A stretch of 64,000 nt of DNA from positions 186,001 to 250,000 of the forward strand of contig JAHCHE010000007.1 in the NCBI GenBank assembly GCA_026129905.1, written 5' to 3'. Positions 1 to 64,000 of the stretch are shown piece by piece. Made by a program: the position numbers and the translations under genes. The notes below the pieces were generated by a model. That model had not been told where the DNA came from and made no database searches. It was given only the letters and a program-made list of their open reading frames with translations. This stretch comes from Bryobacteraceae bacterium (GTDB lineage: Bacteria > Acidobacteriota > Terriglobia > Bryobacterales > Bryobacteraceae). Every line of letters begins with the position of its first letter. The stretch's first letter is position 1.

Positions 1-1
1 G

Positions 2-61
2 GTCGTGGCGGCGTGGGAGCAGGAAGGGCGGATCGTGGTGCAGGCGCTGGAAGGGTTCTGA
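2..61 (+). CDS. C-terminal tail of an upstream protein (partial)
   Basis: The first bases are open in one frame and end at a TGA at 59-61, giving the tail VVAAWEQEGRIVVQALEGF. The composition (alternating hydrophobic and charged residues, no rare codons) looks like the end of a real protein rather than a chance frame. A hairpin with a short T-run follows at 100-120. Nothing in nineteen residues identifies the family. The rest of the gene lies outside the window. Confidence 0.4.
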   Translation, partial: VVAAWEQEGRIVVQALEGF

Positions 62-99
62 TTTAAGCGGATTAAAGCGATCAGCCGTCAGCGATCAGC

Positions 100-120
100 A
101 ACCACCAGCTCGTGGTTTTG
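100..120 (+). terminator. Possible intrinsic terminator of the upstream gene
   Basis: AACCAC (100-105) and GTGGTT (112-117) form a six-pair stem with a six-base loop, followed by TT and then G. The stem is short and the T-tract poor, so this is a weak candidate. It is well placed between the upstream stop and gdhA. Just before it are two copies of GCGATCAGC (77-85 and 91-99). Confidence 0.3.
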
Positions 121-188
121 GCGCCACCGGGCGTTTCCATAGAGAAGAAACGGATCTGAAAGTGCATTATGCTGAGGGTGGTGCGTTT

Positions 189-1451
189 ATGCAGGCAGTC
201 TTAACGGAAAACAAAGACGTTTATCAGCAGGCGCTGGAGAACTTCGACCTGGCGGCGAACGCGCTGGGATTGGAAGAAGACATCCGAGCGATGATCAAAT
301 ACCCGGAACGGGAGCTGACGGTGAGCGTTCCGGTCCGGATGGACAACGGACATATCCGGCATTTCCGCGGGTACCGTGTGCAGCACAACACCACGCGCGG
401 ACCGGCCAAGGGCGGTATCCGCTACCACCCGGCTGTAACGCGGGAGGAGGTGGCCGCGCTGGCCACCTGGATGACGTGGAAGTGCGCGGTGGTGAACATT
501 CCCTTCGGCGGCGGCAAAGGCGGCGTGGCGTGCAATCCCAAAGAGCTGACGATGGGCGAACTGGAGCGGTTGACGCGGCGCTACGCGAGCGGGATTCTGC
601 CGTTGATCGGACCGACGCAGGACATCCCGGCGCCCGACGTGTACACGAACCCACAGATCATGGCTTGGATCATGGACACCTACAGCATGACCAAGGGCTA
701 CACGATCCCCGGCGTGGTAACGGGCAAGCCGCTCACGCTGGGCGGTTCGCTGGGACGGGGGGAAGCGACGGGGCGCGGCGTCTATTTCACGGTGGACTCG
801 GCGGCCGAGCATCTTCGTATCCCGCTCCGCGGCGCGAAGGTGGTGGTGCAGGGTTTCGGCAATGCCGGATCGGTGGCGGCGCACCTGCTCGACAGCGCCC
901 AGAGCTACGTGGTCGCCGTCAGCGACACGCGCGGGTGCATCTACAACCGGGACGGGCTCGACATTCCCAAGCTGATCCTGCACAAGGAGCGAACGGGAAC
1001 GGTCCTGGGATTCCCGGGTTCGGAGACGATCTCGGCGGCGGACCTGCTGGCGCTGGAGTGCGACGTACTGATTCCGGCGGCGCTGGAAAACACGATTGAC
1101 GGCGCCAACGCGGGGATGGTGAAGGCAAGGATCGTGGCCGAGGCGGCGAATGGGCCGGTGACGCCGGAGGCGGACCGGATTCTCGAATCGCGCGGAGTGT
1201 TTCTGATTCCCGACATTCTGTGCAACGCGGGCGGCGTCACCGTGTCGTACTTCGAATGGGTTCAGGACGAGCAGCACTTGTTCTGGGAAGCGCAGGATGT
1301 CTATGGGCGGCTGGAGCGGGTGATGAAGACGGCGTTCAACGATGTACTGAAGGTCCACCGGGAGCGCGGCGTGGGGATGCGGGTGGCGGCGAACATGGTG
1401 GGCATCGGGCGCGTGGCGGAAGCGGTACGGCTGCGCGGGCTGTATCCGTGA
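189..1451 (+). CDS. gdhA: Glu/Leu/Phe/Val family dehydrogenase, probably glutamate dehydrogenase
   Basis: Cytoplasmic oxidative deaminase that interconverts glutamate and 2-oxoglutarate with NAD(P)H. The N-terminal catalytic domain carries the substrate-lysine motifs PAKGGIRYHP and FGGGKGGV and the block DIPAPDVYTNPQIMAW. The C-terminal Rossmann domain has VVQGFGNAGSVAA, and NAGGVTVSYFEW near the end is typical of the family. About 420 residues is the usual length. I place the start at the ATG at 189, behind GAGGGTGG, rather than the in-frame GTG at 162, which has no clear ribosome-binding site and adds nine unconserved residues. The gene ends 17 bases before the convergent GH4 gene. Glutamate specificity is inferred, since leucine and phenylalanine enzymes share the fold. 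Confidence 0.93.
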   Translation: MQAVLTENKDVYQQALENFDLAANALGLEEDIRAMIKYPERELTVSVPVRMDNGHIRHFRGYRVQHNTTRGPAKGGIRYHPAVTREEVAALATWMTWKCAVVNIPFGGGKGGVACNPKELTMGELERLTRRYASGILPLIGPTQDIPAPDVYTNPQIMAWIMDTYSMTKGYTIPGVVTGKPLTLGGSLGRGEATGRGVYFTVDSAAEHLRIPLRGAKVVVQGFGNAGSVAAHLLDSAQSYVVAVSDTRGCIYNRDGLDIPKLILHKERTGTVLGFPGSETISAADLLALECDVLIPAALENTIDGANAGMVKARIVAEAANGPVTPEADRILESRGVFLIPDILCNAGGVTVSYFEWVQDEQHLFWEAQDVYGRLERVMKTAFNDVLKVHRERGVGMRVAANMVGIGRVAEAVRLRGLYP

Positions 1452-1467
1452 GCGCCGGAGCGCGGCG

Positions 1468-2925
1468 TCAACCCGCGAACTGCGGCAGGTGCGGCGCCTG
1501 GGCTTTGATGAGCGCGTCGGTAAGCTTGACGGCCGTGGCGTAGTCGCCGACGCTGCCGTCGAGAATCAGAGCGTCGGTAAACATCTTACGGTTGCCGGTG
1601 ACGGCGGCTTCGACAATGGCCTCGACGGCGGCCAGGCGCCGCAGGAGGATGGCGGTCAGCGGCGGCGACAATTCGCCGAGCGGAAGGGCCGCCATGCCTT
1701 CAATGGTGGCGAGGGCGGGAACCTCGAGCACGGAATCCTTGGGGAGGTTGGCGACGCAGCCGTTATTGGGGAGGTTGGCCGAGTACCAGCGGCGGCGGTC
1801 GCTCCAGAAGCTGCGGAGGATGTCCATGGTCTCCATGTGCTCGCCCTCGGTGGCCTTCAGGCGGGCGGCGTCGAGGGGACCGGTTCCCTGGGCGAGGCTC
1901 AGGGTGTCGTCATAGATCTTGTCGCCGCGGGCGATGGTGCCCTCGAACGAATAGGCGTCCACGCCGAGGACGCTGCCGTAGTACTGGCCTTTCGGGAAAC
2001 GCTCGGGGAAATACTCGGTAACGTGGCGATCCATCGGGGCGGGAAAAGCGCCGAACTCGTCGAACAGTTCCCAACTGAAGGGATAGGGGAGTTTGCGAGG
2101 GTCGCGGACGTGACCGAAGGCGTCGCCCCAGCTTGCGCGGTCGATTCCGTTGGCCCGCATCTCGGCGACCTTGCGGCGGATGAGGGGCCAGAGGTCTTCG
2201 CCGTCGCGCCGGAGGTCGTAAATCCAGGTGAGGTGATTCACGCCGGCCCACCGGGCGGTGACGCTTTCGCGGGGGACGCCGGCGACCGACGCGAGGTAGC
2301 GGATGGCCTCCTCGGTTCCCGCGCAGAGGCCGAAGGCGGGCAGGCTGGTTTCGCGGCGGATGGCGCGGACGATGGCGGTGAGGGGGTTGGAGTAGTTGAT
2401 GAACCAGGCGCCGGGGCACATTTTTTCGACGTCGCGGGCGATGGCGAGCATGGGCGGGATCATGCGCATGGCGCGGGAAACGCCGCCGGCCATGACGGAA
2501 TCGCCGACGGGCTGAAAGACGCCGAACTGGCGGGGGACGAAGACGTCCCGCTCCCAGGCGCGGCGGCTGCCGACGCCGATGGTGCAGATGACGATGGTGG
2601 CGCCCGGGAGGGCGTCCTTGCGGTCGACGGTGGCGGTGATCCGGGCGGGTTTCTCGGCCGAAGCCATGTAGCGGCGCACGAGTTTCTCCGTCGCTTCCAG
2701 GATGACGGGGTTGATATCCACCAGCGCGATCTCCCAATCGCCGGCGAGGCGCTGGTGCATCCAGTCGATGACGATGCCCTGGGTGAACATGGCGCTGCCG
2801 GCGCCGATGAGGACCATCTTCTGGGGGGCGGGAGGCGGGGCGACTCGCGGCGCGGCGGCCGGGCGGGCGGCCAGCGCCGGCATCGCGGCGGCGGGAAGGA
2901 ACCGCAACAGATCTCTGCGTTTCAT
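1468..2925 (-). CDS. GH4-family alpha-glucosidase/alpha-galactosidase-like protein with Tat-type signal
   Basis: Glycoside hydrolase family 4 enzymes break glycosidic bonds by an NAD- and metal-dependent redox mechanism. Visible here are the NAD-binding GAGSAMFTQG (about residues 41-50), WFINYSNPL (about 174-182), the presumed metal ligand Cys201 in FGLCAG, and His231 in GVNHLTW. The residue after the Cys is Ala where characterised alpha-glucosidases have His. The protein starts MKRRDLLRFLPAAAMPALAA, a twin-arginine-like leader followed by a Pro/Ala-rich linker, so it may be exported or anchored. That is odd for an enzyme needing NAD and suggests a bound cofactor carried through Tat. The gene is convergent with gdhA. 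Substrate anomer and sugar cannot be read from sequence. Confidence 0.88.
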   Translation of the reverse strand: MKRRDLLRFLPAAAMPALAARPAAAPRVAPPPAPQKMVLIGAGSAMFTQGIVIDWMHQRLAGDWEIALVDINPVILEATEKLVRRYMASAEKPARITATVDRKDALPGATIVICTIGVGSRRAWERDVFVPRQFGVFQPVGDSVMAGGVSRAMRMIPPMLAIARDVEKMCPGAWFINYSNPLTAIVRAIRRETSLPAFGLCAGTEEAIRYLASVAGVPRESVTARWAGVNHLTWIYDLRRDGEDLWPLIRRKVAEMRANGIDRASWGDAFGHVRDPRKLPYPFSWELFDEFGAFPAPMDRHVTEYFPERFPKGQYYGSVLGVDAYSFEGTIARGDKIYDDTLSLAQGTGPLDAARLKATEGEHMETMDILRSFWSDRRRWYSANLPNNGCVANLPKDSVLEVPALATIEGMAALPLGELSPPLTAILLRRLAAVEAIVEAAVTGNRKMFTDALILDGSVGDYATAVKLTDALIKAQAPHLPQFAG

Positions 2926-2998
2926 ATCCGAAAGTCAATCAAAGAGGAGGCCGGAGTGTCAACTTGGGAGAGCGATCCTTGCCAGGGCCTGTGGCATT

Positions 2999-3040
2999 AG
3001 CCTCTTAGGCTGCGGGGGACTCCCAGTCCCGCCCAAGGCG
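2999..3040. repeat. Row of three short hairpins with three-base loops
   Basis: Three adjacent inverted repeats lie between the divergent GH4 and ADP-ribosylglycohydrolase genes: AGCCT-CTT-AGGCT (2999-3011), GGGACT-CCC-AGTCCC (3016-3030) and CGCC-CAA-GGCG (3030-3040). The trinucleotide loops and head-to-tail packing match the larger array at 42257-42336, and both are followed by a TGCCCCAC string. The layout suggests a small dispersed repeat or a structured RNA element rather than a terminator, because no T-tract follows. Confidence 0.45.
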
Positions 3041-3168
3041 GCCTGACGCCCTCGACCCTGCCCCACATCGGCGAGATTGTCAACTGTTAGACAGTAGACT
3101 GGCAATCGGCGACGCGCGGTTTGGATATGATTACGAGATTACAACGAAGAGAGTCCTGGCAAACAAAG

Positions 3169-4242
3169 ATGAACCGAAAAACAACGGAGCACTATGCAGG
3201 ATGTTTGCTCGGCGGGGCTGTTGGCGATGCGCTCGGCGCCGCAATTGAGTTCCAGTCACTGGATGAAATCCGATCTCGCTACGGACCTGCCGGCCTCACG
3301 GACTATGCCGCGGCGCACAGCGGCGGCGACAGCGGCGCAAAGGGCGGAATCACCGACGACACTCAGATGACGCTGTTCACCGCCGAGGGGCTTCTCCGGG
3401 CATACTGCCGGGGAATGCAGAGAGGATTCGTCGATCCGCTGTCCGTGATTCACCATGCCTATATCCGCTGGCTCCACACGCAGGGCTTCCGTTCCAGGTC
3501 GCCATTCGATGCCGCCGTCGACGATGGTTGGCTGATCACGCTTCAGGCGCTGCACAGCCCGCGGGCGCCAGGCAGCACGTGCCTTTCCGCTCTTCAGAGC
3601 GGCGTGATGGGAACGATTGCGGCGCCGCTCAATTCCAGCAAGGGATGCGGGGGCGTCATGCGGATCGCTCCGGTCGGACTGTTCTGGGAAGGGGCGCAAG
3701 CTTTCGACATGGGCTGTGAGATCGCGGCAATCACCCACGGCCATCCTTCCGGCTATCTGTCGGCCGGATACCTCGCGTGCGTTATTGCCGGGATTATCGC
3801 CGGCGAGTCGATCCGCGGCTCCATCGACGCCGCGCTTCCTTTGCTCGCCGGCCGGGAGAACCGCGAAGAGTGCTGGCGGGCGATCACAGACGCGGTGCGG
3901 TTGGCTGACGATGAGTCGGTTGCGCCGGCGGCGGAAGTCGTGGAGCGGCTGGGCCAAGGCTGGGTTGCCGAGGAAGCGCTTGCCATTTCGCTGTATTGCG
4001 CTCTCGTCGCGCGCGGAGATTTTAGCCGCGGCGTCCTTCTGGCGGTGAACCACAGCGGAGACAGCGACAGCACAGGCGCGATCACGGGGAACATCCTGGG
4101 GGCGCTTCTGGGGACGATCGGGGTTCCATCCACATGGCTGGAGGAACTGGAACTGCGGGAGGAAATTGCGTCCCTGGCCGGCGATCTCCTCACTCGCTTC
4201 CGCGACGACGACGCCTGGCGGGCGCGATATCCCGGATGGTGA
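3169..4242 (+). CDS. ADP-ribosylglycohydrolase family protein
   Basis: All-alpha hydrolase of the DraG/ARH family, which removes ADP-ribose from proteins or related N- or O-linked targets using two Mg ions. Family motifs appear in order: [15 protein letters not shown] at the N terminus, [12 protein letters not shown] (metal-binding Thr-Asp-Asp), [15 protein letters not shown], and [20 protein letters not shown] (the C-terminal metal motif). The open frame reaches back to a TTG at 3121, but the family normally begins only a few residues before YAGCLLGG. I therefore prefer the ATG at 3169, although its ribosome-binding site is weak. No ADP-ribosyltransferase partner is visible nearby, so the target is unknown. 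The metX gene follows 70 bases downstream on the same strand. Confidence 0.9.
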
Positions 4243-4312
4243 GGAAGCGATCGCAGCCGGAAGGCGACCATAGCCGGAGGCGCTGGCGGCAGGCTATCCT
4301 GATACTAATCCC

Positions 4313-5437
4313 GTGATTGTCGAGACGCAGTATACCCGGTTTGACTCCCTGACCCTGGATTGCGGCGCCAGGCTGGCGCCGGTGGACCTCGCGTACGAGA
4401 CCTATGGGTCGCTGAACGCGGACAAGAGCAACGCCATCCTGGTGCTGCACGCGTTTTCGGGCGACGCCCACGCGGCGGGAATCAGCCGCGAATCGGGCAC
4501 GCCGGGGTGGTGGGACAGCATGATCGGGCCGGGGAAGGCCTTTGACACCGACCGCTACTTTGTCATGTGCACCAACGTGCTCGGCGGATGCCGGGGTACG
4601 ACGGGGCCGGCGTCGATCAACCCGGCGACGGGCGAGCCGTACGCGATGAGCTTTCCGGTGATCACCACCGGCGACATGGTACGCCTCCAGAAGATGTTCG
4701 TCGAGTGGATGGGCATCGCACGGCTGCTGTCGGTGACCGGCGGCTCGATGGGCGCGATGCAGGCCATCCAGTGGGCGACCGACTACCCGGAAATGGTCGT
4801 CTCGTCGATACCCATCGCCGGTACGTGGCGGCACAGCGCGCAGCAGATCGCCTTCAACGAAGTGGGACGCCAGGCGATTATGGCGGACCCGGACTGGAAC
4901 GAAGGCAACTACTATGGCGGCAAGCCGCCGGCGCGCGGGCTCGCGGTGGCGCGCATGGTGGGCCACATCACCTACATGAGCGACGAGTCGATGCGCGAGA
5001 AGTTCGGGCGGCGGCTGCGCGACCGGGACAAGTTCGGCTTTCATTTCGACATCGATTTCGAGGTGGAGAGCTATCTCCGTTATCGCGGCAGCCAGTTTGT
5101 GGACCGCTTCGACGCCAACTCGTACCTCTACATCACCAAGGCGATGGATTACTTCGACGTCACCAACGGAAACGGTTCGCTGGCGGCGGCGCTGGAGAAA
5201 GCCATCGCGCGCTTCCTGGTGATCAGCTTCACGTCGGACTGGCTGTACCCGAGCTACCAGTCGCTGGAGATCGTTAAGGCGCTGCGCAGCCGGAACCGCG
5301 ACGTGACCTACTGCGAACTGCAATCCAACTACGGGCACGACGCGTTTCTGGTGGATGTCGTCGAGCAGACGGACGTGGTCCGCGCGTTCCTGGCGGGGAC
5401 GTACGCGGCCCTCAGCCGGAAGGCCGTCGCGCTGTAG
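4313..5437 (+). CDS. metX: Homoserine O-acetyltransferase (MetX family)
   Basis: Cytoplasmic alpha/beta-hydrolase that acetylates L-homoserine with acetyl-CoA, the first committed step of methionine synthesis. The sequence shows AYETYGSLN, the family signature HAFSGDAHAAG, the nucleophile in VTGGSMGAMQAIQW, the catalytic Asp in SFTSDWLYP and the His in NYGHDAFL. The length of 374 residues is normal. The start is a GTG at 4313. A TATCCT/GATACT stretch lies just upstream without an obvious Shine-Dalgarno site, so a nearly leaderless message is possible. Homoserine succinyltransferase and serine acetyltransferase activities occur in the same fold, so acyl specificity is inferred. No metW gene follows. 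Confidence 0.92.
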   Translation: MIVETQYTRFDSLTLDCGARLAPVDLAYETYGSLNADKSNAILVLHAFSGDAHAAGISRESGTPGWWDSMIGPGKAFDTDRYFVMCTNVLGGCRGTTGPASINPATGEPYAMSFPVITTGDMVRLQKMFVEWMGIARLLSVTGGSMGAMQAIQWATDYPEMVVSSIPIAGTWRHSAQQIAFNEVGRQAIMADPDWNEGNYYGGKPPARGLAVARMVGHITYMSDESMREKFGRRLRDRDKFGFHFDIDFEVESYLRYRGSQFVDRFDANSYLYITKAMDYFDVTNGNGSLAAALEKAIARFLVISFTSDWLYPSYQSLEIVKALRSRNRDVTYCELQSNYGHDAFLVDVVEQTDVVRAFLAGTYAALSRKAVAL

Positions 5438-5668
5438 CCGGGCGCCCGCACACCTCTCATACGCGCCACGTTTCCTCCTTCGAGCGAAGTGACGCCGTCT
5501 GGCAACGGGAGGCCGCGACCCGGACTCCCTGCGGTCTTCGGCGCCCCTTTCGGCAAATCCAGACACTTTTGTCATGATTATGTGTTATGATGAGCGGCTG
5601 AGCTGCTGCTGCACGGGCGGCTCGATGAAGCGCAACCGTAGTTTGCGCCAGAAAGGGATTCCTAGCGA

Positions 5669-7213
5669 ATGTATATACGCAAACTTCTTCTCGCCGTGGC
5701 ATGCGTGATCCTGGCGGCGCCCGGTCTACTACAAGCGGACGTCACCGGCACGATCCTCGGCGTTGTCACTGATGCCTCGTCGGCGCTGGTCCAGGGCGTC
5801 CGAATCGTCGCCACAAATCTGGATACGAACCTGGAGAAAGAGACGAAGACCGACGGCAACGGACAGTACCGTCTGCTGGCGCTGCCCGCCGGACGCTACA
5901 GACTGCAGGCGGAATTCTCCGGTTTTCAGACGTTTGTCGCCACCGACATCGTACTCACGGTAAACGAGCAACGCCGCATGGATGTCGTACTGCAAGTGGG
6001 GACCACCCAGCAGGAGGTCAGCGTCTCGGCCGACGCGGTACAGGTTGAGACCACGAACACCCAGCTTGGTGAAGTGATCGAAGAGAAGCGAATCATGAGC
6101 CTGCCTCTCAATGGGCGGGGCTACCTCGATCTGCTGGGCCTTCAGCCGGGCGTAGCGCCCACCAGTTCCCGCAATGAAGGTCCGGGAACCGTTTCGGTGA
6201 ACGGCCAGCGCGAGAACAGCAACGGGTTCCTCGTAAACGGCAGCGACGTTGCGGGCGTCGGCGACTTCGAAGCGCAGATCCAGCCGAACCTGGACGCGGT
6301 GCAGGAATTCCGGCTGATCACCAACTCGTTCGACGCCGAATACGGGCGATTCAGCGGCAGCATCATGAACACGATCACTAAGAGCGGCACGAATGCCTTT
6401 CACGGCACGCTCTTCGAGTTTGTACGCAACGACGCGCTGGATGCGCGCGGCTTTTTCGACAACGGCAAGGGCAAGCTTAGGCTGAACCAGTTCGGCTACG
6501 CCGTCGGCGGACCCGCCATCAAGGACAAGCTGTTCTGGTTCAGCGATTACCAGGGCAGCCGCCGGATCGACGGCGGTTCCTCGAGTGAAGTGCAGGTGCT
6601 GTCGGAAGCCGAGCGCCGGGGGCAGTTAAATGTCGCGCACCTCACCGGCACGGTGACCGGCCCGTACTGGGCGCAGACGTTGTCTCAGCGGCTGGGAAGG
6701 ACGGTAACCGACGGGCAGCCGTACTCGACGGTGTTCCCCGACGGCGTCATTCCCGAAAGCGCGTTCTCGTCCGCGGCGAAAGGAACGATGGGCTTCATTC
6801 CGCTGGCGAATCGCGGGTCCGACATCTACGTCTCCTCGACGGAACCGATCCGCACGCGCGACGACATGTTGGGCCAGCGAGTGGATTTTCTGCACCAGCG
6901 CACCGGCAACTGGTCGGGTTACTACTATTTTCAGGACACCGACGTCAACGACCCGTTCGGCGACAGCAGTTTTCTTGGCCTCGCGTCGGCTTCCCGGGCG
7001 CGGCGCCAGCAGGGCACGCTGAGCAACGTAAAGGTTTTCGGGCCGACGACGGTGAACGAGTTTCGGGTTTCGTACGTCGGAATCATCCGCCGTTCGGTAC
7101 CCGCCAGCGATGCGCCGCCGGTTGAGAGCCTCGGCTTTCTCAGCGGCGTCAACACGCTGGCCTCAATAACGCCGGCCCCGGCGGTTACCTCGCCGTGCCG
7201 TCGATTTCGCTGA
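5669..7213 (+). CDS. TonB-dependent receptor, N-terminal half (frameshifted gene)
   Basis: Outer-membrane receptor of the large Oar-like acidobacterial type. It has a signal peptide (MYIRKLLLAVACVILAAPGLLQA), a carboxypeptidase-regulatory beta-sandwich (about residues 24-110, GTILGVVTDASSALVQGV and AGRYRLQAEFSGFQ) and a plug domain with SLPLNGRGYLDLLGLQPGV, VSVNGQRENSNGFLVNG and MNTITKSGTNAFHGTLFEFVRNDALDAR. The frame then runs into an unrelated tail (TPAPAVTSPCRRFR) and stops. The expected continuation NNAGPGGYLAVPSISLSNF is in the next frame from about 7165. The two pieces together give about 1130 residues, the normal family length. Either a single base is missing near 7160-7165, or the sequence has an error there. 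An AT-rich patch with TATGAT at 5586-5591 could hold the promoter. Confidence 0.85.
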   Translation: MYIRKLLLAVACVILAAPGLLQADVTGTILGVVTDASSALVQGVRIVATNLDTNLEKETKTDGNGQYRLLALPAGRYRLQAEFSGFQTFVATDIVLTVNEQRRMDVVLQVGTTQQEVSVSADAVQVETTNTQLGEVIEEKRIMSLPLNGRGYLDLLGLQPGVAPTSSRNEGPGTVSVNGQRENSNGFLVNGSDVAGVGDFEAQIQPNLDAVQEFRLITNSFDAEYGRFSGSIMNTITKSGTNAFHGTLFEFVRNDALDARGFFDNGKGKLRLNQFGYAVGGPAIKDKLFWFSDYQGSRRIDGGSSSEVQVLSEAERRGQLNVAHLTGTVTGPYWAQTLSQRLGRTVTDGQPYSTVFPDGVIPESAFSSAAKGTMGFIPLANRGSDIYVSSTEPIRTRDDMLGQRVDFLHQRTGNWSGYYYFQDTDVNDPFGDSSFLGLASASRARRQQGTLSNVKVFGPTTVNEFRVSYVGIIRRSVPASDAPPVESLGFLSGVNTLASITPAPAVTSPCRRFR

Positions 7214-9057
7214 GCAACTTCTCCTTCGGCAGCGCCGGCACCGGCAATATTATCCAGCATACATACCAGATTTCAGACAATTTTTCCAAAATTTACGGAC
7301 GCCACACGCTTCGGTTCGGCATGGACGTGCGGTATTACCAGTTGAACCGGCGCGACGGCGGCGGACTTCTGGGGCAATTCTCGTTCCGGGGCACAGAAAC
7401 CGGTTACGACGTCGCGGATTATCTGCTTGGCGCGCCGACGTCGTTCACGCAGGCCAGTCTCCAGGTAATCGATTCGCGCAGCAAGTACGCGGCGGCCTAC
7501 GCGCAGGACTCGTTCCGCGTCAACCCGTCGCTGACGGTGAACTTCGGTTTGCGGTGGGAAATGGCGCAGCCCTGGTACGACACGCAGGACAAGATCGTCA
7601 CGATGGTTCCGGGGCAACAATCGACGCAGTTCCCGAACGCGCCCAGAGGCTTGGTCTATCCGGGCGACGCGGGCGTGCCGCGAACGCTGGCGCCGACGCG
7701 GTACAAGAACTTCGGACCGCGGGTGGGAATCGCGTGGTCGCCGAGCGCCAGCGACGGCTGGATGGCGAAGCTGTTGGGCAAGCCGGGGACAACCAGCATC
7801 CGCGTTGGATCCGGCATCTTCTTCAACGCGATCCAGGATCAGACGTTGTACTGGATCATCGGCACGGCGCCGTTCGGCAACTACTGGCTCGCTCCGGAGC
7901 CGGTGCTGTTCGAAGAGCCCTACCGCACTCGTTCCACCGGCGACTCGCAGGGACAGAGGTTCCCGTTCGTGTTCCCGGTTCCGGGCAGCGCGGAAAGCAG
8001 GAACGTCGACTTCTCGCCGTTCCTGCCGCTATCGTCGACGCTCGGCTACCGGACCGACAACCAGTTGCCTTACGGCATGCACTTCAATTTCACGATCCAG
8101 CGCCAGCTCAGCTCCTCCATGGTATTGAGCCTGGGTTACGTCGGGACGATGGGGAGGAAGCTGCTGTCGATCGTCGAGAACAATCCGGGCGACCCCAATC
8201 TGTGCATGAGCCTGCGGGGCAGCGGCGTGAAGGAGGGAACGCTCCAGTGCGGCCCGTTCCAGGCGGACGCTACGTTCACCCGGCCGGACGGCTCGCTGGT
8301 GCAGGGCACCCGCACCACGTACGGTCCGAACTTCTCTACCGGCTACTACGAAGCGACCTGGGCCAGTTCGAGCTACCATTCGTTTCAGACCAGCCTGGAG
8401 CGGCGCGCGGGCGACGCGACGTTCCTGGTGGGATACACGTTTTCCAAGGCGCTCGACAACGGTTCGTTCTTCAACGACCGCATGAACGTGGTCAACCACG
8501 CGCTGAACAAATCGCTATCGAATTTCGACAGCACGCACAATTTCATCGCCAGCTACACGTACGAGCTTCCGTTTTACCGGGCGTTCTCGAGCGCTCCGCG
8601 GCGGCTGGTGCGCGGCTGGAGCATCGCCGGGATCACGCGCTTCGCAACGGGGTTCCCTGTGGGGATTTTCGCCGTAAACGACCGCTCGATGCTGGGCACC
8701 GCCGGTTTGGACAAGCCGGACCTGGTGGGGCCGGTTAATTTCGTCAACAATCCGCGGGCGGGGGATCACCGGTGGTTCACGGGCGAGAACTTCGTGCTGG
8801 AGCCGCTTGGCACGTTCGGTACGGTGAACCGCCGTCCGTTCCACGGCCCAGGGTTCAACAACTGGAACCTGTCGCTGGGCAAGACTACAGCGATCCGGGA
8901 AGGGATGCGGTTCGAAGTGCGGGCCGACATGTTCAACGCTTTCAACCACGCGCAGTTCAACAATCCCAGTGGCTTCTTCGGCAATGCGAACTTCGGCCGG
9001 ATCACCTCCGCCAAGGCGCCGCGCATCATTCAGCTTGGAGCGAAGTTCCACTGGTAA
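7195..9057 (+). CDS. TonB-dependent receptor, C-terminal half (frameshifted gene)
   Basis: This is the outer-membrane beta-barrel of the receptor that begins at 5669. It matches the family from about 7165 (NNAGPGGYLAVPS), although the first start codon in this frame is the GTG at 7195. Typical barrel segments are visible: HTLRFGMDVRYYQ, YAQDSFRVNPSLTVNFGLRWE, NFGPRVGIAWSP, YHSFQTSLERRAGDATFLVGYTFSKALD, and the terminal AKAPRIIQLGAKFHW, which ends in an aromatic residue as outer-membrane proteins do. If the frameshift is real, this half is probably not made, because it has no signal peptide or plug. A strong hairpin terminator follows, so it is not clearly co-transcribed with the fucosidase. 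Confidence 0.85.
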   Translation: MPSISLSNFSFGSAGTGNIIQHTYQISDNFSKIYGRHTLRFGMDVRYYQLNRRDGGGLLGQFSFRGTETGYDVADYLLGAPTSFTQASLQVIDSRSKYAAAYAQDSFRVNPSLTVNFGLRWEMAQPWYDTQDKIVTMVPGQQSTQFPNAPRGLVYPGDAGVPRTLAPTRYKNFGPRVGIAWSPSASDGWMAKLLGKPGTTSIRVGSGIFFNAIQDQTLYWIIGTAPFGNYWLAPEPVLFEEPYRTRSTGDSQGQRFPFVFPVPGSAESRNVDFSPFLPLSSTLGYRTDNQLPYGMHFNFTIQRQLSSSMVLSLGYVGTMGRKLLSIVENNPGDPNLCMSLRGSGVKEGTLQCGPFQADATFTRPDGSLVQGTRTTYGPNFSTGYYEATWASSSYHSFQTSLERRAGDATFLVGYTFSKALDNGSFFNDRMNVVNHALNKSLSNFDSTHNFIASYTYELPFYRAFSSAPRRLVRGWSIAGITRFATGFPVGIFAVNDRSMLGTAGLDKPDLVGPVNFVNNPRAGDHRWFTGENFVLEPLGTFGTVNRRPFHGPGFNNWNLSLGKTTAIREGMRFEVRADMFNAFNHAQFNNPSGFFGNANFGRITSAKAPRIIQLGAKFHW

Positions 9058-9095
9058 GCGGCGGCCGTGCGCGGCTGAACGGTGTTCTTGAAAAA

Positions 9096-9126
9096 GGGGC
9101 GGAGATCGTACGCGGTCTCCGCCTTT
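9096..9126 (+). terminator. Intrinsic terminator after the TonB receptor
   Basis: GGCGGAGA (9098-9105) pairs perfectly with TCTCCGCC (9116-9123) across a ten-base loop and is followed by TTT. A run of five A precedes the stem on the other side. It sits 40 bases past the receptor stop and 45 before the fucosidase start, so it probably separates the two transcripts. Confidence 0.55.
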
Positions 9127-9170
9127 AACGCCGCGGCGCAAAACGACGGTGTTCGAAAGGCGTGTGAAAG

Positions 9171-10520
9171 GTGATCAGGCGAAACTTTCTTAAGACCACA
9201 ATGGCGCTTTCCCCAATGATGGGCGCCTTTGGACAGTCCGGGACGGCGCCGGGAGCGCGCTCGTTCGGCGCGCCGGAAGCGGCGATCCAAAGGTGGCGCG
9301 AGGCGCGGTTCGGCATGTTCATCCATTGGGGCCTCTACTCGGTGCTCGGCCACGGGGAATGGGCAGTTTTTGCCGAACAGATCGACTACCGGGACTACGC
9401 GAAACTGGCGGACCAGTTCAACGCCTCGGAGTTCGACGCGGCGGCCATGGCGGCCGCGGCCAAATCAGCCGGAATGAAATACATGGTGCTGACGTCGCGC
9501 CATCACGACGGCTTCTGCCTGTGGGATAGCAAGGTCAGCGATTTCAAGAGCACGAACTCCGCGGCGCGGCGCGACCTGGTTGCCGAGTACGTGCGCGCAT
9601 GCCGCGATGCGGGCCTGCTGGTGGGCCTTTACTACTCCCCGCTCGACTGGCGCTTCCCGGGATTCTTCTTCCCCGCCATGTATCGCGAGAGCGCGGAAGC
9701 GATGAAGCGGCAGACGTACGAGCAGGTGGAAGAGCTGTTGACCAATTACGGCAAGATCGACATTCTGTGGTTCGATGGAGGCGGCGACGACTGGCTTGGA
9801 TTCGGCGGATTGGAATGGGGCTACTCGGCAGGCTGGCGCACGCGGGATCTGAAATGGCCGCAGGAGAAACACTACGCGGGCAAGCCGCTATGGGAGACGG
9901 AAAAGCTCTACGAACTCGTCCGGCGCCTCCAGCCGGAGGTCCTCATGAACGGCCGCGCCGCCAGTCACGGCGACTGGCAGGGCGATTTCGGAACGCCGGA
10001 GCGGAAGGTGGGCGAGTTCGATCCCAATAATGCCTGGGAAACCTGCGAAGTGCTGTGCACGAGCTGGGGCTGGGAGCCGAACGACCCGATGAAATCGCTG
10101 CGCACGTGCGTGCAACTGCTGGCTCGCACCGCGGTCAACGACGGCAACCTGCTGCTGAACGTGGGCCCCACCGGTCCCGGCGCTATCGAGCCGAGACAGG
10201 CCGAGCGGCTGAAAGAGATCGGCGCCTGGCTCGAACAGCATGGGCAAAGCATCTACGGGACTCGCGGCGGCCCGTTCCGTTCCGGCGCCTGGGGCGGCTC
10301 GACGCACCGGGGCAGCTCGATTTACCTGCACATCGTGGACTGGCCGGAGAACGCGATCGAACTGCCGCCGCTGAAGCGGAAGATCGTGGCGAGCCGCGGC
10401 ATGACCGGCGCCAAACCACGGATCGAGCAGACGCCGCAAGGCATCCGCGTGAGCGTGCCGCCGGAGCGCCGCCAGGAGATGGACACGGTCATCGTCCTGG
10501 AACTCGACGCGCCGGTTTAG
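9171..10520 (+). CDS. GH29 alpha-L-fucosidase with Tat-type signal
   Basis: Retaining glycosidase that releases L-fucose from fucosylated glycans. A twin-arginine-like leader (MIRRNFLKTTMALSPMMGAFG) points to export. The catalytic barrel begins RWREARFGMFIHWGLYSVLGHGEWAVF, with the substrate-contacting blocks TSRHHDGFCLWDS and GLYYSPLDWR. The presumed nucleophile Asp is in DILWFDGGGDDW. The region NDGNLLLNVGPTGPGAIE closes the barrel, and a short beta-sandwich makes up the C terminus. The start is a GTG at 9171 with GAAAGG just upstream. It follows a TonB receptor, as often happens for glycan-use genes, but a terminator intervenes. Some GH29 members are active on other 6-deoxy sugars, so the substrate is inferred. 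Confidence 0.92.
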   Translation: MIRRNFLKTTMALSPMMGAFGQSGTAPGARSFGAPEAAIQRWREARFGMFIHWGLYSVLGHGEWAVFAEQIDYRDYAKLADQFNASEFDAAAMAAAAKSAGMKYMVLTSRHHDGFCLWDSKVSDFKSTNSAARRDLVAEYVRACRDAGLLVGLYYSPLDWRFPGFFFPAMYRESAEAMKRQTYEQVEELLTNYGKIDILWFDGGGDDWLGFGGLEWGYSAGWRTRDLKWPQEKHYAGKPLWETEKLYELVRRLQPEVLMNGRAASHGDWQGDFGTPERKVGEFDPNNAWETCEVLCTSWGWEPNDPMKSLRTCVQLLARTAVNDGNLLLNVGPTGPGAIEPRQAERLKEIGAWLEQHGQSIYGTRGGPFRSGAWGGSTHRGSSIYLHIVDWPENAIELPPLKRKIVASRGMTGAKPRIEQTPQGIRVSVPPERRQEMDTVIVLELDAPV

Positions 10521-10537
10521 CGGGCGCGGCGATTCGC

Positions 10538-11158
10538 TCAGGCCGGCAGCGCGGACGTCGTGTCGAGCGTTCCCGCGCGTTGCGCTTCGTAGGCGGCGAT
10601 GGCGGCTTCCTGCTTCAGGATGTAGCCGAGTTCGTCCACGCCTTCCAGCAGGCAGTGCTTCGCGAAGCTGTCTACCGGAAACTCGACCTCCTCGCCGCTC
10701 GGGAGGATGAGCTTCTGCGACGCCAGGTCGACGCCGACCCTGTAATCGGGATCCGCTTCCACGGCCCGGAACAGCGCCGCGTGGACCGCGGGCGGCGCAA
10801 GGATCGGCAACAGGGAGTTTTTCAGCGAATTTTGCTTGAAAATGTCCGCGAATGACGTACTGATTACCGCACGAAATCCGAATTGCGTCAGCGCCCAGGG
10901 CGCGTGCTCGCGGGAGGAGCCGCAACCGAAGTTATCCCCGGCCAGCAGGATTTCCGCGCCGCGCGCCCGCGGTTGGTTCAGAATGAACTCCGGCTTCGGC
11001 CGGCCTTCCGCGTCATAACGCCAATCGTAAAATAGCTGGTCGCCCAGGCCTTCTTTGGTGATGGTCTTGAGAAACCGCGCGGGGATGATCTGGTCGGTAT
11101 CGATGTTGTCCACCGGCAGCGGAACCAGCCGGCCTTCGAACCGGGTGAACTTCTTCAT
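10538..11158 (-). CDS. leuD: 3-isopropylmalate dehydratase small subunit
   Basis: Small, swivelling subunit of isopropylmalate isomerase, which pairs with LeuC to convert 2-isopropylmalate to 3-isopropylmalate in leucine synthesis. It shows the N-terminal block [16 protein letters not shown], the conserved [17 protein letters not shown] and the region [22 protein letters not shown]. The length of 206 residues is normal for the bacterial type. Its ATG overlaps the leuC stop by four bases, so the two subunits are probably translationally coupled. It is the last gene of the minus-strand leuA-leuB-leuC-leuD series and runs convergently into the fucosidase gene 17 bases away. Confidence 0.95.
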
Positions 11159-12561
11159 AACAGTGTCCTCACATCGGTGACGCGTCCGGTGATGGCGGCC
11201 GCGGCGGCGGTCAAGGGGCTGGCCAGCAGCGTGCGGCCTCCCTTGCCCTGCCTTCCCTCGAAATTACGGTTACTGGTGGAGACGCTGTATTGCCCCGCCT
11301 CGAGCTGGTCACCGTTCATCGCGATGCACATCGAGCAGCCGGCCTCGCGCCATTCCGCGCCGGCGGCCCGAAACACCTGGTCGAGACCCTCCGCCTCGGC
11401 CTGCCGCTTGATCGGCTGCGATCCCGGAACCACGAGCACCCGGACTTCCGGCGATACCTTGCGGTTCTTGAACACCGCCGCGGCGGAGCGCAGGTCCGAC
11501 AGCCGGGAGTTCGTACAGCTTCCGATGAAGACCACGTCCACTTTGTGCCCCAGCAGCGGTTTACCCGGCTCCAGGTCCATGTAGCGCAGGGCCTTGCTAA
11601 GGGTCTCGCGCTCAATCGGGTCGCTTACCGACGCAGGGTCCGGCACCGCCGAGGTGATCGGGATGCCCATACCGGGGTTGGTGCCGAACGTGATCATCGG
11701 TTCGAGCGCGGCGGCGTCGATGGCGATCTCTTTGTCGAACACCGCGGCGGCGTCGGTAGGAAGCGCTCGCCAGCGCGCCAGCGCGGCATCCCATTCCGCG
11801 CCCTTGGGAACGAACGGCCGGCCCGCCAGGTATTGGTAAGTGGCGTCATCCGGCGCGACCATGCCAGCGCGGGCGCCCGCTTCGATCGACATGTTGCAGA
11901 CGGTCATCCGCTCTTCCATCGAGAGCGCCCGGATGGTGGAGCCGCAATACTCGAACACGCAGCCGGTTCCGCCGCCCACGCCGATCCTGGCGATGAGCGC
12001 AAGGATAATGTCCTTGGCGGAAACGCCCGGCCGCAGCGACCCGTCCACCTGGACCTTGTATGTTTTCGACTTCCGTTGCAGCAGGCACTGCGTGGCCAGC
12101 ACGTGCTCCACCTCGCTGGTGCCGATGCCGAACGCCAGCGCGCCGAACGCGCCATGGGTGGCCGTGTGACTGTCGCCGCACACCAGCGTCATGCCGGGCT
12201 GCGTGAGGCCGTTCTCGGGACCGATGACGTGCACGATGCCTTGCCGGTCGCTATGGAAGCCGAAGCAGGGGATGCCGAATTCGGCGCAGTTGGCTTCCAG
12301 CCGCTCCACCTGCGCCCTGGCGACGGGATCGAGGATCGGCAGCGACCGGGGCGTGGTGGGCGTGGAATGGTCCGTTGTCGCGAAGGTGAGATCCGGCCGG
12401 CGGACTTTCAACCCGCGGGCCCGCAGGCCGGCGAAGGCCTGGGGCGAAGTCACCTCGTGGACCAGGTGAAGGTCGATGTATATAAGGGCAGGCGCGCCGG
12501 GCTGTTCGGCCACCACGTGCGCGTCCCATATTTTCTCGATGATCGTTCGTGGCTTACTCAT
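11155..12561 (-). CDS. leuC: 3-isopropylmalate dehydratase large subunit
   Basis: Aconitase-family subunit that holds the 4Fe-4S cluster of isopropylmalate isomerase. Cluster ligands are recognisable in [10 protein letters not shown] and in [12 protein letters not shown] near the C terminus. The N-terminal part carries [66 protein letters not shown] and [30 protein letters not shown], all family hallmarks. The length of 468 residues fits bacterial LeuC. It overlaps leuD by four bases and lies 66 bases downstream of leuB in the same operon. Homoaconitase is a related alternative, but the leuA, leuB and leuD neighbours make the leucine role clear. Confidence 0.96.
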
Positions 12562-12627
12562 GAATGCTCCCTGGCGCCGCGGGCACGAGCGACAACGCGA
12601 GCCGGTCCGCGCGCGGAGAAGAACCTG

Positions 12628-13713
12628 CTATCCAATAGCTTGACAGATCGCTTCGCCGACCTGCGCCGTGGTGGCGGGAGGGCCGGCGGGACGCAGGTCC
12701 GCCGTCACGCGCCCCGAATCGAGGACCGCGTCAACGGCCGCGTTAACGGCCGCCGCTTCTTCCTTTAAACCGAAACTGTACTCGAGCATCGCCGCGACCG
12801 AGCCGATGGCCGCCAGCGGATTTGCCTTGCCCTGCCCCGCGATGTCCGGCGCGGAACCATGCACCGGCTCGTACAGACCCACCCACGCTCCCGACGGGCG
12901 CTTCGGGCCGACGGAGGCGGACGGCAGCATTCCGATGGAGCCCGCCAGCACCGCCCCTTCGTCGCTGAGGATGTCGCCGAACATGTTGCCGGTGACGACC
13001 ACGTCGAACCGGCGCGGGTTCAGAATCAACTGCATGGCGCAGTTATCCACCAGGATGTGCTCAAGCGTCACGTCGGGATACTCGGCGGCCACATCGATCA
13101 CCACCTTGCGCCAAAGCTGCGACACCTCGAGCACGTTCGACTTGTCGACGCTGGTGACCTTGCGGCGGCGCTTGCGGGCCAATTCAAACGCCATCCGCGC
13201 GATGCGCTGGATTTCCGCGCGCGTATAGATCATCGTATTGACGGCCTGCTCGGCCTCACCCGATCCCGAGATGCCCCGAGGCGTTCCGTAGTAGAGGTCG
13301 CCCGTGAGTTCCCGGACGATGATCATGTCCGTCCCGTCGACGATGTGGTTCTTCAGGGGCGAGGAATCGAGCAGCGATTTGTACGACCGCACCGGGCGCA
13401 AATTGGCGAACACGCCCAGGGTCTTGCGTATGCCCAACAAGCCTCGCTCCGGCCGGCGCTCCGGCGGCGCGTCGTCGAATTCGGGCAGCCCAACGGCGCC
13501 GAGCAACGTGGCGTCGGCCTCCAGGGCCAGCTTGGCCGTTCCGTCGGGAAACGGACTACCCGTCTTATGGATGGCGATGCCTCCCAGCAGCGCCTCCGAC
13601 AACCTGAGGGAATGGCCGAACTTGGCCGCTACGTGGCGCAGCGCCCGGACCGCTTCCTCCGTCACTTCGGGGCCGATTCCGTCTCCGGGCAGGACGAGTA
13701 TGTTGAGTTCCAT
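12628..13713 (-). CDS. leuB: 3-isopropylmalate dehydrogenase
   Basis: NAD-dependent oxidative decarboxylase that turns 3-isopropylmalate into 2-oxoisocaproate. It starts with LVLPGDGIGPEVTEEAVRAL, and the substrate-binding region ENHIVDGTDMIIVRELTGDLYYGTPRG-type block, KVTSVDKSNVLEVSQLWR, VDNCAMQLILNPRRFDVVVTGNMFGDILSDEGA and GLYEPVHGSAPDIAGQGKANPLA follow in order. The Mg-binding Asp residues are present. At 361 residues it is of usual size. The gene lies between leuA (51 bases upstream) and leuC. Tartrate and isocitrate dehydrogenases are relatives, but operon context settles the assignment. Confidence 0.96.
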   Translation of the reverse strand: MELNILVLPGDGIGPEVTEEAVRALRHVAAKFGHSLRLSEALLGGIAIHKTGSPFPDGTAKLALEADATLLGAVGLPEFDDAPPERRPERGLLGIRKTLGVFANLRPVRSYKSLLDSSPLKNHIVDGTDMIIVRELTGDLYYGTPRGISGSGEAEQAVNTMIYTRAEIQRIARMAFELARKRRRKVTSVDKSNVLEVSQLWRKVVIDVAAEYPDVTLEHILVDNCAMQLILNPRRFDVVVTGNMFGDILSDEGAVLAGSIGMLPSASVGPKRPSGAWVGLYEPVHGSAPDIAGQGKANPLAAIGSVAAMLEYSFGLKEEAAAVNAAVDAVLDSGRVTADLRPAGPPATTAQVGEAICQAIG

Positions 13714-13763
13714 TTTTTGGGGACGTCCGCCGCGTTGCGGCCGCGGTACCGGACGCGTCTAGC

Positions 13764-14933
13764 TTAATCGCCGGCGGGTTGAAGCTTACCGGCCACCTGG
13801 CGGACGATCTCGGCGATTTCCTCGTTGCGGACGCCTTTCTTGCGGTCCGCCAGGGCGGTGAATCGTTTATAGACCTCGTCGAGTTCCTCCCGGTTGAGCT
13901 GGAACCCGAGGTCGGCGCAACGCTGGTTCAAAGCGTGCCGGCCGCTGTGCTTGCCCAGCACGAGTCTGCTGCGGGGAACGCCCACGGTAGTGGGCTCCAT
14001 GATCTCGTAGGTGGTTCGTTCCTTCAGGTAGCCATCCTGATGAATGCCCGCTTCGTGAGCGAACGCGTTTTCGCCCACAATGGCCTTGTTGGGTTGTGGA
14101 CCGAAAGAGATCAATTCGGTCAGGAGCTGGCTGGCCGGGTAAAGCTGCTCGCTCACGATGGCGGTCTCGAACGGCAGTAATTCCGATCGCACCCGCATGG
14201 CCATCACGATTTCTTCGAGCGAGCAGTTGCCCGCGCGCTCGCCGACGCCGTTGATGGTGCATTCCACCTGGCGCGCTCCGGCCTGGACGGCGGCCAGTGA
14301 ATTGGCCACCGCCAGGCCGAGATCGTCGTGACAGTGGACGCTGACAATCGCCCGGTCCCCGAACGATTCCACCATGCGGCCGATGAGCTGGGCGTGCTCG
14401 GATGGTATCGAGAAGCCCACGGTGTCCGGCAGGTTCACGGTGCCGGCGCCCGCCTCAACGGTCGCAATGGAAATCTGCTCCAGGTAGTCCGGGTCGGTGC
14501 GGGTTGCATCTTCGGCCGAGAATTCCACGTCGTCAACGTGGCGGCGGGCCAGTTCGACCGCCGCCGCCGCTTCATCCAGCACCTGCTGCCGGGATTTCCG
14601 GAGCTTGTACTTGAGATGAATATCGCTGGTCGCGATAAACGTATGGATTCGCGCTTTTTTGCATCGCTCGAGCGACCGTGCAGCCCGTTCGACGTCCAGC
14701 GTGCAAGCCCGCGCCAACGCCGCTACCCGGGCTTCCGGGAACTCGCGGCTGATTGCGTCCACGGCTTCGAAATCGCCGTCCGAGGCGATGGGGAACCCGG
14801 CTTCGAGGATATCGACGCCGAGTTCCACCAGCTTGGCAGCCATCCGCAGCTTTTCCGGGACGGTCATGCTGCATCCAGGCGACTGCTCGCCGTCCCTTAG
14901 GGTGGTATCGAAAATGTATACGCGATCATTCAT
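13764..14933 (-). CDS. leuA: 2-isopropylmalate synthase, short form without regulatory domain
   Basis: Claisen-type TIM-barrel enzyme that condenses acetyl-CoA with 2-oxoisovalerate, the entry step of leucine synthesis. The barrel starts [15 protein letters not shown], and the metal-binding [16 protein letters not shown] and [20 protein letters not shown] follow. The protein ends about 389 residues from the ATG at 14933, just after the linker subdomains ([12 protein letters not shown] onward). The roughly 110-residue C-terminal leucine-binding domain of classical LeuA is absent. The open frame extends to 15101, but those 56 codons show no conservation-like features and precede DTTLRDGEQ by far too much. 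It heads the leu operon. Because the domain is missing, control may be transcriptional rather than by feedback inhibition. Homocitrate or citramalate synthases are less likely given leuBCD. Confidence 0.93.
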
Positions 14934-15260
14934 CGGTAGATGCCTGCCGGCTTTCGCCTCGGTGTTCCATACGCCCGGACGGCCTGTTGCTCCGTCACGA
15001 GCGCAATTTCTATTCTGCTCTGGCCGGCGCGATTTGTCAAATTTATGGTGGCTGCAATGATAATCACTATCTGAAATGCAATAAGCTAGGCTTATCAACA
15101 ACGGCGTTGGCCTATCAGGTCACAAACGCCTGGGATACTCATGAGAATGCTCCGGACATGCCCATCTGGGCGCTTCTACGCGGACGAAATCAGGCGCGGC
15201 GAACGCAAGGCCCTGCACCAGTAGGATGCCTCGGCGCTGCTCTGCCGGTTGAGCGGCTCG
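14934..15260. promoter_or_regulatory. leuA: Leader and control region of the leucine operon
   Basis: This 327-base stretch between hicA and leuA contains no convincing gene. It is much richer in A+T than its surroundings at 15030-15110. Two inverted repeats stand out there: GATA-atcac-TATC (15059-15071) and ATAAGC-tag-GCTTAT (15081-15095). Ten bases separate them, and they lie about 125-160 bases upstream of the leuA ATG. They are plausible operator sites for a repressor or activator of the leu genes. I found no T-box or leader peptide rich in leucine codons. A definite promoter could not be picked. Confidence 0.4.
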
Positions 15261-15452
15261 TTAGGCGCCTGGGCGTGGGACCTGCAGATCCTTACAGATC
15301 TTCCGGGCCAGATCGTCGTTGACTTCGCTATGGCGCGGCACCGTCGAGACCTTGCGGGCCGTTCGATTGACGTAGACTGTGTGGTTCGATCCCTCCCGAA
15401 GGAACTCGCAGCCATGGGCTTCAAGATGTCGGAGCAGGGCGCGTCGCTTCAA
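15261..15452 (-). CDS. hicA: HicA-type toxin (mRNA interferase)
   Basis: Small double-stranded-RNA-binding-fold toxin that cleaves mRNA when its antitoxin is lost. The 63-residue sequence begins MKRRALLRHLEAHGCEFLREG and has the active-site region GSNHTVYVN, with His24 as the expected catalytic residue, followed by VPRHSEVNDDLARKICKDL, the usual ending of HicA. Its ATG overlaps the hicB stop by four bases, so antitoxin and toxin are translated together with the antitoxin first. This order is the reverse of the classical E. coli hicAB but common elsewhere. The pair lies between the leu operon and a DUF763 gene. Confidence 0.85.
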   Translation of the reverse strand: MKRRALLRHLEAHGCEFLREGSNHTVYVNRTARKVSTVPRHSEVNDDLARKICKDLQVPRPGA

Positions 15453-15670
15453 CTAGAGACCTTCAGCGTCTCACGAATTACGTCGGCGCCTGCGCCATCT
15501 TCCACCGCCAGAGCGCGATTCGCCTCCAGGACCAGTGCGACGGCCTCCTTCAAGTTCGCTCGCGCCTCCTCGATCGTCGCGCCCTGAGTGTTCGCGCCGG
15601 GTAGCTCTTCAATGAAAGCAACGTATCCCTCGGGAACGCGTCGGAAAACTGCTGTCAATTCCAGTTCCAT
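15449..15670 (-). CDS. hicB: HicB-type antitoxin
   Basis: Partner of the HicA toxin, which binds and masks it. The 73-residue sequence has the partial RNase-H-like HicB fold: MELELTAVFRRVPEGYVAFIEELPGANTQGATIEEARANLKEAVALVLEANRA, matching the usual pattern of a strand pair, an ELPG-type turn and the EEARANLKEA helix. It lacks the C-terminal DNA-binding domain of longer HicB proteins, so autoregulation by this protein alone is doubtful. I chose the ATG at 15670 because GGAG lies about ten bases upstream. The frame is open much further (to 16699), but that part is antisense to the DUF763 gene. Confidence 0.82.
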   Translation of the reverse strand: MELELTAVFRRVPEGYVAFIEELPGANTQGATIEEARANLKEAVALVLEANRALAVEDGAGADVIRETLKVSS

Positions 15671-15763
15671 CAAAGTGGCTCCGAAGCTATGATACCCTTG
15701 CCGACCCGGGAGCCTCCTGGCGCCGGCCGGCGTGATCGCGACAGAATGGCGTAGAGGCGCCTC

Positions 15764-17008
15764 TTGAGACGCTCCGGACATGCCGACATGCCGCTTCACA
15801 GCGGTCACGTCCCCGCTTGGCTGGCCGAGCGGATGACGAAGCTCGGCGCGGCAATTTCGGAGAGCGTTCTCTACCATTACGGCGCCGCGGAACTGCTCTC
15901 CCGCTTGAGCGATCCGTTCTGGTTTCAGGCGCTCGGCTCCGTCATGGGGATGGACTGGCACTCCTCCGGCATCACAACCTCCGTGATCGGGGCTTTGAAG
16001 CGAGGCCTGAACCCGCGGGCTCACGAACTGGGAATCTACATCTGCGGCGGCCGCGGACGGCACTCGCGCAATACGCCGAACGAACTGCGCGCGGTGGCCG
16101 ATTCCCGCGGGCTGGACGGCGAGGCCTTGGTGCGGGCCAGCCGGCTGACGGCCCGCGTCGACAACAACGCCATAGCGGACGGTTTCCAGATTTACCTGCA
16201 TGCGTTCGTCGTGACCGCCGGCGGCGACTGGACGGTGGTGCAACAGGGGATGAACGACGCGAGCGGCCTGGCGCGCCGGTATCACTGGCATTCGCCCACA
16301 GTGCGGGAATTCACTTGCGAGCCGCACACGGCGATTGTCGGCGAAAACGAAGGGGCGATCGTGAACCTGGTGGACAGGGCGGCGGGGCCGGCGCAAGGGG
16401 CGATGCTCGAAATCGTCCGCGACGACCCCGAACGGGCGCTTCGCGAAGCGCGCGTACTGACGGCGCCGAGGCATCACGACGTGCGCGCCAAGGACGTGGA
16501 CCTGCGGCGACTGGGAGGCGTGCTCGCGGCGGCGCATGAACGCGAGTTGCGCGATTTCGCTTCGTTGCTGTTGATGGAGAACCTTGGGCCGCGCACGCTC
16601 CAGTCGCTGGCGCTGATTGCCGAAGTCGTGCATGGTACGCCAACGCGATTCACCGATCCGGCGCGATTCTCGTTTGCGCTTGGAGGCAAGGACCGCCATC
16701 CGTTTCCCGTTCCTCTCAAGACCTACGATGAGTCTCTCGATGTGTTGCGGCGGGCCCTAGACTCGGCCCGTATGGAGGACCGCGAAAGGATCGAAGGCTT
16801 CCGGCGCCTGAACCATTTCGTGCAGGTTGTGGAGGAACGATGGCGGCCGGAGGCCGACTTCGAAGCGGTCGTCGCCCATGAACGCGCTATCTCGCCGGAT
16901 CTCGACGGCCGAAGCGTGTTCGACGATCGTCGCCCGCCGCAAAGACGGCGGGCCACGTCCAGAACGAAGGCCCGCAGCCGGAAACAACTGTCGCTATTCG
17001 AGCCATAG
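15764..17008 (+). CDS. DUF763 family protein
   Basis: A 414-residue protein of the DUF763 family, known mainly from archaea and some bacteria, with no established function that I know of. The family start RRSGHADMPLHSGHVPAWLAERM is at the very N terminus, which supports the TTG start at 15764 behind GAGG. Further conserved-looking blocks are GIYICGGRGRHSRNTPNEL, RVDNNAIADGFQIYLHAFVV, WTVVQQGMN and LLMENLGPRTLQSLALIAEVVHGTP. The last resembles a helix-hairpin-helix-like turn, which may mean nucleic-acid contact. The tail (RRPPQRRRATSRTKARSRKQLSLFEP) is strongly basic. It is divergent from hicBA, 93 bases away. A role in nucleic-acid metabolism is a guess. Confidence 0.85.
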   Translation: MRRSGHADMPLHSGHVPAWLAERMTKLGAAISESVLYHYGAAELLSRLSDPFWFQALGSVMGMDWHSSGITTSVIGALKRGLNPRAHELGIYICGGRGRHSRNTPNELRAVADSRGLDGEALVRASRLTARVDNNAIADGFQIYLHAFVVTAGGDWTVVQQGMNDASGLARRYHWHSPTVREFTCEPHTAIVGENEGAIVNLVDRAAGPAQGAMLEIVRDDPERALREARVLTAPRHHDVRAKDVDLRRLGGVLAAAHERELRDFASLLLMENLGPRTLQSLALIAEVVHGTPTRFTDPARFSFALGGKDRHPFPVPLKTYDESLDVLRRALDSARMEDRERIEGFRRLNHFVQVVEERWRPEADFEAVVAHERAISPDLDGRSVFDDRRPPQRRRATSRTKARSRKQLSLFEP

Positions 17009-17173
17009 GCGGCAATTCCGCGGCAGCGGCGCAAACTGTCCAGCCGACTGAACGTTCTAGTACTGCCGAGCCGCCGCCGGATTGACTTCATTTGCCCTTG
17101 GAGCAAAATCAATGCAGAAGTGGTGCTTCGCTCACGGGGTCCCCCGGTGAGAAAAAGCTTTAGGAGGCTTGCG

Positions 17174-20100
17174 ATGCGGGAACATTTCCTGAGTATTTTG
17201 ATCCTGTTCCTTATCGCCTCCTGCGCCGTGCTCGCGCAAATGGGGTCGGAAGGAGCGTTTCTTGGAGTTGTCAACGACGCCACCGGAGCGGTCGCGCCCG
17301 GCGCGGACATCCTGGTGACAAACCTGGACACTGGTCTGGTGAAACGGACCAGCAGCGATCCGGCGGGGAATTTCGAGATCCTCGCGCTGCCCCCTGGCCC
17401 GTACTCGGTTGGCGTTTCCTTGCAGGGCTTCAAGACCTGGCGGCTGGAACGGGCGGTGCTGACGGTGGGTGAGCGCCGGCGCATCTCCCCGGTACTGGAA
17501 GTCGGTCAAATCAGCGAGCAGGTTTCGGTGGAGGCGACGGTCGAGCTGATGCAGACCGAGAAGAGCTCCGTCGAGGCGGTGGTGCAGGAGCGACAAATCC
17601 GGGATCTGCCTCTTAACGGCAGAAATCCGGCGCAACTCGTCGCGCTGGTACCCGGCATGCGCTTCCTGGGCCGGGGCAACGTCGAGCTGATCTCGACGGT
17701 TCAGGGCCACGGCGTGCGCGACGACCAAACGGAATTCCGGCTGGACGGCCTCAGCTCGAACGCGGGCATGGACGAGGGCGGCATGGCGATACCGAATGTC
17801 GACATGATCGCGGAGTTCAACGTCCAGACCTCGAGCTTCAGCGCTGAACACGGGCGCATGCCGATGCAGGTGGTTATGGTGACCAAGTCGGGAACCAACG
17901 AGTTTCATGGCGCCGCCTGGGAGTTTCTGCGGAACGACAAACTCGACGCGCGGAACGCCTTTGCGACGACCAAACCGGTAATCCGCCGCAACCAGTTCGG
18001 CTTTGCGGTAGGCGGGCCGGTGGTTCGAAACCGGGTTTTCTTCTTCGGCGGCTTTGAGGGCGTTACGGACCGGCGCGAGACCATTTATAACTCTGTCGTG
18101 CCGCAGCCGCAGATGCTGAAAGGCGATTTCTCCTCGCTCCCGAGGACGATCCTGGATCCGGCGACCGGCCAGCCCTTTCCAAACAACCAGATTCCAGAGT
18201 CGCGTTTTTCGGCGGCCTCGGCCTTCTTCTTCCCCCACCTACTGATGCCGAACACGGCCGAGGGGCGATACCGCGCCGTCGCGCCCAGGCCGGAGGATAC
18301 ATACGAATACACCTCGCGCGTCGATTACCAGGTCACCAACAACCACCGGCTTTACGGGCGCTGGGTAGTAGTGGACGTGACGCGGGTGACGCCCGGCTAC
18401 CGGCCCGACATAACAGAGGATCGCACCATCTTTCAGCACAACGCGGGCGTCAACTACAGCTATACGCTGAGTCCCACAACGCTAGTGACAGCGGGGGTTG
18501 GCTACCTCTGGTCGAACAACAACTGGACCGCGCCGCTGGTGGGGAGAGAGAACCTCGTGACCCAGGCCGGAATCCAGGGCATTCCCACCGCGGGCCGGGA
18601 GGAGTCCATCGGGTTGCCGAACGTGAATCTCACCGGCTATACGGGATTCGCGCTGCCCTGGGGCGTGCCGGGCAGGCTGTGGATGTGGGCGGCGAACGCC
18701 AAGACGGGCGTGAACATGATCCGGCGGGAACACTCCATCAGCTTCGGGTATGAGTTCAACGACCGGACAACCTTCTCGCGGCACGCCTCGCACTCGGGCC
18801 GCGGCTCGTTCGACTTCAACGGCCAGTACACCAATGACGCGTTCGCCGACTACCTGCTGGGCCTGGTGTCCTTTACCCGGAGGAATTACCCGGCGGCGAA
18901 ATTCGGCATGGCCCACTCGCCGTATTCTGGCGCGTATGTGCAGGATTTTTGGCGGGTCCATCAGAACCTGACGCTGAACCTGGGGCTGCGCTACGACTAC
19001 TGGCACGAAAAGGCGGCGTACCGAGGTCAGGCGGCCACGTTCGTCCCGGAACTCGGCAAGGTGGTGGCCGGCGAGGACCAGAACGGCAATGTGGACCTGG
19101 GCGCGCAGCCGGTGGCGCCGTTCCTGGCGGCGGCTCTCGACGGCTTGTGGATTCCGGCCTCCGAAGCGGGCCTGCCGCGCGCGCTGTTCAGGGCCAGCGG
19201 TCTGCTCTCGCCGCGGCTCGGGGTGACCTGGCGTCCGGTGGGCAGCAACTCTCTGGTCCTCCGATTCGGCTACGGACTGTTCGCGAGCAGCTACCGCGGC
19301 AATCACACCGCTTCGTCCGGCGCGCTGCCGTACCGGGGCGTGGAGCAGCAGACCCTTAGCCGGACGTCGCCGGAGGCTTGGGAAACGGTCTGGCCCGCCG
19401 ACCCGCGCTCATTCGTCCAGCCTTCCATCACCGAATCGCCGGCTTGGGACAACGACTTGACGAGAGCCCACGAATGGAACTTCTCGATCCAGCAGAGCCT
19501 TCCTTACAAGACTGCGTTAACGCTGTCGTATGTGGGGTCGAAAGTGAGCGGTCAACTGGTCACGAACACGCACAACGAGGTCGCGCCCGGCCGCTACGAC
19601 AACATCGCGGCGGCGCGGCCGTGGCCGGCGTTCGGAACCCTGAACATTCTCGAAGACATCGGCGAATCGTGGTTCAACGCCTTGCAGATGAAACTCGAGC
19701 GGCGCTTCGCCGATGGTCTCTCCTACACGTTCTCCTATTCGTTCTCCAAGCACATCGCCGACAAAGTGCCGGCAAGCAACTGGGGTATTGTGACGCCTTT
19801 CGCCCCGGCGGGCTACGAGCGCGGCCGGGCGGAACTGGACCGCACGCATATCCTGGCGATCAACGGGATTTACGAATTGCCGGTCGGCGCCGGGCGGAGA
19901 TACCTCGCCGGAGCGCATCCGATTGTTAATGGGGTGCTCGGCGGATGGCAGCTCAGCGGATTGTACGCTTTCAATTCCGGCTATCCCCTGACGTTTACGG
20001 CGCCCGGCGCCACGCTGGGAAACGGCTGGAACACGCGCCCCAACCTGGCAGGCGACCTCAGCGTCCCGGATCCGAGCGCCGATCTGTGGTTCAACCCAGC

Positions 20101-20371
20101 GGCCCTGCAAGCGCCGGGGCTCTACCAATTCGGCAATTCCGGGCGCGGCATTCTCGATGGACCGGCCATGCATTCGCTGGACGTCGGGCTGATGAAGAAC
20201 TTCCACTTCACCGAATCGAAGTACCTGCAATTCCGCTGGGAGTTGTTCAACGCGCCGAATTACGTGAACTTGAGCAATCCCGGAACCACCATCGGAGTCG
20301 CCAACACGGGCAAGATCCTGTCGGCCGGGACGGCGAGGCAAATGCAGCTCGGACTGAAGTTCTATTTCTGA
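17174..20371 (+). CDS. TonB-dependent receptor, Oar-like
   Basis: Outer-membrane transporter of about 1065 residues. It has a signal peptide (MREHFLSILILFLIASCAVLAQ), a carboxypeptidase-regulatory domain (GAFLGVVNDATGAVAPGADILVTN, PPGPYSVGVSLQGFKTW), a plug with DLPLNGRNPAQLVALVPGM, the signature MVTKSGTNEFHGAAWEFLRNDKLDARNAF, and a long beta-barrel ending RQMQLGLKFYF. The ATG at 17174 is clear because AGGAGG lies eight bases upstream. The longer frame to 17120 should be ignored. A small hairpin (CTCACGGGG with CCCC-CGGTGAG, 17131-17151) sits in the leader, and TTGACT at 17082-17087 could be a -35 element. The phosphotriesterase-family gene follows 31 bases downstream and probably shares the transcript. 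The cargo is unknown. Confidence 0.92.
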   Translation: MREHFLSILILFLIASCAVLAQMGSEGAFLGVVNDATGAVAPGADILVTNLDTGLVKRTSSDPAGNFEILALPPGPYSVGVSLQGFKTWRLERAVLTVGERRRISPVLEVGQISEQVSVEATVELMQTEKSSVEAVVQERQIRDLPLNGRNPAQLVALVPGMRFLGRGNVELISTVQGHGVRDDQTEFRLDGLSSNAGMDEGGMAIPNVDMIAEFNVQTSSFSAEHGRMPMQVVMVTKSGTNEFHGAAWEFLRNDKLDARNAFATTKPVIRRNQFGFAVGGPVVRNRVFFFGGFEGVTDRRETIYNSVVPQPQMLKGDFSSLPRTILDPATGQPFPNNQIPESRFSAASAFFFPHLLMPNTAEGRYRAVAPRPEDTYEYTSRVDYQVTNNHRLYGRWVVVDVTRVTPGYRPDITEDRTIFQHNAGVNYSYTLSPTTLVTAGVGYLWSNNNWTAPLVGRENLVTQAGIQGIPTAGREESIGLPNVNLTGYTGFALPWGVPGRLWMWAANAKTGVNMIRREHSISFGYEFNDRTTFSRHASHSGRGSFDFNGQYTNDAFADYLLGLVSFTRRNYPAAKFGMAHSPYSGAYVQDFWRVHQNLTLNLGLRYDYWHEKAAYRGQAATFVPELGKVVAGEDQNGNVDLGAQPVAPFLAAALDGLWIPASEAGLPRALFRASGLLSPRLGVTWRPVGSNSLVLRFGYGLFASSYRGNHTASSGALPYRGVEQQTLSRTSPEAWETVWPADPRSFVQPSITESPAWDNDLTRAHEWNFSIQQSLPYKTALTLSYVGSKVSGQLVTNTHNEVAPGRYDNIAAARPWPAFGTLNILEDIGESWFNALQMKLERRFADGLSYTFSYSFSKHIADKVPASNWGIVTPFAPAGYERGRAELDRTHILAINGIYELPVGAGRRYLAGAHPIVNGVLGGWQLSGLYAFNSGYPLTFTAPGATLGNGWNTRPNLAGDLSVPDPSADLWFNPAALQAPGLYQFGNSGRGILDGPAMHSLDVGLMKNFHFTESKYLQFRWELFNAPNYVNLSNPGTTIGVANTGKILSAGTARQMQLGLKFYF

Positions 20372-20402
20372 GCACTACCGTGCGGCGGAGCAGCCAAGCG
20401 AC

Positions 20403-21485
20403 GTGAAAACCCGAAGAGAAATGCTCTCGAGCGCGGCGGGGATGACCGCCGCGCTCGCCCTACAATCGCCCTCGCCCGGCGCGGCTGCGGCGGCGGTCCC
20501 TTCCGTCCTTGGACCGCTGTCTCCGGCCGAACTCGGCGTTACCCTACCGCATGAACATCCTGCCGCGTTGTACGACTGGCGGCGGGTTTCCTATCCCGGA
20601 CCTGCGCCCGACGAGTTGAAAGAGGAATACCGGAACGAGCAGCATCAGTCCCTGCTTGCCTTCTGGGACTTGTTGGGAGCGGAACTGAAGCGGAACGGCG
20701 CACAAAGCATCCTCGATGCGCGAAGCGAACATTCCGGGCGCGACGTACCGACCCTCCAGGAGATCTCCCGCCGAACGGGGCTGAATATCCTCTGCGTAAC
20801 CGGCTACTATGTCGGCTCGCAACGGCCGGCCGATTTTGTCGAGCGAGGCGTCGGTCCGGCGCGCGACTATATGGTCCGGGAACTGAAGGAGGGCATCGCC
20901 GACGCGGGCGTTCGCCCGGCCGCGATCAAGATCGCCGTGGGCGGGCGGGCCGGCGACAAATCCGACGACATCCTGCTCGCCGCCGCCGGGCAAGCCCAGA
21001 AACAGGCCGGCTGCGCGATCACGACGCACGCGACCACGCCCGAGAGCCGGCGGAACATGCTCGACGTTCTCGAGAAGAACGGCGCGGACCTGTCCCGGGT
21101 CGCCATCGGCCACGCGGACTCGAACGGAACCGCTGAAGAGCACGTCGAATTGCTCAAGCGCGGCGGCTACGTCCTCTACACCATCTGGGGCATCACCAAT
21201 CCGAAGCTGATCGGAACGCGCACGCCGCCGGCGCCGGACCACTCCGGGCGGCTGATTCGCAGCTTGTTGGACCGCGGTTTGATCCGGAACGTGATGTTTT
21301 CGATTGACTTCTCCATCTACCCGCACCAGGGCGGCATTGTCCTTCGGCTTTACGACATACCCGACCGGACTTCCAACTACATCTTCACTTTCGTGATGCC
21401 GCAGTTGCGAAAACTCGGGGTGTCCGACAGCGAGATCCGGCAGATGATGGTGGACAACCCGCGACGCCACCTCTGCGGCGCCTGA
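20403..21485 (+). CDS. Phosphotriesterase-family metal-dependent hydrolase
   Basis: Amidohydrolase-superfamily barrel related to bacterial phosphotriesterase and PTE-like lactonases. The leader MKTRREMLSSAAGMTAALALQ looks like a Tat signal, so the enzyme probably acts outside the cytoplasm. Metal ligands expected for the family are visible: His-x-His in TLPHEHPAAL, the bridging Lys in AAIKIAVGG, His in TTHATTPE and IGHADSNG, and the Asp in MFSIDFSIY. It is 360 residues long, normal for the family. Closeness to the TonB receptor (31 bases) suggests that the receptor imports the product or substrate. Phosphotriesters are unlikely natural substrates, and lactone or ester hydrolysis is more plausible. 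The GTG start at 20403 has only a weak ribosome-binding site. Confidence 0.85.
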   Translation: MKTRREMLSSAAGMTAALALQSPSPGAAAAAVPSVLGPLSPAELGVTLPHEHPAALYDWRRVSYPGPAPDELKEEYRNEQHQSLLAFWDLLGAELKRNGAQSILDARSEHSGRDVPTLQEISRRTGLNILCVTGYYVGSQRPADFVERGVGPARDYMVRELKEGIADAGVRPAAIKIAVGGRAGDKSDDILLAAAGQAQKQAGCAITTHATTPESRRNMLDVLEKNGADLSRVAIGHADSNGTAEEHVELLKRGGYVLYTIWGITNPKLIGTRTPPAPDHSGRLIRSLLDRGLIRNVMFSIDFSIYPHQGGIVLRLYDIPDRTSNYIFTFVMPQLRKLGVSDSEIRQMMVDNPRRHLCGA

Positions 21486-21575
21486 GGGCAGGCCTGCGCC
21501 TGGTGGCCGCGCTCGGCTTGTTGTTGCGACAATCGTTCACATGACGGTACTCGTCACCTCAGCCGCGCTTGCCAT

Positions 21576-22613
21576 ATGAACATCGCGCTGTTCCCCCTGG
21601 ATGACTACTGGTGGTTTTATCTGGCGTTCACCGGCTTCGTGCTGTTGCTGCTGGCGCTGGACCTGGGCGTGTTTCACCGCAAAGCCCATGCCGTCAGCTT
21701 CCGCGAAGCGACCATCTGGAGCATCGTCTGGATCGCTTTGGCGCTGGCCTTTAATTACGCTTTCTATCAGTACGCGCTCGACAAGTTCGCCGAGGACCCC
21801 CGCCTGCTGGCCGAACCCGGGTTCTCGCCTCCGGAGGCGGCCAGACGCGTCGCGCTCGAATTCCTGACGGGCTACATCGTCGAGAAGTCGCTGTCGGTCG
21901 ACAACATTTTCGTGTTCGTCGTGGTTTTCGGTTACTTCGCGATTCCCGCCGCCTACCAGCACCGCGTGCTTTTCTTCGGCATCATCGGCGCCTTGTTTTT
22001 CCGCGCGATTTTCATCGCCGTGGGCTCCGTGCTGATCCAGTATCACTGGGTCCTCATCCTGTTCGGCGTCTTCCTCATCGTTACTGGCCTGAAGATGATG
22101 TTCGCTCCGGAGAAGCCGATCGAGCCGGAGAAGAACCCGCTGATCCGGCTGTTCCGGCGGTTCGTCCCCGTCACGCCGGACCTGGAAGGCCAGCGGTTCT
22201 TCCTCCGCAAGGAAGGCGCCGTGCACGCGACGCCCCTGTTCATCGCGCTGTTGTTCGTCGAAGTGACCGACATCGTGTTCGCGATCGATTCCGTGCCGGC
22301 GATTTTCGCGCTGACGAAGGAACCGATGATCGTGTACACGTCGAACGTGTTCGCCATCCTCGGCCTGCGGGCCATGTACTTCCTGCTCGCGGGAGCGGTG
22401 GCGCGTTTCTACATGCTGAAGTATGGCCTCGCGGTGGTCCTGATTTTCGTCGGTCTGAAGATGGCGTGGCTCAACGACGCGTTTGGCGGCAAGTTCCCCA
22501 TCGCCTGGTCGCTGGCCATCATCGCCGGCGTGATCGCGCTGTCAATTACGCTTTCTCTCGTGTTCACTCGCAAGTCCGCTTCCGGGCCGGGAGACGAGGC
22601 CCTGCCCAGATAG
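21576..22613 (+). CDS. TerC family integral membrane protein
   Basis: Polytopic inner-membrane protein of the TerC/Alx family, whose members handle manganese or other metal ions and contribute to tellurite resistance in some bacteria. Several hydrophobic helices are evident (for example FYLAFTGFVLLLLALDLGVF, LFFRAIFIAVGSVLIQ, HWVLILFGVFLIVTGLKMMF, LAIIAGVIALSITLSLVF). The acidic family motifs are LTGYIVEKSLSVDNIFVFVV and LLFVEVTDIVFAIDSVPAIFA, with Asp and Glu buried in the membrane. At 345 residues it is of normal length. Only 90 bases precede it, and I saw no manganese-riboswitch-like structure there. It appears to be a single gene, with an inverted repeat 80 bases downstream. Confidence 0.9.
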   Translation: MNIALFPLDDYWWFYLAFTGFVLLLLALDLGVFHRKAHAVSFREATIWSIVWIALALAFNYAFYQYALDKFAEDPRLLAEPGFSPPEAARRVALEFLTGYIVEKSLSVDNIFVFVVVFGYFAIPAAYQHRVLFFGIIGALFFRAIFIAVGSVLIQYHWVLILFGVFLIVTGLKMMFAPEKPIEPEKNPLIRLFRRFVPVTPDLEGQRFFLRKEGAVHATPLFIALLFVEVTDIVFAIDSVPAIFALTKEPMIVYTSNVFAILGLRAMYFLLAGAVARFYMLKYGLAVVLIFVGLKMAWLNDAFGGKFPIAWSLAIIAGVIALSITLSLVFTRKSASGPGDEALPR

Positions 22614-22696
22614 GCCGCGCGCGCTGAGTGACCCCGGAACGCGCGCACGGGAAGCTTCATGCGGCTGGTGGTAGGTCCCGCTGATTGCCGGCGCAA

Positions 22697-22718
22697 GAGT
22701 CCACACGAGTGTGGACTC
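22697..22718. promoter_or_regulatory. Perfect 10-bp inverted repeat before the uronate genes
   Basis: GAGTCCACAC (22697-22706) and GTGTGGACTC (22709-22718) are exact inverted copies separated by GA. The site lies about 80 bases past terC and 83 bases before uxaE. No T-run follows, and the two-base spacer is poor for an RNA hairpin, so a protein-binding operator for the hexuronate genes is more likely than a terminator. No regulator gene is adjacent. Confidence 0.45.
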
Positions 22719-22801
22719 GGCTTGCTGAGAGCGCGCGCCACGAGTGCGGAACCGCTGGTTGGCGACCCCCCGGCTCCGGTTCGGTACACTAGGGTCTGAT
22801 T

Positions 22802-24055
22802 ATGCCGCTCACGTTGGGTAAGTTTTCGCTGGGAGTGGGAGACCGCTTCGCACACCAGGCGCGCGCGCAATTGCAGGCTTGCGCCCTGGCCGCCAAAGAA
22901 GGCGCGGACGTCACGCCGGTGTGGAATAAGTCCTATCGGGAACACATGATTATCGGATCGACGCCGGAGAGCGCGCGCCAGGCCGCGTCCGCCGCCGTGC
23001 GCCAACTAGGCTGGACCGCGGCGTATCATGTCGACGCCGACCACATTAACCTGAAAACCGTCGACGGCTTCCTCGATTCCTGCGATTTCTACACCATCGA
23101 CGTCGCCGACGCCATCGGCGAGGCCGGCGGCGCGGAACCCGCCGAGGCATTCGTGAAACGGCATCCCGAACTCGCCGGAAGCCTGTCCATACCGGGTATC
23201 GGCGAGCCCTTCCAGACCACCTCCGAATCCGTCGCCGCCATCGCCCGGAAGTATCTACCGGCCGTGGGGCAGGCGGGCGAAATCTACCGCCGCATCGAGA
23301 ACGCCAAAGGCGCGGGGAACTTCATCTCGGAGGTCTCGATGGACGAGACCGACAGCCCCCAGACGCCCGCCGAGCTGCTGGTGATCCTGGCCGCGATCGC
23401 GGACGAGAAGATCCCCATCCAGACGATTGCGCCCAAATTCACCGGACGTTTCAATAAAGGCGTCGATTATGTTGGCGATATCGCGCAATTTGAAAAGGAA
23501 TTTCAGGACGATCTGGCTGTGGTGGCCCACGCGGTGGAACGGTACGGGTTGCCGGCGAACCTGAAATTAAGCGTCCATTCCGGCAGCGACAAGTTCTCCA
23601 TCTATCCGCCCATCCGGCGGGCTCTGGCGCGGTCCGGCGCGGGGGTGCATCTGAAGACCGCGGGCACCACCTGGCTGGAGGAACTGATCGGCCTGGCCGA
23701 GGCGGGCGGGGACGGGCTGGCGCTGGCCAAAGAGGTGTACGAGGAGGCCTATGCGCATCGCGAAGAGCTCTGCGCGCCGTACGCCGCGGTCATCGATATC
23801 GACCCTGCCCGCCTTCCGCCGATCGAGACCGTCCGCGGCTGGACGCCGGACCAGTACGTCAACACGCTGCGGCACGATCGCGCCTGTCCGGACTTCAACC
23901 CCCACGTCCGCCAACTGCTTCACGTCGGCTACAAGGTGGCGGCGAAAATGGGGGATCGATACCTGGCCATGCTGCAAACCTGCGAAGAGCCGATCGCCCG
24001 CAACGTAACGCATAACCTCCTGGAGCGGCACATTCGGCCGCTTTTCCCAATGTGA
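22802..24055 (+). CDS. uxaE: Tagaturonate/fructuronate epimerase (UxaE family)
   Basis: Metal-dependent epimerase that interconverts D-tagaturonate and D-fructuronate, letting galacturonate enter the glucuronate branch without altronate enzymes. The 417-residue sequence fits the UxaE family: GKFSLGVGDRFAHQARAQL at the start, AYHVDADHINLKTV, PKFTGRFNKGVDYVGDI, LKLSVHSGSDKFSIYPPI with a likely metal-binding His, and HLKTAGTTWLEELIGL. The adjacent uxaC gene begins about ten bases after its stop and supports the assignment strongly. The start ATG at 22802 has no strong Shine-Dalgarno, but TACACT lies 12-17 bases upstream. A perfect inverted repeat upstream may be its operator. Confidence 0.85.
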   Translation: MPLTLGKFSLGVGDRFAHQARAQLQACALAAKEGADVTPVWNKSYREHMIIGSTPESARQAASAAVRQLGWTAAYHVDADHINLKTVDGFLDSCDFYTIDVADAIGEAGGAEPAEAFVKRHPELAGSLSIPGIGEPFQTTSESVAAIARKYLPAVGQAGEIYRRIENAKGAGNFISEVSMDETDSPQTPAELLVILAAIADEKIPIQTIAPKFTGRFNKGVDYVGDIAQFEKEFQDDLAVVAHAVERYGLPANLKLSVHSGSDKFSIYPPIRRALARSGAGVHLKTAGTTWLEELIGLAEAGGDGLALAKEVYEEAYAHREELCAPYAAVIDIDPARLPPIETVRGWTPDQYVNTLRHDRACPDFNPHVRQLLHVGYKVAAKMGDRYLAMLQTCEEPIARNVTHNLLERHIRPLFPM

Positions 24056-24066
24056 GGCAGGGCGTC

Positions 24067-25467
24067 ATGCCATTCATCCACGACGATTTCCTGTTGACGA
24101 ACCCGGCCGCCCGCCGGCTCTATCACGAGTACGCCAGGGACGAACCGATCCTCGATTACCATTGCCACCTGCCGCCCCGGGACATCGCCGAGAACCGCCG
24201 CTTCCAAAACGTGTTTGAAGCCTGGCTCGAGGGCGACCACTACAAGTGGCGCGCGATGCGGGCCAACGGCTACGACGAGAGCTATTGCACCGGAGACGTC
24301 CCGCCCTACGAGAAGTTCATGGCCTGGGCGCGCACGGTGCCCTACACGCTGCGCAATCCCCTCTACCACTGGACTCACCTGGAGCTCAAGCGGTACTTCG
24401 ACATCGACGATTTGCTGGACGAGCACACGGGACCCGCCATCTGGGAACGCACCGGCCGGATGCTGGCAAGCGACGAACTCTCCGCGCAGGGCATTCTGAA
24501 GAAGTTCAACGTCCGGGCGCTGTGCACCACCGACGACCCGACCGACGACCTGTCCTGCCACCGGGCGATTGCGGCCTCGGGCCTCGAGACGCGCGTTTTT
24601 CCCACCTTTCGCCCGGACAAAGCGATGATGCTGAATCCGCCGCAGGCGTTCAACGCCTGGACAGATCGGCTAGGGGAAGCGAGCAACGTCGATATCCGGA
24701 ATCTCTCGAGCTTCGTCGATGCGCTCACCCGGCGGCACGACTACTTCCATGAAATGGGTTGCCGCCTCTCCGATCACGGCATCGGCGCCTGCTACTCGCG
24801 ACATTGCCCCGACGGAAACGCCGCCGCCATTTTCGACAAAGCGCGGTCGGGCAGAGCCGTCGATTCCGAAGAACAGGATGCGTTCGACGCGTTCCTGATG
24901 CTGCTGTTCGGCCGGCTGGACGCCCAACGCGGCTGGACCAAGCAACTCCATCTCGGCGCCCGCCGCAACGCTAACAGCCGCATGCTCGAGCGGCTCGGAC
25001 CCGACACGGGCTTTGACTCGATGGCCGACGGGCCGCAGATCGAAGCGCTGGCTACCTACCTGGACCGGCTGGATCGCGAGAACGCGCTGCCCAAGACGAT
25101 CCTGTACGCCAACAGCCCCGCCTGCAACTATACGTTCACCACCCTGATGGGCTGTTTCCAGGACGGTTCGGTCCCGGGGAAAATGCAGTTCGGCAGCGGA
25201 TGGTGGCACCTGGACCAGAAGGAAGGGATGGAAGCGCAGCTCAACGCGCTTTCGAACACGGGCCTGCTCTCCCGCTTTGTCGGCATGCTGACGGATTCCC
25301 GCTCGTTCCTCTCGTATCCGCGCCACGAGTACTTCCGCCGCGTCCTGTGCAACCTGGTCGGCCGCGATCTCGAGGCCGGCGAGCTTCCCGACCTCGACAT
25401 GGCCGGCGCGATGATCCGCAACATCTGCTACGCCAATGCGAAGGCGTACCTGGATCTGCCGTTTTAA
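24067..25467 (+). CDS. uxaC: Uronate isomerase (glucuronate/galacturonate isomerase)
   Basis: Amidohydrolase-superfamily enzyme that isomerises D-glucuronate to D-fructuronate and D-galacturonate to D-tagaturonate. Family features are ILDYHCHLPPRDIAENR with the metal-binding His-x-His, RNPLYHWTHLELKRYFDI, NVRALCTTDDPTDDL, KQLHLGARRNANSRM, MQFGSGWWHLDQKEGMEAQL and GMLTDSRSFLSYPRHEYFRRVLCNL. At 466 residues it is full length. I prefer the ATG at 24067, which has AGG about ten bases upstream. A GTG at 24052 would overlap the uxaE stop and is also possible. With UxaE it makes a complete route from galacturonate to fructuronate. The fructuronate reductase needed next is not in this window. Confidence 0.95.
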   Translation: MPFIHDDFLLTNPAARRLYHEYARDEPILDYHCHLPPRDIAENRRFQNVFEAWLEGDHYKWRAMRANGYDESYCTGDVPPYEKFMAWARTVPYTLRNPLYHWTHLELKRYFDIDDLLDEHTGPAIWERTGRMLASDELSAQGILKKFNVRALCTTDDPTDDLSCHRAIAASGLETRVFPTFRPDKAMMLNPPQAFNAWTDRLGEASNVDIRNLSSFVDALTRRHDYFHEMGCRLSDHGIGACYSRHCPDGNAAAIFDKARSGRAVDSEEQDAFDAFLMLLFGRLDAQRGWTKQLHLGARRNANSRMLERLGPDTGFDSMADGPQIEALATYLDRLDRENALPKTILYANSPACNYTFTTLMGCFQDGSVPGKMQFGSGWWHLDQKEGMEAQLNALSNTGLLSRFVGMLTDSRSFLSYPRHEYFRRVLCNLVGRDLEAGELPDLDMAGAMIRNICYANAKAYLDLPF

Positions 25468-25496
25468 GCACCACCCAAACGGCCCTCGCTCTCTTC

Positions 25497-26780
25497 TCAC
25501 GCCTCCGGATATTTCCACGGCGCACGATACGGGCGGCTCAGCAGGTGATTGGCTTCCTCGTCGCCGATGATGCGCTCGCGCTCGCCGTCCCATTCGATGC
25601 TGCGGCCCAGCTTGTACGAAAGCATCCCGAGGAGCGAGACGTTCGTCGAGCGGTGGCCGATCTCGATGTCGGAGGCGGGCCGCCTGCCCGTGCGGATGCA
25701 TTCCAGGAAATTAGCGAACAATTCGCGGATATTCTGATCGTCGGGCTGATTGAGCTTTGGATCTTCATGGATGGCCGGCTCGCCTTTTTTCGCCGGGTAG
25801 AAGGTCCAGCCGTCCAGCCAGCCCAAGTGCAACGTGCCCTCCGTTCCATAGAAGTAGCAGCCGATGGCGGTCTTTTCCGCGTTATTGCCGGCATACTGGC
25901 GGTGCTCCCAGAGCACGCGGAACGACTCGAAATCGTAGCTCGCCGCCTGGGTGTCCGGCGCATCCGCAATGCCCTGGCGGATAAACCGCCCGCCGGTGGA
26001 GTAAATCCGGCGCGGGTATTTCTCCTCGGTCCACCAAAGGATCTGGTCCATCCAGTGAATGCCCCAGTCGCCGAGCGTGCCGTTGGCGTAATCGAGAAAC
26101 TGCCGGAAGCCGCGCGGGTGCAGGGCCTTGTTGTACGGCCGCCACGGAGCGGGCCCGCACCACATATCCCAGTCGAGCCCCTGCGGCGGCTCGGAATCGG
26201 GAACAGTTCCCTGCCCTCCCCCGCCGGGCGAATGCACGAACGCGCGGATCATCCCGATCTTGCCGGCCTTGCCCGCCCGGAGGAATTCCATCGCCGAGAT
26301 GTTATGCGGCGATACTCGGCGGTGCGTCCCCACCTGCACAACGCGTTTGTTGGCGCGCGCCGCGTTCACCATCGCACGGCCCTCTTTGATGGTGTGTCCG
26401 ATCGGTTTCTCGACGTACACATGCGCGCCGGCGTTGACGGCCCCGATGGTGGCCAGCGGATGCCAGTGGTCGGGCGTGGCGACGATGGCGATCTCGACGT
26501 TCTCCTTGGCGAGCAGGTCGCGGTAGTCCTTGTACTTGTTTGGCTGATCGCCGGAAAGCTTGTTCACCTCGGCGGCGGCCGAATCCAACTGGCCGTCGTC
26601 GACGTCGCACAGGCCCACCACCTTCCAGTCATCCGAGCGGATGGCCTCGCGCAGGATGTTCATGCCCCACCAACCCGAGCCGATGAGCGCCGTGCGGCGC
26701 TTGGTTCTCGCCTGCGCGTGAATGAACGGCGCGGCGGCCGGCGCCGCGAGTGAATCCCTCAGAAAGCGTCTGCGGTTCAT
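25497..26780 (-). CDS. Gfo/Idh/MocA family oxidoreductase with Tat signal
   Basis: NAD(P)-dependent sugar-type oxidoreductase. A twin-arginine leader (MNRRRFLRDSLAAPAAAPFIHA) precedes the Rossmann fold (RRTALIGSGWWGMNILREAI). Family blocks follow: NVEIAIVATPDHWHPLATIGAVNAGAHVYVEKPIGHTIKEGRAMV, VVQVGTHRRVSPHN and GDWGIHWMDQILWW. The conserved EKP lysine is present. The start at 26780 has AAGGA eight bases upstream, and the longer frame to 26852 overlaps the divergent promoter. Exported members that keep their cofactor bound, like glucose-fructose oxidoreductase, are known for this family. The substrate is unknown. It converges on uxaC, so a role in sugar or uronate use is possible but unproven. 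Confidence 0.9.
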   Translation of the reverse strand: MNRRRFLRDSLAAPAAAPFIHAQARTKRRTALIGSGWWGMNILREAIRSDDWKVVGLCDVDDGQLDSAAAEVNKLSGDQPNKYKDYRDLLAKENVEIAIVATPDHWHPLATIGAVNAGAHVYVEKPIGHTIKEGRAMVNAARANKRVVQVGTHRRVSPHNISAMEFLRAGKAGKIGMIRAFVHSPGGGGQGTVPDSEPPQGLDWDMWCGPAPWRPYNKALHPRGFRQFLDYANGTLGDWGIHWMDQILWWTEEKYPRRIYSTGGRFIRQGIADAPDTQAASYDFESFRVLWEHRQYAGNNAEKTAIGCYFYGTEGTLHLGWLDGWTFYPAKKGEPAIHEDPKLNQPDDQNIRELFANFLECIRTGRRPASDIEIGHRSTNVSLLGMLSYKLGRSIEWDGERERIIGDEEANHLLSRPYRAPWKYPEA

Positions 26781-26859
26781 GGCGGTTCCTTCGCCGGATG
26801 ATAATGCAAGACTCGCCGCCGGGGCAAGCCCGCGCCGCGGAAAGGCATACAATTTCGTA

Positions 26860-28044
26860 ATGGTCCGCTGCGCCTGGCTTGTCTGCCTTGTCCCCGCGAC
26901 GCTGCTCGCTCAGGAGGGCGCCGGCGCGCGTTTCGAGCGGCTAATGACGGACCTGATGGTGGTCGACACGCACGTCGACACGCCGTGGTACGTCGTTGAT
27001 GAAGGCTACGACGTCGGGGTTCGCCACGATTACTACGAAGCGGACATTCCGCGGCTACGAGAAGGCCACGCCGGCGCGGTGTTCTTCGGGCTGATGGCCA
27101 CGCCCGAAAGCTACGCGCCTCACGCCTGGGTAGAGCGCACGCTCGACCTGATCGACTCCGTACATGAAATGGCCCGCCGCTATCCGGACGATCTAGAGGT
27201 CGCGCTGACCTCCGGCGACATTCGCCGCATCCGGTCGCAAGGCCGCGTTGCCGTCCTGCTCAGCGTAGAGGGCGGCCACCAGATCGACGACAATCTCCGC
27301 ATCCTGCGCAACTACTACCGGCTGGGCGTCCGCTACATGACGCTCACCCACTTCAAGACCAACAACTGGGCCGATTCTTCCACCGATGCGGTGGTTCATG
27401 GCGGGCTCTCGCCGTTTGGACGCGAGGTGGTGCGCGAGATGAACCGGCTGGGCATGATGGTGGACATTTCGCACGTCTCGCCCGGGACGTTCGACGACGC
27501 GATCGAGACCAGCCGCGCGCCGGTCATCGCTTCGCACTCTTCGGTACGGGCGCTTTGCGACACGCCGCGCAACATGACCGACGACGAGATTCGCAAGCTG
27601 GCGGCAAAGGGAGGCGTGATCTTCATCAACTTCAACGTCGCGTACCTGGATCAGAAAGCCTGGGACGCCTTCCGCTCGTTCCGCGACGAGCGGGACCGGG
27701 AGATCGCCGCGATGATGGCGGCGCGCAAAGACGATCCGCGGCGGTTCGAACTCAAGCGCGCGATTCAGCGGCGCTACCGCCAACGATTGCCGCCGGTGGA
27801 CTCCAAGACGGCGCTGCGGCACATCGACCACGTCGTGAGGCTTGCGGGCGCCGATCACGTGGGCATCGGGTCGGATTTCGACGGCATCTCCGGCATGGCG
27901 CCGGCGGGGCTGGAAGACGTCAGCAAGTACCCGGCGCTTGTTCGCGGCATGATCGAGATGGGGTATTCGGACGGCGACATTCGTAAGATTATGGGGGAGA
28001 ACCTGCTGCGCGTGATGAAGCAGGTAGAGGAGGCGGCGCAATGA
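26860..28044 (+). CDS. Membrane-dipeptidase-like metallopeptidase (M19)
   Basis: Zn-dependent dipeptidase of the renal-dipeptidase family, which often hydrolyses dipeptides including those with D-residues. A signal peptide (MVRCAWLVCLVPATLLAQ) indicates export. Metal ligands are seen in VVDTHVDTPW, LLSVEGGHQI, MVDISHVSPG and VIASHSSVRAL, and the catalytic-site Asp is in GIGSDFDGISGM. I take the ATG at 26860. A TACAAT hexamer ends eight bases before it with little room for a ribosome-binding site, so a leaderless message is possible. The stop overlaps the next gene by four bases, marking an operon. It is divergent from the Gfo/Idh/MocA gene across 79 bases. Confidence 0.92.
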   Translation: MVRCAWLVCLVPATLLAQEGAGARFERLMTDLMVVDTHVDTPWYVVDEGYDVGVRHDYYEADIPRLREGHAGAVFFGLMATPESYAPHAWVERTLDLIDSVHEMARRYPDDLEVALTSGDIRRIRSQGRVAVLLSVEGGHQIDDNLRILRNYYRLGVRYMTLTHFKTNNWADSSTDAVVHGGLSPFGREVVREMNRLGMMVDISHVSPGTFDDAIETSRAPVIASHSSVRALCDTPRNMTDDEIRKLAAKGGVIFINFNVAYLDQKAWDAFRSFRDERDREIAAMMAARKDDPRRFELKRAIQRRYRQRLPPVDSKTALRHIDHVVRLAGADHVGIGSDFDGISGMAPAGLEDVSKYPALVRGMIEMGYSDGDIRKIMGENLLRVMKQVEEAAQ

Positions 28045-29243
28045 GACGGAGAGAATTCCTTGGAGCGTTGGCCGCGCCGGCGTTCCCGCAAGCGAAGCCA
28101 CGCAAAAAGATCGCCGCGCTATCGACGACCTATCACGTCCGATCGCACAGCGACAATTTCATCACGCGTTTCCTGGAGGGCTACTGGATCAACGAGAAGT
28201 ACTATCCGCCGCCGTGCGACATCGTCTCGCTCTACGTCGAGCAGACGCACGCCGCGGATATCAGCCGGAGGCTCTCGATGGCCTACGGCTTGCCGATCGT
28301 CGGTTCCATCCGGGAAGCGCTGACGCTCGGTACGGGCAAACTTGCGGTTGACGGCGTGCTGCTGATCGCCGAGCACGGCAACTACCCGAACAACGAGAAG
28401 AACCAGAAGCTCTACCCGCGACACGAATTCTTCCGCCAGGTGGTGGATGTGTTCCGCGCTTCCGGGCGTTCCGCGCCGGTCTTCGTTGACAAGCACCTCT
28501 CCTACGATTGGGAGAAAGCCAGGTGGATGTACGACCAGTCGCGGGAACTTGGCTTTCCGCTGATGGCCGGGTCGTCTGTCTCGGTCACGTTTCGGCGTCC
28601 CGAGCTGGATTTCGCGCTGGGGACCGAGTTCGAGGAAGGGCTCGCCGTGGCCGGCGGGTGGGCCGAGGACGGTGGTCTGTTCCACATCGTCGAGACGCTC
28701 CAGTGCTTTGTCGAGCGGCGGCGCGGCGGCGAGACGGGCATCCGGGCGGTGGAACTCCTCCAGGGCGACGCGGTGTGGAAAGCGGCTGACCGGGGGCGTT
28801 GGTCGCGGGAACTGCTCTCGGCGGCGGCGGCGCGGGGCCGTAAGGTGACGCCGGGGCGGCCGGAAGATCTCGTGAAGCGGCCTGTCGCCTGCCTCCTGGA
28901 ATACAACGATGGCTTCAAGGCGGCGGCGCTCGCCCTCGGCGGCATGGCGGCCGAATATCTCGCGGCATTTCGGGTGAAAGGGCGCGCGGAGATCGCCTCG
29001 ACGCTTTGCTACATACCGACGGAAAACTCGAACAACTTCAGCCCGCTGGTGGATTCCATCGCGCGCTGCTTCCTCACCGGCGGGCGCGACTATCCGGTGG
29101 AGCGCACGCTGCTCACCACCGGCGCGGTCGCGTTTCTGATGGAGTCCGGGTACCGCGGCGGCAAGCGAGTTGAAACGCCCATGCTCGACATCGCTTACCA
29201 GGCGCCGGAGCAATCCTACTTTGCGCGGGGAGAGGGGTCGTAG
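28041..29243 (+). CDS. Conserved protein of unknown function with Tat-like leader
   Basis: A 400-residue protein beginning MRRREFLGALAAPAFPQAKPRKK, a short twin-arginine-like leader. The body has recognisable recurring phrases from uncharacterised proteins of planctomycetes, verrucomicrobia and acidobacteria: IAALSTTYHVRSHSDNFI, FLEGYWINEKYYPPPCDIVSLYVEQ, VDGVLLIAEHGNYPNNEKNQ, VFVDKHLSYDWEKARWMYD and LGFPLMAGSSVSVTFRRPEL. The opening strand-turn arrangement could be a Rossmann-like fold related to Gfo/Idh/MocA proteins, but the glycine motif is missing. It overlaps the dipeptidase by four bases and the SMP-30 gene starts four bases after it, so all three are co-expressed. No function can be assigned. 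Confidence 0.85.
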   Translation: MRRREFLGALAAPAFPQAKPRKKIAALSTTYHVRSHSDNFITRFLEGYWINEKYYPPPCDIVSLYVEQTHAADISRRLSMAYGLPIVGSIREALTLGTGKLAVDGVLLIAEHGNYPNNEKNQKLYPRHEFFRQVVDVFRASGRSAPVFVDKHLSYDWEKARWMYDQSRELGFPLMAGSSVSVTFRRPELDFALGTEFEEGLAVAGGWAEDGGLFHIVETLQCFVERRRGGETGIRAVELLQGDAVWKAADRGRWSRELLSAAAARGRKVTPGRPEDLVKRPVACLLEYNDGFKAAALALGGMAAEYLAAFRVKGRAEIASTLCYIPTENSNNFSPLVDSIARCFLTGGRDYPVERTLLTTGAVAFLMESGYRGGKRVETPMLDIAYQAPEQSYFARGEGS

Positions 29244-29247
29244 GGAA

Positions 29248-30039
29248 ATGGAGAAAGTCGCCAGCGGTTTTCAGTTCACCGAAGGGCCGGTCTTCAGCCG
29301 GATCGGGTTCCTCCTGTTCAGCGACATTCCCGCCAACCGGATCATGAAGTACGAGGACGGGACGACCTCCGTCTTCCGCGAGAACTCGGGCGGCGCGAAC
29401 GGCCTGACGTTCGACCACCAGGGGCGGCTGCTGGCGTGCGAAGGAAGGGCCGGCCGCGTCACGCGGACCGAGAAGAACGGCGCCATCACCGTCCTGGCCG
29501 ACCGCTATGACGGCAAGCTGTTGCAGGCGCCGAACGACCTGGTCTACTCGATCGACGGCAGCGTCTACTTCACCGATCTCGCTCCGCGCAACGCGGCGCC
29601 CGATCCGGCAAAGACCGGCATTTCCGCCGTGTACCTGATCACCCGTAAAGGCGAGCTGCGCGTGGCGGCGCGCGAGGCGACGCGGCCGAATGGCGTCGCG
29701 CTGGGGCCCAAACAATTGACGCTGTACGTCGCCGACAGCGCGGAGAACAACCTTCGGGTCTACGACGTCGCGGGCGACGGCTCGCTATCGAACGGCCGGG
29801 TAGTCGCCGAATGCGAACGCCCGGACGGTTTGAAGACGGACGAAGCCGGCAACCTTTACGTCGCAGGCGCGGCCGGCATTTCTGTGTTCAGCGCCGAGGG
29901 GAAGCTGTTGGAAACGATCGCCGTGCCCGAGCCGCCCAGCAATTGCAATTGGGGGCCGGGGTTCCGGGGACTCTACATCACTGCCCGGACGTCGGTCTAC
30001 TTCGTAGCCGGCAAGGGTCCGGGGACGCGGACGTACTAG
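29248..30039 (+). CDS. SMP-30/gluconolactonase family protein
   Basis: Six-bladed beta-propeller lactonase family, whose members open sugar lactones using a single divalent metal. The metal-site residues are recognisable: Glu in FQFTEGPVF, Asn in APNDLVYSIDGSVYFTD, and Asp in ERPDGLKTDEAGNLYVA. Repeated blade motifs (GTTSVFRENSGGANGLTFDHQGRLLACE) fit. There is no signal peptide from the ATG at 29248, which is preceded by TAGGGAA. The longer frame to 29170 lies inside the previous gene. It is the last gene of the dipeptidase-unknown-lactonase operon and ends convergently against the MttB homologue. The lactone substrate is not known. A coupling with sugar dehydrogenation by the divergent Gfo-type enzyme is a reasonable idea. 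Confidence 0.88.
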   Translation: MEKVASGFQFTEGPVFSRIGFLLFSDIPANRIMKYEDGTTSVFRENSGGANGLTFDHQGRLLACEGRAGRVTRTEKNGAITVLADRYDGKLLQAPNDLVYSIDGSVYFTDLAPRNAAPDPAKTGISAVYLITRKGELRVAAREATRPNGVALGPKQLTLYVADSAENNLRVYDVAGDGSLSNGRVVAECERPDGLKTDEAGNLYVAGAAGISVFSAEGKLLETIAVPEPPSNCNWGPGFRGLYITARTSVYFVAGKGPGTRTY

Positions 30040-30057
30040 GCAAGGGCTTCGCACTTG

Positions 30058-30074
30058 ATATCCCTTCGGGATAT
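30058..30074. terminator. Hairpin between convergent genes
   Basis: ATATCCC (30058-30064) pairs with GGGATAT (30068-30074) around a TTC loop. It lies midway between the ends of the SMP-30 gene (plus) and the MttB homologue (minus). The position suits a bidirectional terminator, but there is no T-tract on either side. The three-base loop resembles the hairpins at 2999-3040 and 42257-42336. Confidence 0.3.
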
Positions 30075-30137
30075 GGAAGTCGAGGAAGTCAGAAGCCGGA
30101 ATTGCGCGCGCGTATGCGTGAAAGGGGACCGGGCGCG

Positions 30138-31598
30138 CTATTCCGGATGGTCTGGCAGAGCATCCATGCCATACCGGCTCGCTTCGCGCGCCATCCGGCG
30201 CGTCAGCTCCGCTTTGGCGCCGCTGTCAAGCTGCGACGGAATGTACCGGCCCACCAGCCGGGAGGCCTCGCGCCGCGCGCGCTGGTTCAGCGTGAGTCCG
30301 CCTTCCCGCAGCCATCGGGCGCGGTTCGACCGGTCGATCACCGGGCCGGGAAACCGGATCTCGGCGCGCAAGTGGCGGCGCGTATGATCGGCGATTAACA
30401 GGTTGCGCTCCTCGAACAATTCCTGGAAAATCGGCAGCGCCGGGAAGTCGTCTCGCGGAGTAATTCCGTCCAATAACCGGTACGTCATGCCGCAGATCTC
30501 GTGATCGACGACCAGTTTTTCGATGCTCTGGCAGCTTTCGAAATCGAGCATCCCGGGGCCCGAGACGCTGTTGATGCCCGACAGCGCCGCCAGAGTCGCG
30601 CCCGCCGAGGTCTCGAGGCCGGCCTGCGCGTCGAGCTGCTTGGCGTCGCTCAACGCGATATAGCCCTGCGTCGGCAGCCCTAGCCGTTTTCCGATTTCGC
30701 TATTGGCGCAATTGAGCATCATGGTTTCCAGCGCGCCCATCGGCGTCGTTTCGCGCCGCACGTCGAAGATCGCCGGCGAGCCGCCGTAGAGCATCGGACT
30801 GCCGGGACGCGTGAGCTGGCCCAAAACCGCGCCGCTAAGATTCTCCGCCGTCTGTTGTATCAAGCTTCCCGTCAGCGTCACCGGCGCCATGAAGCCGGCC
30901 AGCGGCATCGAGATCAGCTCGACCGGAATGCCGTGCATGGCGCAGTCGATCAGGTTTTGGCTGGTGACATCGCTCCACTTGACCGGCGCGGTGGGACAGC
31001 AGGAAAAGATCGTGAGCGGCTTTTGTTGTAAAGCCTGCGCCGAGCCCCGGACGGCGACCTGAAGGTCCTTCATGACCTCGAACGCCTCGATGGTGAAGGC
31101 GCCCGTCACCACGGGCTTCTCGCAGTAGAGCAGGCTCAGGTAGAGCCGATAGCTGTCGGAGATCTCCGCCGGAACGTCGGCCGGGATGAGGGCGGTGCTC
31201 TGCGCGGCAATATGCGGCAGCCCCGCGACCACCTTGACGTAGCGGACGTAGTCTTCCGTCGCCGGCAGCCGCATATTGCCCGTTTCGGGATCAAGAATGT
31301 TGATGGCCGCCGAGCCGGGCGTGAAGTAGACGTTGTCGCCGCCGAAATCGTGGGTCTCGTTCCCAAGGACGTCGAACAGCTTGAACGAACACGGCGCGGC
31401 CGCGAGCGCCTTGTCAATGATGGCGCCGGTGAGGTACGCCCGCCGGTTGGGTTCATCGACGCGGGCGCCGTGATCGGCTAACAGCCGCAACGCCCATGCG
31501 TTGTGGATCTCTACGCCGAGCGTGGCGAGAACGGCGCGCGCTTCGGCGACAATCCGGTCGATCAGCTCGTCTTCGAGCAGCCTGAGAGTCGGTCTCAT
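30138..31598 (-). CDS. Trimethylamine methyltransferase (MttB) family protein, non-pyrrolysine type
   Basis: TIM-barrel methyltransferase homologous to MttB. Methanogen MttB contains pyrrolysine encoded by an in-frame UAG, whereas this 486-residue frame has no internal stop, so it belongs to the larger non-pyrrolysine group that includes glycine-betaine methyltransferase MtgB. Such enzymes move a methyl group from a quaternary amine to a corrinoid protein. Recognisable parts are LGVEIHNAWALRLLADHGARVD, VYFTPGSAAINILDPETG, KPLTIFSCCPTAPVKWSD, GIPVELISMPLAGFMAPVTLTG and the late ETSAGATLAALSGINSVSGPGMLDF. No corrinoid protein or reactivase gene is adjacent. Instead an aminotransferase gene lies 57 bases upstream and probably shares the operon. 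The methylated substrate is unknown. Confidence 0.88.
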   Translation of the reverse strand: MRPTLRLLEDELIDRIVAEARAVLATLGVEIHNAWALRLLADHGARVDEPNRRAYLTGAIIDKALAAAPCSFKLFDVLGNETHDFGGDNVYFTPGSAAINILDPETGNMRLPATEDYVRYVKVVAGLPHIAAQSTALIPADVPAEISDSYRLYLSLLYCEKPVVTGAFTIEAFEVMKDLQVAVRGSAQALQQKPLTIFSCCPTAPVKWSDVTSQNLIDCAMHGIPVELISMPLAGFMAPVTLTGSLIQQTAENLSGAVLGQLTRPGSPMLYGGSPAIFDVRRETTPMGALETMMLNCANSEIGKRLGLPTQGYIALSDAKQLDAQAGLETSAGATLAALSGINSVSGPGMLDFESCQSIEKLVVDHEICGMTYRLLDGITPRDDFPALPIFQELFEERNLLIADHTRRHLRAEIRFPGPVIDRSNRARWLREGGLTLNQRARREASRLVGRYIPSQLDSGAKAELTRRMAREASRYGMDALPDHPE

Positions 31599-31655
31599 GG
31601 GACACTGCGATCATATCAGCCGGCGTCCTGGATTCTCGGCGGCGCCGCCCGCAAT

Positions 31656-33002
31656 TCAACGGGCGGAGGCCGGACGCGGCGCCAGCTTCCGCAGAACCCT
31701 TTCCACCGCCTCAAGAGTAAATGTCACGTCCTCCCGGGTATGCGCCACCGAGATGGAGCACTGCTTGGTGGCCAGCGGGAAGAAGTAGACGCCTTCCTCG
31801 ATCAGCGCGCGGCGCATCGCTTCGTCGAAAGCCGAGTCGTGATGCGCCGCCAGGTCGTGCCAGTCCACGGGCAGGTGATCCATGAAATAGACGCAGAAGG
31901 CCGACCCCTGGCGGGCGACGACCGCCTCGACGCCCGACCTGCGGAAAATGCCGCACAAGCCGTCTTCCATCTGGCGGCCGAGCGCCTCCACGTGGCGGTA
32001 GGCCTCTCCGCCGTTCATCTGCAACCGCTCGATGGTGGCGATTGCCGCCGCCGTCGGAACGGGGTGGGCGTTGTAGGTGCCGGCGAGCAGGACGCGCTTC
32101 GACGGCTCCGGATGAACGAAGTAGTCCATCAGATCCCGCCGTCCGCCGATGATCGCCATCGGGTAGCCGTTCGCGATGGCCTTCCCGTAGACGGCGAGGT
32201 CGGGACGGACTCCGGCGATGGCCGCGTACCCACCGAGGGAATGCCGGAACCCCGTTTTCACCTCGTCGAAAACCAGGATGAAGCCGTACCGGCCGGCCAG
32301 CGTGCGCAGCCCCTGAAGATAGTCCGGCAGCGGACGCACGACGCCGACGTTCTGAAGGATCGGCTCGGCGATCAGGCACGCAATCGGGTAACGTTGCGCG
32401 ACCCATTCCACGGACTCGAGGTCGTTGAAGTTGATGGGGTGGACGAGCCGCTGGTGCTCGGCGGGGATGCCCGCGCTGATGGGAACGAACGGGTATTCGC
32501 CGGGGGACACGCGCGGTCCCAGCCGTTCGAGCGGCGTCATCAGGTTGCACGCCACGTCGTTGTGCCAGCCGTTATAGCCGCCCTGCATCACGACGATGTG
32601 ATCGCGCCCGGTGGCGGCGCGCGCCACCCGGATGGCCTGATAGGTCGCTTCGCTGCCGGTGTTCAGCGCCTGGATGGAATCGACAAAGTCGCAGTTGGCG
32701 CAGACCAGTTCGGCCAGGCGTCCTTCGAGTTCCGTCGTGCCGGAACCGTAAAGGCTCAGGCCGTGATCCAGCACGCGCCGCACCGCGCCGGTGACGTACA
32801 GGTCGTTGTGCCCCAGAAAGTGGGGCGCGAAGGCGAAATGGTAATCGAGGAACCGGTTGCCGTCGGCGTCCCACAGGAACGCACCCTCGCCTTTCACAAA
32901 AGCGATCTCCGGCTGGATGGCGCGGTTCACCGAGACGACTCCGCCGGGGATGTAGCGGCGGTTGCGCTCGAAGATTTCGGCCGACTTGGGATAGGATTTC
33001 AC
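31656..33002 (-). CDS. Class III aminotransferase, glutamate-1-semialdehyde aminomutase-like
   Basis: PLP-dependent enzyme of the GSA-aminomutase/class III group. Motifs: SAEIFERNRRYIPGGVVSVNRAIQPEIAFVKGEGAFLWDADGNRFLDYH near the start, ALNTGSEATYQAIRVARAATGRDHIVVMQGGYNGWHND, ILVFDEVKTGFRHSLGGY with the PLP Asp, and AVYGKAIANGYPMAIIGG with the Schiff-base Lys. The frame is open to a TTG at 33071, but the family usually starts a few residues before SAEIF, so I prefer the GTG at 33002 behind CGAGAG. It is upstream of the MttB homologue on the same strand. True HemL would be expected among haem genes. Here it is more likely an amino-acid or amino-alcohol aminotransferase or mutase for the same substrate as the MttB protein. 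Confidence 0.88.
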   Translation of the reverse strand: MKSYPKSAEIFERNRRYIPGGVVSVNRAIQPEIAFVKGEGAFLWDADGNRFLDYHFAFAPHFLGHNDLYVTGAVRRVLDHGLSLYGSGTTELEGRLAELVCANCDFVDSIQALNTGSEATYQAIRVARAATGRDHIVVMQGGYNGWHNDVACNLMTPLERLGPRVSPGEYPFVPISAGIPAEHQRLVHPINFNDLESVEWVAQRYPIACLIAEPILQNVGVVRPLPDYLQGLRTLAGRYGFILVFDEVKTGFRHSLGGYAAIAGVRPDLAVYGKAIANGYPMAIIGGRRDLMDYFVHPEPSKRVLLAGTYNAHPVPTAAAIATIERLQMNGGEAYRHVEALGRQMEDGLCGIFRRSGVEAVVARQGSAFCVYFMDHLPVDWHDLAAHHDSAFDEAMRRALIEEGVYFFPLATKQCSISVAHTREDVTFTLEAVERVLRKLAPRPASAR

Positions 33003-33374
33003 GACGTTCTCTCGCGGATTGGCGGCAGGTAGCCGGTTACCAGTTGAGCGAAGCCGCAGCCGGTTTGTCAATGGGAGAGAGGCGTAGCCGGGCCACCAAA
33101 AGCGCCGCCGATTGCGCGCCTGGCGGAAACACCGGGATAGAATATCAGCATCATGGTCGTCCCCCGGGCGGGGAACTCGTGACGGTCGGTTCGAGCCCGG
33201 GTCCCCTCGCGATCGCCAAGCCCGCTTGACGCACCGTCACGCGTGCTGTGCTTCTCCTCTTCTAGTCATGGGCGCTCAACGTGCCCCTCCCATTTGGCAA
33301 AGTTAACCGCGCACTAAGGCGAAGAGGTCAGCGTCATTGCGCGACCGCGCGATGACCAGTATCAGCTCGTCGAA
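33003..33374. other. Intergenic stretch without a convincing gene
   Basis: About 370 bases separate the aminotransferase start from the transposase relic. I see no gene. A TAGAAT hexamer at about 33137-33142 resembles a -10 element for the plus strand but is followed by only a nine-codon frame. The string GGTTCGAGCC at 33188-33197 looks like a tRNA T-loop, but the surrounding sequence does not fold into a tRNA. The region may be the scar of a past insertion. Confidence 0.4.
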
Positions 33375-33587
33375 TCACGCGATACGTATGCCACCCTCTT
33401 GTATGCCGTGTTTCAGCCTCGGCTCGTAGGCGATGCGCTCCTCGTCGCAGGTCACGTTCTCATCGGCCATCTCCCGGATCAATCGGCGGAGAGCTTCGGG
33501 TAGCCAGCGTCTTTCCCGTGGGCTTGGACTTCCAGAGCCAAAGGCGGAACCTTTGCGGCGCCAACCTAACTCTGTAAGCCGAATCAT
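33375..33587 (-). pseudogene. Decayed integrase-type transposase fragment
   Basis: The 70-codon frame ends in RRLIREMADENVTCDEERIAYEPRLKHGIQE. This closely follows the segment just before the catalytic core of rve-type transposases common in acidobacteria, in which ENxTWGEERIAxEL-x-LKLGI is usual. Between about 33520 and 33550 another frame reads FRLWLWKSKPTGK, which is the expected preceding segment. The gene therefore carries two compensating frameshifts as well as substitutions at the usual Trp-Gly. The catalytic DDE domain and both ends are missing. This is a relic of an IS3/IS481-like element, not a working gene. Confidence 0.65.
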
Positions 33588-33611
33588 AATTCGTGCCGGC
33601 CTAAACCGGAC

Positions 33612-35372
33612 CTAGAACTCCATGCGACGTATCATACCAACGCTTGCGGGACTAAGAACCCCCGGAGGTGCGTACTCCAGGGACACCGACAGGGCCTTCA
33701 ACGGTCCACATCGTAGCTCGATGCTCGTCGCGGCGCTTCCGGTCACTTCCACCGATTCTGGTCCCGGCAGGTCGAACAGCACGCTCTTGCCGTCCACCAT
33801 TACCTTCAGCAGCGCTCCTTTGGGCGTGCATTCCAGCGACTGGGTCGTGCCCCGCGCCCGCTTCAACGATTCGCCGGTACGCGTCGCGAACTGCCCTTTC
33901 GAGCGCGCGGCTGCCAAGTCCAGAACGCGGGCCAGTTCATCGATGTCCGCCTTCTGCGACGCGTACCGCCTCGCGTTCGTGGCGTGCTGTTGCGCTTCGG
34001 CCAGGTTCCCGGCGTTCAGGTGAAATCGCGCCGCAGTCTGCCCGATGTGCAGCGCGGTCTGATCGGCCTGCGTCATGTCGATCGCCCCTCGCGCCCAATC
34101 GCGAGCTTTGATTATCAGCCCGGCGGCTTCATCGTAGCGGCCTGAATCGACATAGGCCATCGCAATGCCGCAGAAGCCATTCAGCGCCGCGCTGGTCACT
34201 TCCGAGCCCTGCGGAACTTGCTCAAACGCGGCCAGCGCGGCGGTGTAGTCCTTGCCGTTCAGGTACGCGTAGCCGAGCTTCGAGCGCGCTTCCAGATAGT
34301 CCGGCCGCAGCCGCACTGCCGTCGATAATGCCGAGATCACTTTCTCAGGCGGCAGTTTCGCCTCGCGCGCGAACATCGCAAACTCGTAGAAAAGTTCCGC
34401 AGTCATAGCGTCATGCTCCGGGCCGCCGCTGTCCTGAACTTCCGGCAGCTCGAATACCTTCGTAATCGTGGCGACCGTCTGCGTGCCGGCCAGCCGCGCC
34501 AGGTGTAAGTAGATCGCGGCCAGCGCGGCGGCTCGTTTCCTTCCGGCCGACCGGATCTCATCGAGCGCCGAATGATCGCGATCCACCGCCGCGAATGCAC
34601 GCTTCGCAAGATCTTCCTTGCCCATGACCGCATACAAGTCGGCGATGACCAGACTGCGCTCGAAGGGCGATACCGGCACGTTCTCCACGTTCGCCGCCGC
34701 GGCCTGGCCGAACCGGTGCGGAAATACCTTCAGGCGCTTCGGGCGGTCCCGCCAGTACGCTGCCAGGTCGCCGGCGATCTGCTCCAGCCCGCGCGCATAG
34801 ATAGACTGCATCGCGTCGGGCGTGGGCTGGCCGCGTCCGGCAGCAGCCAGCATCTCGTCAAAACGCGGGCTGTACTCGGGAGCCAGGTACAGCATATGAG
34901 TGAGCGCCCAGCTCTGGGCGTAGAACCGCCCGGCTATGCTCGGGGCAAACCGCAAGTACTCTTCCGGGCCGATCAACGCCAGCGTCTCAACCGACACCGG
35001 CGCGCCTCCCAAAAGAGTTCTGAGCCGATGCTCCACCGGGTCGCCGACGACCGTGCCCTCCGCCGATCCCCGCACGGTCGAGAACAGTTCGGCGATGCCT
35101 TCGCCGAGCCACGCCGCCGGCCGCAGGCCGCCCCGTGTCACCAACAGGTGGACGTATTCGTGGGCCAGCCCGTGGTCCGGAATCGACGGGCCGAAGGCAA
35201 TCCAATCACGGCTGCCGTTGAATTCGTAATGACCATACTCCCAATCCGTTACCTGGTACTGCCTGAACTGGCTGGCGTTCGCGAACTGTACGACGCGCGT
35301 GGGTAACATCCGCGTCTGGCGAAACGACGGCACTGTCTGAAAGAAGTCGTACAGCTTCTCGAAATGCTGCAC
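33612..35372 (-). CDS. Peptidase-MA-like metallopeptidase with TPR repeats, interrupted near its N terminus
   Basis: Gluzincin-type metalloprotease homologue. The zinc motif is GLAHEYVHLL (HExxH) followed about 20 residues later by WLGEGIAELF with the third ligand Glu. The second half has tetratricopeptide-like helices (AVRLRPDYLEARSKLGYAYLNGKDYTAALAAFEQ and similar). The frame starts at a GTG at 35372, but upstream sequence in the same frame encodes a normal secretion signal from an ATG at 35498 (MRPFVLGLVVCLPLPGQ) and VSPHFE-stop-YTNGSLTEGRRAV. A single TAA at 35409-35411 breaks an otherwise continuous family N terminus. Unless the stop is a sequence error or is read through, the product lacks its signal and is probably non-functional. 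Confidence 0.75.
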   Translation of the reverse strand: MQHFEKLYDFFQTVPSFRQTRMLPTRVVQFANASQFRQYQVTDWEYGHYEFNGSRDWIAFGPSIPDHGLAHEYVHLLVTRGGLRPAAWLGEGIAELFSTVRGSAEGTVVGDPVEHRLRTLLGGAPVSVETLALIGPEEYLRFAPSIAGRFYAQSWALTHMLYLAPEYSPRFDEMLAAAGRGQPTPDAMQSIYARGLEQIAGDLAAYWRDRPKRLKVFPHRFGQAAAANVENVPVSPFERSLVIADLYAVMGKEDLAKRAFAAVDRDHSALDEIRSAGRKRAAALAAIYLHLARLAGTQTVATITKVFELPEVQDSGGPEHDAMTAELFYEFAMFAREAKLPPEKVISALSTAVRLRPDYLEARSKLGYAYLNGKDYTAALAAFEQVPQGSEVTSAALNGFCGIAMAYVDSGRYDEAAGLIIKARDWARGAIDMTQADQTALHIGQTAARFHLNAGNLAEAQQHATNARRYASQKADIDELARVLDLAAARSKGQFATRTGESLKRARGTTQSLECTPKGALLKVMVDGKSVLFDLPGPESVEVTGSAATSIELRCGPLKALSVSLEYAPPGVLSPASVGMIRRMEF

Positions 35373-35408
35373 GGCACGCCGGCCCTCTGTCAGCGAGCCG
35401 TTTGTGTA

Positions 35409-35498
35409 TTACTCAAAGTGTGGCGAGACCAGCAGGTTCCATTGATCCTGCCCAGGCAAGGGGAGGCAAACGACCAACCCAAGAACGAACGGACGCAT
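35409..35498 (-). other. Signal-peptide exon-like segment cut off by an in-frame TAA
   Basis: Codons from the ATG at 35498 give MRPFVLGLVVCLPLPGQDQ and then WNLLVSPHFE before the stop at 35409-35411. Reading resumes in the same frame with YTNGSLTEGRRAVQHFEKL. The family pattern expects a hydrophobic residue at the stop (HFE-x-YTN), so a TTA-to-TAA change is the simplest cause. Confidence 0.65.
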
Positions 35499-35690
35499 AC
35501 AGGCTCCGCATATTGTAACGCGAGGCCGGGCGGCCGCTGCTGACGGATGCTCGAAAAACGGGTTGCTCATCTACACACCACGGCGCCGTTCCGGCAAGGA
35601 CCAGCACAAATCTAGTATTTCCGTCTCAAACAGACCTGTCAGATTATCGCCGCAAAGGCGACAACGCAGCGACGCGCGCGCGATGGTACG

Positions 35691-35717
35691 TGGTAGAATA
35701 TTATCTACCATCTACCA
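35691..35717 (+). promoter_or_regulatory. Inverted-repeat operator over the vapBC promoter
   Basis: TGGTAGA (35691-35697) and TCTACCA (35704-35710) are exact inverted repeats around ATATTA, and a further direct copy of TCTACCA follows at 35711-35717. TAGAAT or TATTAT inside the repeat is a likely -10 element. The vapB ATG is only five bases past the last copy. Such sites are typical for autoregulation by VapBC complexes. Confidence 0.6.
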
Positions 35718-35721
35718 GGAG

Positions 35722-35973
35722 ATGAGCCTGAACATAAAGAATGAAGAAACTCACCGGAGGGCGAAGGAACTGGCCCGCCTGGCGAACGAGACGATGACAG
35801 AAGCGGTCGATCGGGCCATCACCGAACGTCTCGAGCGTCTCCGCAGGACGCGCAACGCCGGGGGGTTGGCTGAGACCCTTCTGGAAATCGGGCGAGAGTG
35901 CTCCCGGCTACCGCTCCTTGATCGACGACGTCCCGAGGAGATTTTGTACGACGAGAGCGGGTTGCCCAAATGA
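35722..35973 (+). CDS. vapB: VapB-type antitoxin
   Basis: Small DNA-binding antitoxin that neutralises the VapC toxin. From the ATG at 35722 the 83-residue protein reads MSLNIKNEETHRRAKELARLANETMTEAVDRAITERLERLRR, the typical transcription-factor-like VapB of the Rv0623/PSK group, and ends ILYDESGLPK, the usual VapC-binding tail. The ATG follows GGAG directly, without the normal spacing, and the putative -10 leaves only about ten leader bases, so initiation may be unusual. The stop overlaps vapC by four bases. An inverted repeat just upstream is the likely autoregulatory operator. Confidence 0.9.
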   Translation: MSLNIKNEETHRRAKELARLANETMTEAVDRAITERLERLRRTRNAGGLAETLLEIGRECSRLPLLDRRRPEEILYDESGLPK

Positions 35974-36362
35974 TGGTGGTGGATACGTCGGCGCTTATCG
36001 CGATTCTTGAGGCGGAGGAGGACGCGTCCTTGTACGCGAACGCAATCACGGAAGCGGATGCCGCGTTGGTCTCGACGGCCAATGTCGTGGAGGCAGCGCT
36101 GGTGATGATGCGCCGGCGCGGGCGGACGGCGGCGAGGAAAGTTCAGGAACTTCTCCGGGAAGCGGGGCTGCGCCTGGAGCCGGTGACGGGCCAACAGGCG
36201 GCCCTGGCGATCGAAGCGTACGCATCTTACGGCAAGGGGCAGAACCGCGCCGGGCTCAATTACGGGGACTGTTTTGCCTACGCGCTCGCGAAGGCGACCG
36301 GCCTGCCGCTGTTGTTCAAGGGCAGCGACTTCTCGCGGACCGACATTCAAGCCGCGCTCTGA
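35970..36362 (+). CDS. vapC: VapC-type PIN-domain ribonuclease toxin
   Basis: Toxin of the type II VapBC system, a PIN-domain Mg-dependent endoribonuclease that usually cuts tRNA or rRNA. The acidic active-site residues are visible: Asp5 in VVDTSALIAIL, Glu41 in ANVVEAALVM and Asp100 in LNYGDCFAYALA, with a further Asp near KGSDFSRTDI. The length of 130 residues is normal. Translation is coupled to vapB through an ATGA overlap, and a second ATG follows immediately. All key residues are intact, so the toxin is probably active. It ends 14 bases from the convergent DUF1501 gene. Confidence 0.93.
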   Translation: MMVVDTSALIAILEAEEDASLYANAITEADAALVSTANVVEAALVMMRRRGRTAARKVQELLREAGLRLEPVTGQQAALAIEAYASYGKGQNRAGLNYGDCFAYALAKATGLPLLFKGSDFSRTDIQAAL

Positions 36363-36376
36363 GCGGGCGGCCCGCG

Positions 36377-37780
36377 CTATGCCAGCACGTCGCGGACGAT
36401 TTTGCCGGCGACGTCGGTGAGGCGGAAGCCGCGGCCCTGGAAACGGTAGGTGAGTTTCGTGTGGTCGATCCCCAGCAGGTGGAGCATCGTGGCATGCAGG
36501 TCGTGCACGTGGACCGGGTTTTCGACGGCGTTGTAGCCGAGATCGTCGGTGGCGCCGTAGGTGATGCCCGGCTTGACGCCGGCGCCGGCCATCCACATGG
36601 AAAAGCCCTTGATGTGATGATCCCGGCCGGAACCTTGCGCCATCGGCGTGCGGCCGAATTCGCCGCACCAGACGACGAGCGTGTCTTCGAGCATCCCGCG
36701 CTGCTTCAGGTCCTGGACCAGCGCGGCGGATGCCTGGTCGGTGAGCTTGCTGCTGACGGCGATTCCCTTCTTGATGTCGCCGTGGTGGTCCCAGCCGCGG
36801 TGATAGAGGTGGATGAAGCGCACGCCGCGCTCGGCCAGGCGGCGCGCCAGCAGGCAGTTTGACGCGAACGTTCCGTCGCCGCCCTTCGCGCCGTACATGT
36901 CGAGCACGTGCTTGGGCTCGTCGCGGAAATCGACCAGTTCCGGCACGCTCATCTGCATCCGGAAGGCAAGCTCGTACTGGGCGGTGCGGGTGGCGATCTC
37001 GGGATCGGCAATGGCGTCGGCCTGGAGCCGGTTCAGTTTGCCGACCGCGTCGACCAGTTCCGACTGCATCTGGCGATCGACGCCCGGGGGATTGCGGACG
37101 TAGGAAACGGGATCGCCGCCGGAGTGGAATTTCACGCCCTGGTAGCGGCTGGGAAGGAAACCGCTGTGCCACTGCCGGGCGGCGATGGGTTGTGCCTGGC
37201 CGCCGCCTTCCGACGTCATGACGACGAAGCCGGGCAGGTCCCGCGACTCGCTGCCGAGGCCGTAGACCACCCAGGAGCCCATGCTGGGGCGGCCGGCGAT
37301 CGGCGTGCCGGTGTTCATCAGGGTGTGCGCGGTGTCGTGATTGATCTGCTCGGTCTGCATGGACCGCACAACGCAGATGTCGTCGGCGATGCGGCCGATG
37401 TGCGGGAGCAGCACCGACATTTCCTGGCCGGATTCGCCCCAGCGCTTGAACTCGTACTGCGGGCCGAGGATCTTCAGTTCCTTGCCCTGTAACTGCGCGA
37501 TCTGCTGTCCCTTGGTGAGGGATTCCGGCATGGGCTGACCGTTGTGTTTGGCCAGTTGCGGCTTGAAGTCGAGGAGTTCGATGTGCGAGGGCCCGCCGGC
37601 CATGCACAGCCAGATGACGCGCTTCGCCTTGGCGGCGTAGTTCGGGAAACCGGAGACGCCGGCCTCGGCGCCGAACAGCTTGGGATCGAGCAGCGACGCG
37701 AGCGCGAGGCCGCCCAGCCCCATCGATGCGCGCCCCAGAAAGGCGCGGCGGGTGTCGAGGATGTCGGGCGTGGACTTCAT
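36377..37780 (-). CDS. DUF1501 domain-containing protein
   Basis: Protein of the alkaline-phosphatase/sulfatase-like DUF1501 family that is abundant in planctomycetes and Solibacter. A Tat-type leader (DTRRAFLGRASMGLGGLALASLL, about residues 10-32) suggests export. Typical blocks are RVIWLCMAGGPSHIELLDFKP, VVRSMQTEQINHDTAHTLMNTG, GGDGTFASNCLLARRLAERGVRFIHLYHRGWDHHGDI and VWCGEFGRTPMAQGSGRDHH. The start is the ATG at 37780 behind GGAG. It lies 27 bases downstream of the PSD1 cytochrome gene. This pair nearly always occurs together and is thought, without biochemical proof that I know of, to take part in polysaccharide or sulfated-glycan breakdown. Confidence 0.9.
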   Translation of the reverse strand: MKSTPDILDTRRAFLGRASMGLGGLALASLLDPKLFGAEAGVSGFPNYAAKAKRVIWLCMAGGPSHIELLDFKPQLAKHNGQPMPESLTKGQQIAQLQGKELKILGPQYEFKRWGESGQEMSVLLPHIGRIADDICVVRSMQTEQINHDTAHTLMNTGTPIAGRPSMGSWVVYGLGSESRDLPGFVVMTSEGGGQAQPIAARQWHSGFLPSRYQGVKFHSGGDPVSYVRNPPGVDRQMQSELVDAVGKLNRLQADAIADPEIATRTAQYELAFRMQMSVPELVDFRDEPKHVLDMYGAKGGDGTFASNCLLARRLAERGVRFIHLYHRGWDHHGDIKKGIAVSSKLTDQASAALVQDLKQRGMLEDTLVVWCGEFGRTPMAQGSGRDHHIKGFSMWMAGAGVKPGITYGATDDLGYNAVENPVHVHDLHATMLHLLGIDHTKLTYRFQGRGFRLTDVAGKIVRDVLA

Positions 37781-37807
37781 GGTCTTCTCCTGCCGCACAG
37801 TTAGCGC

Positions 37808-40741
37808 TTAGTAGCGCATGATGAATTCGTGCTTGTTGATAATGGCCCGGGCGACGCCGGTCCAGGCGGCGAGCTCCGCCGCGTCCATTCCGCGCGGGTA
37901 GGGCGAAATGCCGACCGCCAGCAGCTTTTTCGCGTCGTTCCGGTTTTTCCGGAACGCAGCCAATTGATTTTCCAGGAAATTCGTGAGAATTTCTCGCTCA
38001 GATGGCGAGGCGTCGCGGGAAAAGGCCTCGCGGAAGGCGAAATCGATGCGCGCCGCGGCGCCGGCGGCGTCCGATTCCAGGATGCGGACGGCGAGGGCGC
38101 GGGCCGCCTCGACGTAGGACGGGTCGTTCAGCAGCGTCAGCGATTGCAGCGGGGTGTTGGAGACCGGCCGCTCGGCCGCGCATTCCTCGCGCGCCGGCGC
38201 GTCAAAGGCCACCAGCCACGGATGCACGAACGTCCGCTGCCAGTGCGTATAGACGCCGCGGCGAAACTGGTTGGCGTCGTAGTCGGGCGCGTACTCGCGC
38301 TTGGGGAAGTTGAGTTCCCGGTAGTACAGCGCCGGCTGATACGGCTTGGCGCTGCGGCCGCCGATCGCGGGATTCAGCAAGCCGCCGACCGCGAGCGCGG
38401 CGTCCCGCACGAATTCGGCGTCCAGCCGCATCATCGCCTGCCGCGCGTAGTAGCGGTTGTAGGGGTCGGCTTCCTTCAACTCCGGCGTCGGGACGCTGGA
38501 GCGGCGGTAGGCGTTGGTGAGCAGCATGGTCCGGACCAGGCGCTTGACGTCCCAGCCGCTGTCCATGAACTCGACCGCCAGCCAGTCGAGCAGTTCGGGA
38601 TTGGTGGGCCACTCGCCCTGGGAGCCGAGGTCGTCCAACACCTTCGAGATGCCGGTCCCGAAATACATCTTCCAAAGGCGGTTGACGAAGACGCGCGCGG
38701 TGAGAGGATTGTCGCGGTCCACGAGCCAGTCGGCAAGATCGAGGCGCGTGGCGCGGCCCGCGGTCGGAAGCTGCTTCAGAAACGAAGGCGCGCCGGGTTC
38801 GACAATCTCGCCCGACTCGTTCATCCAGTCTCCGCGCGGCAGCACGCGGACGGTGCGCGGCTCGACCGCTCCGGTCGTAACGCACTCGTCGCCCGAATCG
38901 ACCAGCGCTTTGCGGCGGCGCTCCAGACGCCGGATCTCCTGCCAGCGCGGATTCGAGCGGGTGAAGGCGCGGAAGTTCGACTCCGGCTCGCCTTCGGGAA
39001 CAAGGTCCGGGAAGGCCGACCCGCTTACGGTGAGACGGAACTTCCCGAGCGCCTCCCGCGTACGATGGCCTTCGTAGCGCAGCTTCACGATGAGCCTGTC
39101 GCCGGATTTCGCTTCCAGCGGCTCGGCCAGCGCGAACAGCGCCTGCATGTCCTCGCGGTCGTCGTCGGCAGCAACGCCCCAGCCGGTGTGGTTGTTGTCG
39201 TCGAGCGCGTCCCGGACGGGGAACTCTGGCGGCTCGTAGGAGGCCACGGCCACTTCTACAGGAAGCGGTTGCCGGCGGCCGCCGCGGAGCAGGTCGATTT
39301 CCAAGCCCGTGAGAAGGAAGCCCGCGCAATCGCGGTCGTCGCCGGTGAAGCGATGATCGCGAAACGCCTCGAGGCGCAACGCGGCGACGCGGCCGCGTTT
39401 CAGCTTAAGTTCCACCTGCTGCAGGTCGTCGCGCGGCACGGGGCCGTTGGCGATCAGGACGCCGTCTTTCATCTGGCGGAAGCGGAGCCTGGCGCGAGAC
39501 GAGACGTTCGCCCGGGGAGCGTACCAGGCCGACGCCTGCTCGTGGATATAGGCGGCGAATTCGGAAACCGCGTCCGCGCCGTCGAGCTTTCCGTCGCCTT
39601 CGCGGCGAAGCTGCTCCAGTTGCCTGCCAATGGCCTCAATTTCCTTCGCCTGCGCGTCGCCGGGCACGCGCACACGGGGGCCGAAATCGCCATGTCCCAG
39701 GTAGACGCCTTCCTCTTTGATGTCGGCGAAGAAAGCGGAGAAGCGGTAAAAGTCCTTGGTGAGGAACGGATCGAACTTGTGGTCGTGGCACTCGGCGCAG
39801 CCGAGGGTCGAGCCGAGCCAGGCGGACGAAGTGGTGCGCACGCGGTCGGCGGCGTATTTCAGCAGGTATTCCTTGGGCTGCGCGCCGCCCTCGTTGGTCA
39901 TGCGGGCCAGGCGGTTGTAGGCCGCCGCGGCCTTCTGGCGCGGGGTGGAATCGGGCAGCAGGTCGCCGCCAAGCTGCTCGCGGGTGAATTCGTCGAACGG
40001 TTTGTTCTCGTTGAACGAGCGGATCACGTAGTCGCGATAGGGATAGACGCTGAAAGGCACGTCGCTGTGATAGCCGACCGTGTCGGCGTAGCGAACCAGG
40101 TCCAGCCAGTAAACGGCCATGCGCTCGCCGTAGTGCGGGGAAGCGAGCAGGCGGTCGAGCAGCTTCTCGTAGGCCTGAGGATCCGGGTCGTTGACGAAGG
40201 CGGCGACTTCCGCCGGCGCGGGCGGCAGGCCGGTAAGGTCGAGGCTCAGCCGGCGAATGAGAGTGCGGCGGTCCGCTTCTCCAACCGGGCGGAGTCCCCT
40301 CTCTTTGAGCCTGGCATCCACCAGGTGATCGATTCCCTCGGCGCCGGCAGGCGCGGGAGGGCGGACGGGCTTGATGTAAGCCCAGTGGGGCTCGTATTCG
40401 GCCCCCTCGGCGATCCACCGTTCGAGCGTCGCTTTCTCATTCTCGGAGAGCGTCTTGTTGGACGCTCTCGGCGGCATCTGAAGGGCAACCTTGTCATGGC
40501 GGATGCGCTGCGCCAGTTTGCTGGCGTTGACGTCGCCGGGCTTGATCGCCCCGCGTTCCAGCGCGGCTTCCCGCACGTCGAGCCGCAGGTTGGCCTGGCG
40601 CGAATTGCGGTCCGGGCCGTGGCAGGCGAGACACTTCTCCGAAAGGATCGGCCGGACGTCGCGGTTGAAGCGAAGCTTTTCGGCTGCGTAGGTCTCCGCC
40701 ACGAGAAGGACCGGGATGATAACAAGCAAACGGATGCGCAT
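37808..40741 (-). CDS. PSD1 and cytochrome-c domain protein (PSCyt1-DUF1549-DUF1553)
   Basis: Large exported protein of 977 residues. It has a signal peptide (MRIRLLVIIPVLLVAETYA), a planctomycete-type cytochrome c domain with the haem motif CLACH (DVRPILSEKCLACHGPD), a DUF1549 region with a second CAECH motif in LGCAECHDHKFDPF, and a C-terminal DUF1553 region (NPLTARVFVNRLWKMYFGTGISKVLDDLGSQGEWPTNPELLDWLAVEF). Both haem motifs are complete, so it is probably a periplasmic electron-transfer protein. The carbohydrate-binding-like middle section may contact a glycan. The DUF1501 gene follows directly downstream in the same transcription unit. The substrate or electron partner is unknown. Confidence 0.92.
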   Translation of the reverse strand: MRIRLLVIIPVLLVAETYAAEKLRFNRDVRPILSEKCLACHGPDRNSRQANLRLDVREAALERGAIKPGDVNASKLAQRIRHDKVALQMPPRASNKTLSENEKATLERWIAEGAEYEPHWAYIKPVRPPAPAGAEGIDHLVDARLKERGLRPVGEADRRTLIRRLSLDLTGLPPAPAEVAAFVNDPDPQAYEKLLDRLLASPHYGERMAVYWLDLVRYADTVGYHSDVPFSVYPYRDYVIRSFNENKPFDEFTREQLGGDLLPDSTPRQKAAAAYNRLARMTNEGGAQPKEYLLKYAADRVRTTSSAWLGSTLGCAECHDHKFDPFLTKDFYRFSAFFADIKEEGVYLGHGDFGPRVRVPGDAQAKEIEAIGRQLEQLRREGDGKLDGADAVSEFAAYIHEQASAWYAPRANVSSRARLRFRQMKDGVLIANGPVPRDDLQQVELKLKRGRVAALRLEAFRDHRFTGDDRDCAGFLLTGLEIDLLRGGRRQPLPVEVAVASYEPPEFPVRDALDDNNHTGWGVAADDDREDMQALFALAEPLEAKSGDRLIVKLRYEGHRTREALGKFRLTVSGSAFPDLVPEGEPESNFRAFTRSNPRWQEIRRLERRRKALVDSGDECVTTGAVEPRTVRVLPRGDWMNESGEIVEPGAPSFLKQLPTAGRATRLDLADWLVDRDNPLTARVFVNRLWKMYFGTGISKVLDDLGSQGEWPTNPELLDWLAVEFMDSGWDVKRLVRTMLLTNAYRRSSVPTPELKEADPYNRYYARQAMMRLDAEFVRDAALAVGGLLNPAIGGRSAKPYQPALYYRELNFPKREYAPDYDANQFRRGVYTHWQRTFVHPWLVAFDAPAREECAAERPVSNTPLQSLTLLNDPSYVEAARALAVRILESDAAGAAARIDFAFREAFSRDASPSEREILTNFLENQLAAFRKNRNDAKKLLAVGISPYPRGMDAAELAAWTGVARAIINKHEFIMRY

Positions 40742-40805
40742 GACCGCCCAGGGCTTTTAGTACATTGTGGCAGAACCCGGGCGGCGCGTGCGCGGCGGCG
40801 GAAGC

Positions 40806-42104
40806 TCAGACCTTATCGGGAACGACGTACGGCGCCCGGTAATCGCGGGTGAGTAGACGGCGCGCTTCGGAATCGCCGGCGATGTCCCAGTTGTCCTGGT
40901 CGATGACGAGGCTGCGGCCCACGCGATAGCTGATGTTGGCGAAGTGGACCAGGGCCACCGAGGTTACGCCGATCTCGATGTCCGCGGTGAGTTCGCGGTA
41001 ATTGCGGCTGCGGCAAGCCGACAGGAAGTTCGCGATGTGGGGGTTGTCCTCGCCGCCGCGGTCCGGTTTCTCACTCATCGTCAACTGGCGCTCATAGCCT
41101 TTGTAGACGCGGAAGCCCGCCGAGTCGAGCGTCATGAAGCCTTCGCTGCCAAAGAAGATGTTGCCCACGAAGTGGTCGCCGCGGCGAACGTCGCCTTCGC
41201 CCGGGGTCATCAGGCCGCGCACATCGCAGGTGATCTGGCAGTCGCCGTAATCGAACGAGGCGAACTGCGTGTTGGGCGTCTCCTGGTCGTCCTTGTGGAC
41301 GAATTTGCCGCCGGTTGAGCTGACGCGTTTCGGGAGCCCGCGGTTGAGTCCCCAGCGCGCCTTGTCGGTCTCGTGAATGCCCTGGTTGCCGATGTCGCCG
41401 TTGCCGGTGTCCCAGAACCAATGCCAGTTGTAGGCGAATTTGTTCTTGCTGTACGGCTTCATCTGGGCCGGACCGAGGAACTTGTCCCAGTCGATGCCGG
41501 GCGGCACGGGCTCGTCCGGAGTGTGGCCGATGGACTTGCGGGGATTGAAGCACAGCACCTTGGCTTCGTAGAGCTTGCCGATGACGCCCTGGCCGAGCAG
41601 TTCCATGGCGCGGCGGACGTAGCCGATGCTGCGATTTTGCGAGCCGACCTGGACCATGCGGTTGTACTTGCGCGCCGCTTCGACCATCTTGCGGCCCTCG
41701 AAGATGTTGTGGCAGGGAGGCTTCTCCACGAAGACGTCCTTGCCGGCCTGGCAAGCCCAGATCGAGCCGAGTGCGTGCCAGTGGTTCGGCGTGGCGAACG
41801 TGACGGCGTCGATTTCCTTGTTGTCGAAGGCCTCGCGCATATCGAGGTACTGCGCCGGCTGATAGCCGAGGAGTTTCTCCACTTGCGCGGCGCCCCGCTC
41901 GCGGCCGGCCTGGTTGACGTCGCAGACGGCGGCGATGCGGCACTGCGGCTGTTTCGCGAAGCCGTTGATGTGGTCGCGGCCGCGGCCGCCGATGCCGACG
42001 ATGGCGACGTTGATGCGGTCGTTCGCCCCGAGGACAGGAAAAGCCGGGCTCGCCAGCGCGGCCGCGGCGGTCTGTAGAAAGGTTCGGCGGTTATCAAGCT
42101 TCAT
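40806..42104 (-). CDS. Gfo/Idh/MocA family oxidoreductase with Tat signal
   Basis: Second sugar-type oxidoreductase of this window. The leader MKLDNRRTFLQTAAAALASPAFPVLGA has a twin-arginine core. The Rossmann motif is VAIVGIGGRGRDHINGF, followed by IDAVTFATPNHWHALGSIWACQAGKDVFVEKPPCHNIFEGRKMV with the catalytic-lysine EKP block, MVQVGSQNRSIGYVRRAMELL, and NWHWFWDTGNGDIGNQGIHETDKARWGL. The start is the ATG at 42104, since the extension to 42152 has no matching leader. It lies 64 bases upstream of the PSD1 gene on the same strand, so it may belong to that glycan-related operon. It differs clearly from the genes at 25497 and 58310. The substrate is unknown. Confidence 0.9.
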   Translation of the reverse strand: MKLDNRRTFLQTAAAALASPAFPVLGANDRINVAIVGIGGRGRDHINGFAKQPQCRIAAVCDVNQAGRERGAAQVEKLLGYQPAQYLDMREAFDNKEIDAVTFATPNHWHALGSIWACQAGKDVFVEKPPCHNIFEGRKMVEAARKYNRMVQVGSQNRSIGYVRRAMELLGQGVIGKLYEAKVLCFNPRKSIGHTPDEPVPPGIDWDKFLGPAQMKPYSKNKFAYNWHWFWDTGNGDIGNQGIHETDKARWGLNRGLPKRVSSTGGKFVHKDDQETPNTQFASFDYGDCQITCDVRGLMTPGEGDVRRGDHFVGNIFFGSEGFMTLDSAGFRVYKGYERQLTMSEKPDRGGEDNPHIANFLSACRSRNYRELTADIEIGVTSVALVHFANISYRVGRSLVIDQDNWDIAGDSEARRLLTRDYRAPYVVPDKV

Positions 42105-42256
42105 GGTCACGGCGCCCCTCGAAGTCGGGATGCGAAGCAGCAATTCTACCACTGGCGCGGCGCCGGAAAGGCAGATTCGCCAGCTACGGCGTTCGGACGC
42201 TTAGTACAGGGCTTCACAAATATGGTTACGTATCCGATTCGCATGTCATATGGGGG

Positions 42257-42336
42257 GCAGGCCCGCGGCCTGCGGCGGCCTCTCAGGCCGCCCACACGGC
42301 GGCGGGCCGAGGGCCCGCCGCAGCTCAAGGAGCTGC
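42257..42336. repeat. Array of four perfect GC-rich hairpins with three-base loops
   Basis: Four inverted repeats follow each other almost without gaps: GCAGGCC-CGC-GGCCTGC (42257-42273), GGCGGCCT-CTC-AGGCCGCC (42274-42292), GCGGCGGGCC-GAG-GGCCCGCCGC (42299-42321) and GCAGCTC-AAG-GAGCTGC (42320-42336). All stems are perfect and every loop is three bases. The array sits in the spacer between the Gfo/Idh/MocA gene and an unknown gene, flanked by AT-richer DNA and followed by CCCACG. A similar, shorter array is at 2999-3040. No T-tract follows, so a simple terminator does not explain it. Confidence 0.7.
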
Positions 42337-42390
42337 CCCACGGTGCTGGATACGTCAGCGTAATTCCGAACAAGAGTACTTAGGCCACGC

Positions 42391-42948
42391 TTAAGGCCAG
42401 ACGGGATCGTGTCCGACGGCAACGCCTGTCGGGCCACCCGGCCATTCGACGGGCGCCTCGCTCAAGAGGCAGAATTCCGGCGTGGGGCCAAGAATCATCT
42501 GCCGTCCCCACAGGCCGCCGCCACACGCGGCGACGATGGGGTCAATCCGCCGGAACAGGTCGTCGTACGTTTCGCGGGGAGGCTTGGAGAACCAAAGGGC
42601 CTGGCGGACCCGGTCCACATCGCGGCTTCCGCGGCGAAGGCTGTACAGGCCGGCGGTTCCGCCGGCGGCGGCGCGGGCCGCGAGGTCGTGCGGCTCCCTC
42701 AACGGCGGAGCGACCGCGGCGACGTTGAGGGGATCGAGGGCGGCCGACCCGTCCAGCAAATACCAGTCCTCGAAGACCGGGATGTTCGAGGGCGCCCAGG
42801 CCACGCCCTCGATGCGGAACACCGCCGAGGAGAGGAATCCGGGAGGACGGTTCACCGAAAGCAGGGCGTGGAAGTCGCTAAACCGGCGGACGTACGAGTT
42901 CACGTCGCCGCCGGGGTGCGGCCAGTGCCAGAAAACGTAGGCCAGCAT
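42391..42948 (-). CDS. Conserved hypothetical protein
   Basis: A 185-residue cytoplasmic protein with no signal peptide or membrane segment. Recognisable phrases are MLAYVFWHWPHPGGDVNSYVRRFSDFHALL, APSNIPVFEDWYLLDGSAALDPLNVAAV, PHDLAARAAAGGTAGLYSLRRG and a Pro/Gly-rich tail ending with GVAVGHDPVWP. Similar small proteins occur in many soil bacteria without known function. The alternating pattern suggests a ferredoxin-like (Dabb-type) fold repeated twice, which is only an impression. Its ATG starts one base after the TGA of the DinB gene, so the two are one operon. Confidence 0.75.
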   Translation of the reverse strand: MLAYVFWHWPHPGGDVNSYVRRFSDFHALLSVNRPPGFLSSAVFRIEGVAWAPSNIPVFEDWYLLDGSAALDPLNVAAVAPPLREPHDLAARAAAGGTAGLYSLRRGSRDVDRVRQALWFSKPPRETYDDLFRRIDPIVAACGGGLWGRQMILGPTPEFCLLSEAPVEWPGGPTGVAVGHDPVWP

Positions 42949-42949
42949 C

Positions 42950-43471
42950 TCAGGGATTCAGCGTATAGAATTTCTGCCAGGCGCCGATGTGGGGATAGTA
43001 CTTCACGGCGCGCACCAGTTCCGCGACCTGCCGGACGTGTCCGAGGTCGTGCAGCGGCCACTCGTGCAGCAGGTTGGACGCGGTGATGGGTCCGAGTTCG
43101 CCGTGCGCGGCGGAACGGTTGATGCGTTCGGCGGGCACGGTCTCGAGAAAAGCCAGGCTGCGGGCGCGCTCAGCCTCGAATTCGTCGAGAGCGGAGGCGA
43201 GGGTCCGGCCGCCGTAGAGGCCTGCCGCCGCGAACTCGTCCGGGTCGTACGGCGGAAGCGTGGGGTTGTCCTCGGCGAAAATGCGTTCGAGGCGTCCCCG
43301 AAAGCCGCCTAATTCCACGTGGCGCAGATGGCCGAGCGCCTCCAGGACCGACCAGCGCCCGGACGCCGGCTTCCAAGCCGCCTCATCGCCCGTGAGCGCA
43401 GCGGTGAGGCTGCGCAGAATGCCAGGCGTGGCGCGAAGTTGGAGGATGCCGGGAAATTCCGATTCGGTCAT
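42950..43471 (-). CDS. DinB family protein
   Basis: Four-helix-bundle protein of the DinB/YfiT superfamily, whose members are often metal-binding and act as thiol-dependent transferases. The expected three His positions are visible: RWSVLEALGHLRHVELGGF in the first half, and LLHEWPLHDLGHVRQVAELVRA near the end. At 173 residues the size is normal. I start it at the ATG at 43471 (MTESEFPGILQLRATPGIL). The frame is open to 43567, but that part shows no family similarity. It is translationally adjacent to the small unknown gene downstream and divergent from the EF-hand gene 149 bases away. Its substrate is unknown. Confidence 0.85.
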   Translation of the reverse strand: MTESEFPGILQLRATPGILRSLTAALTGDEAAWKPASGRWSVLEALGHLRHVELGGFRGRLERIFAEDNPTLPPYDPDEFAAAGLYGGRTLASALDEFEAERARSLAFLETVPAERINRSAAHGELGPITASNLLHEWPLHDLGHVRQVAELVRAVKYYPHIGAWQKFYTLNP

Positions 43472-43620
43472 GAACGAGCAGCTCCCTCTGCGGAATTGTA
43501 ACGCTTCGGGAAGGCGGGGCGCCTCGGGACAGCCCACGGGCCAAGTGCGCCAGAACTTTTCGGCCATCTACGGCGAATTCTCTACGAAATCTCCGCCGTC
43601 CGGCCCGATAAGGGAGGTAT

Positions 43621-44484
43621 ATGCGGATCGAATCGGGGCCGGTGGATTACAGCGTGCTCCAGAACTACTCGGAGCGCCGCGAACGGATCGAGCAGTTGCG
43701 CGCGGAGCTGCGGGAAGCTCCGCCGCGGGTCAGCGCCGCGTCCCGCGGCGCGCCGGAGGCGCTGCCGCAGGATGGCAGCATCGACGATCCGCGCCTGCTG
43801 CTGGCGAAACTGGTGGTGGAGACGCTACTCGGAGGACGCTCGGCGGGGTTCAAGCCGGGGGGGGGCGTGGACGGGATTTCGGCGCACGTGAGCGCCGGGC
43901 GGGGCGGACCGCAATGGCGGGTGGTCGTCAGCCACCGCGAGGTCTACGAAGAGACGGAGAACCTGGTGGTGAGGGCGCGCGGCGTGGTTCGCACGGCGGA
44001 TGGCGTCGAGATCGAGTTCAACGCGGAGTTCCGGCTGGCGCGAAGTTTCCGCGCGGAGACGGGATGGATTGTCGGAGCCGGCAACCCCGCGCTGACCGAT
44101 CCGCTGTTCCTGGAAGTGGCGGGCCGGCAGGCGCTGCTGGTGCGGGACGCAGACGCCAACGGCACGGTCAGCGGCGACGACGAGTTGTTCGGGGCGCGGA
44201 CGGGAGACGGCTTCAACGAACTCGGGCTGCTGGACGACGACGGCAATGGCTGGATCGATTCCGGCGATGCCGCGTTCGGGCAACTGAGACTCCGGCTGGG
44301 CGACGGCTCGCTGCAGTCGCTGGAGGCGCTGGGAATCGGGGCGCTGTCCACCTCGGGCGCCGCCGGCGAGTTCCACTACAAGAACGAAAGCAATGAACTG
44401 GTCGCCGTGGTGCGGCGCACCGGCGTCTACCTGACGGAAGACGGCCGCGCAGGCGCTCTGCGCCAGATCGACCTGGCAACCTGA
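43621..44484 (+). CDS. Protein with two EF-hand-like calcium-binding loops
   Basis: A 287-residue protein without a signal peptide. The N-terminal 60 residues are coiled-coil-like (NYSERRERIEQLRAELREA). Near residues 176-188 the sequence DADANGTVSGDDELFG, and near 205-216 DDDGNGWIDSGDAAFGQL, fit the D-x-D-x-N-G calcium-loop pattern. They are separated by TGDGFNELGLL. This layout is common in proteins of unknown role that carry a short pair of calcium loops in a beta-rich body. The ATG at 43621 has GGGAGG five to ten bases upstream. It precedes the microcompartment shell gene by 210 bases on the same strand, but no link between them is evident. Confidence 0.8.
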   Translation: MRIESGPVDYSVLQNYSERRERIEQLRAELREAPPRVSAASRGAPEALPQDGSIDDPRLLLAKLVVETLLGGRSAGFKPGGGVDGISAHVSAGRGGPQWRVVVSHREVYEETENLVVRARGVVRTADGVEIEFNAEFRLARSFRAETGWIVGAGNPALTDPLFLEVAGRQALLVRDADANGTVSGDDELFGARTGDGFNELGLLDDDGNGWIDSGDAAFGQLRLRLGDGSLQSLEALGIGALSTSGAAGEFHYKNESNELVAVVRRTGVYLTEDGRAGALRQIDLAT

Positions 44485-44564
44485 ACCATCCGGCAGACGC
44501 GGCGCCGCCGAGGTCGCCCGTTGATGCGTTGATGAGGCGAATTTCTGGAGCCATCCCTCTGAGA

Positions 44565-44694
44565 TGTGATACTTTTGTAGTTCAACGGAGAGGCTCGCCC
44601 GCACCGGTTGGGGCCGAAACGCCGCCCGGGGACTCGGGTGGCGCCCGTGCCCCCACGATGGCGCGCGTGAGCGTCGTTAGAATCCAGGAGGATT
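44565..44694 (+). promoter_or_regulatory. Promoter and ribosome-binding region of the shell-protein gene
   Basis: Two -10-like elements occur before the BMC gene: TGTGATACT at 44565-44573, an extended -10 form, and TAGAAT at 44678-44683. A strong Shine-Dalgarno, AGGAGG at 44686-44691, lies three bases before the ATG at 44695. Such a strong ribosome-binding site is rare in this window and fits the high copy number expected of a shell protein. Confidence 0.4.
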
Positions 44695-44970
44695 ATGGAA
44701 GCCCTCGGAATGGTTGAAACGAAGGGTTTAGTGGGCGCCATCGAAGCCGCTGACGCCATGGTAAAGACCGCGAACGTGGAGCTGACCGGCAAAGAGTACA
44801 TCGGCGCGGGATTCGTCACCGTCACGGTGCGCGGCGATGTCGGCGCCGTCAAGGCGGCCACCGACGCCGGCGCGGCCGCTGCCCGGCGCGTGGGCGAACT
44901 CGTGGCCGTGCACGTGATCCCCAACCCTCACGCGGAAGTGGAGAAGATACTCCCCGGATCGAAGAAGTGA
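44695..44970 (+). CDS. BMC-H bacterial microcompartment shell protein
   Basis: Hexamer-forming shell protein of the PduA/EutM/CcmK family, which tiles the facets of protein organelles. The 91-residue sequence is a canonical single BMC domain: [87 protein letters not shown]. It has the edge lysine region (TGKEYIGAG) and the IPNPH segment that precedes the C-terminal helix. It is the only shell gene here. The dehydrogenase with an encapsulation-like tail begins 68 bases downstream. Without a pentameric BMC-P gene in the window the vertices must come from elsewhere, or the shell is incomplete. Confidence 0.96.
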
Positions 44971-45038
44971 TTGCGTAATCGGGGCACGCTCCCGCCGCCG
45001 CGTTCCGACTTCGGCGGACCCGGAGCGCCGTTGCCAAC

Positions 45039-46892
45039 ATGCTTCAGGATCAAGATCTCGTCGCTATACAGGAAGTCCGCTCCAAGGTAGAGGCCGCCCA
45101 CGCGGCATGGGAGAAGTTCCGGCGGTTCTCGCAGGACCAGGTGGACGCGGTAGTGGAGGCCGCCGCCGTCGCCGCGCGCGCCCAGGCCCTCGAGTTGGCC
45201 GAGATGGCGGTGGAGGAAACCGGCTACGGTAACGCCCGGGACAAGCTGGCCAAGAACCTCCTCAACGCGGATTTCCTCCCGCGCGCCATGCGCGGCATGA
45301 GGACTGTCGGCCTCCTCCGCGAGATCCCCGACAAAAAAGTGGTCGAGTACGGCGTGCCGGTGGGCGTGGTCGCGGCCATTGTCCCCACCACCAACCCTAC
45401 TTCGACGGTTATCTTCAAAACGCTGATCTCGCTCAAGGCCGGCAACGGCATCGTCCTCAGCCCGCACCCTCGCGCGAAGAAGTGCAGTGGCTATACCGCC
45501 GAACTGCTTGCCGCCTCCGCCCGCGAGGTCGGCGCGCCCGACGGCCTCATTCAGTGCCTGTCCAACGTCACGCAGGAAAGTACGCAGGCGCTGATGAAGC
45601 ACCCGAAAACCGGGATCATCCTGGCCACCGGGGGCCACGGCTTGGTTCGCGCGGCCTACTCCAGCGGCAAACCGGCTTACGGCGTGGGTCCCGGCAACGT
45701 CCCCGTCCTGCTGGAGAAATCCGCCGACGTGGCCGAGGCGGTCGCCCAGGTGGTAACCGGAAAGTCCTTCGACTTCGGCACCGTTTGCTCCAGCGAGCAG
45801 GCTCTGGTTACCTGCCGCGCGCTTCGCGACCAGGTCCTGGCCGAACTCAAGAAACAGAGGGCCTACATCTGCACGCGCGAGCAGGGCGAGGCGCTCGGCC
45901 GGCTCCTGATCACGCCCCATGGGCTTGTGGATCCCAAGTGCGTCGGCCAAGCCCCTGGCAAGATCGCCCGCATGGCCGGCTTCGAGGTCCCGCCGGACGC
46001 GTCCATCCTCGCCGTCGAGGTCGCCGGAGTCGGCAAGGAACACCCGCTTTCCAGCGAGAAGCTTTCACCCGTCCTCTCGCTGTTTTTCGTCGAGGACTTC
46101 CAGGCCGCGATGAATACCTGCGAGGCGATCCTTCGGTTCGGCGGCCTGGGTCACACCTGCGTCATTTTCTCCAAGGACGAGGCGCGAATCCGCGAGTTCG
46201 CCTTCCGGATGCCGGCCTACCGCGTACTGGTGAATACCCCGGCGCCGCAGGGCTCGGTCGGGCTCACGACCAACGTCTTCCCTTCCATGACGCTCGGCTG
46301 TGGCGCCGTGGCCGGCAACATCACCAGCGACAACGTCGGCCCGCAACACCTCATCAACATCAAGCGGCTTGCCTATGCCGTCCGCCGCGCCGAGGATGCC
46401 ATCACGATTCCCGAGGTCAAGAGTTCCGCCGCCCCGGCGCCCTCTCCCAGCTCTGCGCCCGGGCCTTCGAACGTGCCGCGCGAGCTGATCGAAGCCGCCG
46501 TCGAGAAGTATCTCTCCGAGCGCGGCCTCTCGCGCCGCGAACCGCCCGCGCCGCCGCCCGTAACCGCGAGCGCCCTGGCCGGCGTCGCCGAACAGGTGGT
46601 GGACCTGTTCCTGTCGTCCCGCGCGCGCAACTCCGGTCCGGCGCCTTCGTGCCCCATTCCGGCCGCCGGCAGGCAATCCGCCCCTGAAGTCGCGGCGGAA
46701 TCGGGCGCCCGGCCAAACCAGGTCTCCGGGCAGGCCGAGGTTCGCATTTCGGACTTTGTGTGCGAAAACGATGTCCGCGAGGCGATTGCCCAATCGCGAA
46801 AGATCTACATTGGCCCGAGAACGATCGTCACGCCTTCGGCGCGCGAACTCGCCGCGCACGGTGATATCCTGGTGCTCGCGCAACGCTCATGA
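45039..46892 (+). CDS. CoA-acylating aldehyde dehydrogenase with an extended C terminus (microcompartment enzyme)
   Basis: The first 460 residues are an EutE/PduP-type acylating aldehyde dehydrogenase that converts an aldehyde plus CoA and NAD to acyl-CoA. The catalytic Cys250 is in FDFGTVCSSEQALV, and VAAIVPTTNPTSTVIFKTLISLKAGNGIVLSPHPRA, GPGNVPVLLEKSADVAEAV and GSVGLTTNVFPSMTLGCGAVAGN are family blocks. About 155 extra residues follow, in three parts joined by Pro/Ser/Ala-rich linkers: an amphipathic helix VPRELIEAAVEKYLSERG (about 479-496), a second helix TASALAGVAEQVVDLFLSS (about 509-527), and a compact module with VCENDVREAIAQSRKIYIG and RTIVTPSARELAAHG (about 574-608). The helices look like encapsulation peptides and the module like one seen in other microcompartment proteins. 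It follows the shell gene and overlaps the next gene by four bases. Confidence 0.93.
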   Translation: MLQDQDLVAIQEVRSKVEAAHAAWEKFRRFSQDQVDAVVEAAAVAARAQALELAEMAVEETGYGNARDKLAKNLLNADFLPRAMRGMRTVGLLREIPDKKVVEYGVPVGVVAAIVPTTNPTSTVIFKTLISLKAGNGIVLSPHPRAKKCSGYTAELLAASAREVGAPDGLIQCLSNVTQESTQALMKHPKTGIILATGGHGLVRAAYSSGKPAYGVGPGNVPVLLEKSADVAEAVAQVVTGKSFDFGTVCSSEQALVTCRALRDQVLAELKKQRAYICTREQGEALGRLLITPHGLVDPKCVGQAPGKIARMAGFEVPPDASILAVEVAGVGKEHPLSSEKLSPVLSLFFVEDFQAAMNTCEAILRFGGLGHTCVIFSKDEARIREFAFRMPAYRVLVNTPAPQGSVGLTTNVFPSMTLGCGAVAGNITSDNVGPQHLINIKRLAYAVRRAEDAITIPEVKSSAAPAPSPSSAPGPSNVPRELIEAAVEKYLSERGLSRREPPAPPPVTASALAGVAEQVVDLFLSSRARNSGPAPSCPIPAAGRQSAPEVAAESGARPNQVSGQAEVRISDFVCENDVREAIAQSRKIYIGPRTIVTPSARELAAHGDILVLAQRS

Positions 46893-47383
46893 AAGCAGGA
46901 CTCGATAAGCTCAAAGAGGAGATCGAGGAGTACCTCGCTTCGGGGAACTTCATCGTCTACCACAGTCACTCGCGGGTCTCCGAACCGAGTCCCCTCGTCC
47001 ATTGGGATTCCGAACACTATCCCGACTTCCGGATGTTTGCCGACGCCTCCAAGCAACTCGAGGTGAAGCTCGTTTGCTTCCACCACCGGATGCTCGACCC
47101 CGATTTCATCGATAACGCTCTCGACGACCTCGAAAGCGTCGAAATCCCGCAAGAGGAGTACCGCCGCCTCGAAGAGCGGCTCCGCGAATTGCGCGTGTAC
47201 GAAGGCTTCACCAGCTTGGTGGAACTCTCGTTCTCGTACCAGGGCCAGATCTACATCTATACGCGCCGGGCCGAGTGGTACGAGGAACTTCTTGATATCG
47301 CCGAGGAAATCGACGACTATCTCTCCGCCGACGAAGAGGGCGACGAGGTGGATTCCATGGGCGGCTACTTCTCCAAGAACTGA
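46889..47383 (+). CDS. Conserved hypothetical acidic protein
   Basis: A 164-residue cytoplasmic protein, strongly acidic at its C terminus (EEIDDYLSADEEGDEVDSMGG). It starts with a charged helix (MKAGLDKLKEEIEEYLASGNFIVYHSHSRV) and has PLVHWDSEHYPDFRMFADASKQLEVKLVCFHHRMLD and YEGFTSLVELSFSYQGQIYIYTRRAEWYEEL in the middle. Several His residues (YHSHS, CFHHR) might bind metal, but no known motif is complete. Its ATG overlaps the dehydrogenase stop by four bases, which ties it to the microcompartment genes, and recJ starts 12 bases after it. I do not recognise the family, and its function is open. Confidence 0.8.
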   Translation: MKAGLDKLKEEIEEYLASGNFIVYHSHSRVSEPSPLVHWDSEHYPDFRMFADASKQLEVKLVCFHHRMLDPDFIDNALDDLESVEIPQEEYRRLEERLRELRVYEGFTSLVELSFSYQGQIYIYTRRAEWYEELLDIAEEIDDYLSADEEGDEVDSMGGYFSKN

Positions 47384-47394
47384 TCCCGAAGTCG

Positions 47395-49122
47395 ATGTTC
47401 ACTCCGGCAAGGTGGCTGCTTCCGCAAATTCGCCGCGCCGAAGTCGAGAGCCTCTCCCGTGAGCTCCCGATTACTTTGCCCGCCGCCCGCGTCCTATGGC
47501 ATCGCGGCTACCGCGATCCGGACGCCGCCCGCCGCTACCTGAACCCCGCGGTCTCGGACCTCCACGACCCCTACCTGCTCTCCGGTATGCGCCGGGCCGT
47601 CGACCGCCTCCGCCGCGCCATTCAGGGCGGAGAGAAGATCCTGCTCTACGGCGACTACGACGTCGATGGCGCTTCCTCCGTCGTCATCCTCAAGAAGGCC
47701 ATCGAGCTCGCCGGCGGCAGCGCCGTCCATCGCGTGCCCGACCGCCTGGGCGAAGGCTACGGCATGAGCGCGGGCGCCATTCGCCGCGCCGCTGCCGAAG
47801 GCACTACGCTCGTCGTCAGCGTCGACACGGGCATCCGCGCGATCGAAGCGGTGAGCCAGGCTCGTGAGCTCGGCATCGACGTGGTGGTCACCGATCACCA
47901 TCTCCCCGACGCCGAACTTCCCTCCGCCTACGCCGTGGTCAACCCCAACCAGCCCGGCTGCGCCTATCCCGACAAGAACCTCTGCGGCGCCGGCGTGGCC
48001 TTGAAGCTGGCCCATGCGCTGCTCGGTGAGCTGGGCTGGCCCGAGGCGCGCCTCCAGCGGATAATCGAGTCGCTTCTCAAGATGGTGGCCATCGCCACCG
48101 TCGCCGACGTGGTGCCCCTGACCGGAGAAAATCGCATCATTGTGAAACACGGACTCACTGGCCTCCGGTCGGTGCGCAATCCCGGACTCCGCGCCCTGCT
48201 CGACGTGGCCGGATTCGGAGCGGGTGACTCTCCCTCGGCCGTCCAGGTAGCCTTTCGCATCGCCCCGCGCATCAATGCCGCCGGCCGCATGGCCACCGCC
48301 GAGGACGTCATTCGCCTGTTCCTCACCAACGACGAAGACGAAGCGCGCCGCCTCGCTCTTCAGCTCCACGAACTGAACCGCGAGCGGCAGGAGACGGAAA
48401 CCGAGATCGTGCGCGCGATCCTCGACGATTGCGCCCGGACGCCGGTGACGCCCGGCCAGGCGGCGCTGGTGTTCAGCGGCGAGGCGTGGCACCCAGGCGT
48501 CGTCGGCATCGTGGCCAACCGCCTGGTCGAGCGCTTTCACCGGCCCGTGTTCGTGCTCAGCGTCGACGCCGGCTCGGGCGAGGCCCGCGGCTCCGGACGC
48601 AGCATTCCCGCTTTCCACCTGCTGGAAGCTCTCGAGGCCATGCGCGACCTGTTCCTTCGCTTTGGAGGACACCGCGGCGCGGCGGGGCTCACCCTGCCGG
48701 CCGGCCGCATCGGCGACTTCCGCTTCCGCCTCAACGCCTACGCCGCCCGCCGCCTCGGCCCCGAGGATTTCATCCCCCAGCAGGAATTCGACGCCCGCCT
48801 CGAATTCCACGAGATCACGGAAAAAACCGCTGCCGACGTCCTGAAAATGGCCCCCTTCGGCTTCGGCAATCCGGCGCCTCTGTTCGCCGTCGAGGGCGTC
48901 GAGCTCGCGTGCGAGCCCGTTCCCTTCAAGGACAACCATCTCCGCGTCCGTCTGCGCCAAAATGGCAGGCAATTCTGGGTAAAAGCCTGGAATTTCCGCG
49001 ACCGGTCCGGCGAATTAACTCCCGGCGCCCGCCTCGACGCCGCGCTGTGCTTTGAAGCCGACGCCTACAGCGAGGCCCGCGGCTATCCCGCCTGGAATTT
49101 GACCCTCCGCGACGTCCGCTGA
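47395..49122 (+). CDS. recJ: Single-stranded-DNA-specific exonuclease RecJ
   Basis: DHH-family 5'-3' single-strand exonuclease used in recombination and mismatch repair. The phosphoesterase motifs are LLYGDYDVDGASSVVIL, VVSVDTGIRAIEAV, VVVTDHHLPDAELP and CGAGVALKLAHALL, and the DHHA1 part has AWHPGVVGIVANRLVERFHRPVFV and FGGHRGAAGLTL. An OB-fold region ends the protein (KMAPFGFGNPAPLF and following). The length of 575 residues is usual. The ATG or neighbouring start is at 47395, only 12 bases after the unknown gene, so it is probably co-transcribed with the microcompartment pair, although a functional link is not obvious. Confidence 0.96.
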   Translation: MFTPARWLLPQIRRAEVESLSRELPITLPAARVLWHRGYRDPDAARRYLNPAVSDLHDPYLLSGMRRAVDRLRRAIQGGEKILLYGDYDVDGASSVVILKKAIELAGGSAVHRVPDRLGEGYGMSAGAIRRAAAEGTTLVVSVDTGIRAIEAVSQARELGIDVVVTDHHLPDAELPSAYAVVNPNQPGCAYPDKNLCGAGVALKLAHALLGELGWPEARLQRIIESLLKMVAIATVADVVPLTGENRIIVKHGLTGLRSVRNPGLRALLDVAGFGAGDSPSAVQVAFRIAPRINAAGRMATAEDVIRLFLTNDEDEARRLALQLHELNRERQETETEIVRAILDDCARTPVTPGQAALVFSGEAWHPGVVGIVANRLVERFHRPVFVLSVDAGSGEARGSGRSIPAFHLLEALEAMRDLFLRFGGHRGAAGLTLPAGRIGDFRFRLNAYAARRLGPEDFIPQQEFDARLEFHEITEKTAADVLKMAPFGFGNPAPLFAVEGVELACEPVPFKDNHLRVRLRQNGRQFWVKAWNFRDRSGELTPGARLDAALCFEADAYSEARGYPAWNLTLRDVR

Positions 49123-49147
49123 GACGCAGCCCCCGCGCGGCCGGGCG

Positions 49148-50410
49148 TTAATCGTACGCCCCCTCGACGAACCACTCTTCGTCGCCGGCCCGCCGCCAGA
49201 TGCGATACAAGCCGCCGTCCGTCAGGGCGACATCCCACTCGTCGCGCGACCAGGCTTCCAGCGTCCACCAGTCCCCGGAACCGCGCCATGGACCCGCCGC
49301 TTCAACGACGCTGCCGGCAACCCCGGCCGCCGCCACGTGCCGGGGCGTCCGTCCCGCGGTTCGGACTCTGGCCGGAAGCGCCGGGCGGAAGAACCGGAAC
49401 GCCAGCGCCGGTTCGCTGGAATGGCTCCGCTCGCGGCGCTGCGGCGCGTTGGGGATGGGTTCCACCATCCGAAACGCGTCGGGCCGGTGCGTATTCAGGA
49501 GTTCGGGCGAACCGGCGTTGCCCGTTCCCACCATCGCCGTGATGCGCGTCAAGGTGAGCTGAAGCTTGACCGGTTCCGGACCTTGTGGAACGAACAACCC
49601 GTTTTGCAGCCGCCGCGCCGGGGTTGGATTCATGGCCAGCGTAATCGCCGTTACCGGCGCCGGCGGCGGGTGCGCCTCCAGGTCAAGCTGGATCAGCTTC
49701 AGCAGCGGCGCGGCCTGGCGCTGCGGCGCCGGCAGTTCGAGAACGCGCGTGTAGGAATTCTTGTTCTCCAGCTCGAGTTCCGTCGTGATCCGATTGGCGC
49801 CGATCGAATGGGATTCCAGCCGGTGACACAGCTCGTTGAGCAGCCGCGACAGGTAGAAAAGCAACGGTTCCAGCAGCGAGGCGGGGTATTCCAGTTCCAG
49901 GCGTTCCCGGTAACAAGCGGCGGGCGGCGCCAGACGGAGCGGCCTCTCGAGGCGCCCCAGCGCAAGTTGGTAGAGGCGCAGTCCCTCCTCGCCCAACCGC
50001 TCCGCCAGCCCGAGCGGAGGAAGCCCGGCCACGTCTTCCAAAGTGTGGAGCCCCCACCGCTTCAGGATCTCCAGCAACTCCTCCGGCATCGGGACGCGTT
50101 CCAGCGGGATCTTTCCCAACACGGACGGCTCGTGCCCCGGAGCGATCACCGTTACCCCCGGCAGGTTCATCGCCGCCAGCGCCGCGCAATCTGGATTGGC
50201 GGCGATCGCCAGGTTCGCCGTCACGCCGCGCTCGGCGCCCCGGCGGGCCAGTTCGGCGCCGATCTGGCGCGGCGCTCCGATCAGCCTTCGCAGCCCGTCG
50301 ATCGAGAAGACCACGGTCCCCGGCGCGGTCTCTTCCACGTGTGGGGCGAACGAGCCGGCCAGTTCCAGCAACGCGTCATGATTTTCGGGTTGGTGCAGGC
50401 AGGCGTACAT
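49148..50410 (-). CDS. imuB: ImuB-like inactive Y-family DNA polymerase
   Basis: Member of the Y-family polymerase-like ImuB group, which in other bacteria helps the error-prone polymerase DnaE2 in SOS mutagenesis without catalysing synthesis itself. Recognisable blocks are VFSIDGLRRLIGAPRQIGAELARRGAERGVTANLAIAANPDCAALAAMN, VLGKIPLERVPMPEELLEILKRWGLHTLEDVAGLPPLGLAERLGEEGLRLYQLALG and a long C-terminal region. The catalytic acidic pair of true Y polymerases (YxDxD) is not present. The normal partners imuA and dnaE2 are not beside it. A possible LexA site overlaps its promoter, which supports DNA-damage control. The gene converges with recJ across 25 bases. Confidence 0.8.
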   Translation of the reverse strand: MYACLHQPENHDALLELAGSFAPHVEETAPGTVVFSIDGLRRLIGAPRQIGAELARRGAERGVTANLAIAANPDCAALAAMNLPGVTVIAPGHEPSVLGKIPLERVPMPEELLEILKRWGLHTLEDVAGLPPLGLAERLGEEGLRLYQLALGRLERPLRLAPPAACYRERLELEYPASLLEPLLFYLSRLLNELCHRLESHSIGANRITTELELENKNSYTRVLELPAPQRQAAPLLKLIQLDLEAHPPPAPVTAITLAMNPTPARRLQNGLFVPQGPEPVKLQLTLTRITAMVGTGNAGSPELLNTHRPDAFRMVEPIPNAPQRRERSHSSEPALAFRFFRPALPARVRTAGRTPRHVAAAGVAGSVVEAAGPWRGSGDWWTLEAWSRDEWDVALTDGGLYRIWRRAGDEEWFVEGAYD

Positions 50411-50414
50411 ACAT

Positions 50415-50442
50415 ATTCGCCTTTTGTTCGCTTATCATTCTA
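50415..50442 (-). promoter_or_regulatory. imuB: Promoter and possible LexA box of imuB
   Basis: On the minus strand TAGAAT (50442-50437) is a good -10 element. Eight bases on, GAAC-N7-GAAT (50429-50415) overlaps the expected transcription start and ends five bases before the ATG. A direct repeat GAAC-N7-GAAC is the LexA site known from alphaproteobacteria. This one has a single mismatch. The -35 region is weak. I infer SOS control, but the LexA motif of this organism is not known from the window. Confidence 0.45.
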
Positions 50443-50552
50443 GCAGTACAGCCCGCGAGTAGTGGGGCAGGTTGGAAACCAGGTTGGAAACCTGCTCCGC
50501 ATCAAGAAGCCACCTGAACTGTAGCAACCTGGAACAGGCGGATCAGCAACTT

Positions 50553-53500
50553 CTATCCCCCGCCGGCTGCTTCGTCCAGGCGCTTCTTCAGGCGGGCGGC
50601 CAGTTCCTGGACGTACGGCTCGCGGAAGATGCCGAAGGCGCGGCCGTGGATCGTTTCGATTTCCAGCCTGCCGCCCACAAGATCGCGCCAGAACGGACCG
50701 GGATCGCGAAAATAGTCGCCCTTTCCCTGGAAGTACACCACCGAGCCTGTGTACGACCCGGGCTCGTACCTGGCGACGGCGTGCCGGATCACCTCTTCGA
50801 TCTGCCGGCTTCGGAGCGCGGGAATGGCGCTGGCGGTTCGGCTTGGGCCCCGGAGGATCCGCACCAGCCAGCCGAGCGGGCGGTTGATCCGGTAGCGCAC
50901 GCGCATCAGCAGGTAGCCGACTCTTTCGCTCGACCGCAGCCTCGCCAGGTGACGGAAGTGATACCGGACGCCCTGCCAGAACGAACGGACCAGCTTCCAG
51001 TTGCCGTCGGTGTTGAAGGAAACGAGCAGGGCGACCTTCTTGCCGCGCGCCTCCAGTTGGCGAGCCATTTCGAGAGCGACGTAGGCGCCGGAGCAGAAGC
51101 CTCCCAGCAGGTACGGCCCCTCGGGCTGGACAGCCAACATCTCGGACAGATAAGCCTCCGCCATCGCTTCCACCGTTGTCAGCGGGGCGCGCTTTCCATC
51201 GAGGCCGATGGCTTGCAAGCCGTAGACCGGTTGGTCGGCGCCGAGCGCGACGGCCATCTCCCGGTAGAAGAGCACGTTCCCCCCCGCCGCGTGCACGCAG
51301 AACAGCGGCGGGCGAGAGCCGGTGGCCTGTATGGGGATGAGCGCGGCCCACGACGGTTGCCAACCTTCCCGGCGCAGCAGCCGCGCCAGTCCCTCAATCG
51401 TGGGCGACTCGAACAGCGTCGCCAGCGGAAGGTCTTTGCCGAAGGCGCGCTCGATATCGGCGAACAGCTTCACCGCCAGCAGCGAGTAGCCGCCGAGGTC
51501 GAAGAAATTGTCGCGCACGCCGATGGGATGTACGTTCAGCGTACGCTCCCAGATGCGGGTCAGCTCGGCCTCGATGCTGTCCGCGGGGCGGTGGATGGCG
51601 CGCTCGCCCACCAGGGGAGCGGGCGCAGGAAGCGCGCGGCGGTCGATTTTTCCGCTCTGCGTAAAGGGCAACGCGTCCAGCAACACATAGCGCGAAGGAA
51701 GCATGTAGGCCGGCAGCCTGACCTCGAGCCAATCGGAGAGGTCCTCGGCGCGGAGCTTTTCCCCGCCTTTGGCCGAGCAGTAGGCCACGAGCCGCTGTTC
51801 TCCCGGCTGGTCTTCGCGCATGACAACAGCGGCATGCTGAACACGCGGATGTCCGGACAACGCGGCCTCGATCTCCTCGAGTTCGATCCGGAACCCGCGA
51901 AATTTGACCTGGTGATCGCGGCGCCCGATGAACTCAATCTCGCCGCCGGCGCGGAAGCGCCCCATGTCGCCGCTCTTGTACAGCCGGGCGCCCGGTTCGG
52001 CGCTGAAGGAATCCGGGATGAAACGCTCCGCGGTGAGAGCGGGCCGGCGCAGGTAACCGCGGGCCACGCCCGAGCCTCCGATGTAGATTTCGCCCGGCGC
52101 GCCGACGGGGACCGGCTGCATGTGGCGGTCGAGAATGTAGACCTGCGCATTGGCGATGGGTTTGCCGATCGTCTCGGGACCCTCGGGCGTTCGCTGCGCG
52201 ATCGTGCAAAGGGTAGTGCACTCGGCGGGGCCGTAGCCGTCGTACAGAAACTGGACGGAGGTGCTGTCGAAGACCTGCTTGACCAGCGCTTGGTCGAGAC
52301 GCTCGCCCCCGATGAGCAAAGTGCGCAGCGAACGTGGAAGCCTGCCGCGCGTCAGCAGGCTGCTCATCGCCGAAGGAACCGTACTGGCAAGCCGGACCTC
52401 CTCGGCCGCCGGAATGTCGGGCAGGTGGAGGACGTTTTCAACGAGGACGATCGTTCCTCCGCGGCTCAGCGGAACGAACAGCTCGAATATCGACCAGTCG
52501 AAGGTCAGCGTGCTGGAAGCCAGGGCGCCGGCGAAATCCTCTGCCGGGAACTCGTCGCGGGCCCACTGCACGAACGCGACCGCGTTCCTATGCTCAATCG
52601 CCACTCCCTTCGGCTTCCCCGTGGAACCGGACGTGTAGATCACGTACGCGAGATTGCCGGGAGAAGGCGCAACAGCGCGATGGTCCCCAGAATCGTCGCC
52701 CGCGAAATCCCCATCGCCGTCGATGCATACGATGCTGGCGCCGTGCCGGGCAAGCGCCTCCGGAGGCGGATCGTTTGCCACCACCACCGGGCCGGCGCAG
52801 TCCTCGATCAGGAACGCCAACCGTTCGGGCGGATGGGACGGGTCAAGCGGAACATACGCGCCACCCGCCTTGAGAATGGCGAGAACTCCGGTCACCATTC
52901 CCGGCGAACGGCGGACGCAGATGGGCACGGTGACGTCAGGGCCCACACCGAGGGCGCGGAGCCGGCGCGCCAGGCGGTCCGCGCGGGCGTCCAATTCGGC
53001 GTACGTTATCCGGCGACGTCCGAATACGATCGCCGTTTGGTTCGGCGCCCGCTTCGCCTCGGCTTCAAACAATTCATGCAGCAGCCCGCCGGGGTAATCC
53101 TTGCGGGTCTCGTTCCATTCGCGCAACTCCTCGCGTTCCGGCGCGGTCAACATCTCGAGCTGGGAAACCCTGAGGGCCGGATTCGCCGCCGCCGACTCGA
53201 GCATCGCAACATAGTGCCCGGCCAAACGCCGCATGGCCTCGGCTTCGAACAACTCCGCGTTGTACTCGAACCACGCGCTGAAGCGGTCGCCCCGGTCGCG
53301 GATGGCCAGCAGGAGGTCGAACTTGCTCGTCCCCAGAGCAATGGCTTCCGCGGTGGCCTCCAGTCCGGCGAAGTCGAGAGCCGGGACGGGTTCCGAATAG
53401 AAAACGATCGCGACCAAGAATAGCGGCGAGTGGCGGCCGGGGCTGCGCTCGGGCTGAAGCTCGTTGACGAGCTTCTCGAAGGGCAGGTCCAGATGACTGT

Positions 53501-54566
53501 ACGCGTCCAGCGCCGACGCCCGAACCCGGCGCAATAGCTCGGCAAACGAGGGATCGGCGTCGAGATTCGCCCGCAGCGTCAGCGTGTTGACAAACACCCC
53601 GATGAGGTTTTCGATTTCCTGGCTATTGCGGTTGGCGACGTTGGCGCCGATCAGGAAGTCGGTCTGGCCGGTGTACCGGCTGAGCAAGGCCTGAAAGGCG
53701 GCCGCCATCAGCATGAACACCGTCGCCCGATGCGAGGTCGCCAGACCGCGCAGCCGCCGGGTCAGGTCCCACTCGATCGTGAACAGGACCCGTCCGCCCG
53801 CGTCGCTCTGCCGCGCCGGACGGCGGTGACTGGTGGGCAGTTCAAGCGGCGGGCTGCCCGCAAGCTGTCTGCGCCAGAAGTCGATATGCCCCGCGAGGAC
53901 TTCGTCGCGCAATTGCTCTTTCTGTGCGCGGGCGTAGTCGGCGTACTGAAGCGGCAGCGTCGGCAGCGCGGGCGCACGGCCGAGAACGGCAGCCGAGTAG
54001 AGCTCCCCGAGTTCGCGGACCAGGATCCGCAGGGACCACTCGTCGGAGACGATGTGATGCATGCCCACCAGCAGGACGTGTTCGTCGTCGGCGAGGCGCG
54101 CCAGTCCCGCCCGGACCGGCAGGTCCCGCGAGAGGTCGTATGCGCGCCGGCCCTCCTCGCGCAGGATCCGCTTCAGGTCCGGACCGGGGGGCAGGTCCGC
54201 CAGGACGAGCGGCCGGTCCGTTTCCACCGGAACGGGCACGCCGTCGCGATTCTCGATCAGTGTACGCAGGACGCGGTGACGATCCACGACGGCGTTCAGC
54301 GCGCGCTCGAGCGCGGGGCGGTTCAGCGCGCCCTTGAGACGCAGGGCGGCAGCCACATTGTAGACCGGACTTGCCGGCTCAAGCTGGTGAAAGAACCAGA
54401 GCCGCTCCTGGGCGAACGACAGAACGGGCGCCTGATACGCCGGACGCCGGGAAGCCACTGCGCTCTCGCTTTCGGGAAGCGTCAGTCCGCGTTCTTTGAG
54501 CCGTGTCTCCAGCGCGGCGCGCTGGCTCGGCGTCAGGTTGGCGATGCGCTCGCTCAGGCTGCTCAT
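50553..54566 (-). CDS. Nonribosomal peptide synthetase, terminal module C-A-PCP-TE
   Basis: 1337-residue module that adds an amino acid and releases the product. Condensation domain about 45-480 ([10 protein letters not shown], His 170-171); adenylation domain about 495-990 with [42 protein letters not shown] and [10 protein letters not shown]; carrier protein with the phosphopantetheine Ser1028 in [13 protein letters not shown]; thioesterase about 1085-1337. The thioesterase nucleophile site reads GGFCSGAY, with Cys1158 in the place of the usual Ser. The specificity-pocket region begins FDWSIFELF and does not match a code I know, so the amino acid is open. The start overlaps the previous module gene by four bases (ATGA). 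No MbtH, transporter or phosphopantetheinyl transferase is adjacent. Confidence 0.95.
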   Translation of the reverse strand: [1337 protein letters not shown]

Positions 54567-57500
54567 GACGGCAATTGGCTCAGGCCCTCCACTTCCGCCA
54601 GCAATTCGTCGATCTGGTTCCGTTCGCGGAGGGCTTCATCGACGGCGCGGGCCAGTTCGGCGACAGTGGGTGTCTCGAAGAGGCGGCGGAGCGGCAGGGC
54701 GACATTCCATTCGCGGCGAATGCGCGAGACGATCTGGACGGCGCGGAGCGAATTCCCGCCGACGTGGAAGAAGCTGTCGTTGAGCCCTACGCCGTCGATA
54801 TGAAGCACTTCGGACCAGATGGCGGCCAATTGCCGCTCCAACGGGGTTTGGGGCGCGGCGCGTTCCGCGCGATCGGACACGGGGACAACGGCCGGCGCCG
54901 GCAGCGACTTGCGGTCGACCTTGCCGTTGGTGTTTACCGGCAGCCGGTCCATGAATACGAAGTGGTCCGGGACCAGCGCCAGGGGCAATCGGGCCGCCAG
55001 GAACGAAGCCAATTCGCTTTGGGCGCACGGTTGGTTCAAGGCCACGTATGCGGCCAGCCTTGTCTGGCCTTGTTCGTCGTTGACCGGATTGACGAAGCAG
55101 GCCTTCACGCTTCCGTGTCCGGCCAGGACCGCCGAGACCTCCGCCGGCTCGATGCGGACACCCCGGATCTTCACCTGGTCGTCGACGCGGCCGGCCACGG
55201 TGAGCGAGCCATCGGGCAGGTAGCGCCCGCGGTCGCCCGTCCAATAAAGGAGGTCGTCCGGATCGCGGCGGAAGGGGTTGGCGACAAACCGGTTCCGATT
55301 GTCCTCCGGCGCGTTCACGTAACCAAGGGTCCGAAAAGGGGTCCGGATCGCGACTTCGCCGATTTCCCCGATGCCGCACAGCCGCTCGCGACCGGCCATC
55401 ACCAACACCTGTGTTTGCGGCAGCGGCCGGCCCGCCGGCAACAGGTCGGTCGGCTCGTCGTCGGGAAGCACGTAGCAGGTTTTCACCAGCGTTGTCTCGG
55501 TCGGTCCGTAGAGATTAACCAGCCGGGCATGCGGCGGAAGGCGGGCGCGCCAAAGGCGGGTCAACTCTCCGGTGAGCGGTTCGCCGGCGAACAGAACCCA
55601 ACGGAGCGCGCCGGGCGCGATGTCATCGTGAGCGGAGTCGAGCCAGATGCGCGCAAGCGTAGGGACGCAGTGCAGGATCGTGACCCGCTCCCGCGTCAGA
55701 AACGCCAGCACATGGTCGGGCGCGGCGTCGTCGCCGGCGGGCAGGCAAAGGGTTGCGCCGCAGGTCAACGGGAGGAACGTATCCCGCAGCGTCACGTCGA
55801 ATGACGGGTTTGTGAGGGCCGCCACGCGATCCGCCTCATCGACGGCGAACGTCTCCCGCTGCCAGGCGAGGAAATGACTCAAGCCCTTGTGGCATCCGAG
55901 AACGCCCTTCGGCGCGCCCGTCGTTCCGGAAGTGAAGAAGATGTAGGCCGGCGCATCGGGAGCGATCGACGGCAGCTCGGCCGAACCGGGCTCGGGTGAG
56001 GGATCCGCCGGCGTGCCTTCACCGGCGTCGATTCGGATCGCCGGCAAGCCGGATGCGGCGGGCGGCGCCGGATCCACTCCGGCGATGACAAGCCACCGGG
56101 CAGCGCCTTCGCGCAGCAATGTCTCCTTTCGCCGAGGTGGCAGATCCACTGCGACGGGCAGTATCACGCCGCCGCCCAGCAGCGCCCCCAGCAACCCGGC
56201 GATGAAGCCGAAACTCGGCGGACCCGTCACGGCGACCACGTCGCCCGTGCGCAAGCCTCGTTCGAGTAACGCGCGAGCGACAAGGAGGGCGCGCCGGTGG
56301 AGGACCGAATAGGTCCAGGAACGGCCGCCCTGGCTGACGGCGGAGCGGTCCGGGAAGCGCTCGGCCACGCGGGAAAACAGTCCGGTGACAGGCTCGTAAA
56401 CGGGGGCCGGCAACTCCGTTTGCGGATCGGGCAACAGGCGCCGCGCTTCCGGCGTGACCAGCGAATAGGCTTCAATGGCCCGGTCGGGATCCGCGGCGAT
56501 CTGCTCCAGCAGAAACGCGTACTGGCGGAGGAACTCCTCCATCCGTGCCGCGGTGAACTGAGCCCTCCGGTAAGTCAGCCGCAGGTTGAGGCCGCCCTGC
56601 TTGCGCCACAAGTACAGGGTCATCGCGAATTTGGAGTGAGATTCCGGCAGATCCCACCGCGTGACCGTCAGTCCGGGGAGGCGGTGCGGCTGTTCCGAGA
56701 AACCGGCGAAATTCAGCATTACCTCGAACAGCGGGTTCCGACTGAGGCTGCGCTCGACGCCCAATTCCTCGACGAGCCTTTCAAAAGGCATTTCCTGGTG
56801 GTCGTAGGCATCAAGCGCCGTCTGGCGGACGCGCCGCAGCAGGTCGCGGAACGAAATACCGGGCGAGAGGCTGGCTCGCATCACCAGGGTATTGACGAAG
56901 AAACCGATGACGTTCTCCGTCTTTCGGCCGGCGCGGCCGGCAATTGGCGCTCCGACGGCGAAGTCGTCCTGGCCCGTCAGCCGGCCGAGGTGGAGCTCCA
57001 AGGCGGCGAGCAGCAGCATGAAGAGCGTGCCGCTCTCGCCCGAAGCAACGGCGCCCAACGTCTGGCACAGTTCCGGGGCCAGGTCGCGCGAGACCACGTC
57101 GCCGCGGTGATCGGGCTGCGCGGGGAGGAGGAAATCGGCGGGAATTTCCAGGGCCGACGGCAGTCCGCTGAGCTGCCGTTTCCAATACGAGAGCTGTTCT
57201 TCGAAGGCCGGACTTTCAAACCACTCGCGCTGGCGTTTGGCGTATTCCAGGTACGAGCCCGCGGCCGGGAGATCCGCCGCCGGCGCTCCGCAATGCGCGG
57301 CATAGAGACTATCGATCTCCCGCGCCAGGATCCGGCCGGACCAGCCGTCGGAAGCGATATGGTGGATGCAGAGCAGGAGCACGTGCTCCTCGTCGCTCAG
57401 GCGAAGCAGCGAGGCGCGGATGGGACGATCCCGCTCCAGATCAAACGGGCGGTACGCTTCGCGGGCGAGGTATTCCCGCACTCGGACGTCATCCGTCGCC

Positions 57501-57787
57501 AGCTTTTTCGCGCGCCAATCGAGAACTTCAAACGGGAGCCGCGCATCACGGTGGATGATTTGGACCGGCCTGCCTTCGAATTCCCGGAAGGTAGCCCGCA
57601 GCGCTTCGTGCCGGGCGACCACATCCTCCAGCGCCTTGCGCAGCGCTTCCACATCCAGGGCGCCGGCGAGATGAAACGCCTGGGGGACGTTATAAGCAGG
57701 CGAATTCGGCTCCAATTGAGACAGAAACCACAGGCGTTCCTGGCCGAACGAAAGCATCGCCGTCGATGTGGCGCCCTGGCCGGTCAC
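54563..57787 (-). CDS. Nonribosomal peptide synthetase, first module C-A-PCP
   Basis: 1074-residue module. Condensation domain about 10-440 with CIHHIASDGWS (His 142-143); adenylation domain about 460-960 with YIFFTSGTTGAPKGVLGCHKG, RWVLFAGEPLTG, NLYGPTETTLV and LYWTGDRGRYL; carrier protein with Ser1013 in DSFFHVGGNSLRA. As the first gene of the cluster it nevertheless starts with a condensation domain. This suggests a starter-type domain that adds a fatty-acyl group, or an unseen partner. In the adenylation pocket FDVTLRDTFLPL has Arg-Asp where most amino-acid-activating domains have Trp/Phe-Glu, so an unusual substrate is possible. The start is a GTG at 57787 behind GGGAGGG. The second module follows with a four-base overlap. 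Confidence 0.95.
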   Translation of the reverse strand: MTGQGATSTAMLSFGQERLWFLSQLEPNSPAYNVPQAFHLAGALDVEALRKALEDVVARHEALRATFREFEGRPVQIIHRDARLPFEVLDWRAKKLATDDVRVREYLAREAYRPFDLERDRPIRASLLRLSDEEHVLLLCIHHIASDGWSGRILAREIDSLYAAHCGAPAADLPAAGSYLEYAKRQREWFESPAFEEQLSYWKRQLSGLPSALEIPADFLLPAQPDHRGDVVSRDLAPELCQTLGAVASGESGTLFMLLLAALELHLGRLTGQDDFAVGAPIAGRAGRKTENVIGFFVNTLVMRASLSPGISFRDLLRRVRQTALDAYDHQEMPFERLVEELGVERSLSRNPLFEVMLNFAGFSEQPHRLPGLTVTRWDLPESHSKFAMTLYLWRKQGGLNLRLTYRRAQFTAARMEEFLRQYAFLLEQIAADPDRAIEAYSLVTPEARRLLPDPQTELPAPVYEPVTGLFSRVAERFPDRSAVSQGGRSWTYSVLHRRALLVARALLERGLRTGDVVAVTGPPSFGFIAGLLGALLGGGVILPVAVDLPPRRKETLLREGAARWLVIAGVDPAPPAASGLPAIRIDAGEGTPADPSPEPGSAELPSIAPDAPAYIFFTSGTTGAPKGVLGCHKGLSHFLAWQRETFAVDEADRVAALTNPSFDVTLRDTFLPLTCGATLCLPAGDDAAPDHVLAFLTRERVTILHCVPTLARIWLDSAHDDIAPGALRWVLFAGEPLTGELTRLWRARLPPHARLVNLYGPTETTLVKTCYVLPDDEPTDLLPAGRPLPQTQVLVMAGRERLCGIGEIGEVAIRTPFRTLGYVNAPEDNRNRFVANPFRRDPDDLLYWTGDRGRYLPDGSLTVAGRVDDQVKIRGVRIEPAEVSAVLAGHGSVKACFVNPVNDEQGQTRLAAYVALNQPCAQSELASFLAARLPLALVPDHFVFMDRLPVNTNGKVDRKSLPAPAVVPVSDRAERAAPQTPLERQLAAIWSEVLHIDGVGLNDSFFHVGGNSLRAVQIVSRIRREWNVALPLRRLFETPTVAELARAVDEALRERNQIDELLAEVEGLSQLPS

Positions 57788-57853
57788 GTTCCCTCCCGAT
57801 CGCTCCAGTATAGCCTCAGCCGCTGAAGAGCTGTGGAGTTCGCCGCTCGGCCA

Positions 57854-58270
57854 TTAGCCGTCGCCGTCGTGCAGGAAGCGGGCGAGCTTGTCGTGGAGGG
57901 CTGTCTTGTCTTTGATCTGGCATTCCCAGACGACCAGGACGCGCCAGCCCGCGTGGCGGAGCTTCATCCGGTTCCGGCGGTCGCGATTCGCGTTCCGGTC
58001 GAGCTTCGGGAGCCAGTACTCGATGTTGGAGCTGGGGCGGTTGCGGCCCGCGCGGCAGCGGTGGCCGTGCCAGAAGCAGCCGTGCACGAAGATCACCCGG
58101 TTGAGGCGGGGAAACACCAGGTCGGGCTTGCCCGGCAGGTCGGACCGGTGCAGGCGGTACCGGAAGCCCATGCTGTGGACCAACCGGCGGATGACCATCT
58201 CGGGGGTCGTGTCGACGCTGCGCACTCGCCGCATCACGGCGCTTCGTTCGGCGGGGCTCAGCGTGTCCAC
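57854..58270 (-). CDS. vsr: Very short patch repair endonuclease (Vsr family)
   Basis: Strand-specific endonuclease that nicks next to T:G mismatches formed by deamination of 5-methylcytosine. The 138-residue sequence is complete: SVDTTPEMVIRRLVHSMGFRYRLHRSDLPGKPDLVFPRLNRVIFVHGCFWHGHRC, with the metal-binding Asp50 in GKPDLVF, His63 in VHGCFWHGH and the structural zinc residues around HGCFWHGHRC, then LRHAGWRVLVVWECQIKD. A longer overlapping frame (57816-58340) is in another phase and has no such motifs. Vsr is normally beside a cytosine-5 methyltransferase, but none is present here. It starts 40 bases after the end of the preceding Gfo/Idh/MocA gene on the same strand. Confidence 0.93.
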   Translation of the reverse strand: MDTLSPAERSAVMRRVRSVDTTPEMVIRRLVHSMGFRYRLHRSDLPGKPDLVFPRLNRVIFVHGCFWHGHRCRAGRNRPSSNIEYWLPKLDRNANRDRRNRMKLRHAGWRVLVVWECQIKDKTALHDKLARFLHDGDG

Positions 58271-58309
58271 GGGCTTGAATCAGGCTGCGCGGCGCGGCGG
58301 CCGTCCGCG

Positions 58310-59656
58310 TTAACTCGCCTTCATCGTCGTCGGATCCCACTTCACGATCCGCTCTTCAAAGTAGCTGGTGTTGCACAGCAAAGCGGGGCCGGCGGCGCGC
58401 AAGCCGAACGTACCGTCCTCGACTACCGGGCGTCCGCTCCGGACTGCGTTGAAGAAGACCTTGTGATGCTCCTGGTGGGCGCTATAGCGGGCAGGGGGCG
58501 CATAGACGACCTCCTCCTGCGGCCGCATGTTGTCCGCCGTCGGCTCGACGGGCGGGTACTTCCGGCGGTACTCCTCCAGGTACTTCTGCTGGACGGCCTT
58601 GGGGAACGTCCCGATGGTGAAGCCGGGCTCGCGTTCCAGCGGCACTTTCGAGACGGTGACCTTCGAGCCGGCCATGATCACGCCCTCGCTGCCGACGAAG
58701 CGGAAGCCGAACTGCTCCTCGTTGACGCTGCTCTTGAAGTTCACGCGCAGCGCCAGGTTGAAGGCCGGGTGCTCGGCGGTTTCCGGATAGTCGAGCATCG
58801 CCAGCATCACGTCGGGGACGTCGCGCCCGTCGTTCCAGTAGCGCAGGCCGCCGGTGGCGAAGACGCGCGTGGGCCCGAGCGAGCGGGTGGAGACGTGCAG
58901 CCCCGACAGCAGGTGCACGAACAGGTCGCCGGCCACGGCTGTGCCGTAATCGCGGTAGTTACGCCAGCGGAAGAGGCGGATGGGCTCGAACGGCCGCTTG
59001 GGGGCCGAGCCGAGGAAGCGGTCCCAGTCGATGTTCTGGGGCGAGGCGTCCGGCGGAATCGAGTACTGCCACGCGCCGAGGGCGGTGTTCCGGTCCAGCC
59101 AGGCCTCGACCATGTTGAGCTTGCCGATGGCGCCGCTCTGGATCACGTCGCGGGTCTTGTGGTAGATCACCGAGCTGACGTACTGGCTGCCCACCTGGAG
59201 GATCTTGCCGGACGCTTTCTCCGCCTCGATGACCGCGTGGCCCTCCTCGGGCTGCTGCACCATCGGCTTCTCGCAATAGACGTGCTTGCCCGCCTTCAGC
59301 GCGTCCGCGGTGATCCGGGCGTGCCAGTGGTCGGGCGTGCCGACGATGATGGCGTCCACGTCGGGGCGGCTCAGGATCTCGCGGTAGTCGCGGGTGGTGA
59401 AGACGTGGCCACCCCAAGCCTCCTTGGCCCGGGCGAGGCGGCCGTCGTAGACATCGGCCAAGGCGACCAGTTCGACGCCGGGTATCGCGAGCGCCATGTC
59501 CGTGTCGCCGGAACCCATGCCGCCGACGCCGACGGTGGCGATCTGGATGCGGTCGTTCGGGGAGTAATTCTGCGTCTGCCCCGCTGCGGTTTGGGCGGCG
59601 GCCAGTCCCGCGGCGGTTGTTGTCGCCTGTAGAAAGCGGCGTCGTGTGGTAGCCAT
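58310..59656 (-). CDS. Gfo/Idh/MocA family oxidoreductase with Tat signal
   Basis: Third sugar-type oxidoreductase of the window, 448 residues. Twin-arginine leader MATTRRRFLQATTTAAGLAAAQTAAG, Rossmann motif IATVGVGGMGSGDTDMAL, then VDAIIVGTPDHWHARITADALKAGKHVYCEKPMVQQPEEGHAVI with the conserved EKP lysine, and LQVGSQYVSSVIYHKTRDVIQSGAIGKLNMVEAW. A second half with RLFRWRNYRDYGTAVAGDLFVHLLSGLHVSTRSLGP is characteristic of the family's substrate domain. The start at 59656 has GAGCTATGG-type sequence and no strong ribosome-binding site. The birA gene ends 43 bases upstream on the same strand. Exported members of this family are plentiful in acidobacteria, and the substrate is unknown. Confidence 0.92.
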   Translation of the reverse strand: MATTRRRFLQATTTAAGLAAAQTAAGQTQNYSPNDRIQIATVGVGGMGSGDTDMALAIPGVELVALADVYDGRLARAKEAWGGHVFTTRDYREILSRPDVDAIIVGTPDHWHARITADALKAGKHVYCEKPMVQQPEEGHAVIEAEKASGKILQVGSQYVSSVIYHKTRDVIQSGAIGKLNMVEAWLDRNTALGAWQYSIPPDASPQNIDWDRFLGSAPKRPFEPIRLFRWRNYRDYGTAVAGDLFVHLLSGLHVSTRSLGPTRVFATGGLRYWNDGRDVPDVMLAMLDYPETAEHPAFNLALRVNFKSSVNEEQFGFRFVGSEGVIMAGSKVTVSKVPLEREPGFTIGTFPKAVQQKYLEEYRRKYPPVEPTADNMRPQEEVVYAPPARYSAHQEHHKVFFNAVRSGRPVVEDGTFGLRAAGPALLCNTSYFEERIVKWDPTTMKAS

Positions 59657-59699
59657 AGCTCAATTATCCGCCGGAACGGGAGCGGATGGGCAGATCCTA

Positions 59700-60416
59700 T
59701 TACCTCCTTACTGAAGCGGCGGGACGAAGGCCGCCAGCGACGATCAGCTTTCGGACGCCGTTGTTCTGGCGCAGCCAGAGGAAGCCGGAGGGGTCGAGGC
59801 CGTCGGTGGTTCCTTCGAGGTCTTCGACGCCTTCGACCGCGACGCGGCGGCCCTGGACGTAGCTCGAGGCCCCGGCGAACAGGCGGAGGATCGCTTCCCT
59901 GCCCTCGGTTTCGAGTAGCGACCAGTACGCCGCGATGGCTTCCAGCATCGCGTCGAGCAGCCGGTCCTTGGAGTGCTCGCGGCTGGTGGCGATGCGGAGC
60001 GAGGTGGCGATGGCGGCCAGTTCTTCGGGGAACCGGGCGTGGTTGACGTTGACGCCGATGCCCGCGACGAGGGCGTCGCGGCGGAGTTCCACCAGGATGC
60101 CGGCGCACTTGCGTTCGGCGATCAGGAGGTCGTTGGGCCAGCGGAGGTCGGCCGTCACGCCGGCCGCCTCCTGGATGGCGTCGCGCGCGGCGAGGCCTAG
60201 GGCGAGGGTGGCGACGGTCGGCGGTTCAGGGCCGGGCGGCAGGGGCAGGACCACGGAGAAGTAGAGGCCCGAGCCGGGCTCGGAATGCCAGTGGCGGCCA
60301 AGGCGTCCCTGGCCGGCCGTCTGCTCTTCCGCGACGACCACCGTTCCAACCGGACCGCCGGCGGCGTCCTGCATGGTGGAGGCGGTGGTCTCCAGCCTCG
60401 CGATCTGAAACTGCAT
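59700..60416 (-). CDS. birA: Biotin--[acetyl-CoA-carboxylase] ligase, monofunctional
   Basis: Enzyme that joins biotin through biotinyl-AMP to carboxylase carrier proteins. The 238-residue sequence shows ETTASTMQDA, the biotin- and ATP-binding loop EEQTAGQGRLGRHWHSEPGSGLYFSVVL, LRWPNDLLIAERKCAGILVEL with the catalytic Lys, and the GIGVNVNHARFP segment. There is no N-terminal helix-turn-helix, so unlike E. coli BirA it cannot act as the bio repressor. The C-terminal SH3-like domain (GRRVAVEGVEDLEGTTDGLDPSGFLWLRQ) is present. It starts two bases after the nadC stop and is the last gene of the valS-nadC-birA operon. Confidence 0.93.
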   Translation of the reverse strand: MQFQIARLETTASTMQDAAGGPVGTVVVAEEQTAGQGRLGRHWHSEPGSGLYFSVVLPLPPGPEPPTVATLALGLAARDAIQEAAGVTADLRWPNDLLIAERKCAGILVELRRDALVAGIGVNVNHARFPEELAAIATSLRIATSREHSKDRLLDAMLEAIAAYWSLLETEGREAILRLFAGASSYVQGRRVAVEGVEDLEGTTDGLDPSGFLWLRQNNGVRKLIVAGGLRPAASVRR

Positions 60417-60418
60417 GG

Positions 60419-61254
60419 TCAGCTCCAGGACAACCGGAAATTGAGGTCCACGGCCACGGCGGAGTGGGTGATGGCGCCGCAGGAGATGAAGTCCGCTCCG
60501 GTTTCAGCGAAGGGGCGGACGGTGTCGAGGGTGATGCCGCCCGAGAGCTCCACCATGGCCCGGCCGTCGATGAAGCGGATCCACTCGGCGGCTTCGGCGG
60601 GCGTGAGGTTGTCGAGCAGCAGGCGCGGCGCGCCCCACGCGAGCGCCTCTTCCAGTTCGGCTCGGGTGCGGACCTCGATTTCGATCGGAAGCCCGGCGCC
60701 GGCGGCGTTCTCGAGGGCGTTCGTGATGCCGCCCGCGGCCGTGATGTGGTTGTTCTTGATGAGAATGGCGTCGAAGAGGCCCAGCCGGTGGTTGACGACG
60801 CCGCCCGCGGCGGCCGCCATCTTCTCCAGGCGGCGGAGGCCGGGCGTGGTTTTTCGGGTGTCGAGGATGCGGCAGCCCGTGCCGGCGACGGCGTCCACGT
60901 AGCGCCGGGCCAGCGTGGCGACGCCGCTGAGCCGCTGGAGGAAGTTGAGCGAGACGCGCTCGCATTCGAGCAGGCGGTGCGCGGGGCCTCGCACCTTGGC
61001 GACCGGCTGTCCGTCGCGCGCGGAATCGCCGCTGGCGGCCAGTAGTTCGAACTCGTCCACGCCGCCGCGAAGCTCGTAGATCAAGGGCAGCAACTCGACG
61101 CCCGCGAGCACGAGGTCCTGGCGGGCGAAGAAGGTCCCGGCCGCGATCCGGTCCGCCGGGACGCACGAGGCCGAAGTGACGTCGCCCGCGCCGATGTCCT
61201 CTTCCAGGGCGCGCCGAACGACATCCCGGACTTCCGGATGGGAGACGTCGAAGC

Positions 61255-61258
<4 letters not shown>
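60419..61258 (-). CDS. nadC: Nicotinate-nucleotide pyrophosphorylase (carboxylating)
   Basis: Quinolinate phosphoribosyltransferase that makes nicotinate mononucleotide from quinolinate and PRPP in NAD synthesis. Family motifs are [21 protein letters not shown] near the start, [67 protein letters not shown] with the phosphate-binding Arg and Lys residues, [22 protein letters not shown], and [26 protein letters not shown]. The length of 279 residues is normal. Its start overlaps the valS stop by four bases, so translation is coupled. The nadA and nadB genes are not in the window. Confidence 0.96.
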
Positions 61259-63897
<2,639 letters not shown>

Positions 63898-64000
63898 GAA
63901 TTCCCCTCGATTTTAGCAGGCGGGTGTGCGGCGGCCGGATGAGCGGCGCCGGCGGCCTGGCGTGCGCCGGCGCGGGAGGTGACGCAAGTTGAGAAACTCT
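63898..64000. promoter_or_regulatory. valS: Upstream region of valS and possible start of a plus-strand gene
   Basis: On the minus strand TAAAAT (63915-63910) is a possible -10 element for valS, although it leaves very little leader. On the plus strand GGAGGTG (63975-63981) lies eight bases before a TTG at 63989 that opens a frame to the window edge, so a divergent gene may begin here. Too little sequence remains to tell. The GC-rich stretch between them contains no clear terminator. Confidence 0.3.

Follow-up and report, generated by a model that had tools for sequence, protein, structure and literature searches.

The AldDH gene studied here raises the question of why an enzyme of a microcompartment core should carry a long tail after its catalytic region, and whether that tail could do more than bring the enzyme inside. 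Within the window (the whole 64,000-nucleotide stretch of Bryobacteraceae DNA under analysis), we recovered the open reading frame at the length given in a preliminary description made from the letters alone, together with the motifs quoted there. The best-matching family was TIGR02518 (541.8 bits over residues 4-455, a score below the curated cut-off of 620.1), which we take to be a member of IPR013357, the Type I microcompartment AldDHs. Because the TIGR02518 alignment stops at residue 455, a tail of about 156 residues lies beyond the enzyme, in agreement with the roughly 155 first described. A Pfam scan found no cupin PF06249 in the protein, and the AldDH is therefore no EutQ. The features of the locus are as follows:

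44695..44970, + strand: BMC-H shell protein gene (91 aa; PF00936 2e-28), directly upstream of AldDH, a candidate docking partner
45039-46892, + strand: AldDH ORF, 617 aa
45039..46418, + strand: AldDH catalytic region (acetylating, TIGR02518-like), residues 1-460; PF00171 7.1e-30, TIGR02518 over residues 4-455
46419..46478, + strand: linker 1, rich in Pro, Ser and Ala, likely flexible, poorly conserved; pLDDT block means 49-57, <50 in the full-length run
46479..46520, + strand: encapsulation-peptide (EP)-like helix 1, residues 481-494, consensus VxAAVERYLAxRG; predicted helix, block means 90 and 77
46521..46565, + strand: linker 2, Pro-rich, poorly conserved; block mean 60, partly <50 in the full-length run
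46566..46628, + strand: EP-like helix 2, residues 510-530, consensus AxIVDRFLAxR; predicted helix 510-531, block means 74-83
46629..46745, + strand: linker 3, rich in Pro and Ala, one Cys; pLDDT largely <50 in both runs
46746..46877, + strand: EutQ/EutT-type module, residues 570-613, core DFVCENDVREAI...KIYIGPRTIVTPSAREL; from structure prediction and homology
46889..47383, + strand: 164-aa ORF, with a 4-base overlap at the AldDH stop

Anatomy of the AldDH tail

Structures were predicted with AlphaFold2 for the tails of 24 AldDH orthologues and, in a separate run, at full length. Linker pLDDT was low in both (block means of 43-68 on the orthologue tails, mostly <50 at full length), and across the 24 aligned orthologues the mean frequency of the top residue was 0.27-0.34 in the 20-residue blocks dominated by linker, 0.55-0.56 where the greater part of the helices falls and 0.61-0.75 in the module blocks. 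Both helices and the module are conserved among these orthologues, and the linkers are variable. As a matter of structure prediction, we regard this anatomy as established.

Evaluating the helices for EP character, we found an EP-like motif twice in 21/24 tails (500 shuffles: mean 0.02, maximum 2/24), with 22 of the 24 orthologues carrying it at helix 1 and likewise 22 at helix 2, while two have a single motif and one has none. The motif sits inside the helix but in a shifted register in helix 2 of the window protein, helix 1 of L008 and helix 2 of L010. Type I AldDHs normally carry one C-terminal EP (PMC8217296), and their hallmark, a C-terminal EP helix borne by a flexible linker, here takes the form of two EP-like helices between low-confidence linkers. 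None of 29 AldDHs from other Acidobacteriota has two EP motifs, and the doubled EP looks like a duplicated copy of the single C-terminal EP of many other acidobacterial relatives; in engineered systems, tandem EP2 fusions are reported to condense more readily than a single copy (PMC12339742). The predicted helices and the motif counts bear out the two helices of the preliminary description. Its term "amphipathic" found no support, as the hydrophobic moment exceeded that of composition shuffles at p<=0.05 in 0/23 cases for helix 1 (the L024 helix being too short) and 2/24 for helix 2, on a test that is weak because the documented EutE EP misses (0.185) and the EutC EP barely passes (0.040).

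The C-terminal module and its homologues

The module was predicted as a compact strand-helix-strand-helix-strand fold (pLDDT 96-97 on the orthologue tails, about 88-93 at full length). When run against 16 E. coli Eut proteins, an AldDH-only HMM ranked EutT first (residues 3-39, E 1.3e-4) and EutQ second (8-39, E 1.9e-4), with the third at 0.46, and HHalign of the AldDH module with 26 Bacillota EutQ N-termini gave 98.5% over 40 columns, as against at most 1.7% for 30 column-shuffled profiles. Among 8910 ORFs the same HMM returned 40 module ORFs and no others at E<=1e-3, and 83 with one other at E<=0.1. These profile comparisons make the AldDH module a homologue of the EutQ and EutT N-termini. 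Its predicted helices (576-584 and 599-606) align to approximately EutQ 7-15 and 31-39 and so fall within or overlap the published H1 (9-21) and H2 (22-41); the AldDH model has strands besides its helices, whereas the passages on EutQ H1/H2 in PMC12487888 make no mention of strands. The extension is thus neither disordered throughout nor without relatives, since the compact module foreseen in the preliminary description is predicted to be folded and the profile search proposed there matched EutQ, EutT and several other microcompartment proteins.

No solved structure of the module was found by sequence search of the PDB, and Foldseek with the predicted module returned nothing from the PDB at E<=0.001. 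We discarded two sequence hits to de novo TIM barrels, which added up a 17-18 residue match repeated four times, no single copy of it passing alone. We found no Pfam model naming the module, which sits at the end of PF15953 (PDU_like); that model weakly matches one RpiB over 113-152 of 153, and 2/106 carriers match it.

Two other identities for the module were weighed on this evidence. The best PDB sequence match (E 0.26) was the peripheral-subunit-binding domain (PSBD) of BCKDH E2, and two relatives gave weak PF02817 matches (0.018 and 0.031), as might be seen if the module were such a domain (E3_binding), a docking domain known from 2-oxoacid dehydrogenases. We rejected this identity, which seems hardly credible: the window protein has no PF02817 match, the matches are partial (about 20 residues) at E-values that are not significant, and the predicted fold, for which Foldseek found no PDB counterpart at E<=0.001, differs from the small helical domain that the PSBD is. 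The cysteines might point to a ligand- or metal-sensing domain, in which an invariant module Cys and a linker Cys would bind metal or form a redox switch, given that C575 is invariant in 24/24 orthologues and that one clade without linker Cys has an additional Cys within the module. A Cys census found at least two Cys in linker 3 of 16/24 orthologues. However, the C575 equivalent is missing from most other modules in alignment A6, including E. coli EutQ and EutT as well as RpiB and PduL (a Neobacillus EutQ has a Cys at about that position), so Cys sensing cannot be the general function of the module, and we consider this reading very improbable.

Carriers and genomic setting

The module recurs at protein ends, in EutQ, EutT, TIGR02536-type proteins, PduL, RpiB, class II aldolases and AldDHs, and in divergent form in PduM; in Bacillota it was terminal in 116/116 module ORFs (47 C-terminal, 69 N-terminal). 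Because NCBIfam counts run too high where the module alone gives the match (TIGR02536 matches to L162, L191, L158 and L205, and PduM-model matches to L226 and L181, lie in the module stretch only), we drew up the carrier list from Pfam domains lying elsewhere in the proteins, with 106 of the 116 Bacillota ORFs scanned, and left out L091, L093 (which reads as IF-2), L094 and L095 as chance or doubtful. The named PduM, with its divergent module at the C-terminus, ranked first of 26 locus proteins with profile A5 (E 9.8e-4) and scored E 0.057 with the AldDH-only HMM, and PduM models match the L181 module at 4e-7 across their last 42 positions. TIGR02536-type proteins carry a clear C-terminal module and, among the members inspected, often an EP-like helix at the start. 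A Bacillota AldDH (L197) has EP-like helices at both ends (helices judged by eye), the N-terminal one together with the module, an arrangement that we read from sequence as an independent module fusion, and one locus (L206) holds three module ORFs. Our search of open-access papers found no account of the module as common to these proteins.

Across 396 Acidobacteriota genomes surveyed, 128 of the 130 with the module also have PF00936, and shell genes were found in 72/76 module genomes among 388 from Bacillota and at 89/93 Bacillota module loci, while Myxococcota had the module in 8/195 genomes; module-only genomes (G198 and G232 in Acidobacteriota; G455, G626, G745 and G766 in Bacillota) were retained in these counts. 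The module is strongly associated with microcompartment genomes and loci. In the four Bacillota module-only genomes the module loci lack shell genes, and Pfam assigns an ACT domain to each of the four proteins, whose N-terminus is module-like; the domain may therefore also occur outside microcompartments. With the AldDH-only HMM these proteins scored weakly (E 0.065, 3.7, 5.9 and >10), and their module-like start looks intact in L240 and has R replacing the P of TPxAR in L229. A second enzyme carrier, either RpiB or class II aldolase, was present in 20 of 25 AldDH relatives, which makes the AldDH one of at least two carriers there; 13 of 15 RpiB loci examined had no shell gene in the stretch inspected.

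At the AldDH loci themselves, a BMC-H gene lies 28-110 bp upstream in 22/25 (two by short partial matches, L027 and L045), and the three without it have only <=62 bases of sequence upstream of AldDH. The 164-aa ORF adjoins AldDH in 25/25 loci and has no significant match in Pfam or NCBIfam. The source genome gave no match to the EutQ domain PF06249 at E<=0.1, and no second module carrier besides the AldDH was found in it. Its gene layout resembles that of ACI-type microcompartments, with aldolase, BMC-H and BMC-P triplet in a main locus and the AldDH, beside a BMC-H, on a satellite locus: PF00596 (L049, 5685-6464), BMC-H and three PF03319 genes lie on C52, AldDH and BMC-H on C67 and a double BMC domain on C7, the C-terminal EP of the main-locus class II aldolase being judged by eye only. 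The ACI account names mainly Subdivisions 4 and 6, whereas here the closest of the labelled relatives belong to Bryobacterales/Solibacteraceae, and neither a doubled EP nor the module figures in the pertinent passages of that account (PMC8217296).

A proposed role for the tail

In Salmonella EutQ, residues 9-41 are reported to serve the shell side and 62-99 the cargo EPs; loss of 62-99 leaves the protein co-localised with the shell, loss of 9-41 leaves it with the cargo, EutC(1-20) shifted none of the assigned residues 2-62 (H1/H2 included), EutQ(1-99) by itself can direct sfGFP to the compartment, and EutQ deletion breaks shell-core association beyond its own import (PMC12487888). Binding to EutM in vitro appeared abolished in EutQ lacking 1-100 and is abolished by EutM Q64K, in a study that assumed the cytosolic face of EutM (PMC4827028). 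The window BMC-H keeps the residues matching EutM K53 and D57 and has R at the Q64 position, an observation that runs against a docking reading. PduM loss separates shell from cargo, and without PduB(1-37) PduM co-localises with cargo rather than shell (PMC9132943), so the partner of the module need not always be the shell.

The EutQ N-terminal region (H1/H2 9-41, flexible 42-61, H3/H4 62-99) has the same kinds of parts as the AldDH tail. The role in tying core to shell was shown for EutQ itself (PMC12487888), whereas the AldDH likeness is one of a homologous folded module; EutQ has its parts at the N-terminus of a cupin acetate kinase, starting with the module, whereas those of AldDH lie at the C-terminus of the enzyme itself and start with the helices, and H3/H4 bind the EPs of other proteins whereas the AldDH helices themselves resemble EPs. 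Both TIGR02536 proteins and PduM share the C-terminal placement (divergent in PduM) but are separate linker or flavoprotein-like proteins rather than an enzyme fusion, and PduM appears nearer cargo than shell (PMC9132943). The carboxysome linkers CcmN and CsoS2, a comparison drawn for EutQ (PMC12487888), work alike as flexible proteins tying core enzyme to shell, but they are separate scaffold proteins, and the likeness drawn is one of function.

We propose, as a reading that we hold to be probable by a modest measure, that the AldDH tail acts as a shell-core linker fused to an enzyme of the core. Its two EP-like helices would bind each other and also the EPs of further cargo proteins, class II aldolase for example, contacts that would gather the enzyme core; the C-terminal module, of the same domain kind as EutQ H1/H2, would dock on the shell (BMC-H), possibly at the BMC-H/BMC-T junction and presumably from the lumen side; and the flexible Pro-rich linkers would allow one oligomer to reach both core and shell. 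We infer that the module binds the shell, that the helices bind other cargo and that the AldDH stands in for EutQ/PduM. The "docking module" of the preliminary description gains support from the homology to the shell-side part of EutQ. Its further suggestion, that the tail replaces separate scaffold proteins, is compatible with a source genome in which no EutQ or other carrier was found, but the second carrier enzyme in 20/25 relatives speaks against it.

The helices and module might instead be redundant address tags that bring the AldDH into the lumen and organise no other enzymes. The single C-terminal EP normal in Type I AldDHs (PMC8217296), the module on enzymes that merely need to be inside (RpiB, PduL, EutT) and the targeting of sfGFP by EutQ(1-99) alone (PMC12487888) would all suit this, yet EutQ and PduM deletions disrupt shell-core association beyond their own import (PMC12487888, PMC9132943) and a doubled EP is unneeded for address alone, which leaves mere addressing unlikely. 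We see little likelihood that the module is a core-core adaptor, binding other cargo or the BMC-T N-terminal extension, as proposed for PduM, and not the BMC-H face. The clustering of PduM with cargo when PduB(1-37) is missing points that way (PMC9132943), and several module proteins per locus, as with the three ORFs of L206, would suit a common partner, whereas EutQ remains with the shell without 62-99 and with cargo without 9-41, and EutC(1-20) gave no shifts in its residues 2-62 (PMC12487888).

Beyond the shell-core linker reading, we advance tentatively, as possible but short of probable, that the beta-alpha-beta-alpha-beta domain is a general second microcompartment address and docking system apart from EPs, with the doubled-EP AldDH of this acidobacterial lineage scaffolding itself and replacing the EutQ/PduM linker. 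The users of such a domain would be EutQ, EutT, PduM/TIGR02536-type proteins, PduL, RpiB, class II aldolases and AldDHs. Core-shell tethering is understood in few microcompartments (CcmN, CsoS2, EutQ, PduB/PduM), and a module common to EutQ, probably also PduM, and about six other enzyme families would unite these separate cases in a single mechanism. The module would offer a sequence handle for finding the linkers of compartments yet to be characterised and suggests to engineers, besides EPs, a docking tag that is compact and folded, and the AldDH would be a natural single-chain version of the core-shell linker.

Anatomy and conservation of the AldDH tail

The preliminary description placed an extension of about 155 residues behind the normal end of an EutE/PduP-type enzyme, and ~156 residues indeed lie past the TIGR02518 match of the aldehyde dehydrogenase (AldDH), which spans residues 4-455 at a score under the model cut-off (NCBIfam). 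Pfam and NCBIfam scans of this tail returned no significant match. The genes and shell loci discussed here are as follows.

45039-46892, + strand: AldDH gene, a 617-residue aldehyde dehydrogenase
46889-47383: ORF of 164 aa with no assigned family, overlapping the end of the AldDH gene by 4 bases
Contig C52: class II aldolase, BMC-H and three BMC-P shell proteins
Contig C67: BMC-H and the module-bearing AldDH
Contig C7: Nuo51/RnfC-like protein and a double BMC domain

Structure prediction, proposed at the outset for the extension together with the BMC-H hexamer, was run on the tail alone (AlphaFold2, with 23 orthologues). It gave helices at 481-494 and 510-531, low-confidence linkers and, at 570-613, a tightly folded module in the order strand-helix-strand-helix-strand (pLDDT 96-97), so that the described helices on linkers and compact module hold at the level of a model. 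A full-length run returned the same tail anatomy with a poor catalytic-domain end, owing to the shallow alignment.

Searching contigs for AldDH yielded 41 loci. In 22 acidobacterial ones the match ran up to residue 605-616, and in one (L021) the best segment matched to 497 with the reading frame open to the full end. Two more (L044, L048) were C-terminal fragments, and 16 were dehydrogenases with matches stopping short of the module. Across the 23 long orthologues plus the window protein, conservation is high in the helices and module and low in the linkers. Encapsulation peptides (EPs) at the C-terminus of AldDHs of this type were already known (PMC8217296, in excerpt); EP-like motifs occur twice in 21 of these 24 tails, two of the others having a single copy and one lacking the motif, while two copies appeared in a mean of 0.02 and a maximum of 2 of 24 shuffled tails. 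The 29 AldDHs of other Acidobacteriota all carry the module, with the EP motif once in 20, twice in none and absent from 9, several of which have a near variant (by eye). Given 21/24 versus 0/29, the EP looks, judging from sequence, to have been doubled in this bacterial order, on top of an older EP-plus-module tail.

Linker cysteines (46629-46745 and orthologues) number at least two, often as CxC or CxxC, in 16 of the 24 proteins. The window protein has a single one, and the linkers of 7 proteins have none; six of these 7 (L018, L019, L020, L025, L046, L047) have extra Cys within the module, where C575 is invariant. These residues may bind a metal or form a redox switch.

The C-terminal module is homologous to the N-termini of EutQ and EutT

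The module shares homology with the N-termini of EutQ and EutT and is associated with microcompartments. In the profile search against microcompartment-associated proteins that the preliminary description had proposed, an HMM built from 26 module sequences of the AldDH family alone ranked EutT first (residues 3-39, E 1.3e-4) and EutQ second (8-39, E 1.9e-4) among 16 E. coli Eut proteins, with the third at 0.46. When profiles were compared with one another, 26 Bacillota EutQ N-termini matched the module over 40 columns at a probability of 98.5%, and 47 module segments from the C-termini of other carriers at 98.4%; in 30 controls with shuffled columns, made from the EutQ set, the probability was 1.7% at most. 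The AldDH-only HMM was also run on the 8910 ORFs of 93 Bacillota regions, a set enriched because its regions were picked with a broader profile that included the AldDH family; it found 40 module ORFs and no others at E<=1e-3, and 83 versus 1 other at E<=0.1. A module profile also weakly matches an apparent IF-2 (L093, G198:C2; E 0.0034), and Foldseek with the module model (m07c38b02a140) lists IF-2 C1 among insignificant matches, perhaps a common small fold or chance.

We surveyed genome sets that we take to be Acidobacteriota, Bacillota and Myxococcota, judging in part by the titles of the seed records. Among 396 acidobacterial genomes, 130 hold the module (E<=0.01) and 169 the shell domain PF00936 (both in 128, module only in 2, neither in 225), and at E<=1e-6 all 125 module genomes contain PF00936. 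Among 388 Bacillota the figures are 76 (E<=1e-4) and 104 (both in 72, module only in 4, neither in 280); the Fisher values of 2.8e-64 and 1.5e-47 exaggerate the number of independent events because the genomes are kin. A shell gene lies in 89 of the 93 Bacillota module regions, which take in all 105 hits with up to ~6 kb on each side. The four exceptions (L229, L240, L243, L244), from genomes that lack shell genes altogether, are ACT-domain proteins starting with a module-like stretch, intact-looking in L240, that the AldDH-only HMM matches weakly (E 0.065, 3.7, 5.9 and >10); these starts are either the module fold used outside microcompartments or look-alikes. In Myxococcota the module occurs in 8 of 195 genomes, always on TIGR02536-like proteins (by eye; NCBIfam on one).

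In all 116 Bacillota module ORFs the module sits at a protein end, C-terminal in 47 and N-terminal in 69. Domain scans of 106 of them found, outside the module, the EutQ cupin (29), flavoprotein (19), cobalamin adenosyltransferase (EutT, 8), PduL-type PTAC (7), ACT (4) and AldDH (1), with no Pfam domain at E<=1e-5 in the others; NCBIfam assigned TIGR02536 (48), EutQ (33), EutT (8), PduL (7) and PduM (7), some of these matches running through the module alone. The C-terminus of PduM is a probable homologue by sequence: the named, curated Kosakonia PduM (220 bits, cut-off 179) has a divergent C-terminal module without the TP of TPxAR and ranks first of 26 locus proteins (E 9.8e-4 with profile A5, 0.057 with the AldDH-only HMM), and the last 42 positions of the PduM models match the L181 module at 4e-7. 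Some small ORFs of ~90-100 aa at shell-gene loci, among them L158 5842-6144 and L206 11270-11545, hold little beyond the module and two apparent helices (by eye), resembling a free-standing EutQ(1-99) without the cupin. A Bacillota AldDH (L197 4306-6222) bears module and EP-like helix N-terminally and a further EP-like helix C-terminally, apparently a second, independently built fusion.

Genome setting

The shell genes of this genome sit in three places, C52, C67 and C7, a split layout resembling the ACI type, whose AldDH is reported to lie on a satellite locus (PMC8217296, in excerpt). Adjoining the AldDH in 25 orthologous loci are the 164-aa ORF (25/25), recJ (24/25, following that ORF in 24) and BMC-H (22/25), the latter two counts partly limited by contig ends; the ORF could be an unrecognised compartment protein or a RecJ partner. 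Two large ORFs of 1337 and 1074 aa (50553-57787, - strand) resemble nonribosomal peptide synthetase modules (by eye).

Searches of this genome found no second module protein (next best E 1.91 and 0.885), no EutQ and no PF15953, absences that are provisional given an assembly of 71 contigs with a completeness of 98.23%. Elsewhere in Acidobacteriota, RpiB and class II aldolase proteins can also begin with the module. A search of 25 related genomes turned up another module protein (E<=1e-3) in twenty and none in the remaining five; the 21 such proteins are RpiB-like (19) or class II aldolase-like (2; Pfam on one each, the rest by eye), with none EutQ-like or PduM-like (by eye, Pfam on two). Shell genes lie near RpiB in 2 of 15 loci checked within the fetched stretch, nine further RpiB stretches falling outside this count.

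A proposed shell-core linker within the enzyme

Work on relatives, cited here from excerpts, bears on how such a tail may act. Salmonella LT2 EutQ needs 9-41 on its shell side and 62-99 on its cargo side: without 62-99 it goes with the shell, without 9-41 with the cargo, and by NMR its H1/H2 are undisturbed by EutC(1-20) (PMC12487888). EutM pull-down is apparently lost on removal of EutQ 1-100, and EutM K53D, D57A, D57K and Q64K, in a helix the authors assumed to face the cytosol, abolish EutQ binding (PMC4827028). The BMC-H adjoining the AldDH keeps K53 and D57 with R at the position of Q64, and the C52 BMC-H has R also in place of K53. Tandem two-EP fusions reach the condensation inflection at 15.5 uM versus 33.1 uM for one EP, three being no better than two (PMC12339742).

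On the simplest reading the tail would act as a linker in cis, in which the paired EPs would hold the enzyme core together and the module would dock it to the shell; a shell-core linker built into a core enzyme is the explanation we favour, if by a modest measure. We infer that the module would bind the neighbouring BMC-H, the tail helices would recruit the class II aldolase, and the AldDH would stand in for EutQ/PduM. Loss of PduM makes shell and cargo come apart, and without PduB(1-37) PduM still accompanies the cargo (PMC9132943); the latter speaks for a core-core adaptor, the module binding other cargo or a BMC-T extension rather than BMC-H, which we consider improbable and which gained marginally from the ACT-domain and PduM checks. 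The strongest cautions are that the PduM module may face cargo or PduB instead of BMC-H, and the ACT-domain proteins. Because the non-compartment carriers are ACT-domain proteins and the PduM module is divergent, we slightly lowered our confidence in the built-in linker and in the wider reading below.

Our searches of open-access literature turned up no description of the shared module or of its pairing with a doubled EP. More tentatively than the built-in linker, the module may be a general docking system of microcompartments, and with its doubled EP the AldDH would then be self-scaffolding and replace the EutQ/PduM linker.
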